This document shows, piece after piece, positions 1 through 64,000 of a stretch of DNA of 64,000 nucleotides. The notes below the pieces were generated by a model. It ran no database searches. It was given only the letters and a program-made list of their open reading frames with translations, and had not been told where the DNA came from. Position 1 is the stretch's first letter, and each line of letters begins with the position of its first letter. The position numbers were made by a program, and so were the translations under genes. The DNA is from Bacteroidota bacterium (GTDB taxonomy: Bacteria; Bacteroidota; Bacteroidia; 2-12-FULL-35-15): positions 496,001 to 560,000 of the forward strand of contig JAQZBR010000002.1 of assembly GCA_029237775.1 (NCBI GenBank), written 5' to 3'.

Positions 1-60
1 GATCCCCAGCCGGATCCGGTTTTCAAAAGCCTTGTTTAAATATTGTATGTAGTTTTTCAA
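1..60 (-). CDS. Winged-helix transcriptional regulator, N-terminal 20 codons only
   Basis: Only the first 20 codons lie in the window; the gene runs off the left edge. I read it from a TTG start (reverse complement of 58-60). The visible residues, including LNKAFENRIRLGI, match the start of the small winged-helix regulators (HTH_34/MarR-like type) that in Bacteroidota usually follow a small membrane-protein gene. In the same frame a TAA lies 15 nt upstream of the TTG, so no earlier start is possible. A purine stretch (AGAGAG) precedes it. It starts 15 bp after the stop of the upstream membrane-protein gene, so the two are probably one transcript. The family call rests on very few residues. 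Confidence 0.5.
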   Translation of the reverse strand, partial: MKNYIQYLNKAFENRIRLGI

Positions 61-75
61 AGTAGTGTCTCTCTT

Positions 76-723
76 TTAACTTTCTCTTTCATATTTGAAA
101 TACATAAGCCCGCCATAAATTATGTGCATCACTCCAAATCCTATTGCCCAGAAGAATAAACCGTACCCAATGTAGAGTGAGGCTGCAAGCCCTAAAATGA
201 TCTCACAGATCCCGAGATATCGTATATCATTAAAAGTGTACTTACTTGCATTGATCAAAGCAAGTCCGTAAAATATCAGTGTTGCCGGAGCAACCATTCC
301 AATGTCCCCATGAAATAATAATATGAGACAAAACAAGCCTCCAGTGATCAATGGGATCGCTAAGTTTATCAATAAACGTTTAGCAGTCTGGTCCCAAATG
401 CTGATCCCTCTCTTCTTTGAATTCCTCATCGTCAGAAGAACACCGGTAAGTAAAGAAGCGCACAAAACAGATGCGGCAACTACACATAAATAATTAATAA
501 GATCATTAACAGCATCTGCCCTTCCGGTCCTGTTCAGATCTATCATATTACGATAGTTTTCTGCATATGCCCCTATCTTGTTATAGGCCAGCACAGCACC
601 AATCAAAGCAAACACTCCGGCAAATACCCCGGACAATCCGCTTAAAGAAATGAAACGTGAAGAGCGCTCCATCATGGAACGGATCTCTGTTAGTGCCTGC
701 AAGTGTTCTTTTCTGTCTTCCAT
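76..723 (-). CDS. Four- to six-helix membrane protein paired with the regulator
   Basis: The 215-aa protein is read from the ATG at 723; an in-frame start 42 bp upstream would translate the inverted repeat at 740-758 and is less likely. An amphipathic N-terminus of about 30 residues is followed by hydrophobic segments near residues 30-50, 80-105, 120-165 and 170-210, so it is an inner-membrane protein. I recognise no enzymatic domain. The winged-helix regulator gene follows at once. Such membrane-protein plus regulator pairs are common in this phylum and are usually thought to control themselves; the inverted repeat before this gene fits that. Function unknown. Confidence 0.75.
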   Translation of the reverse strand: MEDRKEHLQALTEIRSMMERSSRFISLSGLSGVFAGVFALIGAVLAYNKIGAYAENYRNMIDLNRTGRADAVNDLINYLCVVAASVLCASLLTGVLLTMRNSKKRGISIWDQTAKRLLINLAIPLITGGLFCLILLFHGDIGMVAPATLIFYGLALINASKYTFNDIRYLGICEIILGLAASLYIGYGLFFWAIGFGVMHIIYGGLMYFKYERES

Positions 724-739
724 TTTAGTATTATAAAAG

Positions 740-758
740 TACTTTGTAACGCAAAGTA
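740..758 (-). promoter_or_regulatory. Perfect 7-bp inverted repeat, candidate operator
   Basis: TACTTTG-TAACG-CAAAGTA is a perfect inverted repeat with a 5-bp spacer. It lies 16 bp upstream of the start codon of the membrane-protein gene that heads a regulator-containing operon. Half-site length and spacing suit a dimeric winged-helix protein, so autoregulation by the gene cut at the left edge is a reasonable inference. A hairpin in the 5' leader is the alternative. Confidence 0.5.
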
Positions 759-874
759 AATACATAAAATTGTATTTGCCAAATTTTTTTTGTTTTTTTT
801 CAATTCATCCCTAAACCGAATGGTCACAGCCGAAATGATTATTTAATTCAGCGGAAAAATCTTATACTTGTGCT

Positions 875-1660
875 ATGGTAAACCTGTTTGTAACGGCATT
901 CATCTCTGTCCATCTCATCGATGTTGTGGACGTTTTGCTGGTCGCGCTTCTTATTTACCAGCTTTATTACCTCATTAAAGGCACTGCTGCGATCAATATC
1001 TTTATCGGGATCCTTTTATTCTATCTGTTATGGATCGTTGTAAAGGCTCTTAATATGCAGCTTTTTGGAAGTATTCTCGGAAAATTCATTGATGTAGGGT
1101 TTATAGCCTTATTGATCGTGTTTCAACAAGAGCTGAGACGGTTCCTCTTATTTATTGGTACATCCGACATATTTACAAAAGGCAGATTCTTTGATTTTAA
1201 ATGGCACATGAGTACTGTCCAGAAGATGGACATAAACGCAATTGTAAAAGCCTGCAGGAATATGAGCGAAAGCAAGACAGGTGCGATCATTATCATAACA
1301 AAAAATAACGAGCTTAAATTTTACGCGAATACAGGAGATTCTATTGAAGCCAAAGTTTCTGTGCGCATGATCGAAAGTGTTTTTTATAAGAATTCCCCTT
1401 TGCATGATGGAGCGCTGATCATATCCGGCAATGAAATAGTGGCTGCGAGATGCGTTCTGCCTGTTACTGAAAACAATGATTTTCCGGCTCATCTCGGAAT
1501 GCGCCACCGTGCAGCTGTCGGAATAACCGAGAACACAGATGCGATTGCGGTTGTTGTATCGGAGCAAACAGGCGAAATTTCCTTCTCAAAGGAAGGCGAC
1601 CTGAAGCATGCACTTTCACACGAAAGATTAAGAGAATTGCTGGAAAAAGAATTCAGTTAG
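875..1660 (+). CDS. cdaA: Diadenylate cyclase CdaA (c-di-AMP synthase)
   Basis: The 261-aa membrane enzyme makes cyclic di-AMP from two ATP. The N-terminus has three hydrophobic helices (about residues 10-30, 37-57, 68-85), followed by a DisA_N-type DAC domain. The two signature motifs are intact: DGA at 178-180 (in LHDGALI) and RHR at 210-212. Length and topology fit the CdaA/YbbP class rather than DisA. In relatives the gene often follows folP; here the upstream neighbour is divergent, so cdaA is the first gene of its unit and nothing on the same strand follows closely. A near-consensus -7 box (TATACTTG, 863-870) lies 4 nt before the ATG. Confidence 0.93.
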   Translation: MVNLFVTAFISVHLIDVVDVLLVALLIYQLYYLIKGTAAINIFIGILLFYLLWIVVKALNMQLFGSILGKFIDVGFIALLIVFQQELRRFLLFIGTSDIFTKGRFFDFKWHMSTVQKMDINAIVKACRNMSESKTGAIIIITKNNELKFYANTGDSIEAKVSVRMIESVFYKNSPLHDGALIISGNEIVAARCVLPVTENNDFPAHLGMRHRAAVGITENTDAIAVVVSEQTGEISFSKEGDLKHALSHERLRELLEKEFS

Positions 1661-1761
1661 AATAAATGTGAAACATGCAGGCTAAATATGAGATCACATC
1701 TCTGCGAAACCTTCGATGGAAACAACTAAGAAATTCATAGATCCTACAATTCTAAAATTGC

Positions 1762-2322
1762 CTACTTCCCTCTGTTCTTTTTCTCAAACTCCTTAATTAG
1801 TTCTTCATCCGATTTACCGAGATTTTTTATTGCTGCTTTAGCATCAGAAGCATAAGGCAGATCAGGATACTTTTGTATGACCTGCTCGTAAATCAGTTTA
1901 GCTCCTGCATCATCATTTAGAAAATTATCCATCAAGTATCCCTGAAGATACAGGCTTTCTGCCTGAAGCTTAAAATCAGGATACTTCGAAGTGATCGTCT
2001 GGTAATACCCCAAAGCCTGCTTATACTGCTGATTGGCGGTTGAAATTTCACCGGCTTTGAAAAGAAAATCCGGAGTCAAAGAATCATTTGGATAGTATTT
2101 TGCAAAGTCGTCATAGGCTTTTACTGCAAGCGCTGCTGTGTTCGGATTTAGAGTTACCGATTTGTGCATTTCGGATTCGTACTTGTTGATCTGATTTAAC
2201 AAGGCATCTCTCGGATCAGTTTTTTGAGCTTCCGCCTTCTGTTCATTTTTTTCTTCATTATTTCCGCAAGAGATCGCTCCTGCTAAAATTGCTGCCGCTA
2301 AAAATACTTTTACAATTCTCAT
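1762..2322 (-). CDS. TPR lipoprotein (BamD/YbgF-like repeats)
   Basis: The 186-aa protein has a lipoprotein signal peptide; the lipobox ends at Cys19 (AISC), then a charged linker rich in E and K. The body carries about three TPR-like helical pairs (for example FLFKAGEISTANQQYKQALGY and ESLYLQGYLMDN), typical of outer-membrane TPR lipoproteins. It is shorter than BamD (about 240-270 aa), so I do not call it BamD. AAAGGAGAGT directly before the ATG is one of the better Shine-Dalgarno-like sequences in the window. It lies 35 bp downstream of def on the same strand and is probably co-transcribed with ruvX and def. Confidence 0.8.
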   Translation of the reverse strand: MRIVKVFLAAAILAGAISCGNNEEKNEQKAEAQKTDPRDALLNQINKYESEMHKSVTLNPNTAALAVKAYDDFAKYYPNDSLTPDFLFKAGEISTANQQYKQALGYYQTITSKYPDFKLQAESLYLQGYLMDNFLNDDAGAKLIYEQVIQKYPDLPYASDAKAAIKNLGKSDEELIKEFEKKNRGK

Positions 2323-2357
2323 ACTCTCCTTTTATTTTCGGGGATGATTCTGAATTA

Positions 2358-2951
2358 CTATTTATTCGGAAAACGCATTTTATAATCCACCTTGATATTA
2401 CCTTTTGATATATCCGTCAGTTTGCCTTTCAGCAATCGTCTGCGGAGCGGATTGATATGATCAACGAACAGCTTCCCTTCTATATGATCATATTCGTGCT
2501 GAATGACCCTTGCAACGATCCCTTCATATGTTTCGTCATGAAATTTAAAATTTTCATCATAATACTGAATATGCACTTTTGGTTTGCGGTAAACATCTTC
2601 GCGGATCTTTGGGATGCTCAGGCAACCTTCATTAAAGGCCCACTCCTCACCTTCTTCCTCAACTATCCTTGCGTTGATAAAAGTCTTTTTAAAATTCTCC
2701 ATCATGGCGAGTTCCTCTTTTGTGAATTCGCTTTCTTCGTCATCTTTTGCTTCAGCAAACGGTTTAGCATCCACAATGAATAACCTGATAGCCTTCCCGA
2801 TCTGCGGGGCTGCAAGCCCTACACCGGAAGAATTATACATTGTTTCATACATATCGCTGATCAGCTTTTCCAGTCCCGGATAATCCTTTTCAATTTCAAC
2901 TCCTGTCTTCCGTAAAACAGGATCACCATATGCTATAATCGGTAAAATCAT
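2358..2951 (-). CDS. def: Peptide deformylase
   Basis: The 197-aa metalloenzyme removes the formyl group from the N-terminal Met of new proteins. All three family motifs are present: GVGLAAPQIG (43-52), EGCLSIP (108-114, metal ligand Cys110) and QHEYDHIEG (151-159, metal ligands His152 and His156, catalytic Glu153). An acidic insert around residues 66-85, before motif 2, is longer than in E. coli Def; such inserts occur in Bacteroidota. It follows ruvX with a 14-bp gap, an arrangement (ruvX-def-TPR protein) that I believe recurs in the phylum. Confidence 0.96.
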   Translation of the reverse strand: MILPIIAYGDPVLRKTGVEIEKDYPGLEKLISDMYETMYNSSGVGLAAPQIGKAIRLFIVDAKPFAEAKDDEESEFTKEELAMMENFKKTFINARIVEEEGEEWAFNEGCLSIPKIREDVYRKPKVHIQYYDENFKFHDETYEGIVARVIQHEYDHIEGKLFVDHINPLRRRLLKGKLTDISKGNIKVDYKMRFPNK

Positions 2952-2965
2952 TAATTAGAATTGTA

Positions 2966-3388
2966 TTAAAAATTATTTTTTTTCTTCTCTAAATAGCTTT
3001 GAAGGATAATGGTGGCGCTTATCTCATCTACCAGCTCCTTATTCTGACGGGCCATTTTTTTTAGGCCACTGTCAATCATGGTCTGAAAAGCCATCTTTGA
3101 AGTAAACCTCTCATCCATTCTTTCAACCTTTATTTCCGGAAACGTACGTTTAAGATGAACTACAAAAGGTTCTATAAATCTCGCTGAATCGGAAGGTTCA
3201 TTATTCATTCGTTTCGGCTCTCCAACCACTATACATTCCACGGCTTCTTTCGCAATATAATTCTTCAGAAACTTAACAAGGTCTTTTGAATGCACAGTTG
3301 TTAATCCTGTAGCAATGATTTGCAATGGATCTGTAACCGCAATCCCAACTCGTTTGCTCCCATAATCAATTGCCATGATCCGCGCCAT
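2966..3388 (-). CDS. ruvX: RuvX/YqgF-type Holliday junction resolvase
   Basis: The 140-aa protein has the RNase H-like YqgF fold. Conserved acidic positions are visible: Asp8 in AIDYG, Glu57 in VVGEP, the DERFTS motif (92-97) and Asp121 in VDEISATIIL. The family is linked to Holliday junction processing and pre-16S rRNA 5' maturation. It is the first gene of a minus-strand run with def and the TPR lipoprotein. A TAnnTTTG-type -7 box (TACTTTTG, 3394-3401) ends 5 nt before the ATG. The divergent neighbour is dapD. Confidence 0.93.
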   Translation of the reverse strand: MARIMAIDYGSKRVGIAVTDPLQIIATGLTTVHSKDLVKFLKNYIAKEAVECIVVGEPKRMNNEPSDSARFIEPFVVHLKRTFPEIKVERMDERFTSKMAFQTMIDSGLKKMARQNKELVDEISATIILQSYLEKKKNNF

Positions 3389-3393
3389 GGGTG

Positions 3394-3401
3394 CAAAAGT
3401 A
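3394..3401 (-). promoter_or_regulatory. -7 box before ruvX
   Basis: Read on the minus strand the sequence is TACTTTTG, a perfect TAnnTTTG match to the Bacteroidota primary sigma -7 element. Only five bases separate it from the ruvX ATG, which predicts a very short or absent leader. No -33 TTTG was seen at the standard distance. Confidence 0.4.
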
Positions 3402-3458
3402 ATAAAAATAAGCTCAATCGTCTACATCATTGTCACGAGCTTTTAAGGCAAAAAAGGA

Positions 3459-3466
3459 TATATTTG
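3459..3466 (+). promoter_or_regulatory. -7 box before dapD
   Basis: TATATTTG matches the TAnnTTTG consensus and lies 26 bp before the dapD ATG. A TTG at 3430-3432 is about 26 bp upstream, further than the usual 19-21, so the -33 element is uncertain. Confidence 0.45.
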
Positions 3467-3492
3467 CGCTTGTAAAAAACACAATTTGAATT

Positions 3493-4299
3493 ATGAAAGA
3501 TATCATTGAAGCAGCGTGGGAAAACAGGGAATTACTGAAGGACGAAAAGACGCTTACTACTATCAGGGAAGTTGTAGAAAAACTCGATAAGGGAACACTT
3601 CGCGTTGCGGAACCCAATGGGGATAACTGGCAGGTGAATGAATGGGTAAAAAAGGCCGTGATCCTGTATTTTCCAATCCAGAAAATGGAAACAATTGAAG
3701 TTGGCATCTTCGAGTTTCATGATAAAATGAAATTGAAAACAAACTACGCTGATCTGGGTGTTCGTGTAGTTCCGAATGCTGTAGCACGTTACGGAGCGTT
3801 TCTGGCAAAAGGTGTGATCATGATGCCGAGCTATGTGAATATAGGCGCTTATGTTGACAGTGGTACAATGGTGGACACATGGGCAACTGTTGGCTCATGT
3901 GCACAGATCGGAAAAGATGTTCACCTTAGTGGTGGTGTTGGCATTGGTGGGGTTCTGGAACCCGTGCAGGCTGCCCCGGTGATTATAGAGGACGGTTGTT
4001 TTATCGGCTCACGGTGTATAGTAGTTGAAGGCGTTCGTGTTCAGAAGGAAGCGGTATTGGGAGCAAATGTTGTCCTGACAAAATCAACGAAGATCATTGA
4101 CGTTACCGGCACAGAACCCAAGGAATATAAAGGTATTGTGCCGCCACGTTCAGTGGTAATTCCCGGCTCTTACACCAAGAAATTTACTGCAGGTGAATTT
4201 CAGGTTCCTTGCGCACTTATAATTGGTCAGCGTAAAGAGAGTACAGATCTTAAAACTTCCCTTAACAACGCATTAAGGGAGTATGATGTAGCTGTATAG
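3493..4299 (+). CDS. dapD: Tetrahydrodipicolinate N-succinyltransferase
   Basis: The 268-aa enzyme succinylates tetrahydrodipicolinate in the succinylase branch of lysine and diaminopimelate synthesis, so it supplies peptidoglycan precursors. The N-terminal helical part (1-60) is followed by left-handed beta-helix hexapeptide repeats across roughly residues 100-210 (MPSYVNIGAYVDSGTMVDTW, IGKDVHLSGGVGIGGVLEP, IEDGCFIGSRCIVVEGVRV). The usual C-terminal strand region follows. Length is as expected for DapD. It stands alone between ruvX (divergent) and a glycosyltransferase gene about 100 bp downstream. Confidence 0.95.
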   Translation: MKDIIEAAWENRELLKDEKTLTTIREVVEKLDKGTLRVAEPNGDNWQVNEWVKKAVILYFPIQKMETIEVGIFEFHDKMKLKTNYADLGVRVVPNAVARYGAFLAKGVIMMPSYVNIGAYVDSGTMVDTWATVGSCAQIGKDVHLSGGVGIGGVLEPVQAAPVIIEDGCFIGSRCIVVEGVRVQKEAVLGANVVLTKSTKIIDVTGTEPKEYKGIVPPRSVVIPGSYTKKFTAGEFQVPCALIIGQRKESTDLKTSLNNALREYDVAV

Positions 4300-4401
4300 T
4301 TGATTGTTGATTGGGAGATTAGGTGAGTCACCTTGCACGACTCCCTCCTTCAAGGAGGGGCGGGGTGGTGAGAGATTAAAACAAAATTTAGAATCTGAAC
4401 A
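4300..4401. repeat. Intergenic repeat element with G/C-rich palindrome
   Basis: The gap begins with a TTGATTGTTGATTGGGAGATTAGG stretch related to the elements at 6153-6200 and 35385-35468. It continues with a palindrome, CCCTCCTT-C-AAGGAGGG (4343-4350 and 4352-4359), then CGGGGTGGTG. It has no coding potential. The palindrome resembles short dispersed palindromic units common in Bacteroidota intergenic regions and might also end dapD transcription, but no T-run follows. Confidence 0.45.
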
Positions 4402-5520
4402 ATGAACATAGGGTTTGATGCAAAGAGAGCATATTTGAATAACAGCGGACTTGGCAATTATGCCAGGACACTAATAAAATCCCTGGATGAATATTATCCT
4501 GAGAATAACTATCATTTGTTTACCACGCGTCTTTCCGAAAATGATTTTTCAAGGCAAATGGATTCTTTAAAGAACATTTCCATTCATGAGCCTGTCAGCT
4601 TTATTGATAAAAAGTTAAGGTCCCGCTGGAGGTCTTTCGGAATTACAAATGTGCTGAAAGAACAATCGCTGGATATTTATCATGGCCTGAGTAATGAATT
4701 GCCTTTCAATATCAATGAGTTTAAGGGTAAAAAAATTGTTACCATCCATGATCTGATATTTGTCCGCTTTCCAAAATTGTATCCCTATCTCGACAGAAAG
4801 ATCTACAACAAAAAATTCAGGCATGCCTGCGATGTTGCGGATACGATCATTTCGATCAGTGAAGAAACAAAAAAGGACATTGAAAAATTTTATTTCATTC
4901 CGGATAACAAGATAAAAGTGATCTACCAGAGCTGTGATGAAGCATTTTATTCCGCTTATTCAGAGGATGATTTAAAGGCCGTTGTAGAAAAATATTTACT
5001 CCCTCAAAAATATCTTCTGTATGTTGGGACAATTGAAGAGCGTAAAAACCTTCTAACCATTGTAAAGTCCCTGCTTCAGGTTAAAGATATCCCACTTGTG
5101 GTCATTGGAAAAAAGAAAAGTTATTTTGAAAAGGTGAAAGACTTTTTGGAAAAAAACAATTTGAAACACCGCGTGATCTTTCTGCAGAATGTTGATAATG
5201 CTGATCTTCCTGTCATCTATCAAAAAGCAGAAGTATTCATATTCCCTTCACTTTTTGAAGGCTTCGGAATTCCGATCATTGAAGCCTTGACCAGCAAAAC
5301 ACCGGTTATCACTTCAAAAGGGGGATGTTTTCCGGAAGCCGGAGGTCCTGATACTATCTATATTGATCCTTTAAATGAAAATGAGCTTGCCGGGCATATC
5401 AATAATTTATTGAGCTCTTCATCTCTTCGCAAAGAGATGTCTGAGAAAGGATTTGAGTATGCTAAACGCTTCCATCCTAAAGCTGTAACAGCGCAGGTGA
5501 TGGATATTTATAAGAGTTAG
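4402..5520 (+). CDS. Family 1/4 glycosyltransferase (GT-B fold)
   Basis: The 372-aa cytoplasmic, membrane-associated enzyme is of the GT4 type. The N-terminal acceptor domain starts with the glycine-rich GLGNYAR loop (17-22); the C-terminal nucleotide-sugar domain starts near YVGTIEERKNL (208-217) and contains the EGFGIPIIEA signature (286-295) with the two spaced Glu residues of the family. It resembles polysaccharide-type mannosyl- or rhamnosyltransferases, but substrate cannot be told from sequence. There are no other capsule or O-antigen genes nearby, which is unusual for this class. Confidence 0.88.
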   Translation: MNIGFDAKRAYLNNSGLGNYARTLIKSLDEYYPENNYHLFTTRLSENDFSRQMDSLKNISIHEPVSFIDKKLRSRWRSFGITNVLKEQSLDIYHGLSNELPFNINEFKGKKIVTIHDLIFVRFPKLYPYLDRKIYNKKFRHACDVADTIISISEETKKDIEKFYFIPDNKIKVIYQSCDEAFYSAYSEDDLKAVVEKYLLPQKYLLYVGTIEERKNLLTIVKSLLQVKDIPLVVIGKKKSYFEKVKDFLEKNNLKHRVIFLQNVDNADLPVIYQKAEVFIFPSLFEGFGIPIIEALTSKTPVITSKGGCFPEAGGPDTIYIDPLNENELAGHINNLLSSSSLRKEMSEKGFEYAKRFHPKAVTAQVMDIYKS

Positions 5521-5587
5521 CATCTCATTATCTACTGTTCTAATTTGTATATTCGTATTGCCTGAATCACATAATCGATTATCTCTC

Positions 5588-6151
5588 ATGGAGGATGAAA
5601 TAAAAAACGCATTGGAAGTACTTCGGAAGGGAGGCACCATACTTTACCCCACAGACACCGTTTGGGGCATCGGGTGTGACGGACGCAATAAAGAGGCTGT
5701 GGCGAAAGTATTTAAGATCAAGCAACGTGCAGAATACAAAAGCATGGTGGTGCTTGTTTCTGATCACACCATGTTGAACCGGTACGTTAAGGAAGTTCCG
5801 GAAGTGGCCTGGGATCTATTGGAAGCCGCTGATACTCCTTTAACGATCATCTATCCTGATGCCAGGATGCTTGCGGAGAATGTGATTGCTGCGGATGGTA
5901 GTGTTGGGATCAGAATAGTTAAGGATGAATTTTGTAAGACTCTCATTCATAAATTCGGAAAGCCTCTTGTTTCAACCTCCGCTAACATAAGCGGTGAGAC
6001 GGCACCTTCTTCATTCAATGACATTAAGATCGACATTTTAAATAACGTTGATTACATAGTAAATTTGAGACAGAAAGAAATCAATAATACTCAACCATCG
6101 ACTATAATTAAAGTAGCAATGAATGGTGAGATCAAAATCATCAGGAAGTAG
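5588..6151 (+). CDS. tsaC: L-threonylcarbamoyladenylate synthase (YrdC/Sua5 family)
   Basis: The 187-aa enzyme makes threonylcarbamoyl-AMP from Thr, bicarbonate and ATP, the first step of tRNA t6A37 formation. I chose the ATG at 5588, 30 bp after the first ATG, because the family begins right before the GGTILYPTDTVWGIGCDG motif. KxR (KIKQR) and the STSANISG motif are present. It lacks the C-terminal Sua5 domain (full Sua5 is about 340 aa), so it is the short TsaC-like form. Two other tRNA genes (CCA enzyme, miaA) follow within 3.5 kb on the same strand. Confidence 0.93.
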   Translation: MEDEIKNALEVLRKGGTILYPTDTVWGIGCDGRNKEAVAKVFKIKQRAEYKSMVVLVSDHTMLNRYVKEVPEVAWDLLEAADTPLTIIYPDARMLAENVIAADGSVGIRIVKDEFCKTLIHKFGKPLVSTSANISGETAPSSFNDIKIDILNNVDYIVNLRQKEINNTQPSTIIKVAMNGEIKIIRK

Positions 6152-6152
6152 A

Positions 6153-6200
6153 CTATGGGAGATTAGGCATTAGGAGATTGGGAATTGGGATATCAGGTTA
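6153..6200. repeat. GGAGATT-type degenerate intergenic repeat
   Basis: Short units of the kind GGGAGATTAGGCATTAGGAGATTGGGAATTGGG repeat here imperfectly. Similar text occurs at 4302-4325 and 35385-35468, always between genes. No ORF and no stable hairpin. Confidence 0.4.
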
Positions 6201-6235
6201 TTTTGAGGCCACTGGAATTTATAATGCAGCATTTT

Positions 6236-6272
6236 AATTTATATTCATAATCTATCATTTATAATTTCATTA
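6236..6272 (+). repeat. AT-rich ATTTATCATTTATAATT element abutting a start codon
   Basis: The sequence TTTATATTCATAATC then TATCATTTATAATTTC ends 3 nt before the ATG at 6273. Near-identical text precedes the starts at 8283, 37319 and 58848. It could be a promoter-leader or translation-enhancing A/U-rich leader, or simply a dispersed repeat. Confidence 0.45.
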
Positions 6273-6725
6273 ATGGAAAGCATATTCAAACAAAGTGACA
6301 ATCAAAAGTTAATAGACAGGATCAATAAACTGACAAATTCATCTGCCAACCAGTGGGGAAAAATGAATGTTGCTCAGATGCTCGCTCATTGCCAGTCGCC
6401 TTTGAATGTTGCTTTTGGTGAGCATAAGATAAAGCGCGGACTGATCTCTATCCTTTTCGGAAAAATGATCAAGAATAAACTTATGAAGGATGACAAACCT
6501 TTCGACCGTAACCTGCCTACAGATAAAACATTTATCGTAGTCGATCAGCGTGAATTCGATAAGGAAAAAAATCGGCTTATCGAACTCATCAAACGCTTTG
6601 CGGAAAAAGGTGAGAATGGCCTCACCAAAGATCCTCACCCTTTTTTTGGAAAATTAACCGGACATGAGTGGGACGTTCTGCAGTGGAAACACCTGGATCA
6701 TCATTTAAGACAATTTGGTGTTTAA
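6273..6725 (+). CDS. DUF1569 family protein (DinB-like fold expected)
   Basis: The 150-aa soluble protein has the DUF1569 pattern: an N-terminal SANQWGKMNVAQMLAHCQ stretch with a conserved His, and a C-terminal HPFFGKLTGHEWDVLQWKHLDHHL segment with several His residues. These positions resemble the metal-binding helices of DinB/YfiT-like four-helix bundles. The biochemical role is not known. The next gene starts 12 bp after its stop, so they are likely co-transcribed. Confidence 0.8.
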   Translation: MESIFKQSDNQKLIDRINKLTNSSANQWGKMNVAQMLAHCQSPLNVAFGEHKIKRGLISILFGKMIKNKLMKDDKPFDRNLPTDKTFIVVDQREFDKEKNRLIELIKRFAEKGENGLTKDPHPFFGKLTGHEWDVLQWKHLDHHLRQFGV

Positions 6726-6737
6726 ACTTCCACACGC

Positions 6738-8153
6738 TTGAAAACAAAACTAACACACCCTATATTTCCTGTAATTTCAGCCTGTGCCGATGAGATGAAT
6801 GTGAAAGCATTCGTTATTGGCGGTTGGGTGCGAGACCTTCTGCTTGATCGCCCGAGCAAGGATATTGACATTGTCGCCATTGGCAGTGGTATTGAGCTGG
6901 CCGAACGTGTTGCAAAAAAGCTGGGCGATCAATACCATGTAAATACATACAAGAATTTTGGAACGGCACAGATCGTATTTGGAGACTATGATATTGAATT
7001 TGTTGGCGCGCGAAAAGAATCCTATCGTACTGAAAGCCGCAAACCGATAGTAGAAGATGGTACGCTTGAGGATGATCAGAACAGAAGGGATTTCACAATC
7101 AATGCACTTGCAATTTCACTGAACGGAGCTAATTACGGAGAACTTCTTGATCCGTTTAACGGCAGACAGGATATGACAGACAAAGTTATCCGCACTCCTC
7201 TCGATCCCGATATCACATATTCTGACGACCCTTTAAGGATGATGCGGGCAATTCGTTTCGCAACCCAATTAAATTATATCATCGAGGAAAAATCTCTCGC
7301 CAGCATTTCCAGAAACAAGGAGCGAATCAAGATAATTTCAAAGGAAAGGATCACAGATGAGATCAATAAGATCATTCTTGCCAAACAACCATCCATAGGT
7401 TTTAAATTATTGTTTGATACTGGACTGCTGCATTATATTTTCCCGGAAATGACAGCACTTTACGGTGTTGAAGTCCGGAATGGAAAATCCCACAAGGATA
7501 ATTTCTATCATACGCTGGAAGTGCTTGATAATATCTGCAAGACCACTGATGACCTGTGGCTTAGATGGGCTGCTATCTTGCACGACATTGCCAAACCACC
7601 GACAAAGCGCTTCGAACCGGATCATGGCTGGACCTTTCACGGTCATGAAGACAAAGGAGCCAGAATGGTTCCTAAAATATTCGCACAATTGAAATTACCG
7701 CTGAATGACAAAATGAAGTATGTGCAAAAACTTGTACTGCTCCATCTTCGTCCGATTGTTCTTGCAAAAAGCGATATAACAGACAGTGCGGTTCGCAGAC
7801 TTCTTTTCGAAGCCGGAGATGATATTGATGATCTGATGAAACTTTGCGAGGCAGATATTACCTCTAAAAATGAGTACAAGGTTCAGAAATATCTTAAGAA
7901 TTTCGAGCTTGTCAGGAAGAAATTAAAGGACATTGAAGAAAAGGACAAAGTCAGAAACTGGCAGCCTCCGATCAGTGGCGAGGATATTATCAACACATTT
8001 GATATTCCTGCCGGCCCCCAGGTAGGAATACTAAAAAACGCGATCCGGGAAGCGATCCTTGATGGAATTATTCCTAACGACCGTGAGCAGGCATTTAATT
8101 TTATGGTTACTGAAGCTGAGAAACTTGGCTTGAAAATTAAACCTGAAGATTAA
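6738..8153 (+). CDS. cca: CCA-adding enzyme / poly(A) polymerase family with HD domain
   Basis: The 471-aa protein has a class II nucleotidyltransferase head (GGWVRD at 28-33, catalytic DID at 42-44, RRxD-like [10 protein letters not shown]) and an RNA-binding neck, then an HD phosphohydrolase domain (LHDIAKPPT, His282-Asp283). It adds or repairs tRNA 3' CCA. The start is TTG at 6738; homologues begin at this point ([10 protein letters not shown]), and the next Met (residue 20) would cut into the domain. The gene is 12 bp downstream of the DUF1569 gene. Confidence 0.92.
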
Positions 8154-8220
8154 ATTAAAAATGTGCGGATAGCCTAATGCTTAGCTCTTTAAACAATTTT
8201 TCGTATTTTCGTTTTCGTTC

Positions 8221-8282
8221 TTATAAGTAAAAATCAGATCAATATTTATCATTTATAATTCATCATTTATAATTCCTATAGA
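8221..8282 (+). repeat. Tandem AT-rich ATTTATCATTTATAATTC element before a start codon
   Basis: Two near-copies (ATTTATCATTTATAATTC at about 8244, CATCATTTATAATTCC at about 8261) end 7 nt before the ATG at 8283. It is the clearest member of the start-abutting AT-rich family described in the findings. Confidence 0.5.
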
Positions 8283-8903
8283 ATGGTTTACCGTTTTAAA
8301 ATAACATTTGAAGACAACGAGGATGTTTACCGTGAGATTGAGATAAAATCTACCCAAACCTTTGAGGATTTTCACAATGCGATCGTTCAGTCGATCTCTT
8401 TTGATAATATGCATGATGCATCTTTTTTCATCAGTGACGACTACTACAGAAAAGGTGAAGAGATCCGTCTTAAGCCTGCTGAAGGGCTTCGCCAGATGAA
8501 AAAATGTAAGATGGCTCTGCTGATTGACGATCCTCATCAGAAGTTTGTGTACGTATACGATCCTAAAACACAATGGACGTTTATGGTTGAACTTCTTAAG
8601 ATTGTTCCCGATGATGTAAAGGCCAGCTACCCAAAAGTTGCCAAAAGTGTTGGAGAAGCTCCGAAACAGCACAAAGCCAGCACTATTGTAGCACCGGTAG
8701 ACGAGGAAGATTTCGATGATCATGAACCGCATAGCGATGACGAAGCATATACTCTTGCGCACAGCGAAGATGAAACTGCATTATTAGAAGGTGAAGAAGG
8801 CGAAGAAGAAGTGTCCGAAGAGGCTGATGAAGAAGCGCATGATGATGAAGAAGGATCCGATGATTTTGCCGGATCTGCTGATCACGAAGGTGACGAATTC
8901 TAG
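8283..8903 (+). CDS. pRiA4b ORF3-like domain protein with acidic tail
   Basis: The 206-aa protein begins with YRFKITFEDNEDVYREIEI and continues with a pattern (FHDNAIVQSISFDN-like, ISDDYYRKGEEI) that matches the pRiA4b ORF-3-like domain across residues 1-120. The C-terminal 75 residues or so are extremely acidic (runs of EEGEEE, EEAHDDEEGSDD), probably disordered. The domain is known from plasmid and transposon passenger genes and from chromosomal proteins of unknown role. No transposase is nearby, so this looks like a stable chromosomal copy. Confidence 0.75.
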   Translation: MVYRFKITFEDNEDVYREIEIKSTQTFEDFHNAIVQSISFDNMHDASFFISDDYYRKGEEIRLKPAEGLRQMKKCKMALLIDDPHQKFVYVYDPKTQWTFMVELLKIVPDDVKASYPKVAKSVGEAPKQHKASTIVAPVDEEDFDDHEPHSDDEAYTLAHSEDETALLEGEEGEEEVSEEADEEAHDDEEGSDDFAGSADHEGDEF

Positions 8904-9037
8904 TTTATTTTTCGTTTGTCGTTGTATTGTTTGTCGTTTGTAGTTGGGAGACCGCTAAAAGATCATTTTGAATTATCAACCAACTATATTTTGAAGGACA
9001 AATTTGAACGATAAAAAACGTAAGATTAAATCACCTT

Positions 9038-9946
9038 GTGAAAACAAATAAATTTCTTATTGTTATTGTGGGGCCTACGGCTGTTGGTAAAACCGCTTTG
9101 GGAGTCCGCCTTGCAAAACAGTTTGAGACTGAAATTCTTTCTGTTGATTCAAGGCAATTCTTTCGGGAAATAAGCATAGGGACTGCAAAGCCTTCAAAGA
9201 ATGAAATGGAAGGTATCACCCATCATTTCATTGATTCACACTCGATCTCGGAAAATTACAATGTTGGTAAATTTGAAACTGAAGCAATTCAATTGTTGGA
9301 TGAGCTTTTTCAAAAAAAGGATATTGTTACTATGGTCGGAGGATCAGGCCTCTATATTGACGCGGTCTGTAAAGGCTTTGATGAGCTTCCGGAAGCAAAC
9401 CCTGAAATACGTAAACAGATCGACACAATTTACGAAGAGCAGGGAATAGTAGCACTCCAATTAATGCTTAAAGAGCTCGATCCTGTTTATCATTCCCAGG
9501 TTGATCTAAGTAATCCACAACGCTTAAGCCGAGCACTTGAAGTGTGCTTATCAGCCGGAAAACCTTATTCCGCTTTGCGCGAAGGAAAGATAAAATCAAG
9601 GAATTTTAATATGATTAAGATTGGCTTGAATACTTCAAGGGAGGTTCTTTATGACAAAATCAACCAACGCGTTGATCAAATGATGCGGGACGGCTTGCTT
9701 GAAGAAGCCAGATCGGTTCTGCCTTTTAGAAATGCGAACGCTTTGCAGACAGTAGGGTACAAAGAATTGTTCGATCATCTGGATGGGAAAACAGATCTAA
9801 AAACTGCTGTTGATTTAATTAAACAGAACACCAGGAGGTTCGCTAAACGACAATTGACCTGGTTCAGACGTGATGCTGATATTAAATGGTTTGAACCGGA
9901 GCAGATTGAAGAGATCGTAGAATATATTGGAAAGACTGTTAGTTAG
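9038..9946 (+). CDS. miaA: tRNA dimethylallyltransferase
   Basis: The 302-aa enzyme transfers dimethylallyl from DMAPP to A37 of tRNAs reading UNN codons. The Walker A motif GPTAVGKT is at 12-19, and DSRQFF and the FAKRQLTWFRRD C-terminal motif are in place. The start is GTG at 9038 (TTGTGAAAACAAAT); the Walker loop sits where it should from this start. It is a typical length for the family. Confidence 0.95.
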   Translation: MKTNKFLIVIVGPTAVGKTALGVRLAKQFETEILSVDSRQFFREISIGTAKPSKNEMEGITHHFIDSHSISENYNVGKFETEAIQLLDELFQKKDIVTMVGGSGLYIDAVCKGFDELPEANPEIRKQIDTIYEEQGIVALQLMLKELDPVYHSQVDLSNPQRLSRALEVCLSAGKPYSALREGKIKSRNFNMIKIGLNTSREVLYDKINQRVDQMMRDGLLEEARSVLPFRNANALQTVGYKELFDHLDGKTDLKTAVDLIKQNTRRFAKRQLTWFRRDADIKWFEPEQIEEIVEYIGKTVS

Positions 9947-10124
9947 AGGTAATAGATAATAGACCGTAGACACAGACAATAGACCATAATGACCAATTTT
10001 TTTTTAGTGGACTGTACAAGAACGTCAAACATACAAGTTCTAAAACCAACTCTCAGTGATCTCAGTGCCTTAGTCCGTAGGACTTCTATGGAGTGGTAAA
10101 AAATAACGCATTAGCGGTAAAACG
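9947..10124. repeat. Intergenic stretch of two dispersed repeat types
   Basis: The 178-bp gap holds an ATAGATAATAGACCGTAGACACAGACAATAGACC tract (like 41502-41580) and then CTCAGTGATCTCAGTGCCTTAG followed by GGAGTGGTAAAAA, an inverted copy of the TTTTACCACTAAGGCACTAAG family. No coding potential or tRNA was seen. Confidence 0.45.
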
Positions 10125-11366
10125 ATGCTTTCATTAATAAGGGAATACGGAAAACTTGATCGCTCTATCCATAATATAATTGTGGTTGAATTCTTTGTTC
10201 AGATGATCAACCTTTCCTTCATGGCAATCCTCCCCCTCTACATGAAAGTAGAAGGTTATACCGATGCCCAGTATGCGCACTTTACCTCCTACCGCTATCT
10301 TGGTATGCTTGCCCTTGCACTCGGTTTAGGGATGTATATCAAAGGCAGAAAGATCCTTCCAATGTTTTATATTGCAACAGTTGGAGTTCCATTTTTTGGT
10401 TTGTTGATCCTGATAGGTGTTCATATTCATTCTGATTCACTCTTGTTGATGTCTCATCTTTTATGGGGAACAGCTTATACTTTTATACAGATCCCGGTCC
10501 TCCCCTATATTCTTAGGAATGTTCCCGTACATCAGCATACTTCTGCAATTACACTGAATTTTGCAACATGGAGCCTTGCAAGTATTTTGAGCTTCCTGTT
10601 TATCGGGGTTTTTAATACGATAGACCCTGTTCTGTTCAACGAGAAACACTTGCTTTTTGGAATTGTCATCTTAAGTTTCAGTTCAATATATTTTATTTTA
10701 CGGGTAAATAAAGATGAACATGTACCTGTACTGACAGAAAAGAGAAGCAATATCAAAGGTTATGACTGGAAACTGATATTCAAAGCAATGGTTCCCACTT
10801 CCATTATTGCTTTCGGGGCAGGATTCACCATTCCGTTTATAAGTCTGTTCTTTTCCAATGTGCATCATATGAGCACAGCTGAATTTTCATATATGTCATT
10901 TGCTGCTTCATTCATTGTCGCTTATGCTGCCTTGTGGGTTCCAAAGATCAAAGAAGGAATCGGATATAAACGAGCTGTTCCATTAACACAATCTCTTGCG
11001 ATAATGGCGCTCGTTGTTATGGCAACAACACAATACTACAGTCATATAAGCACTGCTGTAGTGATAGCAATTATATTTTACCTTATTCGCCAGCCATTGA
11101 TGAACATCGCGGCTCCGATGACCTCGGATATCACAATGAAGTATGTAGGCGCAAGCAACCGGGAAATGACAAGTGGCTTAACATCCGCGATCTGGTCCGG
11201 TTCCACTTTTTTTTCCGCGATCATCTTTGGAATTCTTAGACATATGAACGTGGATTATGTAAATATATTCCTCATTACTGCAGCGCTTTACAGCATTGGA
11301 GTCATCTGGTATATGATACTGATTCATGACTACCATAAAAGGGAAAAGATGGGTTTGATTAGTTAG
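10125..11366 (+). CDS. MFS transporter
   Basis: The 413-aa protein has about 12 hydrophobic segments arranged as two bundles with a central charged loop (VNKDEHVPVLTEKRSNIKGYD, about residues 195-215). This is the major facilitator layout. A cytoplasmic YIKGRKILP loop sits between helices 2 and 3. No substrate can be inferred, and it has no closely linked enzyme gene. Its plus-strand neighbours are over 100 bp away. Confidence 0.8.
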   Translation: MLSLIREYGKLDRSIHNIIVVEFFVQMINLSFMAILPLYMKVEGYTDAQYAHFTSYRYLGMLALALGLGMYIKGRKILPMFYIATVGVPFFGLLILIGVHIHSDSLLLMSHLLWGTAYTFIQIPVLPYILRNVPVHQHTSAITLNFATWSLASILSFLFIGVFNTIDPVLFNEKHLLFGIVILSFSSIYFILRVNKDEHVPVLTEKRSNIKGYDWKLIFKAMVPTSIIAFGAGFTIPFISLFFSNVHHMSTAEFSYMSFAASFIVAYAALWVPKIKEGIGYKRAVPLTQSLAIMALVVMATTQYYSHISTAVVIAIIFYLIRQPLMNIAAPMTSDITMKYVGASNREMTSGLTSAIWSGSTFFSAIIFGILRHMNVDYVNIFLITAALYSIGVIWYMILIHDYHKREKMGLIS

Positions 11367-11385
11367 AGGTGAGATTGTAGGTTGC

Positions 11386-11425
11386 TGCATCATCCAGAAC
11401 TTGTTTCAGGATCGGGGTGCGGGAT
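11386..11425. repeat. Dispersed palindromic element CATCCAGAACTTGTTTCAGGATC
   Basis: ATCCAGAACTTGTTTCAGGAT is an imperfect palindrome followed by CGGGGTGCGGGATTC. I recognise the GATCCTGAAACAAGTTC core as a short palindromic unit that is scattered in many Bacteroidota and other genomes. It lies between convergent genes and may act as a weak terminator. Confidence 0.5.
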
Positions 11426-11432
11426 TCTACAG

Positions 11433-12407
11433 CTAAAACCCCAACCAATTCCCTTTCACACCATATTTAGTAAACTCAAGCGAAGGAGCAGGAATTTTAA
11501 TAAAACCGACTGAATAAAAAACTGTCTTCAGGAACTTTGATCTGGTTTTAATTCTGGTCAGATCCACATCCAGTGATAAATAAAATTGCCTGTAACGTTC
11601 GAAGTAAATATGTTGTCCATGCTCGTTGCGATAAACAGGATTGTAATCACCACCTGTCATTCCGTTAGCTCCATATCCCACAGCTATATTCAGCCATTTG
11701 GGAAATTTACTTTCAGTACTCATGAACGAATATGGATTAACTGAAAGCCAATATGTTTGTCCGTTATAATCCTTCAGAATATTTTCCTGAAGCGATGATC
11801 CTAATATTTCCGGACGGTATTTAGCATATTCACTTTGAACGAATGAATATTTTAAAACTATTCTTTGATCATCCCATGCCAGCTGTTGGCCGATACATAA
11901 AAGAGAGCCTGCCGTATTTGCCCCAAAATCAGCCAGCGAGAAGCCCCATTCTGACGAATACCCATCAAGAACTTCAATCGTTGTCTGGTAAACTGAACCA
12001 AGCATCCCGCCAAACCATATTGCTTTTTTTCGCGATACTCCGGTCCAGTTCAAAAATCCCATTCCAATTCTACCAACATAATACGATGTTGTTGCATGAC
12101 CAATCTTATCCATCTGCATCCATTCATGACTATCATCAAAAAAATGAAATGAGGAGCGCGGATAATCCTTATACCAGAGTTCATTTAAGCCAATAAGAGA
12201 GCCGCCATATAAAGCAGCTTCGGACGATATAACAAATGCAAGGCGTTTAGGATTGAATTTGCGGGCTGGAAACTCACAAACACTTAACTTATTTATTGAG
12301 GTGTCAGAATTAATAGACGTAGCTGTGTCAATTTGCGAATAGCCCTTCACTACTGCAAGTAAGCATAAAAATGCTAAAGGGAAATATTTTTTTAATGGGA
12401 ATGACAC
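11433..12407 (-). CDS. DUF2279 outer-membrane-type protein
   Basis: The 324-aa protein has a Sec signal peptide (about residues 1-24, ending at YSQ). The central region (WMQMDKIGHATTSYYVGR and the later VLDGYSSEWGFSLADFGAN) carries the DUF2279/YfiM signature, with the conserved acidic DxxANTAG segment, and the C-terminal half alternates like a beta-barrel or strand-rich protein. The start is GTG at 12407, giving a normal signal peptide. A near -7 box (TACCTTTA) is just upstream. Function is unknown; the family is linked to envelope proteins. Confidence 0.82.
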   Translation of the reverse strand: MSFPLKKYFPLAFLCLLAVVKGYSQIDTATSINSDTSINKLSVCEFPARKFNPKRLAFVISSEAALYGGSLIGLNELWYKDYPRSSFHFFDDSHEWMQMDKIGHATTSYYVGRIGMGFLNWTGVSRKKAIWFGGMLGSVYQTTIEVLDGYSSEWGFSLADFGANTAGSLLCIGQQLAWDDQRIVLKYSFVQSEYAKYRPEILGSSLQENILKDYNGQTYWLSVNPYSFMSTESKFPKWLNIAVGYGANGMTGGDYNPVYRNEHGQHIYFERYRQFYLSLDVDLTRIKTRSKFLKTVFYSVGFIKIPAPSLEFTKYGVKGNWLGF

Positions 12408-12526
12408 ACTTTAAAGGTAGGAAGAATAAGGTGAAAGACAATGTAAGAGTAATGAATCAAACCATTAAATCCGATTTCTTCATTAACACAGAATCGTAAA
12501 TTCGTACAAATTCGTAATCGTAGTTA

Positions 12527-13705
12527 CTACTCCTGTCGGAAATAGTTCAAAGCGGAAAGGTCAACCAGATGCACATCCTTATAATAATAACTCAGAATAC
12601 TTTTGTATGAATATTTAAATTTAGCCATCTTCATTGCACCTTCCTGGCAAAGCCCAACTCCATGCCCGTAACCACGTCCGCTGAAAACAACATTGTCACC
12701 TTTCTGCTCGACCGAGAAATAGGTGGATTTTAATTGAAAATCGGCACGGATCACTTTTAGTGGAATTTTGAGATCCTTATCAACAAAGAAAATCGCTCTT
12801 CCATTAGCCTGATTAAAATTACTGGCGGTATTCATTTTGATCGTATCATCAACAGGGTATTTGTGTTTTAGCTGGAGGTACGACTTCCAATCTTCCAGAG
12901 GGATTGTTCGCTGCCACTTTGCATGTGGTTGCCTTAAACAAAAAGTGTCTTTCACTGATTTTAAATATCCGGTAGAAATGCTCCAGACATCCTGCGAGTT
13001 AACTGTTTGCCCTCCACAATTTGAATGGAAAGCAGCAGTGATAAGATTGAGATCATTATCAACCACAACAAGCCCTTTTGTAGCCGTAACAGCTTGTGCG
13101 ATCTCACTTTCCTTGCATTTGCTAAGGTATGCCTGACAGTGAACATCATCGCAAACCTGATAACCATCTGCTATGTGTCGGTTAAGATTTGCGAGAAGAT
13201 ATGTCCTGCATAAAATAGATTGCAATTTATAATATTCCAGACTTGTTTTCGTACCTGATTCAGACTCCACTACTCCACCGATATATTTTTCAAGATCGAC
13301 CTTGTTTACAAGCAGGAATTGTTTTCTGTCTGCCGAAAGGCTCACTTCCATATCATCGTCATATACCCGCAATTTACTTTCCGGAACAACTGCCTTAATC
13401 TTAAAGGAAGAAGGATTTTCCTTCGCGAAAAATTTGATTGAAGCGAATTTGCCGATCGTGCGCTCAAATGTTTTTAACAAAATAGAATCATTTTCAATGC
13501 TCATTTGAAAAATGCCGGAGCCATCGGCAGAATCAGCGATAAGCTTACCGTCTCCAAGAAGCTTATATGACCCGGAAAGAGGAGAGAAAATAAATGTATT
13601 GATCACCCTGCTCGTTAGGATCCGGACAGTCACAATGCCTGCAGAAGCGTTAACCGCAGAAAAAATAAATATTGAAAATATTATACAACGCTTAAAAATA
13701 TTCAT
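12527..13705 (-). CDS. SpoIID/LytB domain protein
   Basis: The 392-aa exported protein has a signal peptide in residues 1-22 (ending NASAG) and a SpoIID domain with LEKYIGGVVESESG, the LQSILCRTYLLAN segment and the AAFHSNCGGQTVNSQDVWS segment. In Bacillus, SpoIID is a lytic transglycosylase acting on glycan stripped of stem peptides, and LytB enhances an amidase. A non-sporulating Gram-negative host implies cell-wall remodelling in the periplasm. The C-terminal GRGYGHGVGLCQEGA motif is intact. It starts 4 bp after the stop of lpxB, so it is almost surely co-transcribed with it. Confidence 0.9.
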   Translation of the reverse strand: MNIFKRCIIFSIFIFSAVNASAGIVTVRILTSRVINTFIFSPLSGSYKLLGDGKLIADSADGSGIFQMSIENDSILLKTFERTIGKFASIKFFAKENPSSFKIKAVVPESKLRVYDDDMEVSLSADRKQFLLVNKVDLEKYIGGVVESESGTKTSLEYYKLQSILCRTYLLANLNRHIADGYQVCDDVHCQAYLSKCKESEIAQAVTATKGLVVVDNDLNLITAAFHSNCGGQTVNSQDVWSISTGYLKSVKDTFCLRQPHAKWQRTIPLEDWKSYLQLKHKYPVDDTIKMNTASNFNQANGRAIFFVDKDLKIPLKVIRADFQLKSTYFSVEQKGDNVVFSGRGYGHGVGLCQEGAMKMAKFKYSYKSILSYYYKDVHLVDLSALNYFRQE

Positions 13706-13709
13706 CTTC

Positions 13710-14810
13710 TTATCTTTGTAAATAGCTTAACATTAACTCCGCAGCTTTTGCAGATGCGCCTGACCCTCCAAGCTTTTCTTTTAATACAGCATAATCAGCC
13801 AGCAAGCGCTTCCTCGAGGCCGGCTCCAGTAGTTTATCAAGCTCAGCTTTGAGATTCTTTTCATTAAGCTCACTTTGTATTAACTCCTTAACGATCTCCT
13901 TATCCATGATCAGATTTACCAACGAAATAAATTTCACCTTGATAAGCTGCCTTGCAATTAAATATGAAATTGCTCCACCCTTGTAGCAAACAACTTCCGG
14001 GACTCCGAATAAAGCTGTTTCAAGGGTTGCAGTTCCTGATGTGACCAGAGCGGCTTCAGAACGCTGCAACAATTGATATGTCTGATTATAAACTATCTTG
14101 ACATCGTTGTCGTTTATAAATGTCTGATAAAACTCAATCGTTTGAGAAGGAGCTCCCGCGATCACGAACTGATGATTTGGATAATATTTTTTAATGCTTA
14201 AAAAAATCGGAAGCATAGTTGTGATCTCTTGTTTTCGGCTTCCGGGCAATAAAGCGATCACAGGCTTTGAAGTTGTTATTTTCCAATCCGTTGAATTCAA
14301 GGTTTGTCCCGAAACAGCATCCAAGAGAGGATGTCCGACAAAGTCAACATTGTAATCGAACTTCCCGTAAAAGTCTTTTTCAAAAGGAAGTATAACGAAC
14401 ATTTTGTCAACGATCTTTTTGATCTTATGCACGCGTGATTGTTTCCAGGCCCAGATCTGAGGAGAGATATAATAAAAAACCTTGAACCCTCTCTTCTTTG
14501 CAAAGTCCGCGATCCGAAGATTGAACCCGGGGTAATCAACCAGAATAATCACATCAGGTTTGTTAGTTAAAATATCCTGTTTACAAATCTCGATGTTTTT
14601 AAGGATCGTTCGTAAGTTCATCACCACTTCCGTGAAACCCATAAAAGCAAGATCCCGGTAGTGCTTAACAAGATGAGCGCCTTGTGCAGACATCAGATCT
14701 CCGCCCCAGCAACGAAACTCAGCAGATATATCCCGCTGTTTCAATTCCTTTATAAGATTGGACGCATGAAGATCACCGGAAGCTTCTCCTGCTATGATAT
14801 AGTATCTCAT
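13710..14810 (-). CDS. lpxB: Lipid-A-disaccharide synthase
   Basis: The 366-aa GT19 enzyme joins UDP-2,3-diacylglucosamine and lipid X to make the tetraacyl disaccharide of lipid A at the inner membrane. The start region MRYYIIAGEASGDLHASNLI is the family hallmark; GFTEVV, YISPQIWAWKQSR and LLPGSRKQEI are present. The ATG overlaps the preceding gene's TAA by one base, which indicates translational coupling. It shows this is a lipid A-making Gram-negative organism. Confidence 0.96.
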   Translation of the reverse strand: MRYYIIAGEASGDLHASNLIKELKQRDISAEFRCWGGDLMSAQGAHLVKHYRDLAFMGFTEVVMNLRTILKNIEICKQDILTNKPDVIILVDYPGFNLRIADFAKKRGFKVFYYISPQIWAWKQSRVHKIKKIVDKMFVILPFEKDFYGKFDYNVDFVGHPLLDAVSGQTLNSTDWKITTSKPVIALLPGSRKQEITTMLPIFLSIKKYYPNHQFVIAGAPSQTIEFYQTFINDNDVKIVYNQTYQLLQRSEAALVTSGTATLETALFGVPEVVCYKGGAISYLIARQLIKVKFISLVNLIMDKEIVKELIQSELNEKNLKAELDKLLEPASRKRLLADYAVLKEKLGGSGASAKAAELMLSYLQR

Positions 14811-15076
14811 TATAAGATTTGGAGGGTATTAGTGAAGAAAGTGAGAGAGGCGATCAGAATAGCTAACACAACAGTCGACAACAATATTCCTTTAGCTGAA
14901 TTATAATATTCCTTATTCAATACAATGTAGAAAGGGATCAGGTTTGCAACCATGCATAAGCTTACATTGACCCTTTGCAGATTGAACGTAACCACCAGCC
15001 AATAATAGATCAGATAGGTTATAACAGGCAACACTAAACCTAACAATATACCTATCCAGGTTTTATTCCAATCCAT
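14810..15076 (-). CDS. Small membrane protein between surE and lpxB
   Basis: The 88-aa protein has three hydrophobic segments (about residues 7-30, 38-55 and 62-85) with few charges, so it is an integral inner-membrane protein. It matches no domain I know. Its stop overlaps the lpxB start by one base (TAATG) and it begins 34 bp after surE, so it belongs to the surE-lpxB-SpoIID unit. I recall small membrane proteins in this position in other Bacteroidota; a role in lipid A or envelope work is only inference. Confidence 0.8.
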   Translation of the reverse strand: MDWNKTWIGILLGLVLPVITYLIYYWLVVTFNLQRVNVSLCMVANLIPFYIVLNKEYYNSAKGILLSTVVLAILIASLTFFTNTLQIL

Positions 15077-15110
15077 GTTCTTTAAATTTTATGGTCAGGT
15101 TTACAAAAAA

Positions 15111-15890
15111 TCAGAATTTTATTTTCTCGATCTGTTTGATTGCGTCATGGGCAGTCATGTCGAATTGTGTCGGCACCACTGAAACATAACCATTCTCCAA
15201 AGCCCAAACATCAGTGTCTTTATGTCCTTTATCAAAATTTTCGAATCGTCCCGTCAACCAGAAATAGGACTTACCGGATGGATCTTTTCTTTCATCAAGC
15301 TCTTCTATCCAGTTCGCCCGGGCCTGCCTGCAAACCTTTATACCTTTCAAAGTATCATATTTTGCGTTCGGTATATTCACATTCAAACAAACATCTTTCG
15401 GCAGACCTTTTTCAAGAACACCTAATGCGATGGCTTTAACAATTTTCTGAGCCGCTTTAAAATCAGCGTCAATCGATTCAGTACATAAAGAGAAACCAAT
15501 CGAAGGGATACTTTCTATGGCACCTTCAACTGCGGCCGACATAGTGCCTGAGTAAATAACATTGATAGACATGTTAGAGCCGTGATTGATCCCTGAAACG
15601 CAAAGATCCGGCTTTCTTTTTAAAATTTTATTTACAGCAATCTTTACGCAATCAACAGGCGTCCCCGTACAACTGTATTCTTCTTTAACACCGTAAATTT
15701 TAACTTTATTTATTCTAAGGGTTGAGTTAATGGTGATCGCATGACCCATACCCGACTGAGGCTTATCAGGCGCCACAACCACAACATCGCCCAATGTGCG
15801 CATTACTTCAACCAATGCAGCGATACCGGGTGCACTGATTCCGTCATCATTTGTTACGAGAATGAGAGGCTTCTTTTTCTTTTTCATCAT
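15111..15890 (-). CDS. surE: 5'/3'-nucleotidase SurE
   Basis: The 259-aa phosphatase acts on nucleoside monophosphates and short polyphosphates. The metal-binding NDDGISAPG loop begins at Asn14 (Asp15, Asp16), and SGINHGSNMSINVIYSGTMS carries the other conserved residues. Three possible starts lie in a row (GTG 15893, ATG 15890, ATG 15887); I chose the first ATG. A TAnnTTTG box (TATTTTTG) ends two bases before it. First gene of a unit with the 88-aa protein, lpxB and the SpoIID-like gene. Confidence 0.94.
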   Translation of the reverse strand: MMKKKKKPLILVTNDDGISAPGIAALVEVMRTLGDVVVVAPDKPQSGMGHAITINSTLRINKVKIYGVKEEYSCTGTPVDCVKIAVNKILKRKPDLCVSGINHGSNMSINVIYSGTMSAAVEGAIESIPSIGFSLCTESIDADFKAAQKIVKAIALGVLEKGLPKDVCLNVNIPNAKYDTLKGIKVCRQARANWIEELDERKDPSGKSYFWLTGRFENFDKGHKDTDVWALENGYVSVVPTQFDMTAHDAIKQIEKIKF

Positions 15891-15892
15891 CA

Positions 15893-15900
15893 CAAAAATA
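15893..15900 (-). promoter_or_regulatory. -7 box abutting surE
   Basis: On the minus strand the bases read TATTTTTG, a full TAnnTTTG match. Only TG separates it from the surE ATG, so transcription would begin at or just inside the first codons; either the mRNA is leaderless or a later ATG (15887) is used. Confidence 0.4.
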
Positions 15901-15970
15901 AGTACTAATTCTTCCTTCTCGATTATTCACATAAGATTGCATTCACATCTGATTGTTGATAAAAGCTGGT

Positions 15971-16008
15971 TTTGAAACTATAATATTATGCCCTTATATT
16001 TAAATTTG
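15971..16008 (+). promoter_or_regulatory. Promoter before the FAD/NAD(P)-binding protein gene
   Basis: TTTG (15971-15974) is followed after 20 bp by TATATTTA (15995-16002), one base off TAnnTTTG, a good match to the Bacteroidota -33/-7 pair. A second overlapping perfect -7 box, TAAATTTG (16001-16008), ends 6 nt before the ATG at 16015. Confidence 0.5.
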
Positions 16009-16014
16009 TGATGT

Positions 16015-17379
16015 ATGAAAAACGTCTGCATTATTGGAGGAGGCTTTAGCGGCATTATGACCGCCATTCAGCTTATCCGGAAATCGCCTGAAGTATATGT
16101 TACGTTAATCAACACTAAGTATCCTCTTTCTCAGGGCATTGCATATAACACCAAAAGTACAGAGCATCTTCTGAATGTGCCTGCCGGAAAAATGAGCCCA
16201 TTCGCTGATCAACCTGGCCTTTTCACAGCCTGGCTTCAATCGGATCCCGCGTTCAAGAAATATCTTTCAGAATCTCTTGATGATTCATTTGTTCCAAGGT
16301 GTTTGTACGGTGAATTTATTAAAGAATTCACCCTGCCTTATCTTGACAATAAAAATCTTAAAGTCATAAATGAAAAGGTGGTATCAGTTAAATCAAAAAA
16401 TGAAAAGTTTTTTATTGAGATGGCTGACCAATCAGGTTTAGAATCGGATGCGCTTGTTCTCGCTATGGGTAATTTCCTCCCGGCTGCGCCAAAAATTCAT
16501 GACACCAGCGCTTTGAAAAAGGAGAACTATTTCGGCAATCCCTGGAACCCTGCGTTTTTAAATAACTTAAAAACAAACGAAGACGTGTTACTCATCGGAA
16601 GCGGGCTTACCATGATTGATTGTATGTTGAGTCTGATTGCAATTGGTCATGAAGGAAAGATCTATTCTGTCTCACCAAGAGGATACCTTCCAAAACCACA
16701 TGTAAAAAAACCGGTTAATTATCCTGATTTTTATTCCGAATTGAAAGGAAAAGATCTTGCAGAAATTCTTTCTGTAGTTCGAAAGCATCTTAAAACTGCT
16801 GAAAAAGATGGCATTCCATGGCAATCAGTAATAGATAGATTGCGGCCACATGTCAAAGATTTATGGTTAAACTTCTCCAAAAAAGATAAACAACGCTTCA
16901 TCTCACATGTCCGGCACATCTGGGGTGTGGCACGCCACCGTCTTCCGGTTGATGTTCATTATAAAACCATTGAGCTTATTGAAAAGGATCAGTTGCGCGT
17001 AATAGGAGGCAGAGTTGAGGCAATTAATTTCACTGATCAATTTGATGTCTCTATAAAACTGAGAAAAAAGCATTACAGTGAACTTATCCGGGTATCGAGA
17101 ATTGTTAATTGTACCGGCCCACAGGGTAATTACAATGAGATCAACGATCCCCTTGTTCAAAGCCTGATTAACAACGGCCTGATCAGTCCGGATGAATTAA
17201 AAATGGGAATCAAGGCGATGCCGGAAGGTAATGTACTGGATAGCTCAGGTAAACCGGTTAAAAATCTTTATGCTGTCGGATCTATACTCCGTGGTGTTTT
17301 ATGGGAAACAACGTCAGTGCCCGATCTTAAGGTGAATGCGGAAAATGTCGCAATTCAGATCATCAATAGCATCGAATAA
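16015..17379 (+). CDS. FAD/NAD(P)-binding protein (YdhS-like, NAD_binding_9)
   Basis: The 454-aa protein has an N-terminal dinucleotide-binding loop (IIGGGFSGIM, Gly8-Gly13), a second Rossmann-like motif in the middle (LIGSGLTMIDC, about residues 196-206) and a C-terminal NCTGP...YAVGS region. This is the layout of the FAD-NAD(P)-binding proteins annotated as YdhS or hydroxyacylglutathione hydrolase-like; their substrates are not known. It precedes ispH by 37 bp but ispH seems to have its own -7 box. Confidence 0.8.
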   Translation: MKNVCIIGGGFSGIMTAIQLIRKSPEVYVTLINTKYPLSQGIAYNTKSTEHLLNVPAGKMSPFADQPGLFTAWLQSDPAFKKYLSESLDDSFVPRCLYGEFIKEFTLPYLDNKNLKVINEKVVSVKSKNEKFFIEMADQSGLESDALVLAMGNFLPAAPKIHDTSALKKENYFGNPWNPAFLNNLKTNEDVLLIGSGLTMIDCMLSLIAIGHEGKIYSVSPRGYLPKPHVKKPVNYPDFYSELKGKDLAEILSVVRKHLKTAEKDGIPWQSVIDRLRPHVKDLWLNFSKKDKQRFISHVRHIWGVARHRLPVDVHYKTIELIEKDQLRVIGGRVEAINFTDQFDVSIKLRKKHYSELIRVSRIVNCTGPQGNYNEINDPLVQSLINNGLISPDELKMGIKAMPEGNVLDSSGKPVKNLYAVGSILRGVLWETTSVPDLKVNAENVAIQIINSIE

Positions 17380-17384
17380 TTGCG

Positions 17385-17392
17385 TAATTTTG
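17385..17392 (+). promoter_or_regulatory. -7 box before ispH
   Basis: TAATTTTG, a full TAnnTTTG match, lies 24 bp before the ispH ATG in the short gap after the FAD protein. No -33 TTTG was seen at the proper distance. Confidence 0.4.
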
Positions 17393-17416
17393 TATTGAAA
17401 ACACCAGTATTTCAAT

Positions 17417-18658
17417 ATGAAAAATTTCAATATTCCGGAATTTTATAAAAGCCCTATTATTTCGAAGGTTAAAGAATTGCGTAAAGTCAGCGATCCACGC
17501 AAAAAAGACTTTCGTCCTACTATTCTCGATTTCGGGCCGGTAAGATTTTTTATTGCCAGACATTTCGGATTTTGTTATGGTGTAGAGCATGCAATAGAAA
17601 CAGCGTACAAAGCCATCGAAGAAAATCAGGACAAGCGGATTTTTCTTTTAAGTCAGATGATCCATAATCCTGAAGTTAATAATGATCTTTTAAAACGTGG
17701 TGTCAAATTCCTTATGGACACTTCAGGTAATCAGATCATCCCTTTTACCGAGCTCCGATCTGATGACGTAGTTATTATTCCCGCTTTCGGAACTACCTTA
17801 AAAATTGAAGAGGAGCTTAAATCATTTGGTATTGAAGTTCGGAAATATGATACCACCTGCCCCTTTGTTGAAAGAGTGTGGAAGAAGTCGGAAAAGCTCG
17901 GAGAAGATAAATACACAATAATTATTCATGGGAAGTCAAATCATGAAGAAACAAAAGCAACATTTTCCAGAAGCGAAAAAAGCGCTCCTTCTATTGTTCT
18001 GAAGGATATTAATGAAGCCAGAACATTGGGTGCTTATATTTTAGGGAAAATTTCAACCGATGAGTTTCGTAAAGTCTTTAACGGGAAATTTTCTCAGAAT
18101 CTTGATCCGGAAACAGACCTCAGCAGGATTGGTGTGATAAATCAAACGACCATGCTGGCTACCGAAACACAGGAAATCGCAGAATATTTTAAGAATATAA
18201 TGATGGATAAGTATGGCGAGGCGAATTTAAAAGATCATTTTGCGGATACCCGCGACACCTTGTGCTATGCGACAAATGAAAATCAGGAAGCCACATACGG
18301 CCTTTTAAAAGAAGATGCAGACGTAGCCATCGTTGTTGGTGGTTATAACAGCTCGAACACTTCACATATAGTAGAGCTTTGTGAAGAGAGGCTTCCTACC
18401 TATTTCATTTCTTCTGCCAATGAGATCGTTTCAAAACACAAAATTAACCATTATGATTATTTGAATCACGAACATCTGCATTCAGAAAAGTTTATTCCCG
18501 AAAAACCTCAGGTTGATATTATTCTTACCAGTGGCGCTTCATGCCCTGATTCAGTTGTAGATGATGTACTAAGAAAGATACTCTCCTTTTTCCCAGCCGT
18601 AAGAACTATGGATGAAGTGCTTCAGGAACTTGAATCAAAGAACACAACCGTTCTTTAA
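17417..18658 (+). CDS. ispH: 4-hydroxy-3-methylbut-2-enyl diphosphate reductase, long form
   Basis: The 413-aa iron-sulfur enzyme makes IPP and DMAPP in the last step of the MEP pathway, so the host uses MEP for isoprenoids; miaA in this window uses DMAPP. All three cluster cysteines are present: Cys53 (GFCYG), Cys148 (TTCPFVERVW) and Cys376 (GASCPDSV). The protein is about 100 residues longer than E. coli IspH (about 316 aa) because of an N-terminal extension and internal inserts, as in the long type seen in cyanobacteria and Bacteroidota. Confidence 0.94.
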   Translation: MKNFNIPEFYKSPIISKVKELRKVSDPRKKDFRPTILDFGPVRFFIARHFGFCYGVEHAIETAYKAIEENQDKRIFLLSQMIHNPEVNNDLLKRGVKFLMDTSGNQIIPFTELRSDDVVIIPAFGTTLKIEEELKSFGIEVRKYDTTCPFVERVWKKSEKLGEDKYTIIIHGKSNHEETKATFSRSEKSAPSIVLKDINEARTLGAYILGKISTDEFRKVFNGKFSQNLDPETDLSRIGVINQTTMLATETQEIAEYFKNIMMDKYGEANLKDHFADTRDTLCYATNENQEATYGLLKEDADVAIVVGGYNSSNTSHIVELCEERLPTYFISSANEIVSKHKINHYDYLNHEHLHSEKFIPEKPQVDIILTSGASCPDSVVDDVLRKILSFFPAVRTMDEVLQELESKNTTVL

Positions 18659-18664
18659 AATCAA

Positions 18665-19495
18665 ATGAAGACCGCACTTACATATCTTTTTATTTTGTTC
18701 GTGCTTTTCTCAAAAGCTCAGACCGGTTGCACTGTAAAAAATCAAACGTTTCGCGAAAACGAATTATTCAGCTATAGGATTTTCTATAACTGGGGCGCTA
18801 TCTGGATGGCGGCAGGAGAAGCAAGTTTCGGAGCAGTTAAAGCTGAGTTGAATGGACAGACAGTTTATCATTTTACGGGACTGGGTTCTACTTATCCGAA
18901 ATATGACTGGTTTTATAAGGTAAACGACAAGTATGAATCTTATGCCGACACTCTTACATTTAAACCTTTACGTTTTAAAAGAGAATCGAATGAAGGTGGA
19001 AAATACACCTACGATGATTATGTTTTTAATCAGCGGAAAAAAAAGGTTTACACTGCTTCCCGCAGAGATGATAAGGCAATGAAGTATGATTCCATTTCCA
19101 TCACATCATGCACAAATGACGTCCTTACTGCTATCTATTACACACGTTGCCTCGACTTTTCATCCTATAAAATAAAAGATACCATTCCTGTGATCTTTGT
19201 TTTAGATGGTGAAGTATTTCCTTCTTATGTAAGATATCTGGGAACAGAGGTGATACATTCAGATCTTCTTGGAGATGTTCGGTGTATAAAGTTTCGTCCT
19301 AAACTGATTGCCGGAACTCTGTTCAAAGGTGGTGAAGGCATGACCGTCTGGGTAACTGATGACAAGAACCGAATGCCTGTTTACGTTGAAACTCCAATCG
19401 TGGTTGGTACAATAAAAGTTCAGCTTCTTAAATATTCCGGCTTAAGGAATAAGCTGGATTGTGTAGTGGAAAAAAAAGCCAAGCCGGGAAAATAA
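18665..19495 (+). CDS. DUF3108 domain exported protein
   Basis: The 276-aa protein has a short signal peptide (1-19, ending SKAQ). The body is strand-rich with ELFSYRIFYNWGAIWMAAGEA near residue 32 and LSGxYP-like YPKYDWFYKVNDKYESYAD, the pattern of DUF3108 proteins. It starts 7 bp after ispH and is probably co-transcribed. The family is periplasmic or outer-membrane linked and of unknown function. Confidence 0.8.
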   Translation: MKTALTYLFILFVLFSKAQTGCTVKNQTFRENELFSYRIFYNWGAIWMAAGEASFGAVKAELNGQTVYHFTGLGSTYPKYDWFYKVNDKYESYADTLTFKPLRFKRESNEGGKYTYDDYVFNQRKKKVYTASRRDDKAMKYDSISITSCTNDVLTAIYYTRCLDFSSYKIKDTIPVIFVLDGEVFPSYVRYLGTEVIHSDLLGDVRCIKFRPKLIAGTLFKGGEGMTVWVTDDKNRMPVYVETPIVVGTIKVQLLKYSGLRNKLDCVVEKKAKPGK

Positions 19496-19508
19496 ATTGA
19501 GTCAAACC

Positions 19509-19877
19509 TTATTTCACAATCAGCTTCTGACGAAAGACTTTATCATTTGCGGATGCTGTGATCAGATAAATGCTGGATGGCAGGTGATTTCCATCAGATG
19601 AGATCGTAAACAAAAAGCCCTCATTTTCCATTAGTTCAACTTTGGAGTACATTTCCCTGCCCAGCATATCATATACAACTACCAATAAGTTTTCTGCTTT
19701 GAATCCAGTTAAGCTTACATATGCTTCCGATTCTTCAGGTTGCGGATTAGGAAATATTTTAAATTCAACGGCACCTTCATTGGCTCCAAAAACACTTTTA
19801 TCCTGAGCCATCATATTGTTACACGTAAACAAGAATATCGTTGCAGCAGAAATGGAAATCTGATTTATAAAATTCAT
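19509..19877 (-). CDS. Small T9SS-cargo-like protein, mostly a type A sorting domain
   Basis: The 122-aa protein has a signal peptide (about 1-24) and then almost only a Por secretion C-terminal sorting domain: FKIFPNPQ at about 45, VYDMLGREMYS and a C-terminal IYLITASANDKVFRQKLIVK. There is nearly no passenger domain between signal and CTD, which is unusual because the CTD normally directs a much larger protein across the outer membrane. It may be a remnant, a decoy or a minimal surface peptide. Convergent with the DUF3108 gene (13 bp gap). Confidence 0.8.
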   Translation of the reverse strand: MNFINQISISAATIFLFTCNNMMAQDKSVFGANEGAVEFKIFPNPQPEESEAYVSLTGFKAENLLVVVYDMLGREMYSKVELMENEGFLFTISSDGNHLPSSIYLITASANDKVFRQKLIVK

Positions 19878-19981
19878 AAATTTTGAAATATTGATCTGAG
19901 CAAATAGAGTTTAATTAATTAATAAAAACAAAAATGAATCCTCGTATTTATTAACATACACTTGCTGAAAACCCTCTTTAT

Positions 19982-20012
19982 TTTGCCATTCAGATGCTTA
20001 AAGGTACATTTG
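19982..20012 (+). promoter_or_regulatory. Strong promoter match at the EamA transporter start
   Basis: TTTG (19982-19985), a 19-bp spacer and TACATTTG (20005-20012) fit the Bacteroidota TTTG-N19-TAnnTTTG promoter exactly. The box ends one base before the first ATG (20014), so either the mRNA is leaderless or translation starts at the ATG at 20020 or 20023. Confidence 0.6.
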
Positions 20013-20013
20013 A

Positions 20014-21000
20014 ATGCAAATGATGATAATCGGCCTGATCAACAATTATCTTGGTGAGTTTGTCGCTCTGGGAACAACCCTTTCCTGGAGTATAGGGATT
20101 TTCCCTTTTACTGCTGCATCACGCAGATTAGGACCGAATGCTGTAAATCATTCCCGCCTCGTTCTAGCAGTTGTGTTGTTGACACTTCTATCTCTTTTGT
20201 TTCTTCCACTCTCATTGCCGGAGTTGTTTTCTACTCCTTTGCCGGAACATTGGCTATGGTTCGGCCTTTCCGGTGTTATCGGACTTGCTCTTGGCGATTA
20301 TTTTGCATTCACTTCATTTGCGATACTTGGCCCGAGAATAAGCACCATCTTTAATACACTCTCTCCTGCGGTGGCTTTATTTTTAGGTTATTTCGTTATT
20401 GATGAACGCATCAATCTTGTCGGGATTACGGGTATCCTGATTACGATTGCCGGGGTAATATGGCTGACATTAAGTAAAAGCGCGAAGTCAGCAATGAGCG
20501 ATCATGAATTTGGTAAAAAAGAAAAAGGTATTCTGTTCGGAATGCTGTCAGCAGTTTGTCAGGGTGTAGGGATCGTACTGGCAAATAAAGGATTTACATA
20601 TCAGTTAGATTCTGATGACCTCCCGTTTTTTCAGGCAACCTGGCTAAGAATGATCTGTGCAACTGTTGTAATCTTTATCATCACCCTGTTCCGTGGAAAG
20701 ATCAAAGAATACATCATGCCTGTCGTTCAGAATAAAAATAATGGAAACTGGTATGTGGTGGCCGGAACTATTTTCGGACCTGTGATTGGTGTTAGTTTAT
20801 CGATGCTAGCCGTTTCTTTACTACATAATAAGCCATCGGTCGCCCAAACCATCTTTTCGTTGGTTCCTATATTCGCGCTTCCGCTTGCATATGTATTTTA
20901 CAAGGAGAAGATCACACTAAAGTCATTCGCAGGTGCATTGATTGCAATAGCCGGAGTCGTTGTTTTGATCTGGAGGAATGAGATCCTAAGTTGTTTTTAA
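20014..21000 (+). CDS. EamA/DMT family transporter
   Basis: The 328-aa protein has ten hydrophobic helices in two EamA repeats (about residues 9-150 and 170-325), the drug/metabolite transporter layout. The cytoplasmic loop LSKSAKSAMSDHEFGKKEK separates the halves. A very good promoter lies directly before the first ATG, which may mean the true start is Met3 or Met4 (MMIIG or MIIG). Substrate unknown. Confidence 0.8.
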   Translation: MQMMIIGLINNYLGEFVALGTTLSWSIGIFPFTAASRRLGPNAVNHSRLVLAVVLLTLLSLLFLPLSLPELFSTPLPEHWLWFGLSGVIGLALGDYFAFTSFAILGPRISTIFNTLSPAVALFLGYFVIDERINLVGITGILITIAGVIWLTLSKSAKSAMSDHEFGKKEKGILFGMLSAVCQGVGIVLANKGFTYQLDSDDLPFFQATWLRMICATVVIFIITLFRGKIKEYIMPVVQNKNNGNWYVVAGTIFGPVIGVSLSMLAVSLLHNKPSVAQTIFSLVPIFALPLAYVFYKEKITLKSFAGALIAIAGVVVLIWRNEILSCF

Positions 21001-21001
21001 T

Positions 21002-21739
21002 TTATTTTGGCATTCTTCTGTACTCTTCGCGATCAATAGTCTTGCTGGACTTAAACGGATCAATTAACGGCACTTGATATACCCCTGGTTCAAAACCTCC
21101 AAGTATTGCTCCTGAAGCTTTAATTGAAATAGTAATTGTCGTGCTTTCTTTCAAATCGATATTCTTTATTAGGGTTTTCTCATAACCGATATATGACACC
21201 AGAATTGCCACAACGGGGTACTTAACTGGATCGACCTGAATTTCAAAATATCCATCAATATTGGTTGAAGAACCACCAATTATTACAGAATCATTAACCA
21301 TTAACGTTACATTCGCAAAGGGTAGCACTTCGCCACTGTCTTTGTCCTTAACCTCTCCTTTAATGGTCGTGAGTTTCACCGTGTCCATACTTGACAGAAG
21401 TTGAGTCCTGATTCCTGTCAGGAATGAATGTGCCTTAAGCTCCTGGATTGTAAACAAATTTGACCCAAAGCCTAATAAAGCTGCAATGAAGAATATTTTT
21501 ATCTGGCGCAGACTTCTTTGTTTTAAATGTTGCTTCTGGTATTGCTGACTCAGGAATTTACCTGTTACCCTTCCACACAGAAGTCCGTTGTTTTCCAAAT
21601 ATTTTTCCTGAATCTCATTTTCCGAGCTTGTCATAAGATCATGAACCTTCCTTTGACAATTTTCACAAAAGCGCACGTAGTCGGAGCCTGCCATGGCATT
21701 CCAATTCTGCTTACAGGGTTTAGATATAAATAGTTCCAT
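21002..21739 (-). CDS. Carboxypeptidase-regulatory-like (CPR) domain protein with N-terminal Cys motif
   Basis: The 245-aa protein (ATG at 21739; an upstream ATG would add MKFN) starts with MELFISKPCKQNW, then RFCENCQRKVHDL, a CxxxW...FCxxC pattern that may bind metal and recurs in Bacteroidota proteins of this type. A transmembrane helix follows (about 80-100), then a CPR beta-sandwich (GEVKDKDSGEVLPFANVTL). The likely topology is cytosolic Cys motif, one helix, periplasmic domain. The role is unknown; TonB-linked or sigma/anti-sigma-like signalling is only a guess. Convergent with the EamA gene (1-bp gap). Confidence 0.7.
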   Translation of the reverse strand: MELFISKPCKQNWNAMAGSDYVRFCENCQRKVHDLMTSSENEIQEKYLENNGLLCGRVTGKFLSQQYQKQHLKQRSLRQIKIFFIAALLGFGSNLFTIQELKAHSFLTGIRTQLLSSMDTVKLTTIKGEVKDKDSGEVLPFANVTLMVNDSVIIGGSSTNIDGYFEIQVDPVKYPVVAILVSYIGYEKTLIKNIDLKESTTITISIKASGAILGGFEPGVYQVPLIDPFKSSKTIDREEYRRMPK

Positions 21740-21812
21740 ATTGAATTTCAATGAAGACGTTTACCCTTATTATTTCCATAAAAATTACGGATATTTGTAA
21801 AAAATATAAGGC

Positions 21813-22325
21813 ATGGAAAACAGTGACGACCTGAAAAAATACTTTAATTCCAAGGAATACAGTACAACTATAATAGGACAAAAAGATGGCGATGAAATTC
21901 CCGAAGTGAATCAGGATAAATTAAGCGCGATTATTTCTCTTTTAACGGACACTTCAAATAAGGATATCCGGGAAGAAGCTCTGATCACATTAAAGAAAGA
22001 TAAAGGAGAACAATTACTTTTAACTGCTATAGCAAGTCCTAAATCAGCCGGCAAACAACACCTCTTAGTGGCTGCTTGCTGGGAGTCCGAAATAAACTTC
22101 AGTAAATATTTACCGTTTTTTATCCTACTTGCTCTAAGCGATGATTACCTCGTTTCTCTTGAGACAATTACAACAATTGAAAACATGGAAGGCCCTTTTG
22201 AAAAGGATCAGCTGCAGAATGCAATTAAAAAGGTTAAAGAAAAACAAAAAGAGATCAGTTCAGAGCGTGTGGTTTTACTCAATGATCTTGTCGTAACACT
22301 TGACAGGTATTTACAGAATGGTTAA
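21813..22325 (+). CDS. Helical protein of unknown function (HEAT-like)
   Basis: The 170-aa soluble protein is almost entirely predicted helix, with leucine-rich stretches (DKLSAIISLLTDTSNKDIRE, EALITLKKDKGEQLLLTAI, FLLALSDDYLVSLETIT) of the HEAT/armadillo type. It has no signal peptide. I do not recognise the family. It ends in a strong bidirectional terminator shared with the opposing M48 gene. Confidence 0.7.
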   Translation: MENSDDLKKYFNSKEYSTTIIGQKDGDEIPEVNQDKLSAIISLLTDTSNKDIREEALITLKKDKGEQLLLTAIASPKSAGKQHLLVAACWESEINFSKYLPFFILLALSDDYLVSLETITTIENMEGPFEKDQLQNAIKKVKEKQKEISSERVVLLNDLVVTLDRYLQNG

Positions 22326-22358
22326 AAAAAATCCCCGCTGAATAGCGGGGATTTTTTT
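22324..22358 (+). terminator. Bidirectional terminator between convergent genes
   Basis: AAAAAAA-ATCCCCGCT-GAAT-AGCGGGGAT-TTTTTT: a 9-bp stem (22331-22339 and 22344-22352) flanked by an A-run and a T-run, so it can work on both strands. It ends the helical-protein gene (plus) and overlaps the stop codon of the M48 peptidase gene (minus). Confidence 0.9.
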
Positions 22359-23160
22359 ATTGTTTTTTATAATATTTCATTGCTTCCGGAAGAATGGCTT
22401 TTATATCTGAGATCCTTGTCGCGTCACTCGGGTGAGTGCTTAAAAGCTCAATTGGCTGCTCCCCTCCTTTTGCTGCCATTCGTTGCCAGAAACTAACAGC
22501 TACATTCGGATCATATCCTGCCATTGCAGAGAACACCAGGCCCATTTTATCAGCTTCACTCTCATGAGTGCGTGAATATTTCAACATTCCAAGCTGAGAA
22601 GTAATACCATACGACTGAAGAAATAAGTTTTGCGTTGCTTCCGGCTTTTGAGAAACTGCAATTGCAACTCCAACTCCAATTCCTTGCACGATCATTGCCT
22701 GGCTCATACGCTCATTACCATGACGGGCAACCGCATGTGCAATTTCATGCCCCATTACAATTGCCAGGCTCGCTTCATCCTGCGTTACAGGCAGTAAGCC
22801 TGTGTACACAACGACTTTACCTCCAGGCATGCACCAGGCATTAACTTCAGGAGCATCTACTGTGTTGAACTCCCATTTATAACCATTCAGATTCTTGCTT
22901 AAACCTTTATCCTTCATGAATTTGGTCACCGCATTCTGAATCTTGACCCCGACATTCTTAACCATGGAAGCACGAGGATCGGAAGCCGGCAACGGTGGAT
23001 GCTGAGAAAGGAATTTCTGGTATTCACTCATGCTCATGTTTACCAATTCGCCTTCATTAACTAAACTTACTTGCTTTCTTCCGGTTAAAGGCACTTTCTC
23101 TGTACATGAATTAACAGAAACTGTTATCAAAAGGCCTATTAGAATGTGTTTAATTTTCAT
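22357..23160 (-). CDS. M48 family metallopeptidase lipoprotein
   Basis: The 267-aa protein has a lipoprotein signal (VSVNSC, Cys19). The zinc site HEIAH is at 138-142 (VMGHEIAHAVARHGNERM) and the third ligand is in HESEADKMG about 60 residues later. This fits periplasmic Oma1/LoiP/YcaL-type proteases that cut or check outer-membrane and lipid-associated proteins. A GMLKYSRTHESEAD stretch is typical. The gene is 82 bp downstream of clpS but separated from it by a terminator. Confidence 0.92.
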   Translation of the reverse strand: MKIKHILIGLLITVSVNSCTEKVPLTGRKQVSLVNEGELVNMSMSEYQKFLSQHPPLPASDPRASMVKNVGVKIQNAVTKFMKDKGLSKNLNGYKWEFNTVDAPEVNAWCMPGGKVVVYTGLLPVTQDEASLAIVMGHEIAHAVARHGNERMSQAMIVQGIGVGVAIAVSQKPEATQNLFLQSYGITSQLGMLKYSRTHESEADKMGLVFSAMAGYDPNVAVSFWQRMAAKGGEQPIELLSTHPSDATRISDIKAILPEAMKYYKKQ

Positions 23161-23185
23161 TTTAATATTAATTTACATATCATAT

Positions 23186-23218
23186 AAAAAAAATATACCA
23201 GCCGCAGGGGCTGGTATA
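23186..23218 (-). terminator. Terminator downstream of clpS
   Basis: On the minus strand a 10-bp stem (23209-23218 and 23194-23203, loop of 5) precedes a run of eight T (23193-23186). It separates clpS from the M48 gene. Confidence 0.88.
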
Positions 23219-23242
23219 ATATCTTGATACTACCAATAAAAA

Positions 23243-23542
23243 TCACTCTATTTCGGCTGTGATCCCGCGTTCCAGCAAAGCTGTGCACATTGGTTCAAGC
23301 TCCTCGTAGGAACCCCGCTTCACTGAACATTTTCCTTTATAATGTATTAAAAAGGTGCATTGTTCTGCTTGCACGGGATCATGTTTACAAACCTTAATAA
23401 GGGATTCTATCACAAAATCAAATGTATTGAAATCGTCATTATACACGATCAGCTGCTGCTGATCTACAGACACTTCATCGGGAGCCAGAAGAATATCTGT
23501 ATCTACGTCCAGTTCATGTTCCTTATCGAAATCGCGGATCAT
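23243..23542 (-). CDS. clpS: ATP-dependent Clp protease adaptor ClpS
   Basis: The 99-aa adaptor hands N-degron substrates to ClpAP-type proteases. The LIVYNDDFNTFDFVIESL stretch is the family signature, including the Asn-Asp-Asp near the N-degron pocket, and a C-terminal ELEPMCTALLERGITAEIE segment completes it. I chose the ATG at 23542, two bases after the stop of the giant gene, rather than an upstream in-frame ATG (23572) that would overlap that gene by 29 bp. It seems to be the last gene of the giant gene's transcript. Confidence 0.92.
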   Translation of the reverse strand: MIRDFDKEHELDVDTDILLAPDEVSVDQQQLIVYNDDFNTFDFVIESLIKVCKHDPVQAEQCTFLIHYKGKCSVKRGSYEELEPMCTALLERGITAEIE

Positions 23543-23543
23543 G

Positions 23544-26500
23544 TTATTTATTTTGTAAAGATTTTGCTTCATCGATACTGATTTTATTGCCGTTATTATA
23601 TGCTACTACGAAGGCATCACTAACCACTCCGGCAATCTCTGCTTTCAAAGATGATGCTTGCTCGTATGAAGTAAAACTACCGAGGGTATAAATTGTTAAT
23701 CCGTTAGGATCCTTATAATTTTTAATGCCTTTATTCGCAATCTTTAAGAACTGGTTGGCGATTGATAAAGGAACCTCATCCTTGAAAGCACCGATCTGCA
23801 CCTTGTAAACGACACCTGAATCCGAAACTGCATTATTGATTTCTAATGTGGTTTTCAGTTCAGTATTTGTTGAAGGTTGGGTGTTTGTTTCGGGTGAAGT
23901 TTGATCAGATGTAGATTCAGCATTATTATTTAATGCCGTTACTGCGGTTTCTTTTTTGTTGTCAACCTGAATACTCATATTTGCATTGTTGCCGTTCAAA
24001 GAAGGCAACTGATTCATACTGCTAGTGGTTGCAAACACAGAGTTTCCCTGCGCCTCTAATGTTCTTGCCTCAGGAAGCGTAATGCGTTTTCCCTGATAAT
24101 ATGCTGTTACAAATGCGTCTTTCACTCCTGCTGCAGCAATAACATTCCGGGCCTCCACCGCCTTGCCAAAATTATTATAGATGCCTGTATTGTATCTGAT
24201 CTTCCCATTCGGCAAATTCTCAGATAACAGAGGTTGTATATTGAACAATTTCGCTGAGGTCATTGGTTGTGAATATACCCCAACCTGCACTGTGTAGAGC
24301 AATCCGCTGACAGTCGAAATATTTTCTGCTTTGGCAATTTCGTTAGCGTTGACAGATTGATCATTTCCTTTATCCGGACTTGCTGAATTGACAGCAGTAT
24401 TTGTTTTAGTTACCCCTTCCTGAGTTGAATTATTGTTTGAAGTTTCTGCAGTAACCGCCAGATCCGGATTTTCACCCTGAAGCTTTAAGGCTTCTGCCAC
24501 AGAAATTCTTTTCCCATTAAGGAATACAACGACAAATGCATCCTTATACCCTAGTTGTCTGATCTCATTCTTCACCTGATCTGCAGTGCTGAATTTCGTG
24601 AACAAACCTGCCGTGTAACGTGTGAATCCTTGCGTAGTTGTTTCGGCTGTTATTGGACTCATTCCATTGAACTGCTCAGGAGCGATCGGATTACGGAATG
24701 CTCCGATCTGAACTTTGTAGATCAAGCCTTCAGGTAACTTTTCATTAACCGGAATTGGCTTTGATGACGAGTAAGTTGCTTGCGGTGTTCTCTCGAACTT
24801 TTCAGAAGGTGCTAATACTACCTGAGTTTGATTCTTTGCAGTATTACTTTCGGTCGACTTGTTTTCAGAGGCAACCTTTCCTGTTGTATTCTCAGGCGGA
24901 TTAACATTGCCGGCAGTAACGTCAGTAGATTTAACAGCTGCATCATTTGTTTCCGATGTCTTGTTTTCTGCATTTGCAATGTTGTCCGTATTCGTTTCAG
25001 ATGATTTCTGAGTATTATCAGCGATAGCATTGTTATCTGAATTGGTTTTATCAGGAGCTTCAGTATTAGTAGAAGCATTCTGATCTATTGCTGTTGACTT
25101 GGAATTATCAACTATTGAAGATTGGTCATTCTTAGTTGAATTATCCGTAACTTTTATCTGATCATTACCACTATTATTTTCTGCTGAATTGGTATTAGTC
25201 TCATTTGCGGACTGATCAGCAGATTTCATCACATTACCGGCATCGGTTGTCTGATCAGATTTTGCAATGTCCTTATTGTTAGAATTTTCATTGCCTGAAT
25301 TCGGGTTTGATACCTTATCAGTGCTTGCTGATGATTTATTCCCAGATGTTTTATCCGGGTTAGCAGCAAGCCCGGAAGAAGCATCATTTGTATTTACGGC
25401 AACAAAATCGGGATTAGCTTTCTGGTAAATTGCTGTCGCCTTGCGTTGTTTTTCAAGTGCTATCTTTTCATTGTTATTCGCATCCTCAAGTGCTGCAAGC
25501 TTATCTGTGTTTGTTCTCATCCCGGGAATCATATCACGGGACTTTTGAGCTTTTTCGAAATAAAGATTTGATTCATCCTTCATCATCTCAGCCATGGCAA
25601 CTTCATCGGACTTGTTTGAAGCAGAAACAACGACTAATTGATCGAGAACATTCTTATTTGCTAAGAACTCTGACTTGGCAGCATCGCTCGACAGCTGAGC
25701 CGCATTTATTTGTTTTTCTTCAGCCTGTGCACTCAGGTTGTTCGCTTTGATGAATAATGCATCTTTTTCTTTCTGGTCTGGCTTACTCGCAGCCTCTTCT
25801 TTCAAAGCTTTGGATTGCGCGATAAGGTCATCTGCAGCTTTACTATCTGAAGCTGCGGCATTTGCCTTGTCAATTGCAACCGGATTAGTATAAACCTGCG
25901 AAGTTGTACTCAGATTATTATTGGTGATCGGGGATCTTTTTCCAGATTGGGAATTATCTTCGGAAATATTTGTATTGTTTTCTGCAGCGCTGTTTTCATT
26001 AGATGATGCAGATTTATTCTGGTTAACCGCAAGGGCACTTTCTTCTATTGATTTTATTTTTGCCTGGGAGTTATCTAAAAGCTTTTGTTTTTCAGCTACA
26101 TCAGATTGCATAGCCGTAATCTCAGTAGACAATTGATTCTTCCTTGCCTCATCCTTTTCCTGAACAAAATTTTTCTGTATTGAACCGATCTGCTCTTTCA
26201 TTCCGGAAATATATTCCTGATAAGCCACAGCCTTCTTTTCTTCTCTCGCGAGATCTGTCTCTTCGTTTTCTGCTGTATTAACTCCGGCATTTAACTTTTG
26301 GTTAAGGTCGGCTTTAACAGCGTTATTCGCAATTGCATTAGTAGCGACATTTCCATTTCCTGAATCAGTAAAAGACGAATTATTACTTACTGCAGAATTA
26401 TTATCCTGGGAACTATTTTCAGACTTATTATCTGATGAGCTCTTATCTGAACTGCTCTCAGAAGTTTTATTTCCATTGTTAACTGCTAAACCGGATTCCT

Positions 26501-29500
26501 GTTGTTTCAAAGTTGCAGCCTTATCTGCACTTGCTACTGACTGATCCGCTTTCTCCTTCATCAGAGTTTCTGCATCAGCTATTTTTTTTACAAGTAAGGC
26601 TTTCATTTCAGGATCAGTGCTTGCGGCCATGTCCTGCTTTTGCTTTTCTACATTTTCATTAATAGCCGCAGACCAATCCTTAAAAATCTCGGATTTTTTA
26701 CTTTCCCGATCTGCTGCACTCGTAATACTTGCGGTCTCAGAAAGCTTATTATTAAAAGATTCATTGATAGAACTAATACTCGCGGTTGAAGGACTTTCAG
26801 ATGCATTTACAGAAGACGAGTTATTCTCCGCTTGATTATCATTTTTTGCAGCTATAGCATTTGAAGAGGCTTTCAGATTTTCAGCACTTGCGATGGATGC
26901 CTTTTCGAGATCCTGTTTTGCTTTTAATTCACTTTCAAGTGTGGAGATTTCCGCAGCAAGCTCTTTTTTCCTTGTTTTATTTTTTTCAGTTTTAAGGGCA
27001 TCCTGTTTTTTGCTCAGGTCTTCATTAAGCGTTGAAACCCAATTGGAATAAAGTTCAGCTTTCTTGTTCTCTTTTACTAAAGGATCTGAAATGTTATCAG
27101 TTGCAGCTAACTGATCTGTATATTGTTTTGAATAATCTAACCCGCTTTCAGCCACAATCGCTGTATTCGGATTCCCTGCATTTAAATTCTCCGCTTTAGA
27201 CGCATTGTCGGTCGAGTTCCCTGAATTTGTCTTAACGGTTCCCTGAGAACTGTTACTATTAACCGCTAGATCGTTTCCATTATCTCCGCTTGTATTCTTT
27301 GTTTCCGTGGAGTTTTGATTGCCGGCCTCGTTTGAATTCTGAGAGTTATTATTTGAGGCAACATCATTTGATTTGTTATCACCGTTATTATTTGTCTTGG
27401 ATGAACTTTCATTAATACCCTTCTGAGCATTTGTATTTGCGGCTACGTCATTGCCCTTGTCATTACCTGCAGTAACTTCAGGAGAATTAGCAGTTCCGTT
27501 CTTATTAGCGTTTGAATTTGATTGCCCGGCTTCGGTTTTCGATGAGGATGCTATATCATTGGTGGCTTTATTTTCGCTGTTACTATCAGACTGAGCGGTT
27601 CCGGAATTCGTTGTATTTTTTGCAATTGTTGGGGTCACAGGACTTCGGTCAATCCCTGTCTTCAGATCATTTACCTGCTGTTCAAGTTTCGTTTTATCTA
27701 TTGATGCAACGCTGGCAGCAGCAGCTTCATTCGTTCCGGTTTTAGCTTTATCAACAACGTTGCTGACAAGCTCCATTTCATTTTTAATTCCATTGAACTC
27801 TTTTGTAAGTTTCGCAACTTTAAGATCGTTAGATTCAAGGTCTTTACGGCTTTGCTCGTTATCAGCTTTCAGACCTTCTATCTGATCAAGCAATCCTTTT
27901 TTGAGATCGTCCTTTTTCGTCTTTTCCGCATCAACAGCTAATGTGGTGATCAGAGTTTCATTGTCGGCAATTTCCTGTTTAATGTCTTCGGAAGTCTGTG
28001 TAGCTTTATCAAGCTCACGCTTTTTTGTTTCAGAATCCATTTTTAAACCTGCGTAAATATTATCAGGCTCTGCATTCCCGTTTTTTTGACTCAGCTCTTC
28101 AAGCTTCTCTTCCTGCTGTTTTAATTTTTCAAGCGCTTCGCCAGGATTTTTAGACTTAACGGCAGCCTCAAGCGCTTTTGCGTATTGCATCGCAAGATCC
28201 GCTTCTTCATCTTTAGCAACCGCTTTCTGTTGTAATTTTTTCGCAATGTTAAAAGCTGCTACAGTTTCCTGATTAAGAGTTTCTGATTCTTCCCGGGCCT
28301 GAGTAGCCTCATCCAGTGCAGTTTGCTTCTTAACATTATCGGTCATGCTGTTCGCATCCGACATTAATTGCGCTGCTTCCTGGGTCTTATTCTGAGCCAG
28401 CTCGTTTTTCTGATTTGCCAGGTTTAAAGCAATATCAGCCTGCTCCTGCAGATCCTTTGCTTCTGTTTCAGCTTCTTTTGCATCATCATATGCAATTTTC
28501 ACGATAGCATCATTACTCAAGCTAGCTCCGGAAGGAGTGGATTTACTGTTATCACCTGTTTTATTATCCCCGGCCTTTTCAGTATTGTTTGCAGTGGAAT
28601 TGTTGTTTCCTTCATCAGCACTCGCATTATTTTTAGCGGCAGCAGCAGCATTTGCGGCATCAACACCCGCTTCCATCCTCGCTTTTTCTTTAATGAAATT
28701 AAGAGCAAGCAGGTAACTCTGATCATCAACAGGCTCATCAAATAAATTTTTAATGATCAGCTTGTCTGTTCCTTTTTCATAACTTATTTCCTGCTTTAAG
28801 GGCTTAAATTCATATTGAGTTGGAAGCACTACGATCTCCGACTGAGTATTAAAGCCTGTCGCTTCCACAGTGTACATGAACTTACCTCCATTTGGAAGAT
28901 TGATCAGATAATTCCCCGTTTCCTTTGCGTTATACATTCCTAAAATTGTATTATCGGCAAGGTCTTTAACAGTGATCTTCACATCAAGCGCCTGATCATC
29001 CTTTGTTTTAACCACCATACCCTTTACGATCGCCACATCAATAGGCCTGCGTTCCACATTTATGTGAAACACCGCTGTCTTACCCGTTTTACTTGAACGC
29101 GCAGAAGAAAAGAAAGCTTCCTTCTCGTCTTCATTTGTTACATAAAGGATATCGTCATCAGGAGTGTTGATCGGGAAATCGAGGTTGACAGGCTTGTTCC
29201 AGGTATTAGTTTCTTCATTAAGAGTTGTTTTGAAGATATCATACCCACCCATTGAGTTATGGCCTTTGGAGCAGAAATACAAAACTTTCCCGTTCGGATG
29301 AAGAAAGGGATAATCTTCATCGTATTCTGTGTTTACCGGATAACCAAGCGTTTGCGGCTTGCTCCATTCACCGGTAGGAAGCTTTCGGATGATGTAAATA
29401 TCTTTTCCGTGTTCCAGGTCATCACCAAAGCTTGAAAAATAAACCTGGTTATTATTTGTTGCGAGATAGATAATGGACTTTTCCTTTTTCTTCTTATCAA

Positions 29501-30095
29501 GTGGAGTACGGAAAGATTCTTCGTCCGGCTTCGCGAGCAGCTTTCCGCCAATATCGGAAATATCATATGCACGGTAGAAATCTGTACGACTTAATTCTTT
29601 CTTATCAATTACAATGAGATCGGTGATATTTCTCAAAAGCTTTTTACCACTTGTACACATTTCAATCTGATGATCAACCTGAAGCTTATTGGATTTGGCT
29701 TCAGAAGCGACCCTCGAATAAGCAAGGTATTTAGCGATCGCATCGTCAAAACGATAATTGAGATGGTAGGCTTTTGCAAGATAAAAGAAAACTTCTTTTT
29801 CAACATCAGGTTTTGTAGCTGCGAATTCCAGAAACGGAATAGCTTTTTCCTTGTCATCGCTTGCGTAAAGCATACACACTCCAAGGCGGTAGTTATAATT
29901 GGGATCTTTAGGATAAAGGCTGGCTAGCTGTGAATATAAGGGGTAGGCCTCTTCAAACTCATCGTCTTCAAAAAGCTTCAGGGCCTGTTGCTTCAATTCA
30001 TCTTCAGATGCGAATGCAGCCTGTGAAAATACTGGACGGAAGCCCGACATAATCACAAGCAGAAACAGAAAAACAAACCTTAATTGCTTATTCAT
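23544..30095 (-). CDS. Giant envelope protein: TPR, PD40 propeller, CPR domain, coiled coils, three SPOR-like domains
   Basis: The protein has 2183 residues from the ATG at 30095; an in-frame upstream ATG at 30200 would precede the signal peptide by 35 residues and translate a palindrome, so it is unlikely. Order of parts: signal peptide 1-25 (ending PVFSQ); TPRs about 30-150; PD40/WD40-like propeller repeats about 180-345 (GKDIYIIRKLPTGEWSKPQ, MGGYDIFKTT); CPR sandwich about 350-430; helical segment about 520-700; three related helical modules of about 75 residues (about 1000-1075, 1125-1200, 1275-1355) with Asn/Ser/Gly-rich linkers; another helical segment about 1390-1560; three SPOR-like domains (about 1787-1870, 1930-2015, 2090-2180), each opening with YKVQIGAF or YTVQVGVY. 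The N-terminal order matches T9SS-associated PorE-type proteins, which end in OmpA; here SPOR-like units stand in that place. Confidence 0.88.
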   Translation of the reverse strand: MNKQLRFVFLFLLVIMSGFRPVFSQAAFASEDELKQQALKLFEDDEFEEAYPLYSQLASLYPKDPNYNYRLGVCMLYASDDKEKAIPFLEFAATKPDVEKEVFFYLAKAYHLNYRFDDAIAKYLAYSRVASEAKSNKLQVDHQIEMCTSGKKLLRNITDLIVIDKKELSRTDFYRAYDISDIGGKLLAKPDEESFRTPLDKKKKEKSIIYLATNNNQVYFSSFGDDLEHGKDIYIIRKLPTGEWSKPQTLGYPVNTEYDEDYPFLHPNGKVLYFCSKGHNSMGGYDIFKTTLNEETNTWNKPVNLDFPINTPDDDILYVTNEDEKEAFFSSARSSKTGKTAVFHINVERRPIDVAIVKGMVVKTKDDQALDVKITVKDLADNTILGMYNAKETGNYLINLPNGGKFMYTVEATGFNTQSEIVVLPTQYEFKPLKQEISYEKGTDKLIIKNLFDEPVDDQSYLLALNFIKEKARMEAGVDAANAAAAAKNNASADEGNNNSTANNTEKAGDNKTGDNSKSTPSGASLSNDAIVKIAYDDAKEAETEAKDLQEQADIALNLANQKNELAQNKTQEAAQLMSDANSMTDNVKKQTALDEATQAREESETLNQETVAAFNIAKKLQQKAVAKDEEADLAMQYAKALEAAVKSKNPGEALEKLKQQEEKLEELSQKNGNAEPDNIYAGLKMDSETKKRELDKATQTSEDIKQEIADNETLITTLAVDAEKTKKDDLKKGLLDQIEGLKADNEQSRKDLESNDLKVAKLTKEFNGIKNEMELVSNVVDKAKTGTNEAAAASVASIDKTKLEQQVNDLKTGIDRSPVTPTIAKNTTNSGTAQSDSNSENKATNDIASSSKTEAGQSNSNANKNGTANSPEVTAGNDKGNDVAANTNAQKGINESSSKTNNNGDNKSNDVASNNNSQNSNEAGNQNSTETKNTSGDNGNDLAVNSNSSQGTVKTNSGNSTDNASKAENLNAGNPNTAIVAESGLDYSKQYTDQLAATDNISDPLVKENKKAELYSNWVSTLNEDLSKKQDALKTEKNKTRKKELAAEISTLESELKAKQDLEKASIASAENLKASSNAIAAKNDNQAENNSSSVNASESPSTASISSINESFNNKLSETASITSAADRESKKSEIFKDWSAAINENVEKQKQDMAASTDPEMKALLVKKIADAETLMKEKADQSVASADKAATLKQQESGLAVNNGNKTSESSSDKSSSDNKSENSSQDNNSAVSNNSSFTDSGNGNVATNAIANNAVKADLNQKLNAGVNTAENEETDLAREEKKAVAYQEYISGMKEQIGSIQKNFVQEKDEARKNQLSTEITAMQSDVAEKQKLLDNSQAKIKSIEESALAVNQNKSASSNENSAAENNTNISEDNSQSGKRSPITNNNLSTTSQVYTNPVAIDKANAAASDSKAADDLIAQSKALKEEAASKPDQKEKDALFIKANNLSAQAEEKQINAAQLSSDAAKSEFLANKNVLDQLVVVSASNKSDEVAMAEMMKDESNLYFEKAQKSRDMIPGMRTNTDKLAALEDANNNEKIALEKQRKATAIYQKANPDFVAVNTNDASSGLAANPDKTSGNKSSASTDKVSNPNSGNENSNNKDIAKSDQTTDAGNVMKSADQSANETNTNSAENNSGNDQIKVTDNSTKNDQSSIVDNSKSTAIDQNASTNTEAPDKTNSDNNAIADNTQKSSETNTDNIANAENKTSETNDAAVKSTDVTAGNVNPPENTTGKVASENKSTESNTAKNQTQVVLAPSEKFERTPQATYSSSKPIPVNEKLPEGLIYKVQIGAFRNPIAPEQFNGMSPITAETTTQGFTRYTAGLFTKFSTADQVKNEIRQLGYKDAFVVVFLNGKRISVAEALKLQGENPDLAVTAETSNNNSTQEGVTKTNTAVNSASPDKGNDQSVNANEIAKAENISTVSGLLYTVQVGVYSQPMTSAKLFNIQPLLSENLPNGKIRYNTGIYNNFGKAVEARNVIAAAGVKDAFVTAYYQGKRITLPEARTLEAQGNSVFATTSSMNQLPSLNGNNANMSIQVDNKKETAVTALNNNAESTSDQTSPETNTQPSTNTELKTTLEINNAVSDSGVVYKVQIGAFKDEVPLSIANQFLKIANKGIKNYKDPNGLTIYTLGSFTSYEQASSLKAEIAGVVSDAFVVAYNNGNKISIDEAKSLQNK
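26030..27100 (-). repeat. Three coding repeats of a helical module in the giant protein
   Basis: Modules at about 27100-26870, 26725-26500 and 26275-26030 encode similar ~75-residue charged helical hairpins. Each opens with a KKxE/A-x-Y/F-x-x-W/Y pattern (ENKKAELYSNW, ESKKSEIFKDW, EEKKAVAYQEY) and ends near AxxxxAS. They are joined by Asn/Ser/Gly-rich linkers and have diverged at the DNA level. Confidence 0.7.
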
Positions 30096-30101
30096 ATAAA
30101 T

Positions 30102-30118
30102 ACCCGACCTGGTCGGGT
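30102..30118. promoter_or_regulatory. 8-bp palindrome in the leader of the giant gene
   Basis: ACCCGACC-T-GGTCGGGT is a perfect 8-bp inverted repeat with one central base, 6 bp upstream of the ATG. It is far more GC-rich than its surroundings. It could be an operator or a leader hairpin that hides the start region; with a one-base loop only the outer pairs could form in RNA. Confidence 0.45.
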
Positions 30119-30201
30119 GCATCGTCATTAAAATAAATTCAGGATCAGGGCGTATAACTAATTTAAAATCACCCCTTTTTTCTATGTCTGGCCCTAACAT
30201 A

Positions 30202-30209
30202 CAAATTTA
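30202..30209 (-). promoter_or_regulatory. -7 box upstream of the giant gene
   Basis: The minus strand reads TAAATTTG, a full TAnnTTTG match, about 107 bp before the chosen ATG. The palindrome at 30102-30118 would then be in the 5' leader. No clear -33 element. Confidence 0.35.
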
Positions 30210-30310
30210 AGATTTTTATTGTATTGATGCCATGATTTATCAATTTCCATAATAATCTTAAGGGCTTAAAATAAAACAGTTTAATGCACGTTTCATTGGC
30301 GCATCGTACT

Positions 30311-30318
30311 TATATTTG
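30311..30318 (+). promoter_or_regulatory. -7 box 4 nt before a lipoprotein gene
   Basis: TATATTTG (full TAnnTTTG match) lies directly before TTCT-ATG at 30323. The distance predicts a leaderless or very short-leader mRNA. The -33 element is unclear. Confidence 0.4.
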
Positions 30319-30322
30319 TTCT

Positions 30323-31771
30323 ATGAGATTTATAAAAGGCATTCTCTTTTTTATAATTGTTTTTTCATTGCTTTTTTCAGCTTGTAAGAAGGATGAACTC
30401 CTGACAGATCCTTCCGCAAAGCTTGATTTCTCCACCGACTCGGTACTCTTTGATACCGTTTTCACCACTCTTGGATCAACAACAAAAATTTTCAAGATCT
30501 ATAATGAGCATAGCCAGACTTTGAATATTTCACGTATTTATTTGGCCGGTGGGAGCTCCTCACCTTTTAAACTGAATGTAGATGGGATATCCGGAAAAAG
30601 CATAACCGATACGGAAATAATGGGTGGCGACAGTCTTTTCGTTTTCGTGCAGGTAACTGTTGACCCAACCGGAGTTAATAATCCCTTATTGATAAAAGAT
30701 TCTATCATTTTTGAAACAAACAGTAATATTCAGGATGTAAAGCTTACTGCGGTCGGACAAGATGTTTACCTGCATAGGCCTAATCACTTTCCCACTAACG
30801 GCTTCCCTCCTTATTCAATTATCGGATGTAATGAAGTATGGACGAATGATAAGCCCCATCTGATTTTCGGGTATGCAGTTGTAGATTCCGCCTGTACGTT
30901 AACCATGAATCCCGGAACAAGGGTTTATCTGTATAATGGTTCGGTGCTGTGGGTTTATAAGGATGGAACATTGATTGTAAACGGACTAAAAAATCAGGAG
31001 GTTACTTTCCAGGGTACAAGGCTTGAATCGTATTACCAGGATGTCCCGGGACAATGGGGAAAGATCTGGCTGTCAAAAGGATGTAAGAACAACGTGATCA
31101 ATTACGCGATCATTAAAAACGGAGGTATAGGAATTCAAGTGGATTCTCTTGGCGCACCCGGCATCCCAACTTTAAAGCTTAGCAATACGGTGATCAAAAA
31201 CATGACTGCTGCTGCCTTGTTCGCTCAGGGCTCATGGATATGGAGCAACAATTGTTTATTTGCAAATTGTGCTCAATACGTTGCTGCTCTAACTGTGGGG
31301 GGGAATTACAGATTTGAACATTGTACATTTGGAAACTACTGGACGGGGTCAGAAGCGAGAGAAACCCCTCTTCTATTGATGAACAATTACTATGTAAGCG
31401 GTTCAACTATTTATGTCAGAAGGCTTGACAGCTGTAATTTTACAAATTGTATTGTTGATGGAAACCTCTCGGAAGAGTTGGGAATTGACTTTCAGGAAGT
31501 ACAAAACTCTTATTCTTTCTTTTTTGATCATTGTCTCCTCAAAACAACCCGCAGCATTTCAAGTCCGACTCTTTATTCCAATTGTCTCGTAAATCAGAAT
31601 TCTGCTTTTCATAATACTGTTGTAGGAGATTATCGCTTAGACGCTGGCTCGGCAGCCCGAAACGCGGGCATTGGTCCTGTTAGCATAACAAGAGACCTTA
31701 AGGATCAACTGAGGCCTAATGCTTCCGATCTTTCCATCCCGGACATGGGATGTTATGAATATTACCCCTAG
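30323..31771 (+). CDS. Lipoprotein with ASH-like N-domain and parallel-beta-helix-like body
   Basis: The 482-aa protein (ATG at 30323; an earlier in-frame ATG would place 13 residues before the signal) has a lipobox ending in FSAC near residue 20, followed by KKDE. Residues about 35-150 look like an Ig-type/ASH sandwich (DSVLFDTVFTTLGSTTKIFK with paired strands). The rest has repeated short strands with Asn and Gly turns (NNVINYAIIKNGGIGIQVD, LKLSNTVIKNMTAAAL, NYRFEHCTFGNYW) as in right-handed parallel beta-helix surface proteins, ending in LNPDMGCYEY-like DMGCYEYYP. Probably a surface or outer-membrane lipoprotein; partner unknown. Confidence 0.75.
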   Translation: MRFIKGILFFIIVFSLLFSACKKDELLTDPSAKLDFSTDSVLFDTVFTTLGSTTKIFKIYNEHSQTLNISRIYLAGGSSSPFKLNVDGISGKSITDTEIMGGDSLFVFVQVTVDPTGVNNPLLIKDSIIFETNSNIQDVKLTAVGQDVYLHRPNHFPTNGFPPYSIIGCNEVWTNDKPHLIFGYAVVDSACTLTMNPGTRVYLYNGSVLWVYKDGTLIVNGLKNQEVTFQGTRLESYYQDVPGQWGKIWLSKGCKNNVINYAIIKNGGIGIQVDSLGAPGIPTLKLSNTVIKNMTAAALFAQGSWIWSNNCLFANCAQYVAALTVGGNYRFEHCTFGNYWTGSEARETPLLLMNNYYVSGSTIYVRRLDSCNFTNCIVDGNLSEELGIDFQEVQNSYSFFFDHCLLKTTRSISSPTLYSNCLVNQNSAFHNTVVGDYRLDAGSAARNAGIGPVSITRDLKDQLRPNASDLSIPDMGCYEYYP

Positions 31772-31774
31772 GCA

Positions 31775-32290
31775 ATGGATTATGTTGAGCGTTTAAGCCG
31801 GGAACATTCAAGGGCTTCCATTGATGCGATCGCCAAAGCAGTGGGGAATGATCCGAAAGAATTTAAAAAAATCATTGATATCATTTTCAATCATCCGGCA
31901 CCTTTACCTCACAGGGCATCGTGGTTACTTACCGTGATAAGCAGATCTCATCCAGAGCTTCTCAAACCTTATGTCCGCAAGTTAATAAACTGTATTCCCA
32001 ATACAAGCATAGGCGGTATCAAACGAAATATCATCGGGGCTTTATGCACACAAAAAATTCCCTCAGACCTTCAGGGAAAAATAATTTCCCTCTGTTTTGA
32101 TCTTATTCTTTCACCTGATGAGCCAGTTGCTGTAAAGGTACTGTCACTCGAGATCATCTTTCCGCTAACGAAACAATATCCTGAGTTAAAACAGGAGTTA
32201 AAAGCAGTCATAGAAGATCAGCTTCCGAAGACAAGTGCCGCTTTCCATTCGAGAGGCAAAAAGATTCTCAGCCAACTGCAAAGTACTTAG
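31775..32290 (+). CDS. Small HEAT-like helical protein
   Basis: The 171-aa protein is all-helical with repeats of HEAT type (PHRASWLLTVISRSHPELLK, VKVLSLEIIFPLTKQYPELK). It has no signal peptide. It starts 3 bp after the lipoprotein gene, so translation is probably coupled. Its stop overlaps the stop of the convergent universal stress gene by three bases (32287-32290). I do not recognise a family. Confidence 0.72.
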   Translation: MDYVERLSREHSRASIDAIAKAVGNDPKEFKKIIDIIFNHPAPLPHRASWLLTVISRSHPELLKPYVRKLINCIPNTSIGGIKRNIIGALCTQKIPSDLQGKIISLCFDLILSPDEPVAVKVLSLEIIFPLTKQYPELKQELKAVIEDQLPKTSAAFHSRGKKILSQLQST

Positions 32291-33129
32291 AATGTAGATG
32301 TACTGTATTTTCCTTCTGTATGTTTAACACTCAACACAGGCACATTTGAATGGTTGACGATCTGCTGAGCAAATGGGCCTAAAAATATTCCTGTGATCTT
32401 CGATTCATGTCCGGTGTTGATAGCAATCAAATCGCATTTATTAATCTTGGAATAATTCACCGCTGTTTTTGCAATGTTGTCGCCATGCTCAATGGAAGTA
32501 ACATAAGAAAGCTTTTCATGTGCCATGTGCTTTTCAACAGATTCTAATTTGATCTTCATTTTGTTGTGATCAATGGTCGCATCAGAATCCACCAATCCAA
32601 GAATGTGAATTTTTGCATTGTAGAGCTTAGCGATATCTGTCGCGATATTGACTTTCTCCCTGCTGTGAATACTATCGTCAATCGGAATGAGGATATTTTT
32701 AAATTCTGTTTCATTTAAGCGGTTGAGCATGGTAATCACCGGGATCTCGGAAAGTGTAACAACACGTTGTGCATTGCTGCCGATGAACATTTCACGATAA
32801 CCGGAAGCTCCATGAGTGCCCATAATGATCTGATCAATATTTTTCTCTTTAGAAAACTCAATGATTTTATCTACCACATGCCCGGCAATAACAAATACTT
32901 CGATGGCAATACCATATTTCAACAGGATCTCCTTTTGAAAAACTTCCATCTTTGAATTTATTGTTGTTTCATCATGGCCTGTTGAATGCCTCTCATTTGG
33001 AGCTAAAACATGAAGCAGATAAATTTCCGCGTTCATAAGTTTTGCAAGTTCAGCAGCCTGGAAAATTGCTGTCTTTGATGTTTCGGAAAAGTCGACAGGA
33101 ATAAGTATTTTTTTTATCGAGGATGGCAT
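32287..33129 (-). CDS. Tandem universal stress protein
   Basis: The 280-aa protein has two Usp domains: 1-145 with the ATP-loop pattern MGTHGASGYREMFIGSNAQ and 150-280 with the weaker INTGHESKITGIFLGPFAQQ. The first domain keeps the G-x2-G-x9-G-S/N nucleotide-binding form; the second lacks the first Gly-x2-Gly spacing in part and may be structural. Such tandem Usp proteins respond to starvation and oxygen or envelope stress in many bacteria. Confidence 0.9.
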   Translation of the reverse strand: MPSSIKKILIPVDFSETSKTAIFQAAELAKLMNAEIYLLHVLAPNERHSTGHDETTINSKMEVFQKEILLKYGIAIEVFVIAGHVVDKIIEFSKEKNIDQIIMGTHGASGYREMFIGSNAQRVVTLSEIPVITMLNRLNETEFKNILIPIDDSIHSREKVNIATDIAKLYNAKIHILGLVDSDATIDHNKMKIKLESVEKHMAHEKLSYVTSIEHGDNIAKTAVNYSKINKCDLIAINTGHESKITGIFLGPFAQQIVNHSNVPVLSVKHTEGKYSTSTF

Positions 33130-33233
33130 GGTGGTAAGATTTAAGTTTATAACACTTGTACCTAGACAGATAAAAAAACATACCTGTAAATGAATACTTT
33201 ATAAAACTTAACAAGAATAAATACTGAGGCGAA

Positions 33234-34241
33234 TTACCTGTTTTTCCAGTAGCTGATAAAAAAAATGATGAGGCCGAGAATCCCCATAACGAAAGTAAAA
33301 AGTGTTTGTCCTGCATGAATAAGTGTAGCTAAGGTTTTACCTAAAGGCCCGACTAAACCATACAGCAAACATACCTGCTGAACTAAAAAGTGATATGCCC
33401 CCATTCCACCACCTTGTATAGGGACTGATCTGCCTATTGTACCGATGCTAAGAATTGTAAGACAGGCACCCCAGCCAAGAATTGACGTTTCTTTGAAAAC
33501 GAAAAACCAGAAATAGGTCATCAGGTAATAACAGATCCAGATCAGTAGAGTATAAATTATGAAGAGTCCTTTTTTGTCGAGCTTACCAACGCTGACAAGC
33601 CCTGATCTTAATCCTTCAGTAAACTTAAGAATCACTTTAGGAGCACGCGATTGCAGTTTTTTACGAAAGTAAATTAAAAGCGCTGCAACAAGTAAAGCGC
33701 TTATCATCAAAATAATTAGCGCGGGCTTATTACCATTTAAAACTTTCAGAATAACGCCATTGTATAAAGGAACAAAAACATTTTCCCTCATAAATTCACT
33801 GATCTTATCGAATTGTAAAAGAAGCGTGAGGAGCAGAATGATGATCAGACTAATTACGTCAACTACACGTTCAATTATAACGGTACCGAGCAATTCCATA
33901 AAAGGAATTTTATCTTTTTTCTTCACAGATAAACACCTTGTTACTTCTCCCAATCGAGGCACTGCGAAGTTCACGAAATATCCGATCGATAGAGCAGCGA
34001 AAGCATTGAGAAATCCAGCCTGATAGCCCGTGGCCCTGATCAGCATCTGCCATCTTAAAACGCGGAATACGTACACCAGAACAGAGACAACCATCACGAG
34101 ATAGAACCATGAAAAATTTCCCGTGCTTATTACTTCTTTTAACTGCGTAGTATCAACATCACGGAAGAATAGCCATGAAAGGACACAGCCGATTATCAGC
34201 AGGAGAATATATTGAATGACCTGAAATACGTTGGATCTCAT
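33234..34241 (-). CDS. Lysylphosphatidylglycerol-synthase-type flippase-like membrane protein
   Basis: The 335-aa protein has about eight hydrophobic segments and the LPG synthetase TM / AglD-like pattern: LRVLRWQMLI early, VNFAVPRLGEVTRCLSVKKK, IERVVDVISLI and GGGMGAYHFLVQQ near the end. Proteins with only this domain are thought to move lipids or polyprenyl-linked sugars, or to act in lipid modification. Which lipid is used cannot be read from sequence. A -7 box lies 30 bp upstream. Confidence 0.85.
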   Translation of the reverse strand: MRSNVFQVIQYILLLIIGCVLSWLFFRDVDTTQLKEVISTGNFSWFYLVMVVSVLVYVFRVLRWQMLIRATGYQAGFLNAFAALSIGYFVNFAVPRLGEVTRCLSVKKKDKIPFMELLGTVIIERVVDVISLIIILLLTLLLQFDKISEFMRENVFVPLYNGVILKVLNGNKPALIILMISALLVAALLIYFRKKLQSRAPKVILKFTEGLRSGLVSVGKLDKKGLFIIYTLLIWICYYLMTYFWFFVFKETSILGWGACLTILSIGTIGRSVPIQGGGMGAYHFLVQQVCLLYGLVGPLGKTLATLIHAGQTLFTFVMGILGLIIFFISYWKNR

Positions 34242-34270
34242 AAAAAATCTCTGCGATCAGTAATGATGGC

Positions 34271-34278
34271 CAAAGATA
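34271..34278 (-). promoter_or_regulatory. -7 box before the flippase-like gene
   Basis: The minus strand reads TATCTTTG, a full TAnnTTTG match, 29 bp before the ATG at 34241. This is a more usual leader length than for several other genes here. No -33 TTTG was found. Confidence 0.45.
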
Positions 34279-34295
34279 AAGTTTAATCTATCTAT

Positions 34296-35378
34296 TTAAA
34301 CTGAGAGAGAGAATTCTTTTTGAGCGAGGCTTTTTCCATTCACGATTATTTCCAGCAAATGCTTGCCCGCATAATGTTTTCGTGTGGTCATGTCTTTAAT
34401 TATTTGTTTTTTTGAAATAGCGACCGCTGACAATCCTTTTAGTTGCAGCTCTTTCAACTTAAACACTTTGCGGTTATTAACTCCCGATTTTTTAGCGTAA
34501 TGTATCGCATAATCGACCACCAGCTTTTGAGGACTTGTCTTTTTTGATAAGATCTCAAAAGCAAAAGAGAGTTCATCTCCAAGCTTTATCTTATTGGATT
34601 TTAATTTCAGATCCTTTAATTCAACCTGCACGTTTTTCTCATAATCAAACACAGCCAGAGAACCGGGATGTCCTTTTTTAATAAGTGTTCTGCTTGCGTG
34701 CCTGATGATCCATGCAGTATCAGGATTTGCTTTATCCCAGCTATTGAACAGATCCAACAGCCAGTCGGTGTGCGTTCTCGAGAAATCATTCAGGTGATTT
34801 GCAACCGACTTCTTAACATACAATTCCTTATCAGTCTTTAATCTTTCAAGGATAGGACGTGTTAATTCAGGATTGTTCATGATCTCAGGAATATTGAACG
34901 ACCATGGCAGACGTGGCCTGCAGCCTTCACTTGCAAGTCTGCGTACATGCGGGTTCACATCTGCAGCCCAGGAATTCATGACCTTCAATGTTCCTTTCAG
35001 ATCGCGTTTTAAGAATTCACGAATTGCAAATTCGGAAGAACCGTATGACGTTAATTCTTTTAAAGCACTTAGTGATAAGACAACATTATCATGACCGTAC
35101 TGGCCAACAAAATCAGGAAATATCAAAGAAACATAGCCTTTAAATTGAGGAGCCACCTTTAAAATAATTGAAAGAGCTTTACTATAATCGGCTGGTAGAT
35201 GTTCTTTTAAAACAACAGAAGTGTTCCTCATCCGTTGGTTAAGAGATAAGTCTTCTAAACCTTTAGTTACATCTTTAAGAAATTTTTCAGAATTGAAATT
35301 TTTATCTGCTCTATGGAATTCCTGCGCTAAACGTTTGTAGAATTCCTTGTTGAACATTTCTTTTAGCGCATCAGCCAT
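34296..35378 (-). CDS. alkC: AlkC-type DNA alkylation repair glycosylase with C-terminal Ig-like domain
   Basis: The 360-aa protein matches the AlkC branch of HEAT-like repeat glycosylases: ADALKEMFNKEFYKRLAQEF at the start, the MNSWAADVNPHVRRLASEGC segment, RPRLPW and SVANHLNDFSRTHTDWLL. Residues 1-245 form the HEAT-like domain that removes cationic methylated bases such as 3-methylcytosine; residues 255-360 are strand-rich (VELKDLKLKSNKIKLGDELS) and fit the Ig-like domain known in some AlkC proteins. It stands alone, without ada or alkB nearby. Confidence 0.88.
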   Translation of the reverse strand: MADALKEMFNKEFYKRLAQEFHRADKNFNSEKFLKDVTKGLEDLSLNQRMRNTSVVLKEHLPADYSKALSIILKVAPQFKGYVSLIFPDFVGQYGHDNVVLSLSALKELTSYGSSEFAIREFLKRDLKGTLKVMNSWAADVNPHVRRLASEGCRPRLPWSFNIPEIMNNPELTRPILERLKTDKELYVKKSVANHLNDFSRTHTDWLLDLFNSWDKANPDTAWIIRHASRTLIKKGHPGSLAVFDYEKNVQVELKDLKLKSNKIKLGDELSFAFEILSKKTSPQKLVVDYAIHYAKKSGVNNRKVFKLKELQLKGLSAVAISKKQIIKDMTTRKHYAGKHLLEIIVNGKSLAQKEFSLSV

Positions 35379-35465
35379 CTTTGAATTGGAGAGTTAGAGA
35401 GTTGTAGAATTGGAGAGTTGGTGAGTTAGTGAATTCGAGAGTTGGTGGATTGGAGATTTGGAGAA
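35379..35465. repeat. GGAGAGTTAG/TGGAGATTT degenerate tandem repeat
   Basis: The 87-bp gap is built from 7-9-bp units such as TTGGAGAG, TTAGAGAG, TTGGTGAG, TTGGTGGA, ending in TTGGAGAATCAGG. It is related to 4302-4325 and 6153-6200. It lies between two minus-strand genes and has no coding or hairpin signal. Confidence 0.5.
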
Positions 35466-36737
35466 TCAGGAATTAAAGAGTTCCATTACAGTGATCTCTG
35501 GCAGAATGCCTACACGCCCGGGATAACCAAGAAAACCCAGCCCACGGTTCACATAAATATGCTGCTTGCCTTCAGTGTAAAGTCCCGCCCATTCTTTATA
35601 AACATATTGGGAAGGACTCCATTTAAATCCGGGAATTTCTATCCCGAACTGGAAGCCGTGTGTATGTCCGCTGAATGTAATGTCTACATCCGGATACTCG
35701 GCACGCACCTGTTTATCCCAATGTGATGGGTCGTGTGAAAGAAGTAATTTAACCGGATAATTTTCAGCGCCAGCATAGGCTTTTTCCATATCACCGTATT
35801 TAGGGAATCCCATCTTTCCTCCCCAGTTCTCTATTCCGATGAGAGCAATTTTATCTTCACCTCTTTGTAAAGCCACATGTTCATTCATCATGAGCTTCCA
35901 GCCCATTTCATGATGTTTCTTTTTCAGATCTTCGAGGTTGGCTCGTTTATGCTCTGCGCTGTCCCAGGTTGCATAATCACCGTAATCGTGATTTCCCAAT
36001 GTGCTGAAAACACCCATTGGAGCAGTGATCTTTGCGAGAGTATTCATGAGTGGCTCCACTTCCACTGCTCTGTCGTTCACGAGATCACCGGTAAAAAAAA
36101 CAATATCAGCGTTCTGCTCATTGATTAACTTAACAGCTTCTTCAAGCGGTGATGCAGACACAAAACTCCCCGAATGGATATCGGAGATCTGAACGATTTT
36201 TAAACCGTTGAAAGAAGAAGGAAGATTTGGAAGCACGACTTTTACACGATGGATCTTATAATCGAAAGCGCCTTTAACCATTCCATATAAAAAGCTGGCG
36301 AAGGGCAATGCGGCCATGCCCACGGCAACATAATTTAAAAACTTTAAACGCGAAATTGCATGCGGGGACTGAACAGTTTCACCCGTTATAGAAATTTCGG
36401 GAGACTTTGCAAAAAAATAACTTCCTATCCAGCGGAATAAACGAATGATATCATCCACCGCAAGAAAAACCGATCCTATGATCTTCGAAAGCAAAACCAT
36501 GAAAACAAAAGCGAAAAGATAAACCCTAACAAATTTCGGGAAGTCGGCAAATGAAAAGAAAGTCGGACTTAGAAATAACAGAAATGAGAAAAAGGTAAAT
36601 GACCAATAAATATAAAATACTATGTTCTTTCTTGTGATACTGGACCCGATCATAATAGTCCTGATCGCCTGATAAAAATACAGGTCGATGAGCACCACAA
36701 TGATCCCAATAAATAAAATGCGTAAGCTGATTGACAT
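35466..36737 (-). CDS. Membrane-anchored metallophosphoesterase
   Basis: The 423-aa protein (ATG at 36737; the first in-frame start would add 26 residues) has four to five N-terminal transmembrane segments in about 150 residues, then a calcineurin-like phosphoesterase domain with all motifs: DIHSG (about residue 184), TGDLVND, GNHDYGDY (about 246) and SGHTHGFQFG (about 354). This fits the YaeI/YkuE type, which cleaves UDP-sugar lipids or phospholipids at the membrane; the exact substrate is unknown. A -7 box (TAGTTTTG) lies 18 bp before the start. Confidence 0.92.
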   Translation of the reverse strand: MSISLRILFIGIIVVLIDLYFYQAIRTIMIGSSITRKNIVFYIYWSFTFFSFLLFLSPTFFSFADFPKFVRVYLFAFVFMVLLSKIIGSVFLAVDDIIRLFRWIGSYFFAKSPEISITGETVQSPHAISRLKFLNYVAVGMAALPFASFLYGMVKGAFDYKIHRVKVVLPNLPSSFNGLKIVQISDIHSGSFVSASPLEEAVKLINEQNADIVFFTGDLVNDRAVEVEPLMNTLAKITAPMGVFSTLGNHDYGDYATWDSAEHKRANLEDLKKKHHEMGWKLMMNEHVALQRGEDKIALIGIENWGGKMGFPKYGDMEKAYAGAENYPVKLLLSHDPSHWDKQVRAEYPDVDITFSGHTHGFQFGIEIPGFKWSPSQYVYKEWAGLYTEGKQHIYVNRGLGFLGYPGRVGILPEITVMELFNS

Positions 36738-36755
36738 AAGCCTTGAATTAGTTTG

Positions 36756-36763
36756 CAAAACTA
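36756..36763 (-). promoter_or_regulatory. -7 box before the metallophosphoesterase gene
   Basis: The minus strand reads TAGTTTTG, a full TAnnTTTG match, and the ATG follows 18 nt later. It supports the start at 36737, because the upstream in-frame start would lie before the transcription start. Confidence 0.45.
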
Positions 36764-36862
36764 AGGAAACATTTTTTGAATAAAAAGTTTCCAAAGCTCT
36801 TATTCCAATAAACACCGGTTAAGGCATAAAGTTTTATAATTTCGACAATTAAAATTCATAAG

Positions 36863-37273
36863 ATGGCTAAAACCAAATTGTTTCTCAACTTACCGGTAAA
36901 AGACCTTGACAGATCAATGACATTCTTTAAAAAGCTCGGATATAGCTTTAATCCGCAGTTTACTAATGAAAATGCAACCAGCATGATCATTTCAGAGGAT
37001 ATCAATGTTATGTTGCTTGTCGGAAAATTTTTCAAAGGCTTCATGAAAAAAGAGATCTGCGACACTTCCAAAAGCTGTGAAGCGATTATGGCGATCACCG
37101 CAGAAAGTAAAGAAGCGGTGGATAAAATCATCAAAACAGCAGTTGAGGCAGGTGCAACCCTTTACAGCGAGCCTCTGGATCATGGATGGATGTATCAGCA
37201 TGCTTTTCAGGATCTGGACGGTCATTTGTGGGAATACTTTTATATGGATCCGAACGGGCCACCGAAGTCGTAA
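36863..37273 (+). CDS. VOC superfamily (glyoxalase/bleomycin-resistance fold) protein
   Basis: The 136-aa protein has the beta-alpha-beta-beta-beta repeat of the VOC fold: KLFLNLPVKDLDRSMTFFKKLGY at the start and GWMYQHAFQDLDGHLWEYFYMDPN at the end, with the metal-ligand-type Glu in LWEYF. A weak match to the glyoxalase lactoylglutathione lyase group; the substrate is not predictable. The N-terminal half lacks the usual His/Gln ligand at the start strand, so it may not bind metal in the classic way. It is followed after 45 bp by a ketopantoate-reductase-like gene. Confidence 0.82.
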   Translation: MAKTKLFLNLPVKDLDRSMTFFKKLGYSFNPQFTNENATSMIISEDINVMLLVGKFFKGFMKKEICDTSKSCEAIMAITAESKEAVDKIIKTAVEAGATLYSEPLDHGWMYQHAFQDLDGHLWEYFYMDPNGPPKS

Positions 37274-37288
37274 AATACGATCAACAGT

Positions 37289-37318
37289 AAAATTTATAAT
37301 CAATAAAAATTTATCATT
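37289..37318 (+). repeat. AT-rich ATTTATAATC...ATTTATCATT element at a gene start
   Basis: AAATTTATAATCAATAAAAATTTATCATT ends directly at the CTG proposed as start of the ketopantoate-reductase-like gene. It belongs to the same family as 6236-6272, 8221-8282 and 58816-58847, all of which end 0-7 nt before a start codon. Confidence 0.45.
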
Positions 37319-38257
37319 CTGGAAAAGCAAAAAATAGCAATTCTTGGAACCGGAGCCATTGGTGGGTTTTTCGGTGGTCTTCTGGCTGAGTGCTATCATA
37401 ATTCCGATGAGGCCGAGATCGTTTTTATTACCAGGCCTGCAACTGAGACTATCATTAAAAAATCCGGGTTAAGGATTATTCTCGGCACAGAGGAAAAAAT
37501 CGTACATCCGGATGTGCTCACTAGTGATCCTGAAAGCCTAAATAAAATCGATCTTCTTATCTGTTGTGTAAAAAGCTATGACCTGGAGGATAGTCTGACA
37601 CCTTTCAAACACGCATTATCCAAAGATTCAGTAATTCTTCCATTATTAAACGGAGTTGATGCACGGCAGCGCATTGAAAAATTATTTCCTGAAAATGAAG
37701 TCTGGGATGGTTGCGTGTACATAGTCAGCCGCCTCATTGAACGCGGAGTTGTCAAAGAAAGCGGTGACGGACATTCATTCTTTTTTGGCTCTTCTTCTGC
37801 AGAAGCAAGCAAAGAAAAACTTAACCTATATCTGCGCTTATTCAAGAAAGCAGAAATCAATGCGAAGCTTTCTGAAGATATTGAACATACTATCTGGGAA
37901 AAATTTCTTTTCATTTCTTCACTCGGCAGCCTCACCAGTTACCTTGATAAACCACTGGGAGCTATTTTAGAGAACCCGCAAGAGCTGGATATGCTTAAAA
38001 CTTTAATGAAAGAATTATTAAAAGTCGCGGAAGCTAAAGGGATTTATTTTCCAAAAGACATCATCGAAACGCGAATCGCTAAGATGAAAACATTTCCGTA
38101 TGAAACCACATCATCAATGCACAGCGACTTTCAAAAAGGCGGCAAGACAGAATACAAGTCACTAACAGAATTCGTTGTAAAGCTTGCGGAAGAGTTAAAG
38201 GTAGAAACTCCGCTTTATTCCAGGATTCTTGAGAACCTTTCCAGCAGAAGCCAATAG
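37319..38257 (+). CDS. Ketopantoate reductase-family protein with non-standard start
   Basis: The 312-aa reading frame covers the complete family: Rossmann motif ILGTGAIGGFFGG (about residues 7-19), CCVKSYDL at the NADPH site, LPLLNGVDARQRI, the KAEINAKLSEDIEHTIWEKF Lys/Glu active-site helix and a C-terminal KTEYKSLTEFVVKLAEEL segment. The first ATG in this frame, at 37514, would delete the whole Rossmann motif. Upstream only ATC (37313), ATT (37316) and CTG (37319) precede a TAA (37304), so CTG is the likeliest start. The enzyme reduces 2-dehydropantoate to pantoate or is a related oxidoreductase (panE/apbA type); no pan genes are adjacent. Confidence 0.82.
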   Translation: MEKQKIAILGTGAIGGFFGGLLAECYHNSDEAEIVFITRPATETIIKKSGLRIILGTEEKIVHPDVLTSDPESLNKIDLLICCVKSYDLEDSLTPFKHALSKDSVILPLLNGVDARQRIEKLFPENEVWDGCVYIVSRLIERGVVKESGDGHSFFFGSSSAEASKEKLNLYLRLFKKAEINAKLSEDIEHTIWEKFLFISSLGSLTSYLDKPLGAILENPQELDMLKTLMKELLKVAEAKGIYFPKDIIETRIAKMKTFPYETTSSMHSDFQKGGKTEYKSLTEFVVKLAEELKVETPLYSRILENLSSRSQ

Positions 38258-38260
38258 ATC

Positions 38261-39661
38261 TTATTTGTGCCCTTCAAGACTTATATTCTCATCACCTGAC
38301 TGATAAGGAAGATAAGTGACAATGAATTGCAACATCTCATCAGAGGTGCGCATGCTGCCTTCGCGCTCCGAAACTGTTTGTGGCGGACTGAAAGGATTGT
38401 TAGGGTTTTTTCTGGTATTATCAAAAACCGCTTCCACATGTATGCGTGCACCTGCAGGGATCTTCAGCATCTTCTTATACGTATAGAAATACTGCCAGCG
38501 AAAATCCCATTTATTTATTCTTATCAAGGGGATCGTATCACCCTGCAAGGTTATCGCATAGGCTAAAAATTTAGTCCCGAGTAAATGCATGTGAGGATTA
38601 ACGGTCAGAATTGAAATATCAAAGGGAACCTCATAATCGGAAGTAAACTTCATCACGGTATCAGGAGGAATTACAAGTGCAGGGACAACCGGAGAAACTC
38701 CGTACGTTCCCATCTGAAATTCCTGAGTCGGCCTTTTCGGAGGCACATCACTGAAAAAAATATTGAAGGCTGTCTGGTCGCTGGTGTCTTTCCTTGATGG
38801 CCCATAATGAATGTCTTTTAAAAAAATTGCTCCTTTCCTGGACATTTTAAAGCCACCGATCCCGGGAGGATATAAAGGAGGAGTAACACCTGGAAGATAA
38901 TTGGTTACCGATTGAGTTAGCATTGGAAATGTGCCGTCATCATTCGGCAGATCAAGAGCTTTATATGCTTCGAGCGTGGTGGGATAATCATCAATATCAA
39001 CAACAACATTTCCTTTCATTACATCCTTACGTTTGTCGGACGGATAGCTCAACAGCTGTGCATTCACATGATGGACAAGCTTTTTATTATCGGGAACGAC
39101 CTCGATGGTGCTTATATATTGGTCTTGACTTAATTCATACGGAACACGCATCAATAAAAAACGATCCTTTCCATCTCCCGGGATCTTAAATACATCGCGC
39201 AGCTTTATCACTAAGTCGGGCTTACCTAACTGAGAACCATTCGGAAAAGAAGGTAATGGCGGCAGCTTAGCTGGGTCTCCGGGATCACAACCTTCATCCA
39301 CCCATTTTCCTATCATATCGATCTGTTCCCGCGTCAAGACCTTTTCATCAATGAAATGCGAATAAGCAGCATCAGCAGGCCATGGAGGCATGAAACCCGT
39401 TTCTGTTACATATTTAATGAGTTTGCTCCGGGAAGAAACATCAACGAAATCCAATAATTCAAAAGGAGCTGCCTCTCCTTTTCGGTGACAGCCGGAACAG
39501 TTTTTATAAATAATCGGAGCAATATGTTCGGAAAATGTAATTTTTTGAGGTGGTTTAGCGTTCTCACACGAAATCATCCCTAAAAGAGTCCCGGCAAGCA
39601 CTAAAACTGAAATGTATCTTTTAAGCCCACGTGGGGTTATAACTGAAAACTGATAATTCAT
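38261..39661 (-). CDS. Lipoprotein with cytochrome c haem site and PHM-like copper monooxygenase domains
   Basis: The 466-aa protein (ATG at 39661; the TTG at 39673 overlaps the -7 box) has a lipobox (GMISC, Cys32). The haem c motif CSGCH is at 55-59 in SEHIAPIIYKNCSGCHRKGEA, a Planctomycete/cytochrome-type motif. The rest is similar to peptidylglycine monooxygenase (Cu2_monooxygenase) domains. The pattern of copper ligands is complete: His197-His198 (LVHHVNA), His285 (IHYG), His357 and His359 (HMHLLG), Met443 (DEMLQF). It is likely a periplasmic-facing oxidase or monooxygenase; the haem may donate electrons where ascorbate does in animals. The substrate is unknown. Convergent with the ketopantoate-reductase-like gene (3-bp gap). 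Confidence 0.82.
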   Translation of the reverse strand: MNYQFSVITPRGLKRYISVLVLAGTLLGMISCENAKPPQKITFSEHIAPIIYKNCSGCHRKGEAAPFELLDFVDVSSRSKLIKYVTETGFMPPWPADAAYSHFIDEKVLTREQIDMIGKWVDEGCDPGDPAKLPPLPSFPNGSQLGKPDLVIKLRDVFKIPGDGKDRFLLMRVPYELSQDQYISTIEVVPDNKKLVHHVNAQLLSYPSDKRKDVMKGNVVVDIDDYPTTLEAYKALDLPNDDGTFPMLTQSVTNYLPGVTPPLYPPGIGGFKMSRKGAIFLKDIHYGPSRKDTSDQTAFNIFFSDVPPKRPTQEFQMGTYGVSPVVPALVIPPDTVMKFTSDYEVPFDISILTVNPHMHLLGTKFLAYAITLQGDTIPLIRINKWDFRWQYFYTYKKMLKIPAGARIHVEAVFDNTRKNPNNPFSPPQTVSEREGSMRTSDEMLQFIVTYLPYQSGDENISLEGHK

Positions 39662-39670
39662 TGTCCTGAA

Positions 39671-39678
39671 CAAAATTA
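39671..39678 (-). promoter_or_regulatory. -7 box before the haem-copper lipoprotein gene
   Basis: The minus strand reads TAATTTTG, a full TAnnTTTG match, 9 nt before the ATG at 39661. It overlaps the alternative TTG start (39671-39673), which argues against that start. Confidence 0.45.
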
Positions 39679-39770
39679 CAAAACAAAATCATTTTATGTA
39701 GAACTTATTCCTTCCCAAAGCTGGCAGGAACTTTGAGTTATTCCCCGGAAGCTAATTTAATTCTAAAATC

Positions 39771-40160
39771 ATGGATCTACCTTTTAAAGTCGTTGGCAAA
39801 CACCGCTCGTTCAGGGTAAATGGTGATTCCATGCCCCCATTGAAAGACGGTTCAATTATGATCGGAAGCTACCTTAGCTCCCTTTCTGACGTGAAAGACG
39901 GAGAAACCTACATTGTGCTCACCAAAGATGGGGAAACAGTTTATAAGAGGCTTTACCGGGATAAAAACAAGCTTAACAATGTGTTCGAGTTTCACTCCGA
40001 CAACCCTTTGTACGCTCCCTACACGGTTCAAAGTGAAAACATCAAAGAGATCTGGACCTTTGTATGCAGTCTGCGAATGGAAGATTTCGACCCTAAAAAA
40101 CATAATATCGAAAACGTTATCCGCTTTTTGCGCTCTTACAGTGTAGAGCTGTGTAAATAA
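39771..40160 (+). CDS. Stand-alone S24/LexA-like peptidase domain, no DNA-binding domain
   Basis: The 129-aa protein matches the C-terminal domain of LexA/CI-type repressors: catalytic Ser20 in VNGDSMPPL, catalytic Lys59 in TVYKRLY, and the C-terminal SDNPLYAPYTV and IKEIWTF strands. Homologous Bacteroidota regulators that I know carry an N-terminal XRE helix-turn-helix; here only about 100 bp separate the gene from its upstream neighbour, so that domain is missing. The Ala-Gly cleavage site is also absent from this frame. In another frame just upstream, PKLAGTLSYSPEA could be its remnant, which would make this a degraded repressor; weak evidence. Confidence 0.75.
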   Translation: MDLPFKVVGKHRSFRVNGDSMPPLKDGSIMIGSYLSSLSDVKDGETYIVLTKDGETVYKRLYRDKNKLNNVFEFHSDNPLYAPYTVQSENIKEIWTFVCSLRMEDFDPKKHNIENVIRFLRSYSVELCK

Positions 40161-40225
40161 ACCAGTTGTTTAAAAATCGGTTAACAAAAAAAAATCTGCT
40201 CTTTCTGCATACTTACATTCTTAGT

Positions 40226-40233
40226 TATTTTTG
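40226..40233 (+). promoter_or_regulatory. -7 box 4 nt before a small lipoprotein gene
   Basis: TATTTTTG (full TAnnTTTG match) ends 4 nt before the ATG at 40238. TTTC at 40202-40205, 20 bp upstream, is one base off the -33 TTTG. Confidence 0.45.
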
Positions 40234-40237
40234 ACTG

Positions 40238-40477
40238 ATGAATCGCCCTCTTCAATATATTTTATTCTCTGTAATAATCCTTGCATTGATTTTCCTGTCT
40301 CCTGCTTGCAAAAGCAGAGCCGGACACAATGAGTATCTCGAAGCTAAGCATCGTGTGAGCGAAATTGAAATGAAAAAAAATAAAAAGATCTTAAAGAAGG
40401 GAAGCAAGGCTTATAAAAAACAAATGCGACACAATCGCAAATTTCTCTTCGGCCGTTCCAAAGCACCAAAAAGCTAG
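40238..40477 (+). CDS. Small basic lipoprotein
   Basis: The 79-aa protein has a lipoprotein signal ending FLSPAC (Cys24). The mature part of about 55 residues is very basic (KHRVSEIEMKKNKKILKKGSKAYKKQMRHNRKFLFGRSK). It resembles small, basic lipoproteins of Bacteroidota but I know no family. A positive peptide next to the membrane could bind lipopolysaccharide or nucleic acid; that is guesswork. Confidence 0.65.
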   Translation: MNRPLQYILFSVIILALIFLSPACKSRAGHNEYLEAKHRVSEIEMKKNKKILKKGSKAYKKQMRHNRKFLFGRSKAPKS

Positions 40478-40569
40478 GTACTATTTCTTTTTAGGGACGT
40501 TTGCTTTTCAGTACTTCTATAGCACCGCATCAATTTCTAATCGACCCTATTCAGAAATACTTGTGAAAT

Positions 40570-41499
40570 TTAGTGCATCCTTGATCTCTTAACTAGATAA
40601 GGCATCAGTATCTGATCGAAGCCGAGATTGATATCTGCTTCAACAAAGTCTATTTTATACTGGCCGCATTTAAGCATCAGCTCTTTTTTATGCTCAGCCA
40701 TACCTTTGAGGTAGGATTCTTTTATTTCGTTTGGATGTAACTTAAGCTCCTCCCCTGTTTCCATATCGATGAATTTGTATGGACGATTTTCAAAATCGAA
40801 ATCGAGCTCCTTCTGCTTGTCATTCACATGAAAAAGGATCACTTCGTGCTTGTTATGCTTGAGGTGCTGAAGAGCTGAAAATAATTCTTCCGAATCTGCT
40901 TCAGAATCCATCATATCACTGAAAATGATGACAAGAGAACGTTTGTGAACTGCATCCGCGATTTGGTGAAGCGCTTTAATCGCAGAGGTTTTTCTAAATT
41001 CATCCGGCTTACGAACCTGGATCATTTTCTCCAGCTCGTGATAAAGCATTTTATGATGCAACGAGCTGGAACGGGCATTTGTCTGCACTTCTATCTTATC
41101 TGAAAAAACACTCAATCCAACTGCATCCCGTTGACGTTTCAGAAGCTCAATCAGCGCAGCAGCACAGTAAACTGAAAATGTGATCTTATTATCTTTTGCA
41201 TTTTTCCCATCAGGAACCGGGAAGTACATCGAAGAGGAATTATCGATGATGATCTGGCAGCGAAGGTTGGTTTCTTCTTCATATCGCTTAATAAAAAGCT
41301 TATCGGTTCTGCCGTATAGTTTCCAGTCGATATGCTTGGTGGACTCGCCTTTGTTATAAAGTCGATGCTCAGCAAATTCCACACTGAAGCCGTGAAAAGG
41401 ACTTTTGTGAAGACCCGTAATAAATCCCTCGACTACCTGTTTAGCTATCAGCTCAAGGTGCGTAAATGGTTGTAAAGGATGAGGATCGATTGTTTTCAT
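40570..41499 (-). CDS. DUF58 family protein
   Basis: The 309-aa cytosolic protein (ATG at 41499) has the DUF58 signature: HLYNKGES-type RLYNKGESTKHIDWKLYGRTDKLFIKRYEEE at about 46-80, and a von Willebrand A-like fold with the DNSSSMYF metal-site pattern (DxSxS). DUF58 proteins commonly sit in operons with a MoxR ATPase and BatA/BatB-type membrane proteins and act in envelope or enzyme maturation. Here the nearest gene is trxA and no moxR is seen, so partners would be elsewhere. Confidence 0.88.
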   Translation of the reverse strand: MKTIDPHPLQPFTHLELIAKQVVEGFITGLHKSPFHGFSVEFAEHRLYNKGESTKHIDWKLYGRTDKLFIKRYEEETNLRCQIIIDNSSSMYFPVPDGKNAKDNKITFSVYCAAALIELLKRQRDAVGLSVFSDKIEVQTNARSSSLHHKMLYHELEKMIQVRKPDEFRKTSAIKALHQIADAVHKRSLVIIFSDMMDSEADSEELFSALQHLKHNKHEVILFHVNDKQKELDFDFENRPYKFIDMETGEELKLHPNEIKESYLKGMAEHKKELMLKCGQYKIDFVEADINLGFDQILMPYLVKRSRMH

Positions 41500-41501
41500 A
41501 A

Positions 41502-41580
41502 AAGAATAGACAATACACAATAGACAATAAAAAAAACAGTAAACAACAAACGAATTTGGTTCATTGTTTACTGTCTATTG
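41502..41580. repeat. AATAGACAATA repeats forming a long inverted repeat
   Basis: AGAATAGACAATACACAATAGACAATA on the left faces TTGTTTACTGTCTATTGTATAC on the right. The core is the terminator hairpin at 41529-41573 and the outer arms (CAATAGACA / TGTCTATTG) also pair. Related text occurs at 9953-9990. Confidence 0.5.
41529..41573 (-). terminator. Terminator downstream of trxA
   Basis: On the minus strand CAGTAAACAA (41573-41564) pairs with TTGTTTACTG (41546-41537), loop of 17, followed by eight T (41536-41529). It ends trxA about 16 bp after the stop and lies in front of the DUF58 gene. Confidence 0.8.
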
Positions 41581-41588
41581 TATACTTT

Positions 41589-41906
41589 TTAAAGAAGCGC
41601 TTTTAATTTCGCATCAAGAACAGCTTTTGGAACTGCCCCAACTTGTTTGTCAACTACTTGTCCACCTTTAAAGAAAAGGATAGTTGGGATATTACGGATA
41701 CCGAACATTGCAGAAACATTTGCATTCTGGTCAACATTTACTTTTCCTACTACTGCCGTATCACCGTAATCTTTTGCAAGCTCTTCAACCACTGGTCCAA
41801 CCATGCGGCAAGGCCCGCACCATTCTGCCCAAAAATCAAGTAATACCGGTTTGTCTGATTTTGCTACCAACTCATCAAAGTTAGCGTCTGTTATCTCTAC
41901 TGCCAT
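41589..41906 (-). CDS. trxA: Thioredoxin 1
   Basis: The 105-aa disulfide reductase carries the active site WCGPC at residues 29-33 (FWAEWCGPCRM). The cis-Pro is in IRNIPTILFF near residue 76. It has no signal peptide, so it is the cytosolic thioredoxin. Length and motif spacing are standard. It sits alone between a terminator and a 220-bp gap. Confidence 0.96.
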   Translation of the reverse strand: MAVEITDANFDELVAKSDKPVLLDFWAEWCGPCRMVGPVVEELAKDYGDTAVVGKVNVDQNANVSAMFGIRNIPTILFFKGGQVVDKQVGAVPKAVLDAKLKALL

Positions 41907-42126
41907 TTTTTATAGTTTTTAATTATGAGTAATAAATTAATTTGTTTCAACTTAAAGCATAAAGGTAAGTTGGAGTTCTTATATAGACAAATCATTTGCC
42001 AATAAGTTTTGCCTGATCGGCCCTTCACCCCGACTGCAATAAAAACAAATGAAGAAACGTTTTGTTCGCTGCCCCCCGTTTTTCAAATAAAATGCGGATA
42101 TTTAAGAATTATTTCAACTTAACTTT
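41907..42126. other. Non-coding gap between trxA and the TolA-like gene
   Basis: The 220-bp region is AT-rich. It contains the divergent leaders of trxA and the TolA-like gene. I saw no hairpin, tRNA, repeat or clear TAnnTTTG box; TATTTAAG at about 42093 is the closest. Confidence 0.4.
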
Positions 42127-43881
42127 ATGAATATTAAACTTCCCGGTAAAAATACTGCGCTTCATGCTTTTATTTTATGCCTTTTTATATTTGTCGGCTC
42201 AGAAGCATTCGCCCAATTCAATTACAAAATAGACGGCCTTGTAAAAGAGGATGATAAACCGCTGGCGGGAGCGATTGTCAGCATCTTCGATTTTGAGAAT
42301 GTAAAAGTCAAAGACCTTACAACATCTGCAACCGGAACCTGGACATTTAGTCTCAAGGCAGATGAGGAATACAACATCTTCATCACAAAACCCGGATATA
42401 TCAATGTGAAAATTATGTATTCCACCATTGGTATCTCTCCTGCTGATGCTAAGAAATTCAAAGGTATTTCCAATCCGGTGGTTGAAATTTTTCCCATGCC
42501 GGCAGATCCGAAACTGGCCGGACAACTAACCGCCACATTGAACAAGCCCTATCTGAGCTATTACTATAGCGCTGAAGAAAATAAGATGATCGGAGATGAG
42601 ATCAACAACAAACCGATGCAGGAAGAATTAAGTAAGCTGCAAAGACAAGCTGACGGTCCGAATGCAGCCGCGAAAGACGCTGCAAAGCTACAGGCGCAAT
42701 ACAATGAAATTATTGCACGAGCTGATAAAGCATTCCTTGCCAAGAATTATACTGTCGCCAAAGATGCATACAATGAAGCTCTGGGAGTTAAATCATCCGA
42801 GCAATATCCAAAAACGAAAATTGCAGAGATAGATAAAACAATTGGTGATGCCGCTGCGAAAGAAAAGGCCGATAAAGATAAAGCGCTTGCTGATGCTGCA
42901 GAGAAAGAAAGACTCGCTAAAGAAAAAGCTGAAAAAGATAAAGCCTTGGCAGATGCTGCCGCGAAAGCAAAGGCTGATAAAGATAAGGCTGCAGCAGATG
43001 CCGCAGAAAAAGATCGCTTAGCCAAAGAACAGGCTGCTAAAACCAAAGCGGAGCAGGACAAAGCACTTGCAGATGCTGCAGCGAAAGCAAAAGCTGAAAA
43101 AGACAAAGCTCTTGCTGATGCAGCAGAAAAAGAGCGGCTTGCAAAAGAAAAGATTGCTGCTGATGCAGCAGAAAGGGATAGGTTGGCTAAGGAAAAAGCG
43201 GCCGCGGATGCAGCAGAGCGTGACAGGCTGGCAAAGGAGAAAGCAGATAAGGACGCGGCAGAACGTGAGCGCTTAGCTAAAGAAAAGGCAATTGCAGATG
43301 AGAAAGCGGCAGCCGACAAAGCTGCAAAAGAAAAAGCTGCAGCAGAATTAGCAGCAAAAGAAAAAGCTGAACGCGAAAAGGCGGAAGCAGAAGCTGCTGA
43401 AAAAGCGAGGATCGCAAAAGAAAAAGCTGATAAGGAAAAAGCCATTGCAGATGCTGCGGAGAAAGAGCGACTAGCGAAAGAAGAAGAAAAGAGAGCATTC
43501 GAAAAAAAATATCGGGGTTTTATAACGAAGGGAGATTCTGCTTTACTTGCCAAGAATTATCCCGTTGCTAAAACTGCATATAATGATGCAGCGGCAATGA
43601 AGCCGGATGACGCTTATCATAAGGAAAAGTTAAAGCAGATCGACACAGATATTGCAAATGCAGATCTTTTTAAGAATGATCTTGCTAAGAAATATCCTCT
43701 CGGAGTGACTGAAGAGAAAGTAAAGGAAGGAAATAACAATATCACAAGAAGAATTGTTGTGACCGGCAACAAAGGCGTATTATACATTAAGAAAGAAACA
43801 AGCTTCGGAACAGTGTATTATTTCAAAGACGGTGCGCCTATCACGGAGCAGTTGTGGGATAAGGAGACGGTGGTGAAATAG
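42127..43881 (+). CDS. CPR-domain protein with TolA-like K/A/E-rich repeat and two TPR-like hairpins
   Basis: The 584-aa exported protein has a signal peptide (1-33, ending EAFAQ) and a CPR sandwich at about 35-125 (IDGLVKEDDKPLAGAIVSI, YNIFITKPGYINVK). A short TPR-like hairpin (ADKAFLAKNYTVAKDAYNEAL, about 198-220) precedes a long repeat of about 215 residues built from units such as DKALADAAEKERLAKEKAEK. A second hairpin, SALLAKNYPVAKTAYNDAA (about 477-495), follows, and the C-terminal 70 residues (RRIVVTGNKGVLYIKKET) form a conserved-looking strand domain. The repeat should be one long helix or coiled coil, as in TolA, so the protein could span the periplasm. Confidence 0.82.
   Translation: MNIKLPGKNTALHAFILCLFIFVGSEAFAQFNYKIDGLVKEDDKPLAGAIVSIFDFENVKVKDLTTSATGTWTFSLKADEEYNIFITKPGYINVKIMYSTIGISPADAKKFKGISNPVVEIFPMPADPKLAGQLTATLNKPYLSYYYSAEENKMIGDEINNKPMQEELSKLQRQADGPNAAAKDAAKLQAQYNEIIARADKAFLAKNYTVAKDAYNEALGVKSSEQYPKTKIAEIDKTIGDAAAKEKADKDKALADAAEKERLAKEKAEKDKALADAAAKAKADKDKAAADAAEKDRLAKEQAAKTKAEQDKALADAAAKAKAEKDKALADAAEKERLAKEKIAADAAERDRLAKEKAAADAAERDRLAKEKADKDAAERERLAKEKAIADEKAAADKAAKEKAAAELAAKEKAEREKAEAEAAEKARIAKEKADKEKAIADAAEKERLAKEEEKRAFEKKYRGFITKGDSALLAKNYPVAKTAYNDAAAMKPDDAYHKEKLKQIDTDIANADLFKNDLAKKYPLGVTEEKVKEGNNNITRRIVVTGNKGVLYIKKETSFGTVYYFKDGAPITEQLWDKETVVK
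42850..43490 (+). repeat. Degenerate K/A/D/E codon repeat region of the TolA-like gene
   Basis: Units of about 15-19 codons of the type KADKDKALADAAEKERLAKE recur about twelve times with codon-level differences. High identity between units makes this stretch prone to slippage and to length differences between strains. Opposite-strand Ala/Ser-rich ORFs here are shadows. Confidence 0.8.
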
Positions 43882-43891
43882 GACTTATTTT

Positions 43892-43972
43892 TTACCACAA
43901 AGGCACTGAGGCCACTAAGAGAAAACCGTTATTTACCAGGGAGGCAAAGAGAAACAGAGGTTCACAGAAAAA
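43892..43972. repeat. Dispersed element TTTTACCACAAAGGCACTGAGG
   Basis: TTACCACAAAGGCACTGAGGCCACTAAGAG is followed by TTTACCAGGGAGGCAAAGAGAAACAGAGGTTCACAG, two diverged units in the same orientation. Same family as 10043-10111, 45668-45700, 60487-60625 and 62040-62130. Located between convergent genes. Confidence 0.5.
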
Positions 43973-43975
43973 CTT

Positions 43976-45541
43976 TTATTGTAACACTACTTTCTTAACA
44001 ACCTTCTCCTTCTTTGTTTTTAGCTCTATAAAGTAAACTCCTTTAGGTTGGTCGCTTAAATCGATTGTCATGTCCGAACCTGATGCATTTGTCTTCGACA
44101 TCAGACAATGTCCTAAAAGATCGTAAATGCAAATTTCCTTTTCGTCATTATTCAAAGTCTTTATGGTTAAAAAACCGGAACAAGGATTTGGGTAAAACTG
44201 TGTGGGAAAACTATTAGATGTGGTTTGAATTGTCTGCAGTTGATCGTTTTCATACCTGATCATAAACATGTCATTATTATATCCAAAGTAATGTGCATAA
44301 TTATATGATGTAGTGCCGGCTATAATAAGTTTATTGTTCTGCGATCCTATAAAACTAGCACCCTGTCCTTCATAACCGATATTAGTCACTACAACACCAC
44401 CGGCTCCAAAAGTATGGTCTAAAATTCCGTTGTTTAAAAGACGGACCGTAGCAATGTCAGTATGAATACTTGGATAAATCTGATTCGTAGTTGAACATCC
44501 GGCTATTACTATTTTACCATCAGATTGAATTGACATACAATTTAAATAATCATTCCGGCTTCCAATGGCTAACGAAACCTTTCCTCCACTCCCAAAAGTA
44601 CTATCCATGGACCCGTCAATATCAAGACGCACAATACCAAAGTTGGACTTACTGTTATATGTGCAACCTGCAGCTAATATCTTATCGTCATTTTGAATCG
44701 CTATTGCGGATAGACGATCCGTACCATTTAAAAAGTCAACAGATGCAATACCATTATGTCCAAATGAACTGTCAATTATACCGTTTTCGGTGTATCTCAT
44801 TATTATAAAGTTGTCTAGCGTTGAGAAATAGTCAATTGTCTGAACTCCCATAACTATTTTACCGTCTGTTTGAAAGGCTAAACACCTTGCATTAAAATCG
44901 GAGACTGGATATGGCGTTTTAACAATACCTCCTGTCCCAAAAGTAATATCCAATGTTCCATTTGGATTATAACGGATCAACATGAGTTCATCGGTTCCCG
45001 TTTGATTATCACATACTCCTCCAACAACAAGTTTATTATCAGGCTGAATTGCGAGAGAAGTTAAACGTCCTCTGGCAGGATCAAAAACAGTGTTTATGAT
45101 ACCGTCATTATCAAAAGTGCTGTCTAATGAACCATCAGGATCATAACGTATAACTAATATATTACTGGTATCCGGACAACTTGTCCAGCCCGCAATTACA
45201 ATCTTATCATCATTTTGCACAGCAATAGCATTCGCTAAATTATAATGATATTCTAAAGGGGTTATCATTTTTCCACCATTACCGAAAGAGAGATCGGGAG
45301 TACCGTTAGGATTGGAACGGATTAAGGCTATTTCATAATTCTGAGTACCTGATACGGTACCAGTAGCTACAATCTTCCCATCATTCTGAATGGCTGCCGA
45401 ACTAAGGCAATCATGAGTACCTCCTCCAAAGTTAAAGATGGTCTTACCCTGAGTTCCAAAAGTTGTGTCAAGGGTTCCTGATTGTGCAGAACAAATAAAA
45501 ACGTTAAAAACCGTGATTAATAAAAGTATAGCGTTTCTCAT
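43976..45541 (-). CDS. Delta-60 repeat (DUF5122) protein with T9SS type A sorting domain
   Basis: The 521-aa protein (ATG at 45541; the ORF could extend 16 codons further upstream) has a signal peptide (MRNAILLLITVFNVFICSAQ). About seven to eight repeats of some 50-60 residues follow, with the pattern LDTTFGxxGK, AIQxDGKIVxAG, ARYNPDGSLD (for example DSTFGSGGKVSLAIG, SIQSDGKIVIAGCS), the delta-60 family that folds as a beta-propeller-like array. It ends with a CTD of the Por secretion type (FYPNPCSGFLTIKTL, IYDLLGHCLMSK, KKEKVVKKVVLQ). A secreted or surface-attached T9SS substrate; role unknown. Confidence 0.9.
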   Translation of the reverse strand: MRNAILLLITVFNVFICSAQSGTLDTTFGTQGKTIFNFGGGTHDCLSSAAIQNDGKIVATGTVSGTQNYEIALIRSNPNGTPDLSFGNGGKMITPLEYHYNLANAIAVQNDDKIVIAGWTSCPDTSNILVIRYDPDGSLDSTFDNDGIINTVFDPARGRLTSLAIQPDNKLVVGGVCDNQTGTDELMLIRYNPNGTLDITFGTGGIVKTPYPVSDFNARCLAFQTDGKIVMGVQTIDYFSTLDNFIIMRYTENGIIDSSFGHNGIASVDFLNGTDRLSAIAIQNDDKILAAGCTYNSKSNFGIVRLDIDGSMDSTFGSGGKVSLAIGSRNDYLNCMSIQSDGKIVIAGCSTTNQIYPSIHTDIATVRLLNNGILDHTFGAGGVVVTNIGYEGQGASFIGSQNNKLIIAGTTSYNYAHYFGYNNDMFMIRYENDQLQTIQTTSNSFPTQFYPNPCSGFLTIKTLNNDEKEICIYDLLGHCLMSKTNASGSDMTIDLSDQPKGVYFIELKTKKEKVVKKVVLQ

Positions 45542-45641
45542 TTTAAATTCATTATTCTTCGCTTCACTAAAACAATGAGCCAGAATCAATTAAATAATGA
45601 GAATATATAAAGGTGTCTTACCCGACATTTTCGTTATGCAT

Positions 45642-45668
45642 AAAAAATCCCGATAAAATTATCGGGAT
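45642..45668 (-). terminator. Terminator downstream of dnaE
   Basis: On the minus strand ATCCCGATAA (45668-45659) pairs with TTATCGGGAT (45656-45647) and a six-T run follows (45647-45642). It lies about 40 bp after the dnaE stop. The upstream gene on the far side is the delta-60 protein. Confidence 0.78.
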
Positions 45669-45700
45669 CTTAGTGTTCTTAGTGCCTTAGTGGTAAAATA
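45668..45700. repeat. Dispersed element, inverted copy CCTTAGTGGTAAAAT
   Basis: TCTTAGTGTTCTTAGTGCCTTAGTGGTAAAAT is the reverse complement of the TTTTACCACTAAGGCACTAAG family also seen at 10043-10111, 43892-43972, 60590-60625 and 62090-62112. Confidence 0.45.
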
Positions 45701-45707
45701 AAAAAAC

Positions 45708-48700
45708 CTAATTCAATTTAAAATCCAATTGCTTATCCTTCAGCATTCCTAAAAATTCATTGTTCGGACTTACCTTGATACGCTTCGAAGGAAGCTCCAC
45801 GGTGATATTCTCTTCCTGATCAACGATTTTAAAACGGAGCGTACACTGACGTGATTCCACTTTCGCATTTTCTGTGATGATGTTATTCACAACACTTATA
45901 AATTCATCATTCAATGAGCGCAATGGAACCTGGATGGTGATACTTCTTGCCAGCTTATCACGAAGCTCTGATAACAGCTGGATAGTGCTTACTTTAAATT
46001 CAAAGTTCCCTGAGCCACGGTATCTTTCGGATACCTTACCGCGGATGAACAGGAATAAACCATTCACCATGTATTGCTTGAACTTCACATAGTCCTCACC
46101 AAAGAAAGCGATCTCTGATGATTCATTATAATCTTCAATGATTATTTTCCCCCATGGATTCCCTGTCTTCGTGATCCCGTTATGAATCCCGGTGACAACG
46201 CCACCAAATACAAGATCCTTATTTTTATACTCTTCGATCTTTTTCATATCGGAGATCTGATGGATACAGAAATTATCCATCTCCAGCTTGTAAGTATCAA
46301 GAGGATGCCCTGAAATATAGAATCCGACAACATCCTTCTCATATTTCAACTGTTCAATATTTCCCCATGGCTCACAAACAGGAATTGTCGGCTCAGGCAT
46401 ATCAACCGCACTTTCCTCACCGAACAATGAAACCTGTGCGGAGTTTAATCCGTCCTGGTGTCCGTTTCCGTAACGAATCGTCTTCTCTAAGAAATTGATG
46501 TTATCATTTCCTTCTGTAAAGAAATATGTTGATCTGTTGATCCCGAATGAATCAAAACCTCCTGCGAATGCAAGGCTTTCAAACGTCTTTTTATTTGCAG
46601 CACGAAGATTGATCCTTCTTACAAGATCAAAAATACTTTTATACGGGCCGTTCTTTTCTCTTTCTTCAACTATCGATTGAACAGCAGCCTCTCCTACTCC
46701 TTTCACTGCACCCATTCCAAACCTGATCTCTCCCTTTTTATTCACGGAGAACTGGTAAGAACTTTCATTCACATCAGGCCCGAGAACCGGCACTCCGCTT
46801 CGTTTACACTCATCCATGAAGAATGTGATCTTATCAATGTTGCTCAGGTTATGAGTTAACACCGATGCCATGTATTCTCCAGGGTAATGTGCTTTTAAAT
46901 ATGCAGTTTGAAATGCAACGAATGCGTAACACGTTGAGTGAGACTTATTGAATGCATACTGCGCGAACTTCTCCCAATCGGTCCATACCTTTTCAAGTGT
47001 AGCTGCCTTATGCCCATTCTTACTTGCGTTTTCAATGAACTGCGGCTTCAGCTTATCAAGAGTTTTCTTATCTTTCTTTCCCATCGCCTTACGCAAAACA
47101 TCGGCATCACCTTTTGTGAAGTTTGCCAGCTTCTGCGAAAGCAACATTACCTGCTCCTGGTAAACAGTGATCCCGTAAGTATCTTCAAGATATTCTTTCA
47201 TATCCTCAAGATCATAAGTCACAGGCTCGATGCCGTGCTTACGCTTGATGAAGTTGGGGATGTATTCGATCGGGCCCGGACGGTACAATGCGTTCATCGC
47301 AATAAGATCCGCAAACTTATCCGGTTTTAATTCCTTTAAATATTTCTGCATTCCGGCACTTTCAAACTGGAAAGTCCCATTGGTATCTCCGCGCTGGTAA
47401 AGCTCAAATGTTTTCTGATCATCAAGCGGAATATCATCAATAACGATATCCACACCATGATTCTGTTTGATCATTTTTAAGGCGTCACGAATGATCGTAA
47501 GTGTTTTCAGACCTAAGAAGTCCATCTTGATTACACCTGCATCCTCGATCACCTTTCCATCAAACTGCGTGATCAATAAGTCAGACTCTTTTGATGTAGC
47601 AACAGGAATAATATCCGTAAGATCTTTAGGAGCGATAATGATACCTGCAGCGTGAATCCCTGTTCCCCGTACTGAACCTTCAAGGATCAATGCCTCTTTC
47701 AAAACACGTGCAGCCATGTCATCTCCGGCCATGATAGCACGGAGCTTCTTTATTTCTTCCAGCTCATCTTTTCCTAAGCCTTCTTTATCTTCAAGACTTT
47801 CATCACCCGTCATAGGAGCTGTAAGCACACGTTTCAATGAAATTCCCGGACGCTCAGGAACCATCTTCGCAAGGAAGTTCGATTCCTGCAAAGGAAGATC
47901 AAGCACACGTGCAACGTCCTTGATGCTCATCTTGGCAGCCATTGTACCGTAAGTGACGATCTGTGCTACCTGATTTTTTCCGTATTTATCTACAACATAA
48001 TCGATCACTTTCTGACGGCCTTCATCATCAAAATCGGTATCGATATCGGGCATCGACTTACGATCCGGATTTAAGAAACGCTCAAAAAGTAGATTATACT
48101 TGATAGGATCGATATTGGTGATCCCGATCGTATATGCGACTGCAGATCCCGCTGCCGAACCACGGCCCGGACCGATCAACACTCCAAGGTCGCGGCCTGC
48201 TTTAATGAAATCCGCAACGATAAGGAAGTATCCTGCGAATCCCATTGTTTTGATGGTAAACAATTCGAAATTCAATCGTTCTTCAACCTCCGGAGTGATT
48301 TCCTTATACCTTTCCTTCGCACCCATATAGGTAATGTGATGGAGGTATTCATCCTGCGTGGCAAAGCCCGGAGGAATAACATAATTCGGAAGCATAATGT
48401 CCTGCTTTAGTTTAAGCGGACTGATCTTGCTTACAATTTCATTGGTATTATCAATTGCCTGAGGAAGATCGCTGAAAAGCTGCGTCATCTCATCAGTCTT
48501 TTTGAAATAGAACTGATCATTATAAAATGCGAAACGCTTCCCCTTCATGGAAACATCATCATCAAAATCCTTCATTGTAGGCGTGCTCTGCTTTTCACCT
48601 GTATTGATACAAAGTAAAATATCATGAGCATTTGAATCTGCCTGATCCACGTAATGGGAATCATTCGAAGCAATGATCTTCACATTATGCTTTGCAGCGA

Positions 48701-49298
48701 AGCGCAGTAAGACTTCATTCACTTTGTTCTGTTCAGGAATATCATGACGCTGCAACTCGACATAATAATCTTCACCAAATATATCCAGCCACCATTTGAA
48801 CTCCTTTTCACCCTCATCTTCACCTTTTTTCAAAATTGTCCGGGGTACCGATGCTCCAAGGCAACAAGTGGTTGCGATAAGGCCTTTATGGTATTTGAGA
48901 ACAAGCTCTTTATCGATCCTTGGATATTTACCATATAAACCCTCCATGTAACCCAGAGAGCAAAGCTTAACAAGATTTGCATAACCTTCGGCATTCTTAG
49001 CCAAAAAGAGCTGGTGATAACGTACATCCTTATCTTCTTTTGTAAACTGGCGTTTGTGGCGATCGTTCACGAGATAGAATTCACAGCCTACGATCGGCTT
49101 GATCTTGTTTGGATTTTCAGGAGTATTGTATTTACCGGCTTCGGCTACAAACTTAAAGACACCGAACATGTTTCCATGATCTGTGATCGCGAGTCCGGGC
49201 ATATTGTCGTTCACTGCCTTTTTATAAAGCGAGCCGACATCAGCAGCACCATCAAGTAAAGAAAATTGTGTATGTACGTGTAAATGAGAGAAATTCAT
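45708..49298 (-). CDS. dnaE: DNA polymerase III alpha subunit
   Basis: The 1196-aa replicative polymerase has an N-terminal PHP domain (FSHLHVHTQFSLLDGAAD from residue 3), the C-family catalytic palm with PDIDTDFDD near 410, fingers and thumb, and a C-terminal OB region (FGGVVTGIHNGITKTGNPWGKI). Length is in the usual range for DnaE (about 1160-1200 aa); it is DnaE rather than PolC, which carries an internal exonuclease. No other replication gene adjoins it. The gene ends at a terminator at 45642-45668. Confidence 0.96.
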   Translation of the reverse strand: MNFSHLHVHTQFSLLDGAADVGSLYKKAVNDNMPGLAITDHGNMFGVFKFVAEAGKYNTPENPNKIKPIVGCEFYLVNDRHKRQFTKEDKDVRYHQLFLAKNAEGYANLVKLCSLGYMEGLYGKYPRIDKELVLKYHKGLIATTCCLGASVPRTILKKGEDEGEKEFKWWLDIFGEDYYVELQRHDIPEQNKVNEVLLRFAAKHNVKIIASNDSHYVDQADSNAHDILLCINTGEKQSTPTMKDFDDDVSMKGKRFAFYNDQFYFKKTDEMTQLFSDLPQAIDNTNEIVSKISPLKLKQDIMLPNYVIPPGFATQDEYLHHITYMGAKERYKEITPEVEERLNFELFTIKTMGFAGYFLIVADFIKAGRDLGVLIGPGRGSAAGSAVAYTIGITNIDPIKYNLLFERFLNPDRKSMPDIDTDFDDEGRQKVIDYVVDKYGKNQVAQIVTYGTMAAKMSIKDVARVLDLPLQESNFLAKMVPERPGISLKRVLTAPMTGDESLEDKEGLGKDELEEIKKLRAIMAGDDMAARVLKEALILEGSVRGTGIHAAGIIIAPKDLTDIIPVATSKESDLLITQFDGKVIEDAGVIKMDFLGLKTLTIIRDALKMIKQNHGVDIVIDDIPLDDQKTFELYQRGDTNGTFQFESAGMQKYLKELKPDKFADLIAMNALYRPGPIEYIPNFIKRKHGIEPVTYDLEDMKEYLEDTYGITVYQEQVMLLSQKLANFTKGDADVLRKAMGKKDKKTLDKLKPQFIENASKNGHKAATLEKVWTDWEKFAQYAFNKSHSTCYAFVAFQTAYLKAHYPGEYMASVLTHNLSNIDKITFFMDECKRSGVPVLGPDVNESSYQFSVNKKGEIRFGMGAVKGVGEAAVQSIVEEREKNGPYKSIFDLVRRINLRAANKKTFESLAFAGGFDSFGINRSTYFFTEGNDNINFLEKTIRYGNGHQDGLNSAQVSLFGEESAVDMPEPTIPVCEPWGNIEQLKYEKDVVGFYISGHPLDTYKLEMDNFCIHQISDMKKIEEYKNKDLVFGGVVTGIHNGITKTGNPWGKIIIEDYNESSEIAFFGEDYVKFKQYMVNGLFLFIRGKVSERYRGSGNFEFKVSTIQLLSELRDKLARSITIQVPLRSLNDEFISVVNNIITENAKVESRQCTLRFKIVDQEENITVELPSKRIKVSPNNEFLGMLKDKQLDFKLN

Positions 49299-49525
49299 GG
49301 GCTATTCTGATTTTAACCATAGAATTACCGGCTCTGACATTAAGATCTGAAGACTTCCGGAATAATTTATGGGATTGTAAATTTACGAATAAATCCGCCC
49401 TGTTTCCGGTCCTGTTAATAAGAAGTGGAAAATGTAAATAACTGCGAAACTAAAAGAATATCACCTATTTGCAAAAGTTCAAAAAAAAACGGGAACCGAA
49501 GTTCCCGTTCTGATAACCGATAATC
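49299..49525. other. Non-coding gap between dnaE and the CHU_C gene
   Basis: The 227-bp gap holds the dnaE leader on the right of the dnaE start and, near 49481-49509, the terminator of the CHU_C-type gene. In the rest I see no box or repeat. Confidence 0.5.
49481..49509 (-). terminator. Terminator downstream of the CHU_C gene
   Basis: On the minus strand AACGGGAAC (49509-49501) - TTCG - GTTCCCGTT (49496-49488) and then a T-run (to 49481). A 9-bp stem with a UUCG tetraloop is a very stable hairpin. Confidence 0.93.
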
Positions 49526-52500
49526 TTATCTCATCAGGGTGAAACTGCCCTTCTCGAAATACTCTTTGCCATCAATGCCTTTGGCTTTTATCATAAAGAA
49601 ATATGTCCCGTCAGGTGCCGGCAAACCGCTTGCAGTCCGGCCGTCCCAACCACCATTCGTAGTATGCCATTCATATTCTTTCTGTCCCCAGCGATTGAAA
49701 ACATCAGCATCCAAAGTGCTCAGACCGATAGCCTGAACTCCAAAAACATCATTGACGTTATCCCCATTTGGAGTAAAGATATTTGGAATAATAAACACTG
49801 AATTCAAATACACATCAATAGTTGAGCAGGCAGTATCGTAGCAGCCGGCACCATTGTCAGCTACCAGACAAGCTGTAAAATTACCTAGTGGCTGATAGAT
49901 ATATGTCGGGTTAGTAGCATTAGAAACATCACCCGTACCAAAAGCCCAGGAGTAATTTACCGCACCTGTACTTGTATTGGTGAAATCTACCGACAAAGGT
50001 GTTTCTCCCGACAATGGGTTAGCAGTAAAGGACGCAACTACACTTGACGATTGTGAAACATTAATTCCTGTGTTGCCTCCAAATATGCTCGAGCATCCAT
50101 TAGCATCGGTTATGATAAGAGTATACAACCCCGCTCCTACATTTGTAAGATCGATCGAAGTACCAACGGTGTCAAAAGCGGCATCCAGCCAAACATAAGT
50201 AAAAGGAGCTGTGCCCGAAACTGTCGTTAAGCCGGTGATAGAACCTGTAGACGAGCCGCAATCTGCTGACGTAACTACCATTGAAGATGAATCTGCAACA
50301 GGTGTTGGATTTACAGTAACTACAAAGTTAAAGGGAGTACTTGAAGTACATGATCCCGGAGCTGGCCCCACAGGTGTTATTGCGTATGTCACTGTTTCAG
50401 CAGTTAATCCGCTATTTGTAAGAGATTCCGAAATATTGCCCGTTCCTGATGCACTGTAACCGCTAACAGAAGCAGAAGAAGACGTGGCCGTCCAGGTATA
50501 TGTTGTTCCAGGAACAGAGGAAGCCGGTGTGAATGCAGCGATGTCCATAGAACACATCGTTTGTGTGTTTGAAGCATTCGTTATCACAGGAACAGGATCA
50601 ACGGTTACTGTTAAAGTAAATGTTGAAGAACCTGCACATAATGATGGTGCAGGGCCGGAAGATGATATAACATAGGTTACGGTTTCCGAAGTTGTTCCTG
50701 AATTCACGAGAACATCTGAAATATTTCCTGAACCGCTTAATGTGTTTCCACTGATATTAGCTGATGATGCAGTTGATGTCCAGCTGAATGTAGATCCCGT
50801 CACAGCTGAAGAAGGCGTGAATCCAACAGAACTGTTAGAACATATCGTTTGCGTATTACCTGTATTCGTGATCAACGGATCCGGATCACATGTTACTGTG
50901 AAACTGTAAGGAGTGATGCCGCTGCAACCTGAAGGTCCCATTGGGGTAATTACATAAGTTACATCACCGCTCGCAGTGCCGCTGTTGCTTATAATCTCAG
51001 AAATGTTACCTGTTCCGTTGGCAGAATACCCTGTTATCGTTCCTGCGGATGAAGTGGCAGTCCAGCTGTAAGTGGCTCCCGGAATGCTTGAGGTTGGAGT
51101 AAATGTGGCCGAAGCTCCTGAACAAATACTTTGTGTATTGGACGCATTGGTTATATCAGGATTAGGATTTACTACTGCTGTAAAAGTAAACGGAGTTGTT
51201 CCTGTACATGATGATGGTGCAGGCCCGACAGGCGTGATGGTGTATGTCACCGAATCTGCAGTTGTCCCCGAATTAGTTAACAAGTCGGAGATATTGCCCG
51301 AACCTGACGCGGTGAATCCGGTGAGAGATGCAGAAGATGAAGTAGCTGTCCAGTTAAATGTAGTTCCAGCAACCGATGAGGTCGGAGTGAATGATGCTGT
51401 GCCTGACCCACAGATCGACTGGCTGTTATTTGTGTTTGTTACGGTCGGATTTGCATTTATTGTTACAACAAGTGAATCGATACTTGTTGCACATCCGCCT
51501 CCACTGATCGTGTTATAGATCGTGTATGTTCCTGCGTTTGACGCTGCGAGGTCAATCACACCAGTGCTCGTACTTACAAAACTTAATCCTGAAGGAGATG
51601 ATGTAAACACACCTGTATTTCCAATAGGAGCCGGATTGGGATCTGATTTACAGAAGACAGTCTGGTTGCCGGTATAAGTGAAGGTTGCAACCGGTGAGTT
51701 TGAAATTGTCAGGTTAAAGGTTGAGCTTGCGCCACATGGGCCCGGAGTTGTATATGTGATCGTGTAGGTGTTCAAAGTACTGTTACTTAAATCGATTTCA
51801 CCTGTTGAAGTGCTGATGAATGTCAGTCCGCCCGGTGAAGCACTAAAAACCCCGCCCGGAGTACCCGTAATGGTCGGTGTAGGATCAACTGCCGACTGGC
51901 AAAAGCTTCCTGCAGAATAGCTGAATCCGGCAGTTTGCACGGGATCAATAACGATCGAAGCATTTGATGTTACGGCTGGACAACCACCCGAAGCATTGAA
52001 GGAATTTGAAACCGTATACGTTCCCGGAGTGCATGTTGTGAAATCTGCGATTCCTGTCACAGGATCAACAGTTAATCCTGACGGTGAGCAGGCAAATGTT
52101 CCTGCTGCTCCTCCCCCACTGAATGTAGGAGATGGATTCGAAGCATTGGCACAGTATGGACTTCCCGTGTAGCTGAATGTTCCAACAGGTAACGCAGTAA
52201 TTGTGATTGGAGAGTTTGCGGATACGGCTGGACAACCACCGGAAGCTGCTATTGTATTTGTTACGGTGTATGTTCCGGGTGTACTTGCAAGCAGATCGAC
52301 TGTCCCTGCTCCGCTCATGCTTAGTCCGCCCGGGGTCGAAGTAAACGTTCCTGACCCTCCGCTTAATGCCGGAGAGGGATTTGCTGAATTCTGGCAATAA
52401 GGAGATGCCGGATAGCTGAAAGTCGCTGTTTGAGGAACATTCAGATTGACAGTAGTACAGCTTGCCGTACTTGTTCCGCATGGACCTGAAGCCGTAACAC

Positions 52501-53713
52501 AAACACTTCCTGAAGTTGTACCGAATGTGACTGAAATGGAAGAAGTTCCCTGTCCTGAATTTATTACCGCACCGGATGGAACTGTCCAGTTATAAGACGT
52601 TGCGCCTGCACTTCCTGAAGTTGAATAAGGCTGGGTATCTCCGTTACAAACTGCAGTATTACCTGTCGGAGCGCCTGGAGGCGGTGTAAATGTATTAACG
52701 GTAACAGTTGTGGAAGCACAAGCTGTTGTATTACATGTACCAACGGCTCTTACAAAATAGGTCGTTGTTCCCGCAGGTGAAACAGAAATGGATGATCCGG
52801 TTCCAGCCAAAGCACCGCCACAGCTCCCGGAATACCATTCCCAATTAGCACCGACACCTAAAGATCCACCGCCTACACTTAAAGTTGTCGGAGTTGAAGG
52901 GCATATCGGATTAGGGCTTGCTGAGGCGCTCGTTGGAGCAACTGAAGGGGTTGAGATCCCAACCGCAAGACAGCTTGACGAGCTCGGGCCGCATAAATTG
53001 CTTGCAACAACACAGATATTACCAGCTGTTCCGGCCGTTGCAGTTACGCTTGTCGTACCCTGCCCTGAAGTTATTACCCAGCCCGGAGGGAAACTCCAGG
53101 TGTATGTGCTTGCGTTGACCGCAGGGACCGTATAGGTATATGACGCTCCAGCACAAACGGATGTCGGGCCGCTGGGAGCCGAAGGAGTTACTGCGGGAGT
53201 TGCCTGATTTGCGGGGGCATAAGAAAAAACTAAAACAACACGATTTATACAAACAGCAACACCGGTACACATTTGCAGGGAATTCATACCACCATTATTA
53301 TAACCCGGCAATCCGCATGGAAAGCTTGCGGATGAAGTCGCGCTTTGAGTACAGGGAGCATTAGAGCACAAGCAACCGGTATTAGCATCGTTCACAGTTG
53401 GAACCGCATTACCATTAATGCTAGCGGTCATTGTACTTCCCTGGCATCCACCACTGAAATAATTTACAGTGACTGAGGTTACTATGCTTCCGGCCGGACA
53501 AGGATCAGAAAATGTCTGAGTTCCACAGGTAGCTGTGTTACCGCAATAACTTGAAGCGGTGTTAAAACACCAGTAATCAGAACCGCAAACGGTACATCCG
53601 CCACAAGCCTGAAAGCCGGTATAGTTAATGGTCCGGGTTGCTGTTTGCGCTGATGTTTGCTGAGAAAAGGTTAAACAAGAAATAAAAAGGAGTAAGAATA
53701 AATGTTTTTTCAT
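49526..53713 (-). CDS. Large T9SS surface protein with tandem Ig/PKD-like repeats and CHU_C sorting domain
   Basis: The 1395-aa secreted protein has a signal peptide (1-22, ending TSAQ) and a Cys-rich N-terminal region (FQACGGCTVCGSDYWCFN). Three PKD-like repeats follow, then four repeats of about 80 residues (TFSYxxSPYC pattern), four of about 96 residues (TNTNNSQSICSG pattern), a SprB-type stretch and a PKD domain (FTANPLSGETPLSVDFTNTS), and it ends in the gliding-motility-associated C-terminal domain (IPNIFTPNGDNVNDVFGV, FNRWGQKEYEW, GTYFFMIKAKG). It is a type B T9SS substrate, likely an adhesin or gliding-type surface fibre. Low complexity in Ser/Thr/Asn/Gly fits exposed repeats. Confidence 0.93.
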   Translation of the reverse strand: MKKHLFLLLFISCLTFSQQTSAQTATRTINYTGFQACGGCTVCGSDYWCFNTASSYCGNTATCGTQTFSDPCPAGSIVTSVTVNYFSGGCQGSTMTASINGNAVPTVNDANTGCLCSNAPCTQSATSSASFPCGLPGYNNGGMNSLQMCTGVAVCINRVVLVFSYAPANQATPAVTPSAPSGPTSVCAGASYTYTVPAVNASTYTWSFPPGWVITSGQGTTSVTATAGTAGNICVVASNLCGPSSSSCLAVGISTPSVAPTSASASPNPICPSTPTTLSVGGGSLGVGANWEWYSGSCGGALAGTGSSISVSPAGTTTYFVRAVGTCNTTACASTTVTVNTFTPPPGAPTGNTAVCNGDTQPYSTSGSAGATSYNWTVPSGAVINSGQGTSSISVTFGTTSGSVCVTASGPCGTSTASCTTVNLNVPQTATFSYPASPYCQNSANPSPALSGGSGTFTSTPGGLSMSGAGTVDLLASTPGTYTVTNTIAASGGCPAVSANSPITITALPVGTFSYTGSPYCANASNPSPTFSGGGAAGTFACSPSGLTVDPVTGIADFTTCTPGTYTVSNSFNASGGCPAVTSNASIVIDPVQTAGFSYSAGSFCQSAVDPTPTITGTPGGVFSASPGGLTFISTSTGEIDLSNSTLNTYTITYTTPGPCGASSTFNLTISNSPVATFTYTGNQTVFCKSDPNPAPIGNTGVFTSSPSGLSFVSTSTGVIDLAASNAGTYTIYNTISGGGCATSIDSLVVTINANPTVTNTNNSQSICGSGTASFTPTSSVAGTTFNWTATSSSASLTGFTASGSGNISDLLTNSGTTADSVTYTITPVGPAPSSCTGTTPFTFTAVVNPNPDITNASNTQSICSGASATFTPTSSIPGATYSWTATSSAGTITGYSANGTGNISEIISNSGTASGDVTYVITPMGPSGCSGITPYSFTVTCDPDPLITNTGNTQTICSNSSVGFTPSSAVTGSTFSWTSTASSANISGNTLSGSGNISDVLVNSGTTSETVTYVISSSGPAPSLCAGSSTFTLTVTVDPVPVITNASNTQTMCSMDIAAFTPASSVPGTTYTWTATSSSASVSGYSASGTGNISESLTNSGLTAETVTYAITPVGPAPGSCTSSTPFNFVVTVNPTPVADSSSMVVTSADCGSSTGSITGLTTVSGTAPFTYVWLDAAFDTVGTSIDLTNVGAGLYTLIITDANGCSSIFGGNTGINVSQSSSVVASFTANPLSGETPLSVDFTNTSTGAVNYSWAFGTGDVSNATNPTYIYQPLGNFTACLVADNGAGCYDTACSTIDVYLNSVFIIPNIFTPNGDNVNDVFGVQAIGLSTLDADVFNRWGQKEYEWHTTNGGWDGRTASGLPAPDGTYFFMIKAKGIDGKEYFEKGSFTLMR
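50300..51452 (-). repeat. Four tandem ~96-residue Ig/PKD-like coding repeats
   Basis: Copies of about 288 bp begin near 51450, 51160, 50870 and 50585. Shared phrases include NASNTQSICS, FTPTSSVPGTTYSWTATSSS and NISDLLTNSGTTAETVTYxITPVGPAP. Sequence identity is high enough for recombination between copies. Confidence 0.8.
51453..52445 (-). repeat. Four tandem ~80-residue coding repeats
   Basis: Copies begin near 52440, 52185, 51935 and 51690. Each has the pattern FSYxxSPYCxxxxxPSPxxxG...GTFxxxPxGLxxxxxxGxxDLxxSxPGTYTVxxT. They differ from the 96-residue repeats that follow. Confidence 0.75.
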
Positions 53714-53844
53714 AGGATATAAATTAGCTTAAAGTGGGGTTATTTATGCTATTTCACTATATTCTCAATAAAACGAATATAGTACAATCCGGAAAAATCA
53801 CTACCTGTTTTTTACGCTGGTGTTTTTACAAAAAAAAGATGTTT
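53714..53844. other. Gap upstream of the CHU_C gene
   Basis: The 131-bp gap between two minus-strand genes is AT-rich. I see no TAnnTTTG box, hairpin or repeat that I would defend. Confidence 0.35.
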
Positions 53845-55821
53845 TTATTTAATTTGGGTATTACGCCATTTTCCTGAAGCGGGGTTATATCCGATAGATT
53901 GGAAAAAGCTGAATATTTGCTGTTTCAGATTTACATTGCGGGGCTCAGCGTTTACAGCCTTTTCAAAATTAATTATTCCATTGACGGTGTCCTTATTACT
54001 CAATTGCGCATTGCCCACATTTATATACAATTCTGCATTTGCCGGGAAACTTTTAATTGCCTTTTCTCCTGCCGCAATTGCCTCTGAAAATAAATGTTTG
54101 TCCTGATAAATTGCATCTAACCTTTTGTAAGCGTCTATATAATGATCGTTCAGTTTGATCGCTGCCTCATAATTTGCGGCAGCAGAATCCGACTGGTTTA
54201 ATTTTTCATAGCAAAATCCAAGATTATAATAGGCTTCCGCATAAGCGGGATTTAACCTTATGGCCTCTTCAAATAATGGTACAGCGCGCTTTGGCTGATT
54301 TAAATAGTTTACATAAATAGTCCCCAGATTATTCCTACTGATATAATCGGAAGGGGCTTTCGCGAGACCGCTTTCAACGATCCTTGCCACTTCACTGTAA
54401 TGGGTCAGCGCTTCAGACCTTAGATCATTTTTAACATCCAGATTAGTCTGTTTTGGAATCTCCCGCGAAATTGCGTTTGCATATATATAATGCAGGTTAT
54501 AAGAATTCGGATAATATTCAAGGTCACGTTTGAAAAGGGTTTTAATATCCTTCCAGTCGTTGTTCCGGGAAAATGTCCTGAATGAAAAAAAGACAATCAG
54601 TACTGAAGCGAAGAGGACCGATTGCTTTGTGATCTTAAAAGGAGTAATGCTTTTCATCCCGCGATTAAAAATGAAAAGAATCAGTATAGGAAGAAAGATA
54701 GAAAATCCGAAGCTCGCGGCTAATGAATACCTTTCTGCAACTATACCTACGCCCGGCCTTAGTAAATTGGAATAAGGAAGTATGGCCAATAGATATGCAA
54801 GTAAGCCATACGACAGGATCTTGTACCGTTTGTAATATCTGATACCAAAAAACAGCATTGCCAAATGGAGCAACAAAGAGATCCAAACCATTGGCTCAGC
54901 CCAGCCAGCGATCGGTACTGTATTATATCCATAATAAGCTGAAAGCGGAAATGGGAAGACCATCAGCTTTAAGTAAAAGAGCAGTATGAACAATGAGGCA
55001 GGTATCCGCGAAGCCAGGCTATGGTCATAAAACAGGGGGTTTTCAGTAAATACGAATGTCCTTACCTGTGATTCCTCCGGAATTAAAAATTGACGAACCA
55101 ACACGAAGAAGATCGTAATGCCTAAAAGACAAAACCCTGTGATAAGGATTTGTTTGCTATTTGGCTTTTTGAAAGTATATATCGTTAATAGAATAAATGG
55201 CAATAAAACAGGGAAGGTTTCTTTTGTGATCAATGCCATACAAAAAAATATAACAGAAAGAATAATATTCCGTACCGGACTACTTTCATATGCCTTCAGC
55301 ATAAAGTTGACACAACAAATTCCCATAAAAAAACTGAGAAGCTCATCACGGTTCTTTAAACTGTCTACCACTTCCGTATGCACCGGATGGGCAGCAAAAA
55401 GCAAAATTATGAACAACAAAATACGATGATCTGTTTCCTGAAAAACCTTGAGCAGCATTTTATAAAGGAGGACACATAAAAAACCGTAAAGGAGGATATT
55501 AATGAAATGACTGACATACGGATTTATACCGAAAAACTCATATTCAATCGCAAATGTTACCAGCACCAAAGGCCGGTAAGAAAAACTCTGCTGATCGGTT
55601 TCAACATACCTTGATAAAAATAGCTCAGGAATACCTTTTATGCCCTTTTCAATTCTTTTATTGGGATGATCATAGGTTGAAGTTACAAAATCATCATCAA
55701 GGGAAAAGTTGTTTTTTATCGCGTTGCCGTAAAGCAGAAAAACAAATAACAGTATAATAAAAACAGGCTTTCTTCCGGAATGATCCTTTAGTCGTATCTG
55801 CTCTTTTGAATTACTCCTCAT
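53845..55821 (-). CDS. TMTC-like multi-spanning protein with C-terminal TPRs
   Basis: The 658-aa protein has about ten to eleven hydrophobic segments in residues 15-430, with the GT-C type loop LDDDFVTSTYDHPNKRIEKG after helix 1 (the acidic pair in LDDDF is where GT-C enzymes keep catalytic Asp residues) and PVHTEVVDSLKNRDELLSFF after helix 3. Residues about 440-650 form TPRs (SRNNLGTIYVNYLNQPKRAV, AYAEAYYNLGFCYEKLNQSD). This matches the architecture of TMTC/DUF1736 O-mannosyltransferase-like proteins, expected to modify exported proteins from the outer face of the membrane. Next to a T9SS surface protein gene. Confidence 0.8.
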   Translation of the reverse strand: MRSNSKEQIRLKDHSGRKPVFIILLFVFLLYGNAIKNNFSLDDDFVTSTYDHPNKRIEKGIKGIPELFLSRYVETDQQSFSYRPLVLVTFAIEYEFFGINPYVSHFINILLYGFLCVLLYKMLLKVFQETDHRILLFIILLFAAHPVHTEVVDSLKNRDELLSFFMGICCVNFMLKAYESSPVRNIILSVIFFCMALITKETFPVLLPFILLTIYTFKKPNSKQILITGFCLLGITIFFVLVRQFLIPEESQVRTFVFTENPLFYDHSLASRIPASLFILLFYLKLMVFPFPLSAYYGYNTVPIAGWAEPMVWISLLLHLAMLFFGIRYYKRYKILSYGLLAYLLAILPYSNLLRPGVGIVAERYSLAASFGFSIFLPILILFIFNRGMKSITPFKITKQSVLFASVLIVFFSFRTFSRNNDWKDIKTLFKRDLEYYPNSYNLHYIYANAISREIPKQTNLDVKNDLRSEALTHYSEVARIVESGLAKAPSDYISRNNLGTIYVNYLNQPKRAVPLFEEAIRLNPAYAEAYYNLGFCYEKLNQSDSAAANYEAAIKLNDHYIDAYKRLDAIYQDKHLFSEAIAAGEKAIKSFPANAELYINVGNAQLSNKDTVNGIINFEKAVNAEPRNVNLKQQIFSFFQSIGYNPASGKWRNTQIK

Positions 55822-55910
55822 TCATACAAAGATGTGGAATAAATATTCATGAGCATACTAAGTGGCATAAAAATTTACAACGTATGGCAAACCAATATTC
55901 TACTAAAAAA

Positions 55911-56588
55911 ATGAAAAAAAACAAACCTGTACAGATCCTTCTTTATTCTATCGCTGCATGTATTACAATTGCGGCATGCGACAATGCACCAAAAGGTGAT
56001 AACGCAACTATTACAGAAGAACAAAAAGCAACCGAGATCACCGGGCAAACTTTTACAATTGACACTGCGAACTCTAAAATTCGTTTCATCGGTTACGGAG
56101 TGGGTAAAAATCACCCCGGAAAGTTTAAAGTTACGAATGGTACAGTGGCAATAAAAGGAAATGAAATTACCGGTGGCGATTTTACTATCGATGTAAGATC
56201 AATGGAATTGGAAGAAAAAGACGATGTGTTTCAAAAGAAACTTCGTCCTCATTTACTGAGCGGTGACTTTTTTGATGCTGAAAAATTTCAGACTGCTAAG
56301 TTCGAGATCACTCATGTAGAGCCTTACAAGGCAGATGATAAAGACACATCTATAGTTAAAGGAGCAAACTTTAATATCAGTGGAAACCTTACTATTAAGG
56401 ATATAACTAAAAATGTCACTTTCCCTGCGCATGTGGATCTTGATGCAACCACTTTAAAAGCTAAGGCTGATTTTGATATCGACCGCACACAATGGAAGAT
56501 GAATTACGGAAATGATAAAACTCTTGGAGATAAATTCATTTCTGAAAAAGTAAACATTGAGTTTGATCTGGAAGCAAAAGCTCAATAG
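55911..56588 (+). CDS. YceI family lipoprotein
   Basis: The 225-aa protein (ATG at 55911; earlier in-frame starts at 55806 and 55884 would place the signal peptide internally) has a lipobox IAAC (Cys about 20). The body is a lipocalin-like YceI barrel: FTIDTANSKIRFIGYGVGKNHPGKF at the start, the acidic HPGKFKVTNG and TKFEITHVEPY strands, and RTQWKMNYGND, the ITKNVTFPAHVDL motif. YceI proteins bind isoprenoid lipids such as ubiquinone or carotenoid precursors in the periplasm. A strong terminator follows. Confidence 0.92.
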   Translation: MKKNKPVQILLYSIAACITIAACDNAPKGDNATITEEQKATEITGQTFTIDTANSKIRFIGYGVGKNHPGKFKVTNGTVAIKGNEITGGDFTIDVRSMELEEKDDVFQKKLRPHLLSGDFFDAEKFQTAKFEITHVEPYKADDKDTSIVKGANFNISGNLTIKDITKNVTFPAHVDLDATTLKAKADFDIDRTQWKMNYGNDKTLGDKFISEKVNIEFDLEAKAQ

Positions 56589-56608
56589 TTTTGTTTGTTT
56601 GTGATTAT

Positions 56609-56638
56609 AAAAACGCCTCTGTTTTCAGGGGCGTTTTT
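56609..56638 (+). terminator. Terminator downstream of yceI-like gene
   Basis: AAAACGCCTCTG-TTTT-CAGGGGCGTTTTT: a 12-bp stem with one T-G wobble, TTTT loop and T-run. It ends about 20 bp after the stop codon. Confidence 0.9.
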
Positions 56639-56686
56639 ATTTATATGTTGATCTTAAGACAAGATCTCTCTGCTGTTTTAAATTAC

Positions 56687-56716
56687 TTGAAAGTTCATAA
56701 ATTTTTAATATGTTTG
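56687..56716 (+). promoter_or_regulatory. Promoter before the STAS-like gene
   Basis: TTG (56687-56689), a 19-bp spacer and TATGTTTG (56709-56716, full TAnnTTTG match). The ATG at 56736 is 19 bp downstream. A good -33/-7 pair for the Bacteroidota housekeeping sigma factor. Confidence 0.55.
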
Positions 56717-56735
56717 CCCGCACATAAATCCCATA

Positions 56736-57155
56736 ATGGTAATAGCGTCAGACATTAAGATTCTAAAGGAATTTAGAACCGACATTTCTCTTATTCAGCT
56801 GCGTGATGATGGTCTTGTCAAGGTCACCATGCAGGACGAAGCAGAGGTTACACTTACAGAATCCCGTAAGATCTTTGAGCATGTTCGTTCATTTGCCACA
56901 AAAAAAGAATTGTTTGTTCTTGTAATCGGAGGCAAGCACGGTACTGTAACTAAAGAGGCCCGTGAATTTGCAGGTAGCGATGAAGCCTCAAGTACAACTA
57001 TTGCCGAAGCAGTCGTTACGCCTTCATTATCTCAGAAACTTCTTGTAAATTTCCTTTTACGTTTTTATAATCCTAAAAGAGAGTTAAAGCTTTTTAACAC
57101 GGAAGAGGCAGCTGTTTCATGGCTCCACTCACTAAGAAAAAAGCATACACTTTGA
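56736..57155 (+). CDS. STAS/SpoIIAA-like protein (DUF7793-type)
   Basis: The 139-aa soluble protein has alternating strands and helices: ISLIQLRDDGLVKVTM, ESRKIFEHVRSFATKKELFVLVIGGKHGTVTKEAREF, and a C-terminal LFNTEEAAVSWLHSL helix. This is the layout of SpoIIAA/STAS-like small proteins. There is no kinase or phosphatase neighbour. I take the fold as likely and the function as unknown. It is followed by the glycosyltransferase gene, 37 bp on. Confidence 0.6.
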   Translation: MVIASDIKILKEFRTDISLIQLRDDGLVKVTMQDEAEVTLTESRKIFEHVRSFATKKELFVLVIGGKHGTVTKEAREFAGSDEASSTTIAEAVVTPSLSQKLLVNFLLRFYNPKRELKLFNTEEAAVSWLHSLRKKHTL

Positions 57156-57192
57156 TTGAGCCGGGATTGATTAATGATAAATCGTTGGCATA

Positions 57193-58785
57193 ATGAAAAT
57201 GCCCTATTCTTTCGAGCCCAACACTGCACTTTGCCTTTTAGCCGGATTTCTATTTCTTGTTTTTTCTATTATTTCATTTAACATATTAAAAAAAGAAAGA
57301 GTGGCTCTCTTATGCCTTTTTACGGGAGCATTGTTACTTTATTCTTTTTCAGCGCTTCTCGACCCCTTCCTAAATAACTGGGACGAACAGTTTCATGCTC
57401 TTGTGGCCAAACACCTTATCGAACAACCCTTAGCACCGGCATTATATAAAAGGCATGTTATATCTTATGGTCATAGCTGGATTCATAGTCATATCTGGCT
57501 TCACAAACAGCCATTATTTATGTGGCAGATAGCTTTAAGCCTTAAATTATTCGGCTTAAATGAATTTGCGGTAAGAATTCCTTCTGTACTCATGTTGTCG
57601 ATCACCCCTTTATTCATTTACGGGATCGGAAAACATACCTGCAACTCAAGAATAGGTTTTTATGCAGCTTTGCTTTTTACAAGCTCTTATTTTGTCCATG
57701 AGTTATGCTCGGGAAGACAAACCTGCGATCACAACGACACAACCTTTATATTTTATATTACAGCAAGCGTATGGGCCTGGGTGAACTTTGAAGTCTCAGG
57801 AAAGAAATATTGGCTGCTTCTCATTGGTGTTTTTGCAGGTGCTGCCGTTCTTGTCAAATGGCTTGTCGGCCTGATCGTTTATTTTGGATGGTCGCTGACA
57901 ATCCTCACCGATAAACGGAAAAGAACTAACTACCAAACGTATTCTTTTTTGCTGATCAGTTTAGGTTTAAGCCTACTGGTTTTTATTCCATGGCAAATTT
58001 ATACTTCCCTTACATTTCCATCCGAGAGCCGGATTGAGCACGAATTGAATGTTCAACATTTTTTTAAAGTAGTTGAAGATCATGGCGGCAATTCATTTTA
58101 TCATTACAAGATGCTAGAAAAACAGTATGGTTATGGCGACCTCGTTCCGATCATAATTATCATATCACTGTTTTTCTTTTACAAAAGTATCAAAGAGCCT
58201 AAATACAAAATTGCTTTTTTTAGCATGATCACATTCGTGTATACCTTCTTCACTTTGGCAGCCACAAAAATGGAGTCGTTTTGTTTCATTGTCAGTCCAC
58301 TCATCTTCTTGTCTCTCGCTTCCCTTATTGATATTGTGACCATGTATATCTCCGAAAGACTACCAAAAAAAGTTTTTTTAGTTAAAATCATAATGACATT
58401 GATGCTGATCATTATTTGTTGGGGAAATTTTAATTTGTACGAGTTGGCTTCCAAACATTCTCTTATGGTCACCCCGGACGATAACGACAAAAGAGAGAAA
58501 AAAATTAATGATACCCGGTTCATTAAGCATCTGACAAGCAAATTGCCTAAAGGTTATATCATATTTAATTGTGAACCGGAAAGAAATATCAGGATCATGT
58601 TTTATTCTGATTTTATAGCCTACGACACGCAGTTGCAATATGATGATTATATCCGGCTCAAAAGACAAAATTACAAGCTGGCAACTTTTGATTTAGGCGA
58701 CCTTCCCCCTTTTCTGGTCAATGATCCGGCAGTTTTAAAGATCAGATTGCAGGAAGAACCAACAACCCGTGGAACTCATAATTAA
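57193..58785 (+). CDS. GT39/ArnT-like glycosyltransferase
   Basis: The 530-aa protein has about 10-12 hydrophobic segments and the first-loop acidic motif DPFLNNWDEQFHALVAKHL (the Asp-Glu pair found in ArnT/PMT-type GT-C enzymes), then LKLFGLNEFAVRIPSVLML and SYFVHELCSGRQTCDHND in the next loops. This fits undecaprenyl-phosphate sugar transferases that act on lipid A or proteins at the periplasmic face. No ArnT partner genes (arnB, arnC) are nearby, so the acceptor is open. Confidence 0.83.
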   Translation: MKMPYSFEPNTALCLLAGFLFLVFSIISFNILKKERVALLCLFTGALLLYSFSALLDPFLNNWDEQFHALVAKHLIEQPLAPALYKRHVISYGHSWIHSHIWLHKQPLFMWQIALSLKLFGLNEFAVRIPSVLMLSITPLFIYGIGKHTCNSRIGFYAALLFTSSYFVHELCSGRQTCDHNDTTFIFYITASVWAWVNFEVSGKKYWLLLIGVFAGAAVLVKWLVGLIVYFGWSLTILTDKRKRTNYQTYSFLLISLGLSLLVFIPWQIYTSLTFPSESRIEHELNVQHFFKVVEDHGGNSFYHYKMLEKQYGYGDLVPIIIIISLFFFYKSIKEPKYKIAFFSMITFVYTFFTLAATKMESFCFIVSPLIFLSLASLIDIVTMYISERLPKKVFLVKIIMTLMLIIICWGNFNLYELASKHSLMVTPDDNDKREKKINDTRFIKHLTSKLPKGYIIFNCEPERNIRIMFYSDFIAYDTQLQYDDYIRLKRQNYKLATFDLGDLPPFLVNDPAVLKIRLQEEPTTRGTHN

Positions 58786-58800
58786 GATTAGTATTTTCCT

Positions 58801-58808
58801 TATCTTTG
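58801..58808 (+). promoter_or_regulatory. -7 box before pruA
   Basis: TATCTTTG followed by CACC matches TAnnTTTG and lies 39 bp before the ATG at 58848. The AT-rich element at 58816-58847 would be the 5' leader. Confidence 0.55.
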
Positions 58809-58815
58809 CACCTCG

Positions 58816-58847
58816 AAATTTATCATTCATAATTTATAATCTCAATT
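58816..58847 (+). repeat. AT-rich ATTTATCATTCATAATTTATAATC element, leader of pruA
   Basis: AAATTTATCATTCATAATTTATAATCTCAATT sits immediately before the ATG at 58848, downstream of the -7 box, so it would be transcribed as the leader. Same family as 6236-6272, 8221-8282 and 37289-37318. Confidence 0.5.
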
Positions 58848-60482
58848 ATGCCAAAAGGAATCTATAATGTACCACAACCATGGAACGAACCGGTAAAAAG
58901 CTATGCACCCGGAAGCCCTGAACGTAAAGAACTTCAGGCAATGCTTAAAGAGCTTCGTTCACAGGAAATTGATATTCCAATGTACATTGGAGGCAAAGAA
59001 GTACGCGGTGGTGAAAAAGTACGCCTCTCCCCCCCTCACGATCATAAACATACTTTAGGTCATTTTCATAAATCCACCAAAGAACACGTTACACAAGCGA
59101 TCAACGCTGCGCTTGCAGCAAAACCGCAATGGGAAGAGCTGCCATGGGAACACCGTGCAAGCATTTTCTTAAAGGCTGCAGAGCTTATCGCAGGCCCATA
59201 CAAGGCAAAATTGAACGCAGCAACAATGCTTGGACAATCGAAAAGCGCTTACCAGGCAGAGATCGATTCTTCATGCGAGATCATCGATTTCCTTCGTTTT
59301 AACGTGATGTACATGACGGAGATCTACAAACAACAACCTCCTGTTACAGGTGTTGGCATCTGGAACCGTGTTGAGCAGCGACCTCTTGAAGGTTTCATAT
59401 ATGCATTGACTCCGTTCAACTTTACTGCTATTGCCGGTAACTTACCGACTGCATGTGCCATGATGGGTAACGTGGTTGTCTGGAAGCCGTCTAACACTCA
59501 AGTGTATTCCGCTAATGTTTTAATGGAGATCTTCAACAAGGCAGGTGTTCCGGATGGCGTTATCAACCTGATCTACCCTTCAGGGCCGGATGCTGCTGAT
59601 GTGATCTTCAATCATGCTGATTTTGCCGGGATTCACTTTACAGGCTCAACGGAAGTGTTCCAGAACATCTGGAAAACGATCGGAAATAATATTCACAAAT
59701 ACAAAACATATCCCCGCATCGTTGGTGAAACAGGAGGGAAAGATTTCATTGTTGCACATAAATCTGCTGATCCGAAGATCGTTGCTACTGCTATCAGTCG
59801 CGGTGCGTTTGAGTACCAGGGACAAAAATGTTCTGCAGCATCCCGTGCTTACATCCCTTCAAATATCTGGGAAGAAGTAAAAGACTTAGTTGTTGCTGAT
59901 CTGAAATCGTTCAAAATGGGGCCGACCGAAGATTTCACTAATTTCATCAATGCGGTGATCGATGAAAAATCTTTTGATAAGCTTGCTAAATACATTGATG
60001 CAGCGAAAAACGATAAGGACGTGGAGATAGTTGCCGGTGGAAATTATGATAAATCAAAAGGCTGGTTCATTGAGCCTACAATTCTGAAAGTAAAAGATCC
60101 TAAATACGTAACGATGTGCGAAGAGCTTTTCGGGCCGGTGTTAACTCTGCATGTGTACGATGAGAACAAATGGGAAGAAACTTTGAAAATTGTTGACTCC
60201 ACTTCGATCTATGCCTTGACAGGTGCGGTGATCGCGCAGGACAGATACGCGATAGCATATGCGACCAAGGCATTACGCAACGCTGCAGGAAACTTCTACA
60301 TCAATGATAAGCCTACTGGTGCAGTCGTAGGACAGCAGCCATTTGGCGGAGCAAGAGGTTCCGGAACAAACGACAAGGCAGGATCTATGATCAACTTATT
60401 GCGTTGGGTTTCTCCACGCACGATCAAGGAGACTTTTGTGCCGCCTACTGATTATAAGTATCCGTTTTTAGCGAAAGATTAA
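58848..60482 (+). CDS. pruA: L-glutamate gamma-semialdehyde (P5C) dehydrogenase
   Basis: The 544-aa aldehyde dehydrogenase oxidises pyrroline-5-carboxylate to glutamate in proline breakdown. Catalytic Cys328 lies in EYQGQKCSAASRAYIP; the Glu site GETGGKDFIVAH and the NAD-fold LTPFNFTAIAGNLPTACAM are present. Length is typical for the stand-alone enzyme (PutA bifunctional forms are over 1000 aa), so proline dehydrogenase must be a separate gene. A terminator follows at 60525-60550. Confidence 0.95.
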   Translation: MPKGIYNVPQPWNEPVKSYAPGSPERKELQAMLKELRSQEIDIPMYIGGKEVRGGEKVRLSPPHDHKHTLGHFHKSTKEHVTQAINAALAAKPQWEELPWEHRASIFLKAAELIAGPYKAKLNAATMLGQSKSAYQAEIDSSCEIIDFLRFNVMYMTEIYKQQPPVTGVGIWNRVEQRPLEGFIYALTPFNFTAIAGNLPTACAMMGNVVVWKPSNTQVYSANVLMEIFNKAGVPDGVINLIYPSGPDAADVIFNHADFAGIHFTGSTEVFQNIWKTIGNNIHKYKTYPRIVGETGGKDFIVAHKSADPKIVATAISRGAFEYQGQKCSAASRAYIPSNIWEEVKDLVVADLKSFKMGPTEDFTNFINAVIDEKSFDKLAKYIDAAKNDKDVEIVAGGNYDKSKGWFIEPTILKVKDPKYVTMCEELFGPVLTLHVYDENKWEETLKIVDSTSIYALTGAVIAQDRYAIAYATKALRNAAGNFYINDKPTGAVVGQQPFGGARGSGTNDKAGSMINLLRWVSPRTIKETFVPPTDYKYPFLAKD

Positions 60483-60486
60483 ATCT

Positions 60487-60512
60487 TCACCACGAAGACG
60501 CGAAGACGCAAA
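60487..60512. repeat. Dispersed element ACCACGAAGACGCGAAGACGCAAAG
   Basis: CACCACGAAGACGCGAAGACGCAAAGC starts 5 nt after the pruA stop codon. It pairs imperfectly with the inverted copy at 60590-60625, which together flank the pruA terminator. Confidence 0.5.
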
Positions 60513-60524
60513 GCAAAAATTATA

Positions 60525-60550
60525 AGACGGTTTTACGGCCGTCTTTTTTA
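60525..60550 (+). terminator. Terminator downstream of pruA
   Basis: AAGACGG (60525-60531) pairs with CCGTCTT (60540-60546), loop of 8, followed by a T-run to 60550. About 43 bp after the stop. Confidence 0.82.
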
Positions 60551-60589
60551 ATTAATGCAACATTTACAGCATTTGAGCGTTAATACACG

Positions 60590-60638
60590 CTACACCTTAG
60601 CGCCTTAGCGCCTTTGTGGTAAAAAAAGACTATCTTTG
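60590..60638 (+). promoter_or_regulatory. Inverted repeat copy and -7 box before the J/KTSC gene
   Basis: CTACACCTTAGCGCCTTAGCGCCTTTGTGGTAAAA (60591-60625) is the inverted copy of the ACCACNAAGNCGC family. TATCTTTG (60631-60638) is a full -7 box, 31 bp before the ATG at 60670. The TTTG at 60613-60616 is only 14 bp upstream of the box, too close for the usual -33. Confidence 0.45.
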
Positions 60639-60669
60639 CAGCCCCAAAATATATTGAAATAAAAGTACA

Positions 60670-61107
60670 ATGAAAAAAGTTATCGAATACCGCAGAATTT
60701 TAGAAGTAACCAAGACCAGCACGCTTGCCGAGTTGAAAAATGCATACAGAAATGCAATGAAAAAATATCATCCCGACAGAGTGCAGGATGAAGCTACTAA
60801 AGCGGAGTACGAAGCTATCAGCAAAGAGCTTATTGAAGCATACCATTTTTTGGTGAGCGTTGCCCCTGAAACTATTGAATTAGAAAAACCACAATACATC
60901 CAGACCACAACTACCTCTAACATTGCCGACATGAATTATGTTGACAATATCCTTCGTATCGACTTTCTGGACGGTTCTGTTTATGAATATTACCATGTTC
61001 CCCGTAACATGTATATCAAGCTTGTGAATGCAGGCTCACCGGGCAGATTAGCCCGCAGGCATATCTACAATGAATTTTCTTACAGAAACATTAAACGTCA
61101 GAACTAA
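60670..61107 (+). CDS. J-domain protein fused to a KTSC domain
   Basis: The 145-aa protein has an N-terminal J-domain (residues 1-70) with the HPD motif His34-Pro35-Asp36 (KKYHPDR), the contact with Hsp70, and helices TLAELKNAYRNAMKKY. Residues about 80-140 match KTSC: SNIADMNYVDNILRIDFLDG, YEYYHVPRNMYIKLVNAGSPGRL. KTSC is a small domain named after lysyl-tRNA synthetase C-termini and found in many phage and bacterial proteins. The fusion would bring the KTSC ligand to DnaK. Short linker, no signal peptide. The next gene starts 7 bp later. Confidence 0.85.
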   Translation: MKKVIEYRRILEVTKTSTLAELKNAYRNAMKKYHPDRVQDEATKAEYEAISKELIEAYHFLVSVAPETIELEKPQYIQTTTTSNIADMNYVDNILRIDFLDGSVYEYYHVPRNMYIKLVNAGSPGRLARRHIYNEFSYRNIKRQN

Positions 61108-61114
61108 TAATTAT

Positions 61115-61558
61115 ATGATCACAGAAAACCCACAGGAAGAAGCTTTCATTGAAAAGATCGATGGGAATTTCCCTTTCAGTGATCATGATGCCTGCCTGGA
61201 ATTGATGCGTGAAGCTGTTAGCATTTCTCCTAAAGCTTGTTTTCAGGTGATCAAAGAGATCGGCTGCATTGAGGATTTTAACAGGGAAAGCACCTCGGAG
61301 GCCGACCTTAATTTACTGATCGATGCGATCAAAGATAAATTTGAGCATCCGATGAAAGAGCTCGTAATAAAAGCTGCGCGTAAGCTTATTGCGAAGGAAG
61401 AGCTGAGCCTGAATGAAACAATGACAGGTTTAGAAGAATTAAAAAAATACCAGGACCTCTACCCTGTTCTCAGCATCCTTTGTCTTGCCAACTACGATGA
61501 AAGCCTCGATAATCAATGGGACGAAGTGGCTGCTGTCTGGGATTCTAAATACGAGTAA
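61115..61558 (+). CDS. Small helical protein of unknown function, co-transcribed with the J/KTSC gene
   Basis: The 147-aa protein starts at ATG 61115, 7 bp after the J/KTSC stop (an earlier ATG would overlap that gene). It is helical and acidic (HDACLELMREAVSISPKACF, LNLLIDAIKDKFEHPMKEL, EELKKYQDLYPVLSILCLAN). No domain is recognised. Close linkage with a J-domain gene suggests a chaperone-linked client or partner role; inference only. It ends inside the 3' end of the convergent AHSA1 gene (14-bp overlap). Confidence 0.72.
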   Translation: MITENPQEEAFIEKIDGNFPFSDHDACLELMREAVSISPKACFQVIKEIGCIEDFNRESTSEADLNLLIDAIKDKFEHPMKELVIKAARKLIAKEELSLNETMTGLEELKKYQDLYPVLSILCLANYDESLDNQWDEVAAVWDSKYE

Positions 61559-61997
61559 CTTCTTTCTGCTCGAGCAATTCCTTTAAATTATTCAGGACCT
61601 TTTTCCAGTTCTCAAGTGAATGTTTCTTCATTTCCTCGCTCGCGATGTTCTCCTGAGTGATCATTACCTTCGTCTGGTCATTCTCTGTCGCGATCTCATA
61701 TGTTATTGGAATATAATTCTCCGGTTTGTCCTCGGTCCCTGACATAGAGCTCCAATACTCATATTTGATCATTTCCTTCGGCTGCACCTCCAGGATAGTT
61801 CCCTTGTCCTCATACTTTTTCCCCTCCCATTCTCCCGAAAAAGTGATGGGACTTCCCGCTTTCCAGTCGGTACGGGTGGTGGTCCCGAAAAAATACTTTT
61901 TTATCAGTTCCGGGTTTGTTAATGCTTCCCATACATTATCAATGGAACTGTTTATCCGGATTCCGGCACGACCGGTGATTTGATTTTTCATTTTCAT
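61545..61997 (-). CDS. AHSA1/SRPBCC-type ligand-binding protein
   Basis: The 150-aa protein (ATG at 61997; ATG at 61991 also possible, because a longer frame starting at 62126 has no sensible start) shows the START/AHSA1 pattern: IRINSSIDNVWEALTNPELIKKYFF at the start, FSGEWEGKKYEDKGTILEV, YEYWSSMSGTEDKPENY, and the long C-terminal helix LENWKKVLNNLKELLEQ. Such proteins bind hydrophobic ligands in a helix-grip fold; AHSA1 in eukaryotes activates Hsp90. Convergent with the helical gene beside the J-domain gene. Confidence 0.85.
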   Translation of the reverse strand: MKMKNQITGRAGIRINSSIDNVWEALTNPELIKKYFFGTTTRTDWKAGSPITFSGEWEGKKYEDKGTILEVQPKEMIKYEYWSSMSGTEDKPENYIPITYEIATENDQTKVMITQENIASEEMKKHSLENWKKVLNNLKELLEQKEVTRI

Positions 61998-62039
61998 GGT
62001 TCGGAGTATTAGGTAAGAATGACCACGAAAAATAAGTGC

Positions 62040-62130
62040 CATACTTTTTACCACTGAGAAACGGAGGGCACAGAGGATCACAGAGGTGTTTTTACCACTA
62101 AGGCACGAAGAAAATGAGAAGCACAAGAAT
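62040..62130. repeat. Two copies of the TTTTACCACTAAGGCAC element
   Basis: TTTTTACCACTGAGAAACGGAGGGCACAGAGG (about 62045) and TTTTTACCACTAAGGCACGAAGAAAATGAG (about 62090) are diverged direct copies. They lie upstream of the AHSA1 gene. No coding signal. Confidence 0.5.
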
Positions 62131-62142
62131 AATTTTTCAGCT

Positions 62143-62179
62143 AAAAAAAGAAGCCATAGCTCTTTCGATCCATGGCTTC
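62143..62179 (-). terminator. Terminator downstream of the 62199-62675 gene
   Basis: On the minus strand GAAGCCAT (62179-62172) pairs with ATGGCTTC (62157-62150), loop of 14, followed by seven T (62149-62143). It lies about 20 bp after the gene's stop. Confidence 0.72.
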
Positions 62180-62198
62180 ACAAAAATTTTAAAACTAT

Positions 62199-62675
62199 TT
62201 ATCTTATAAATCGGTAGCACAATCCGGCTTCGATGGCGCTGCCGCTGATGGTGGTAGAGTATTCACCGGGAAGGTTATTTTCCTTTACGTTTTTTGAAGA
62301 ACATTTGCCGGTATAAGAGCTGACCTGTCCGAATGCACCCAAACGCCTGAAAAAATAATAGCGTACCCTGAGCCCACCACGCGCCATGCTGCCGCTCGCT
62401 TTGTAAACAACTGGCTTTGCATCATCTGCTTCCTGACTTTTAAAAGCAACGCCAAACACGCCTAAGCCTCCGAATGCGGAAAGATCAAGGCGTTTATTTA
62501 CATAAAAATGATAGCTCCCGTCAAATGTGAACTCTTCTGTTTTTGCTGTGACAGGTGCCCCATCCATGCGCTTGAATCCATAGAACTTTGAAGGGTCTAC
62601 AGTAAATATATCGGCTCCTGAAGAAAACCCAAGGCTGATTTTATTCGTGATCCCGTATTCAACGATTCGCTTCAT
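62199..62675 (-). CDS. Putative outer-membrane beta-barrel protein, no signal peptide in frame start
   Basis: The 158-aa protein has alternating hydrophobic/polar strands with aromatic ends (SLGFSSGADIFTVDP, YHFYVNKRLDLSAFGGLGVFGVAF, GLRVRYYFFRRLGAFGQVSSY, SAIEAGLCYRFIR) and a C-terminal Phe-Ile-Arg, like a small outer-membrane barrel. The annotated start has no signal peptide. The same frame stays open upstream for at least 16 codons (ALFLFCIYSLSV before the Met) without any ATG, GTG or TTG, so the true N-terminus may have been lost or moved. Possibly a 5'-damaged gene. Confidence 0.55.
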   Translation of the reverse strand: MKRIVEYGITNKISLGFSSGADIFTVDPSKFYGFKRMDGAPVTAKTEEFTFDGSYHFYVNKRLDLSAFGGLGVFGVAFKSQEADDAKPVVYKASGSMARGGLRVRYYFFRRLGAFGQVSSYTGKCSSKNVKENNLPGEYSTTISGSAIEAGLCYRFIR

Positions 62676-62890
62676 TACGGATAGGCTATAAATACAAAAA
62701 AGAAAAAGGGCATTTTTATTTGAATTCCGCCTTTACCCCTCTATTTAAATTTCGGGAATTTAATTTAAATGCTGGTTATAAAAAATATAGTCAGAGAGGA
62801 ACAAGGCTACTTTTCTCTTTAGGAATCGGGTATTCATTTTGAATGTTCTGCAAAATATTAGAAAAAAATAAAATTGTTTAGTATTCCGTT
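62676..62890. other. Non-coding gap between divergent barrel-like genes
   Basis: The 215-bp AT-rich region holds the upstream part of the open frame mentioned for 62199-62675 and the leader of the plus-strand gene at 62891. I see no tRNA, terminator or clear -7 box. Confidence 0.4.
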
Positions 62891-63532
62891 ATGGTGAAAA
62901 TTATTTATACTGCTATTTTATTAAGTATAAGCTTTGAACTAAGCGCTCAAATGGCTATTAATCGGCCTATCGTACTAACGTATAATGAACGTATAAATAA
63001 GCCGAACAGGGACAACATTCTCAAGGCGAATGAAGATAAGAGCATGAAAGATAGCTTAAAGAGATACAGAAACTTCATATTTATAGAAGCCTTAGGAAAC
63101 GGGCTGATAGGTTCAGTTAATTATCAACTGTCAAGAAATATAAAAAAAGAATGGTGGGCTTCAATAAGAGTTGGAGGATTGTATTTGGAAAGTGATCGAT
63201 TGCAAAGTCCAAAGAAAAATTTTAATACCGAAATTTCGCTTTCTTATGGAAAAAGAAATTCAATTGGTTCAGGTGTAGGTGTTTCCTTTTTTTCCGGAGC
63301 CTGGGCGTGTAAAGAGTGTGACACGTCATATGTATCTGAAACTCTTTTCATACTTATAAAGCCTGTTGAAGTTAAACATATTTCGAAGTCAGGGTTATTC
63401 TTTTCTTCTTCCTTTTTAATAGTAATAAATGCTCAAGAATATAATAATTATGTGAAAACACACAAAAAACAATTATTTATAAATCCCGTGATCCCGTTGA
63501 TAGGGCTATCAATAGGTTATTGCTTTAAATAG
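62891..63532 (+). CDS. Exported barrel-like protein of unknown function
   Basis: The 213-aa protein has a signal peptide (1-19, ending LSAQ). A charged helical segment (about 35-60, ERINKPNRDNILKANEDKSM) is followed by amphipathic strands (IEALGNGLIGSVNYQLSRNI, WWASIRVGGLYL, IGSGVGVSFFSGAW, VIPLIGLSIGYCFK) and a C-terminal aromatic residue, like an outer-membrane barrel of 8 strands or so. A CKECD motif (about 143-147) is unusual for a barrel. No family is recognised. Confidence 0.65.
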   Translation: MVKIIYTAILLSISFELSAQMAINRPIVLTYNERINKPNRDNILKANEDKSMKDSLKRYRNFIFIEALGNGLIGSVNYQLSRNIKKEWWASIRVGGLYLESDRLQSPKKNFNTEISLSYGKRNSIGSGVGVSFFSGAWACKECDTSYVSETLFILIKPVEVKHISKSGLFFSSSFLIVINAQEYNNYVKTHKKQLFINPVIPLIGLSIGYCFK

Positions 63533-63617
63533 AAAGATTAAAAATTTATTCGGCAAGGATGCCAATTATAAAGAACGTAGCTCGGCTATGCAACTCAAAT
63601 TGGATACTTAAATAAAT

Positions 63618-64000
63618 CTACTTCCCCACAATCACAAACTCCGTCCTCCTGTTCTTCATCCTGCCCGCTTCCGTGGAATTATCGGCAATAGGCTTGGAAG
63701 ATCCAAAGCCTTTAAAGTTCAGTAAGCGCTTTTCATCAACCCCTTTTTCCAACAGAATATCCCGCACCGTGAATGCACGGTCGGTGGAAAGTGCAAGGTT
63801 TGCTTCCGGCTTACCCACATTGTCGGTATGACCATGGATCTCAATTTTAATTCCCGGATTGTTTTTCAGGAACTCTACGAACTCTTCGATCACGATCGTT
63901 GATCTTGGGTCAAGCACCGCTGAATTGGTCTTGTAATAGATATCATTCAAGGCATAGGTCTTGCCAACCGCGATCGTGTCAACAACGATAGGTGTTAGCT
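63618..64000 (-). CDS. OmpA-family protein, C-terminal part (gene runs off the right edge)
   Basis: The visible 127 codons read continuously to the window edge (TPIVVDTIAVGKTYALNDIY), so the apparent start at 63950 (TTG) is internal. The C-terminal OmpA domain is complete: FLKNNPGIKIEIHGHTDNVG, the LSTDRAFTVRDIL helix, GFGSSKPIADNS and RMKNRRTEFVIVG. The Asp and Arg that bind diaminopimelate in peptidoglycan are there. Proteins ending this way in Bacteroidota often carry TPR or PD40 units upstream, which would be outside this window. Stop TAG at 63618-63620. Confidence 0.92.
   Translation of the reverse strand, partial: LTPIVVDTIAVGKTYALNDIYYKTNSAVLDPRSTIVIEEFVEFLKNNPGIKIEIHGHTDNVGKPEANLALSTDRAFTVRDILLEKGVDEKRLLNFKGFGSSKPIADNSTEAGRMKNRRTEFVIVGK

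Follow-up and report, generated by a model that had tools for sequence, protein, structure and literature searches.

The window analysed here, a 64,000-nucleotide stretch of DNA from a Bacteroidota bacterium, encodes a giant exported protein whose plan suggests a long tether from an envelope platform to the wall at the division site. Its domains follow a defined order that is conserved in relatives, with a TPR-propeller-CPR-like head, a middle part of about 1300 residues made up of helical modules and Asn/Ser-rich linkers, and a tail of three SPOR units, two of which keep two known glycan-contact residues. We give about an even chance to a reading in which the protein acts in the periplasm as a scaffold and ties a partner in the envelope to denuded peptidoglycan, mainly that of the septum.

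Domain plan of the giant protein

The protein has 2183 residues and is encoded on the reverse strand, from an ATG at 30095 to a stop at 23544-23546 (ORF calling on the window; C11:519544-526095 on the contig). The mechanically called reading frame extends to 30200, and the ATG at 30095 was taken as the start. The features of the gene and of its two downstream neighbours are as follows.

23544..30095, (-): whole gene, 2183 aa, N-terminal signal peptide, no lipobox by eye
30024..30095, (-): signal peptide, residues 1-24, by eye; no Cys near the cleavage site
29616..30017, (-): TPR superhelix, residues 27-160 (head profile and model)
29421..29690, (-): family marker (alignment A2), TPR-to-propeller segment, residues 136-225
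29049..29570, (-): PD40/TolB-like beta-propeller, residues 176-349 (Pfam and model)
28731..29045, (-): CPR-like (transthyretin/CnaB-like) beta-sandwich, residues 351-455 (model)
27651..28514, (-): first long-helix region, residues 528-815 (composition table and model)
26892..27128, (-): helical module a, residues 990-1068 (sequence)
26529..26765, (-): helical module b, residues 1111-1189 (sequence)
26061..26303, (-): helical module c, residues 1265-1345 (sequence)
25401..25877, (-): second helical region, residues 1407-1565 (composition table; model from residue 1470)
24825..25385, (-): longest low-confidence linker in two models, Asn/Ser/Thr-rich, residues 1571-1757
24477..24743, (-): SPOR unit 1, residues 1785-1873; Gln and Arg contacts kept
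24057..24347, (-): SPOR unit 2, residues 1917-2013; Gln and Arg contacts kept
23547..23867, (-): SPOR unit 3, residues 2077-2183; Gln kept, Ile at the Arg position
23243..23572, (-): clpS, next gene of the likely operon; internal ATG at 23542, one base past the giant's stop
22357..23160, (-): M48 metalloprotease, third gene; BepA/LoiP-like, far below those equivalog cut-offs

Inspection by eye found no lipobox in the window protein or in 29 other N-termini, so that the lipoprotein signal of PorE was not found, and in the composition table no second hydrophobic stretch was visible by eye downstream of the signal peptide. In the head, Pfam TPR models stayed below cut-off, but the head profile shows the TPR clearly, as does the model, which matches TPR structures at Z 12.6-14.4. 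Pfam PD40 exceeded its cut-off at residues 254-288 (5.9e-7), and the modelled propeller matched TolB entries at Z 9.1-10.8 over 128-145 residues. The PorE order of TPR, PD40/WD40 propeller and CPR-like domain is therefore present, with the CPR assigned by predicted fold only; Pfam gave no match at its place, and NCBIfam holds no family for the giant. The linkers covered by the models have pLDDT below 50.

OmpA domains bind intact peptidoglycan and SPOR domains bind denuded septal glycan. The initial annotation gave the protein a SPOR tail instead of OmpA, which was confirmed: Pfam SPOR (PF05036) exceeded its cut-off (3.4e-5, 24.5 bits against 21; two stretches, the best at residues 1793-1856), and none of the 27 genome matches to OmpA (PF00691) at E ≤0.01 fell at the giant's locus, where the OmpA_C domain of PorE was thus not found. 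A hidden OmpA tail in the reading frame is ruled out by Pfam and by this genome-wide search. All three proposed SPOR units were matched by a profile built on 36 units taken from 12 distant loci, without any window sequence, at residues 1773-1873 (1e-37), 1914-2013 (5e-32) and 2080-2182 (1e-29); the 36 units had been chosen by means of a first profile in which the window was represented. For that first profile we used the C-terminal 110 residues of 27 proteins, including the window's, which makes its unit 3 matches in those 27 a product of construction; its matches to the other two units, and those in L098, L101 and L110, do not depend on how it was made. Against 500 shuffles of the C-terminus it gave no match at E ≤10.

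Structural comparison was consistent with these assignments. A sequence search of solved structures with the C-terminus returned one weak match to CwlC (0.015) and two low-complexity matches, and Foldseek included the SPOR domains of CwlC, DamX, DedD and FtsN among its matches, none at E 0.001 or better. The unit 3 model matched CwlC at Z 6.7 and RlpA at Z 6.0-6.1, with a Burkholderia exported protein (6ozd, Z 7.3) above CwlC; the tool describes values in this range as common where a model has no clear match. Unit 3 alone has SPOR structures among its listed VIA matches, and units 1 and 2 have a similar order of elements. The models thus predict a SPOR fold in the tail, with modest scores.

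The contact Gln is kept in all 28 alignment rows of units 1 and 2 and in 24 of the 28 rows of unit 3, and the R309-type Arg in 28/28, 25/28 and 0/28 rows of units 1, 2 and 3, respectively; both residues are kept together in 25 of the 28 rows of unit 2. The Arg was located by motif spacing, and the comparison covers the Gln and one Arg; RlpA has further contacts at R302 and R311. The two residues match the glycan contacts reported for RlpA (Q270/R309) and FtsN (Q251/R285), of which RlpA uses the Gln and R309 to hold denuded glycan (PMC6895207). Binding of denuded septal glycan, as originally proposed for the tail, is partly supported: two RlpA/FtsN contacts are kept in unit 1 (28/28) and unit 2 (25/28), but unit 3 lacks the Arg.

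Relatives and distribution of the family

We collected 46 related loci; in 31 of them the reading frame, measured from stop to stop, is closed by a stop. Besides the window gene, 27 of these 31 end in three SPOR units (head identity 91 to 36%). The exceptions are L098 with two, L110 with one, and L074 and L111 with none; the last two (L074 contains Ns, and L111, of 581 aa and without a SPOR match, is probably a paralogue) were left out of the 29-protein set but count as misses in the figure of 27 of 31. The orthologues share the domain order first described (signal peptide, TPR, PD40, CPR, linkers and helical modules, SPOR), as well as its long leash. There is virtually no chance that the giant is a chimeric assembly or a chance resemblance, for which nothing was found in favour, because the three SPOR units recur in related genes from other assemblies; the misassembly named in the initial annotation as a possible refutation thus falls away.

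The A2 marker, a family-specific segment of 90 residues, gave a single match in 34 of the 36 genomes of the order, and the two genomes without a match are 76% and 64% complete. Such single matches per genome would permit clean deletion tests. The family also occurs in some more distant Bacteroidota beyond the order: the marker was found in at least two of 296 sampled genomes, and the far relative G045 has three SPOR units. With Pfam alone, SPOR stayed below cut-off in L110 and G045. The related-locus and order searches share some species, and L103, titled Candidatus Dependentiae, we take as a binning error. Five records in a plasmid collection and one in a phage collection matched, each over less than 80% of the head.

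A Bacteroides short relative is among the five plasmid records. Short relatives, of 474-477 aa and without SPOR, occur in the B. finegoldii record and in G230 and G238 (at least two sampled genomes). Since Pfam SPOR gave no match in them, the head may have a job independent of the wall.

In a tree with 13 TPR-PD40 paralogues from the source genome, a branch with 100/100 support splits the giants plus short relatives from the paralogues, among which OmpA is over cut-off in five and below it in one. The 13 were taken from a larger set of matching PD40 paralogues, and the tree was built without L074, L109, L111 and P. gingivalis PorE. The tree carries warnings for long branches in L110, L022 and the stem of the short relatives (2.25) and for odd composition in G230. 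Separating the giants from the short relatives takes two changes, so the giants are not shown as one clade by themselves.

Proposed role and alternative readings

The giant is likely the head of a giant-clpS-M48 operon. ClpS is cytoplasmic, and we therefore read the adjacency as operon order and not as shared function. Across the family the recurrent neighbours are clpS, an M48 protease, prmA, plsY and nfeD/floA. A 1490-aa neighbour, c6, has no NCBIfam family and no Pfam match below 0.001. Absences from neighbour clusters may reflect an early contig end.

We propose that the protein would be a Sec-exported, apparently non-lipidated periplasmic scaffold. Its TPR, propeller and CPR-like domains would together act as a head that binds proteins and attaches to a partner in the envelope, probably a protein of the outer membrane or one associated with it; the giant itself may be attached to the outer membrane in this way, and we found no lipid anchor or barrel that would tie it there. 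The three SPOR domains, mainly units 1 and 2, would bind glycan strands without stem peptides, and enrichment of such denuded glycan at the division septum would place the tail there. The helical modules and low-complexity linkers would form a leash that is long, variable in length and presumably flexible in its linkers, so that the head could reach its partner while the tail holds a changing septal wall. We also entertain, as an unlikely possibility, a more specific form of this scaffold, in which one polypeptide would do at the septum of Bacteroidota what Tol-Pal does with several: a TolB-like propeller head on an outer-membrane partner, three SPOR domains on freshly denuded glycan, and a variable leash that lets the outer membrane follow the closing wall.

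Alternatively, the giant could be a divisome regulator of the FtsN/DamX type, with the SPOR tail targeting the septum, the head and helical modules acting on wall enzymes, and no outer-membrane link. The SPOR triplet, whose units 1 and 2 keep known contact residues, and the single marker match in 34 of the 36 genomes of the order are consistent with such a regulator. We nevertheless consider it unlikely: unlike FtsN and DamX, the giant shows by eye no second hydrophobic stretch beyond its signal peptide; the head resembles PorE/TolB-type envelope scaffolds; and no division genes were recognised among the neighbour clusters inspected.

A doubtful second alternative gives the head a house-keeping role in the periplasm, as a scaffold that organises membranes or lipids, and takes the SPOR tail for a lineage-specific addition. 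The short relatives adjoin nfeD and the flotillin gene floA in the B. finegoldii record, G230 and G238, and L101 and L110 link giant-type genes with clpS and the nfeD-floA pair (the pair named by eye). Of the 12 loci bearing c6, 8 have a PlsY-type gene ahead of the giant, and the neighbouring protease is BepA/LoiP-like. All of these are observations on gene neighbourhood, however, and the neighbours vary between lineages.

It is also improbable that the giant is part of the type 9 secretion system (T9SS), with the head binding a PorP/SprF-like barrel and the SPOR tail, not OmpA, anchoring a secretion/adhesin platform to the wall. PorE, which has the same first three domain types, is reported to bind PorP (PMC9143113). 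SprA is found in 34 of the 36 genomes of the order and in G045, and a PorP/SprF gene lies in the fetched flank of 9 of the 46 loci, all close relatives of the window (the match in L076 is weak); in L069 the gene beside PorP/SprF carries a T9SS type B domain, and the window itself encodes one type A and one type B T9SS substrate. Yet SprA is present in 227 of the 296 sampled Bacteroidota, so that co-occurrence with it carries little information; since, in addition, the marker was found in so few of these genomes (at least two), an argument from co-occurrence was dropped. A PorP profile from eight close loci alone found no PorP in the window or in more distant loci. Both sampled genomes with short relatives, G230 and G238, lack SprA while keeping these genes beside nfeD and floA, which leaves a T9SS role unsupported. 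The absence of a lipobox by eye, the position of the family apart from the 13 paralogues and its recurrent neighbours likewise lend no support to the T9SS link of the initial annotation.

Comparison with known envelope proteins

We found no paper on a TPR-PD40-CPR plan with a long leash and three SPOR units, in line with the initial annotation, to which no described protein of this plan was known. PorE of Porphyromonas gingivalis, compared here by its description and not by its sequence, resembles the giant in its TPR, propeller and CPR-like domains, in its C-terminal peptidoglycan-binding domain type and in its periplasmic plan; its tail is a peptidoglycan-binding OmpA domain, and it binds the barrel PorP (PMC7192894, PMC9143113). 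It is described as a lipoprotein with OmpA_C at residues 534-668, whereas the giant has no lipobox, 2183 residues and three SPOR units. CHU_0125 of Cytophaga hutchinsonii, reported as required for outer-membrane integrity (PMC5891637), likewise joins a TPR and PD40 head to a wall-binding type of tail, which in its case is OmpA. The giant's match to the CHU_0125 model is confined to positions 280-491 of 639 (86 bits); the best match in its own genome scores 439 bits, and none reaches the 620-bit cut-off. If the septal scaffold reading is correct, one type of envelope scaffold differs in its wall-reading end, with OmpA in PorE and CHU_0125 and SPOR in a conserved giant, and the giant would offer a direct handle on the coupling of the outer membrane to the dividing wall in Bacteroidota.

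With RlpA, DamX, DedD, FtsN and CwlC the giant shares the modelled SPOR fold, as well as the Gln and one of the Arg contacts in its first two units; it differs from them in carrying three SPOR units behind a TPR/propeller head, and Pfam detected no enzyme domain in it. TolB has the propeller fold in common with the giant but is a separate protein that binds Pal. Two proteins of the source genome (L146) also combine a PorE-like head with a SPOR-like tail, one of 936 aa (TPR-PD40-CPR, three SPOR-like units) and one of 659 aa (TPR-PD40, one SPOR-like unit). They differ from the giant in being short and in Pfam SPOR scores below cut-off, and in the tree they fall with the paralogues and not on the side of the giants. 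SPOR-like ends thus occur on two separate branches of TPR-PD40 heads in this genome.

The domain plan of the giant protein and its spread

The architecture of the giant protein is real and conserved.

23544-30095, minus strand: open reading frame of the giant, 2183 residues

The order given in the initial annotation, TPR, PD40 and CPR, held up, with the three domains recognized by different routes. PD40 and SPOR scored over the Pfam cut-off, the TPR fell below it, the CPR domain had no match in Pfam, and the protein belongs to no NCBIfam family. The head profile (29 rows) found TPR structures, with engineered ones ranked first. The head and first helical part were modelled with AlphaFold2 from 31 aligned rows (residues 871-1469 lie outside the models), with block confidence of mostly 83-94 for the TPR, 59-86 for the propeller and 72-91 for the sandwich, followed by long helices. 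In VIA-align 2 comparisons this model matched TPR structures at Z 12.6-14.4 and, over 128-145 residues, TolB entries at Z 9.1-10.8; sandwiches of the transthyretin type scored about 9-10. Since the CPR domain has sandwich matches in the model and no Pfam match, it is assigned by predicted fold and not by family.

The composition of residues about 476-1780, helical stretches alternating with Asn-, Ser-, Thr-, Gly-, Asp- and Gln-rich linkers, agrees with the linkers and helical modules described at first. An iterated profile found 0 to 6 copies of one module of this leash per protein in 30 proteins, including four in the window's giant, one of them weak and within the first long-helix region. 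Thus, the leash is variable and both ends are conserved.

Using the head as query against genome contigs, we found 46 loci, 31 of them with a stop-closed ORF. Three SPOR units were kept in 27 of the 31, which answers the initial doubt that the tail might be a misassembly; the exceptions were L098 with two units, L110 with a single one, and two ORFs without any, the 581-aa L111 and L074, which is interrupted by Ns. With the window's protein, 28 proteins carry three units, in open frames of 1662 to 2408 residues (measured stop to stop), as does a far relative in genome G045. The family marker, a 90-residue TPR-to-propeller segment, gave one match each in 34 of the 36 genomes of the window's order, which is one genus in the count used; these include the own genome and all 26 order genomes with completeness of 90% or more and contamination of 5% or less. 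Only two of 296 evenly sampled Bacteroidota had it, the own genome and G045. The giant can therefore be considered core in the order and patchy outside it, and its family reaches MAGs titled Flavobacteriales and Bacteroidales. As first supposed, no paper on this plan turned up in searches of open-licence PubMed Central papers, judged by titles and abstract starts; as far as these searches reach the architecture is undescribed, and both its ends are of known kinds.

The SPOR tail and its glycan-contact residues

A profile built on 12 distant loci (36 units) also matches each of the three SPOR-like units, with E-values of about 1e-29 or lower, and the first SPOR profile had no matches in 500 shuffles. 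The C-terminal model (27 aligned rows) has three compact units with blocks of 77 to 95, separated by stretches below 50. For this model, Foldseek put the SPOR domain of CwlC at rank 1, ahead of DamX (rank 2), DedD (4) and FtsN (38), with no match at E 0.001 or better. For unit 3, VIA-align 2 gave Z 6.7 for CwlC and 6.0-6.1 for RlpA, and 6ozd, a Burkholderia exported protein, scored above CwlC on the same stretch (Z 7.3). Because structure scores are modest for such small domains, the SPOR assignment is carried by sequence evidence.

According to PMC6895207, RlpA holds glycan through Q270 and through a cluster of basic residues to which R309 belongs, F274 gives a CH/pi contact, and the equivalents in FtsN are Q251 and R285. 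In our unit alignments, the Gln is present in 28/28, 28/28 and 24/28 rows of units 1, 2 and 3, and the F274 position is aromatic in 26/28, 28/28 and 28/28. The contact Arg, located by motif spacing and not by superposition, occurs in 28/28 rows of unit 1, in 25/28 of unit 2 (Lys in L104, Val in L106 and L107) and in 0/28 of unit 3, which has Ile (24), Val (3) or Ser (1). A tether to septal peptidoglycan, as initially proposed, would be the most economical reading of the giant, with chances that are about even.

Relation to PorE and to type IX secretion

Published PorE is a lipoprotein with OmpA (PMC7192894). The giant has a PorE-like plan but shows neither of these two defining features, and its family is therefore not classed as PorE. 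In the TPR-propeller tree, where some long branches make placements unsure, a 100/100 branch splits the giants and Bacteroides-type short relatives from 13 TPR-PD40 paralogues of the own genome. Five of these paralogues have OmpA over the cut-off, one has it below, two (L017 and L014) have SPOR-like tails, and five had neither in OmpA and SPOR profile searches. SPOR-like tails thus occur on two separate branches; as the tree is unrooted, gain and loss of the tail are indistinguishable.

A T9SS role for the giant, suggested initially, is possible but unsupported. The short Bacteroides finegoldii protein (474 aa, TPR and PD40) has relatives in genomes G230 (66% identity) and G238 (61%); none of the three has a Pfam SPOR match, and SprA was not found in G230 or G238. 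SprA is present in 34/36 genomes of the order and in 227/296 of the phylum sample. A PorP/SprF profile from eight close loci found a gene in the vicinity of the giant in 9 of the 46 loci, weakly in L076, and none in the window. The next two genes after the short relative are nfeD and floA in G230 (Pfam); beside that of G238, floA scored clearly and nfeD fell slightly short of its cut-off.

Stretches of Bacteroides-type genomes with a 474-477-aa TPR-PD40 protein adjoining nfeD and floA:
L144, 2932-5884
L154, 2678-6081
L155, 3643-6577

Neighbouring genes and other SPOR proteins of the genome

Of 29 loci, 23 have a clpS match no more than about 200 bases downstream of the giant, and 16 have a downstream M48 match (two of the 13 without it have less than 1 kb of sequence on that side); the M48 protein has BepA/LoiP likeness at scores far below those cut-offs. 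Upstream, 12 loci encode the exported protein c6 (about 1490 aa), which has no Pfam or NCBIfam name. A PrmA-type gene precedes c6 in all ten of these loci that cover the stretch, and in 8/12 c6 and the giant flank a PlsY-type gene, both names being Pfam-confirmed in the window genome's copies and assigned by eye elsewhere. The window's genome has prmA-c6-plsY at another place, without the giant; its c6 is 50% identical to that of L088 over nearly the whole length.

c6 upstream of the giant: L084, L088, L091, L093, L095, L096, L098, L101, L104, L105, L106, L107
L145, 8527-13005 (contig C11): c6 of the window's genome

The same genome gave 39 matches to NF053607, the CHU_0125 model, none above cut-off, and several may share one ORF. 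It also encodes two further pairs of SPOR or SPOR-like proteins.

L146, 6661-9471 and 9735-11714 (contig C1): adjacent PorE-like proteins, 936 and 659 aa
L147, 4643-6982 and 3105-4574 (contig C8): neighbouring SPOR proteins, 779 and 489 aa

By the family profile, the 936-aa and 659-aa proteins end in three and one SPOR-like units, respectively (Pfam SPOR below cut-off). The 779-aa protein has three units by the same profile, a weak DUF6089 match, and TSP_3 and SPOR over cut-off. This second pair adjoins a barrel protein with EF-hands, and the cluster is a possible barrel-to-septum tether.
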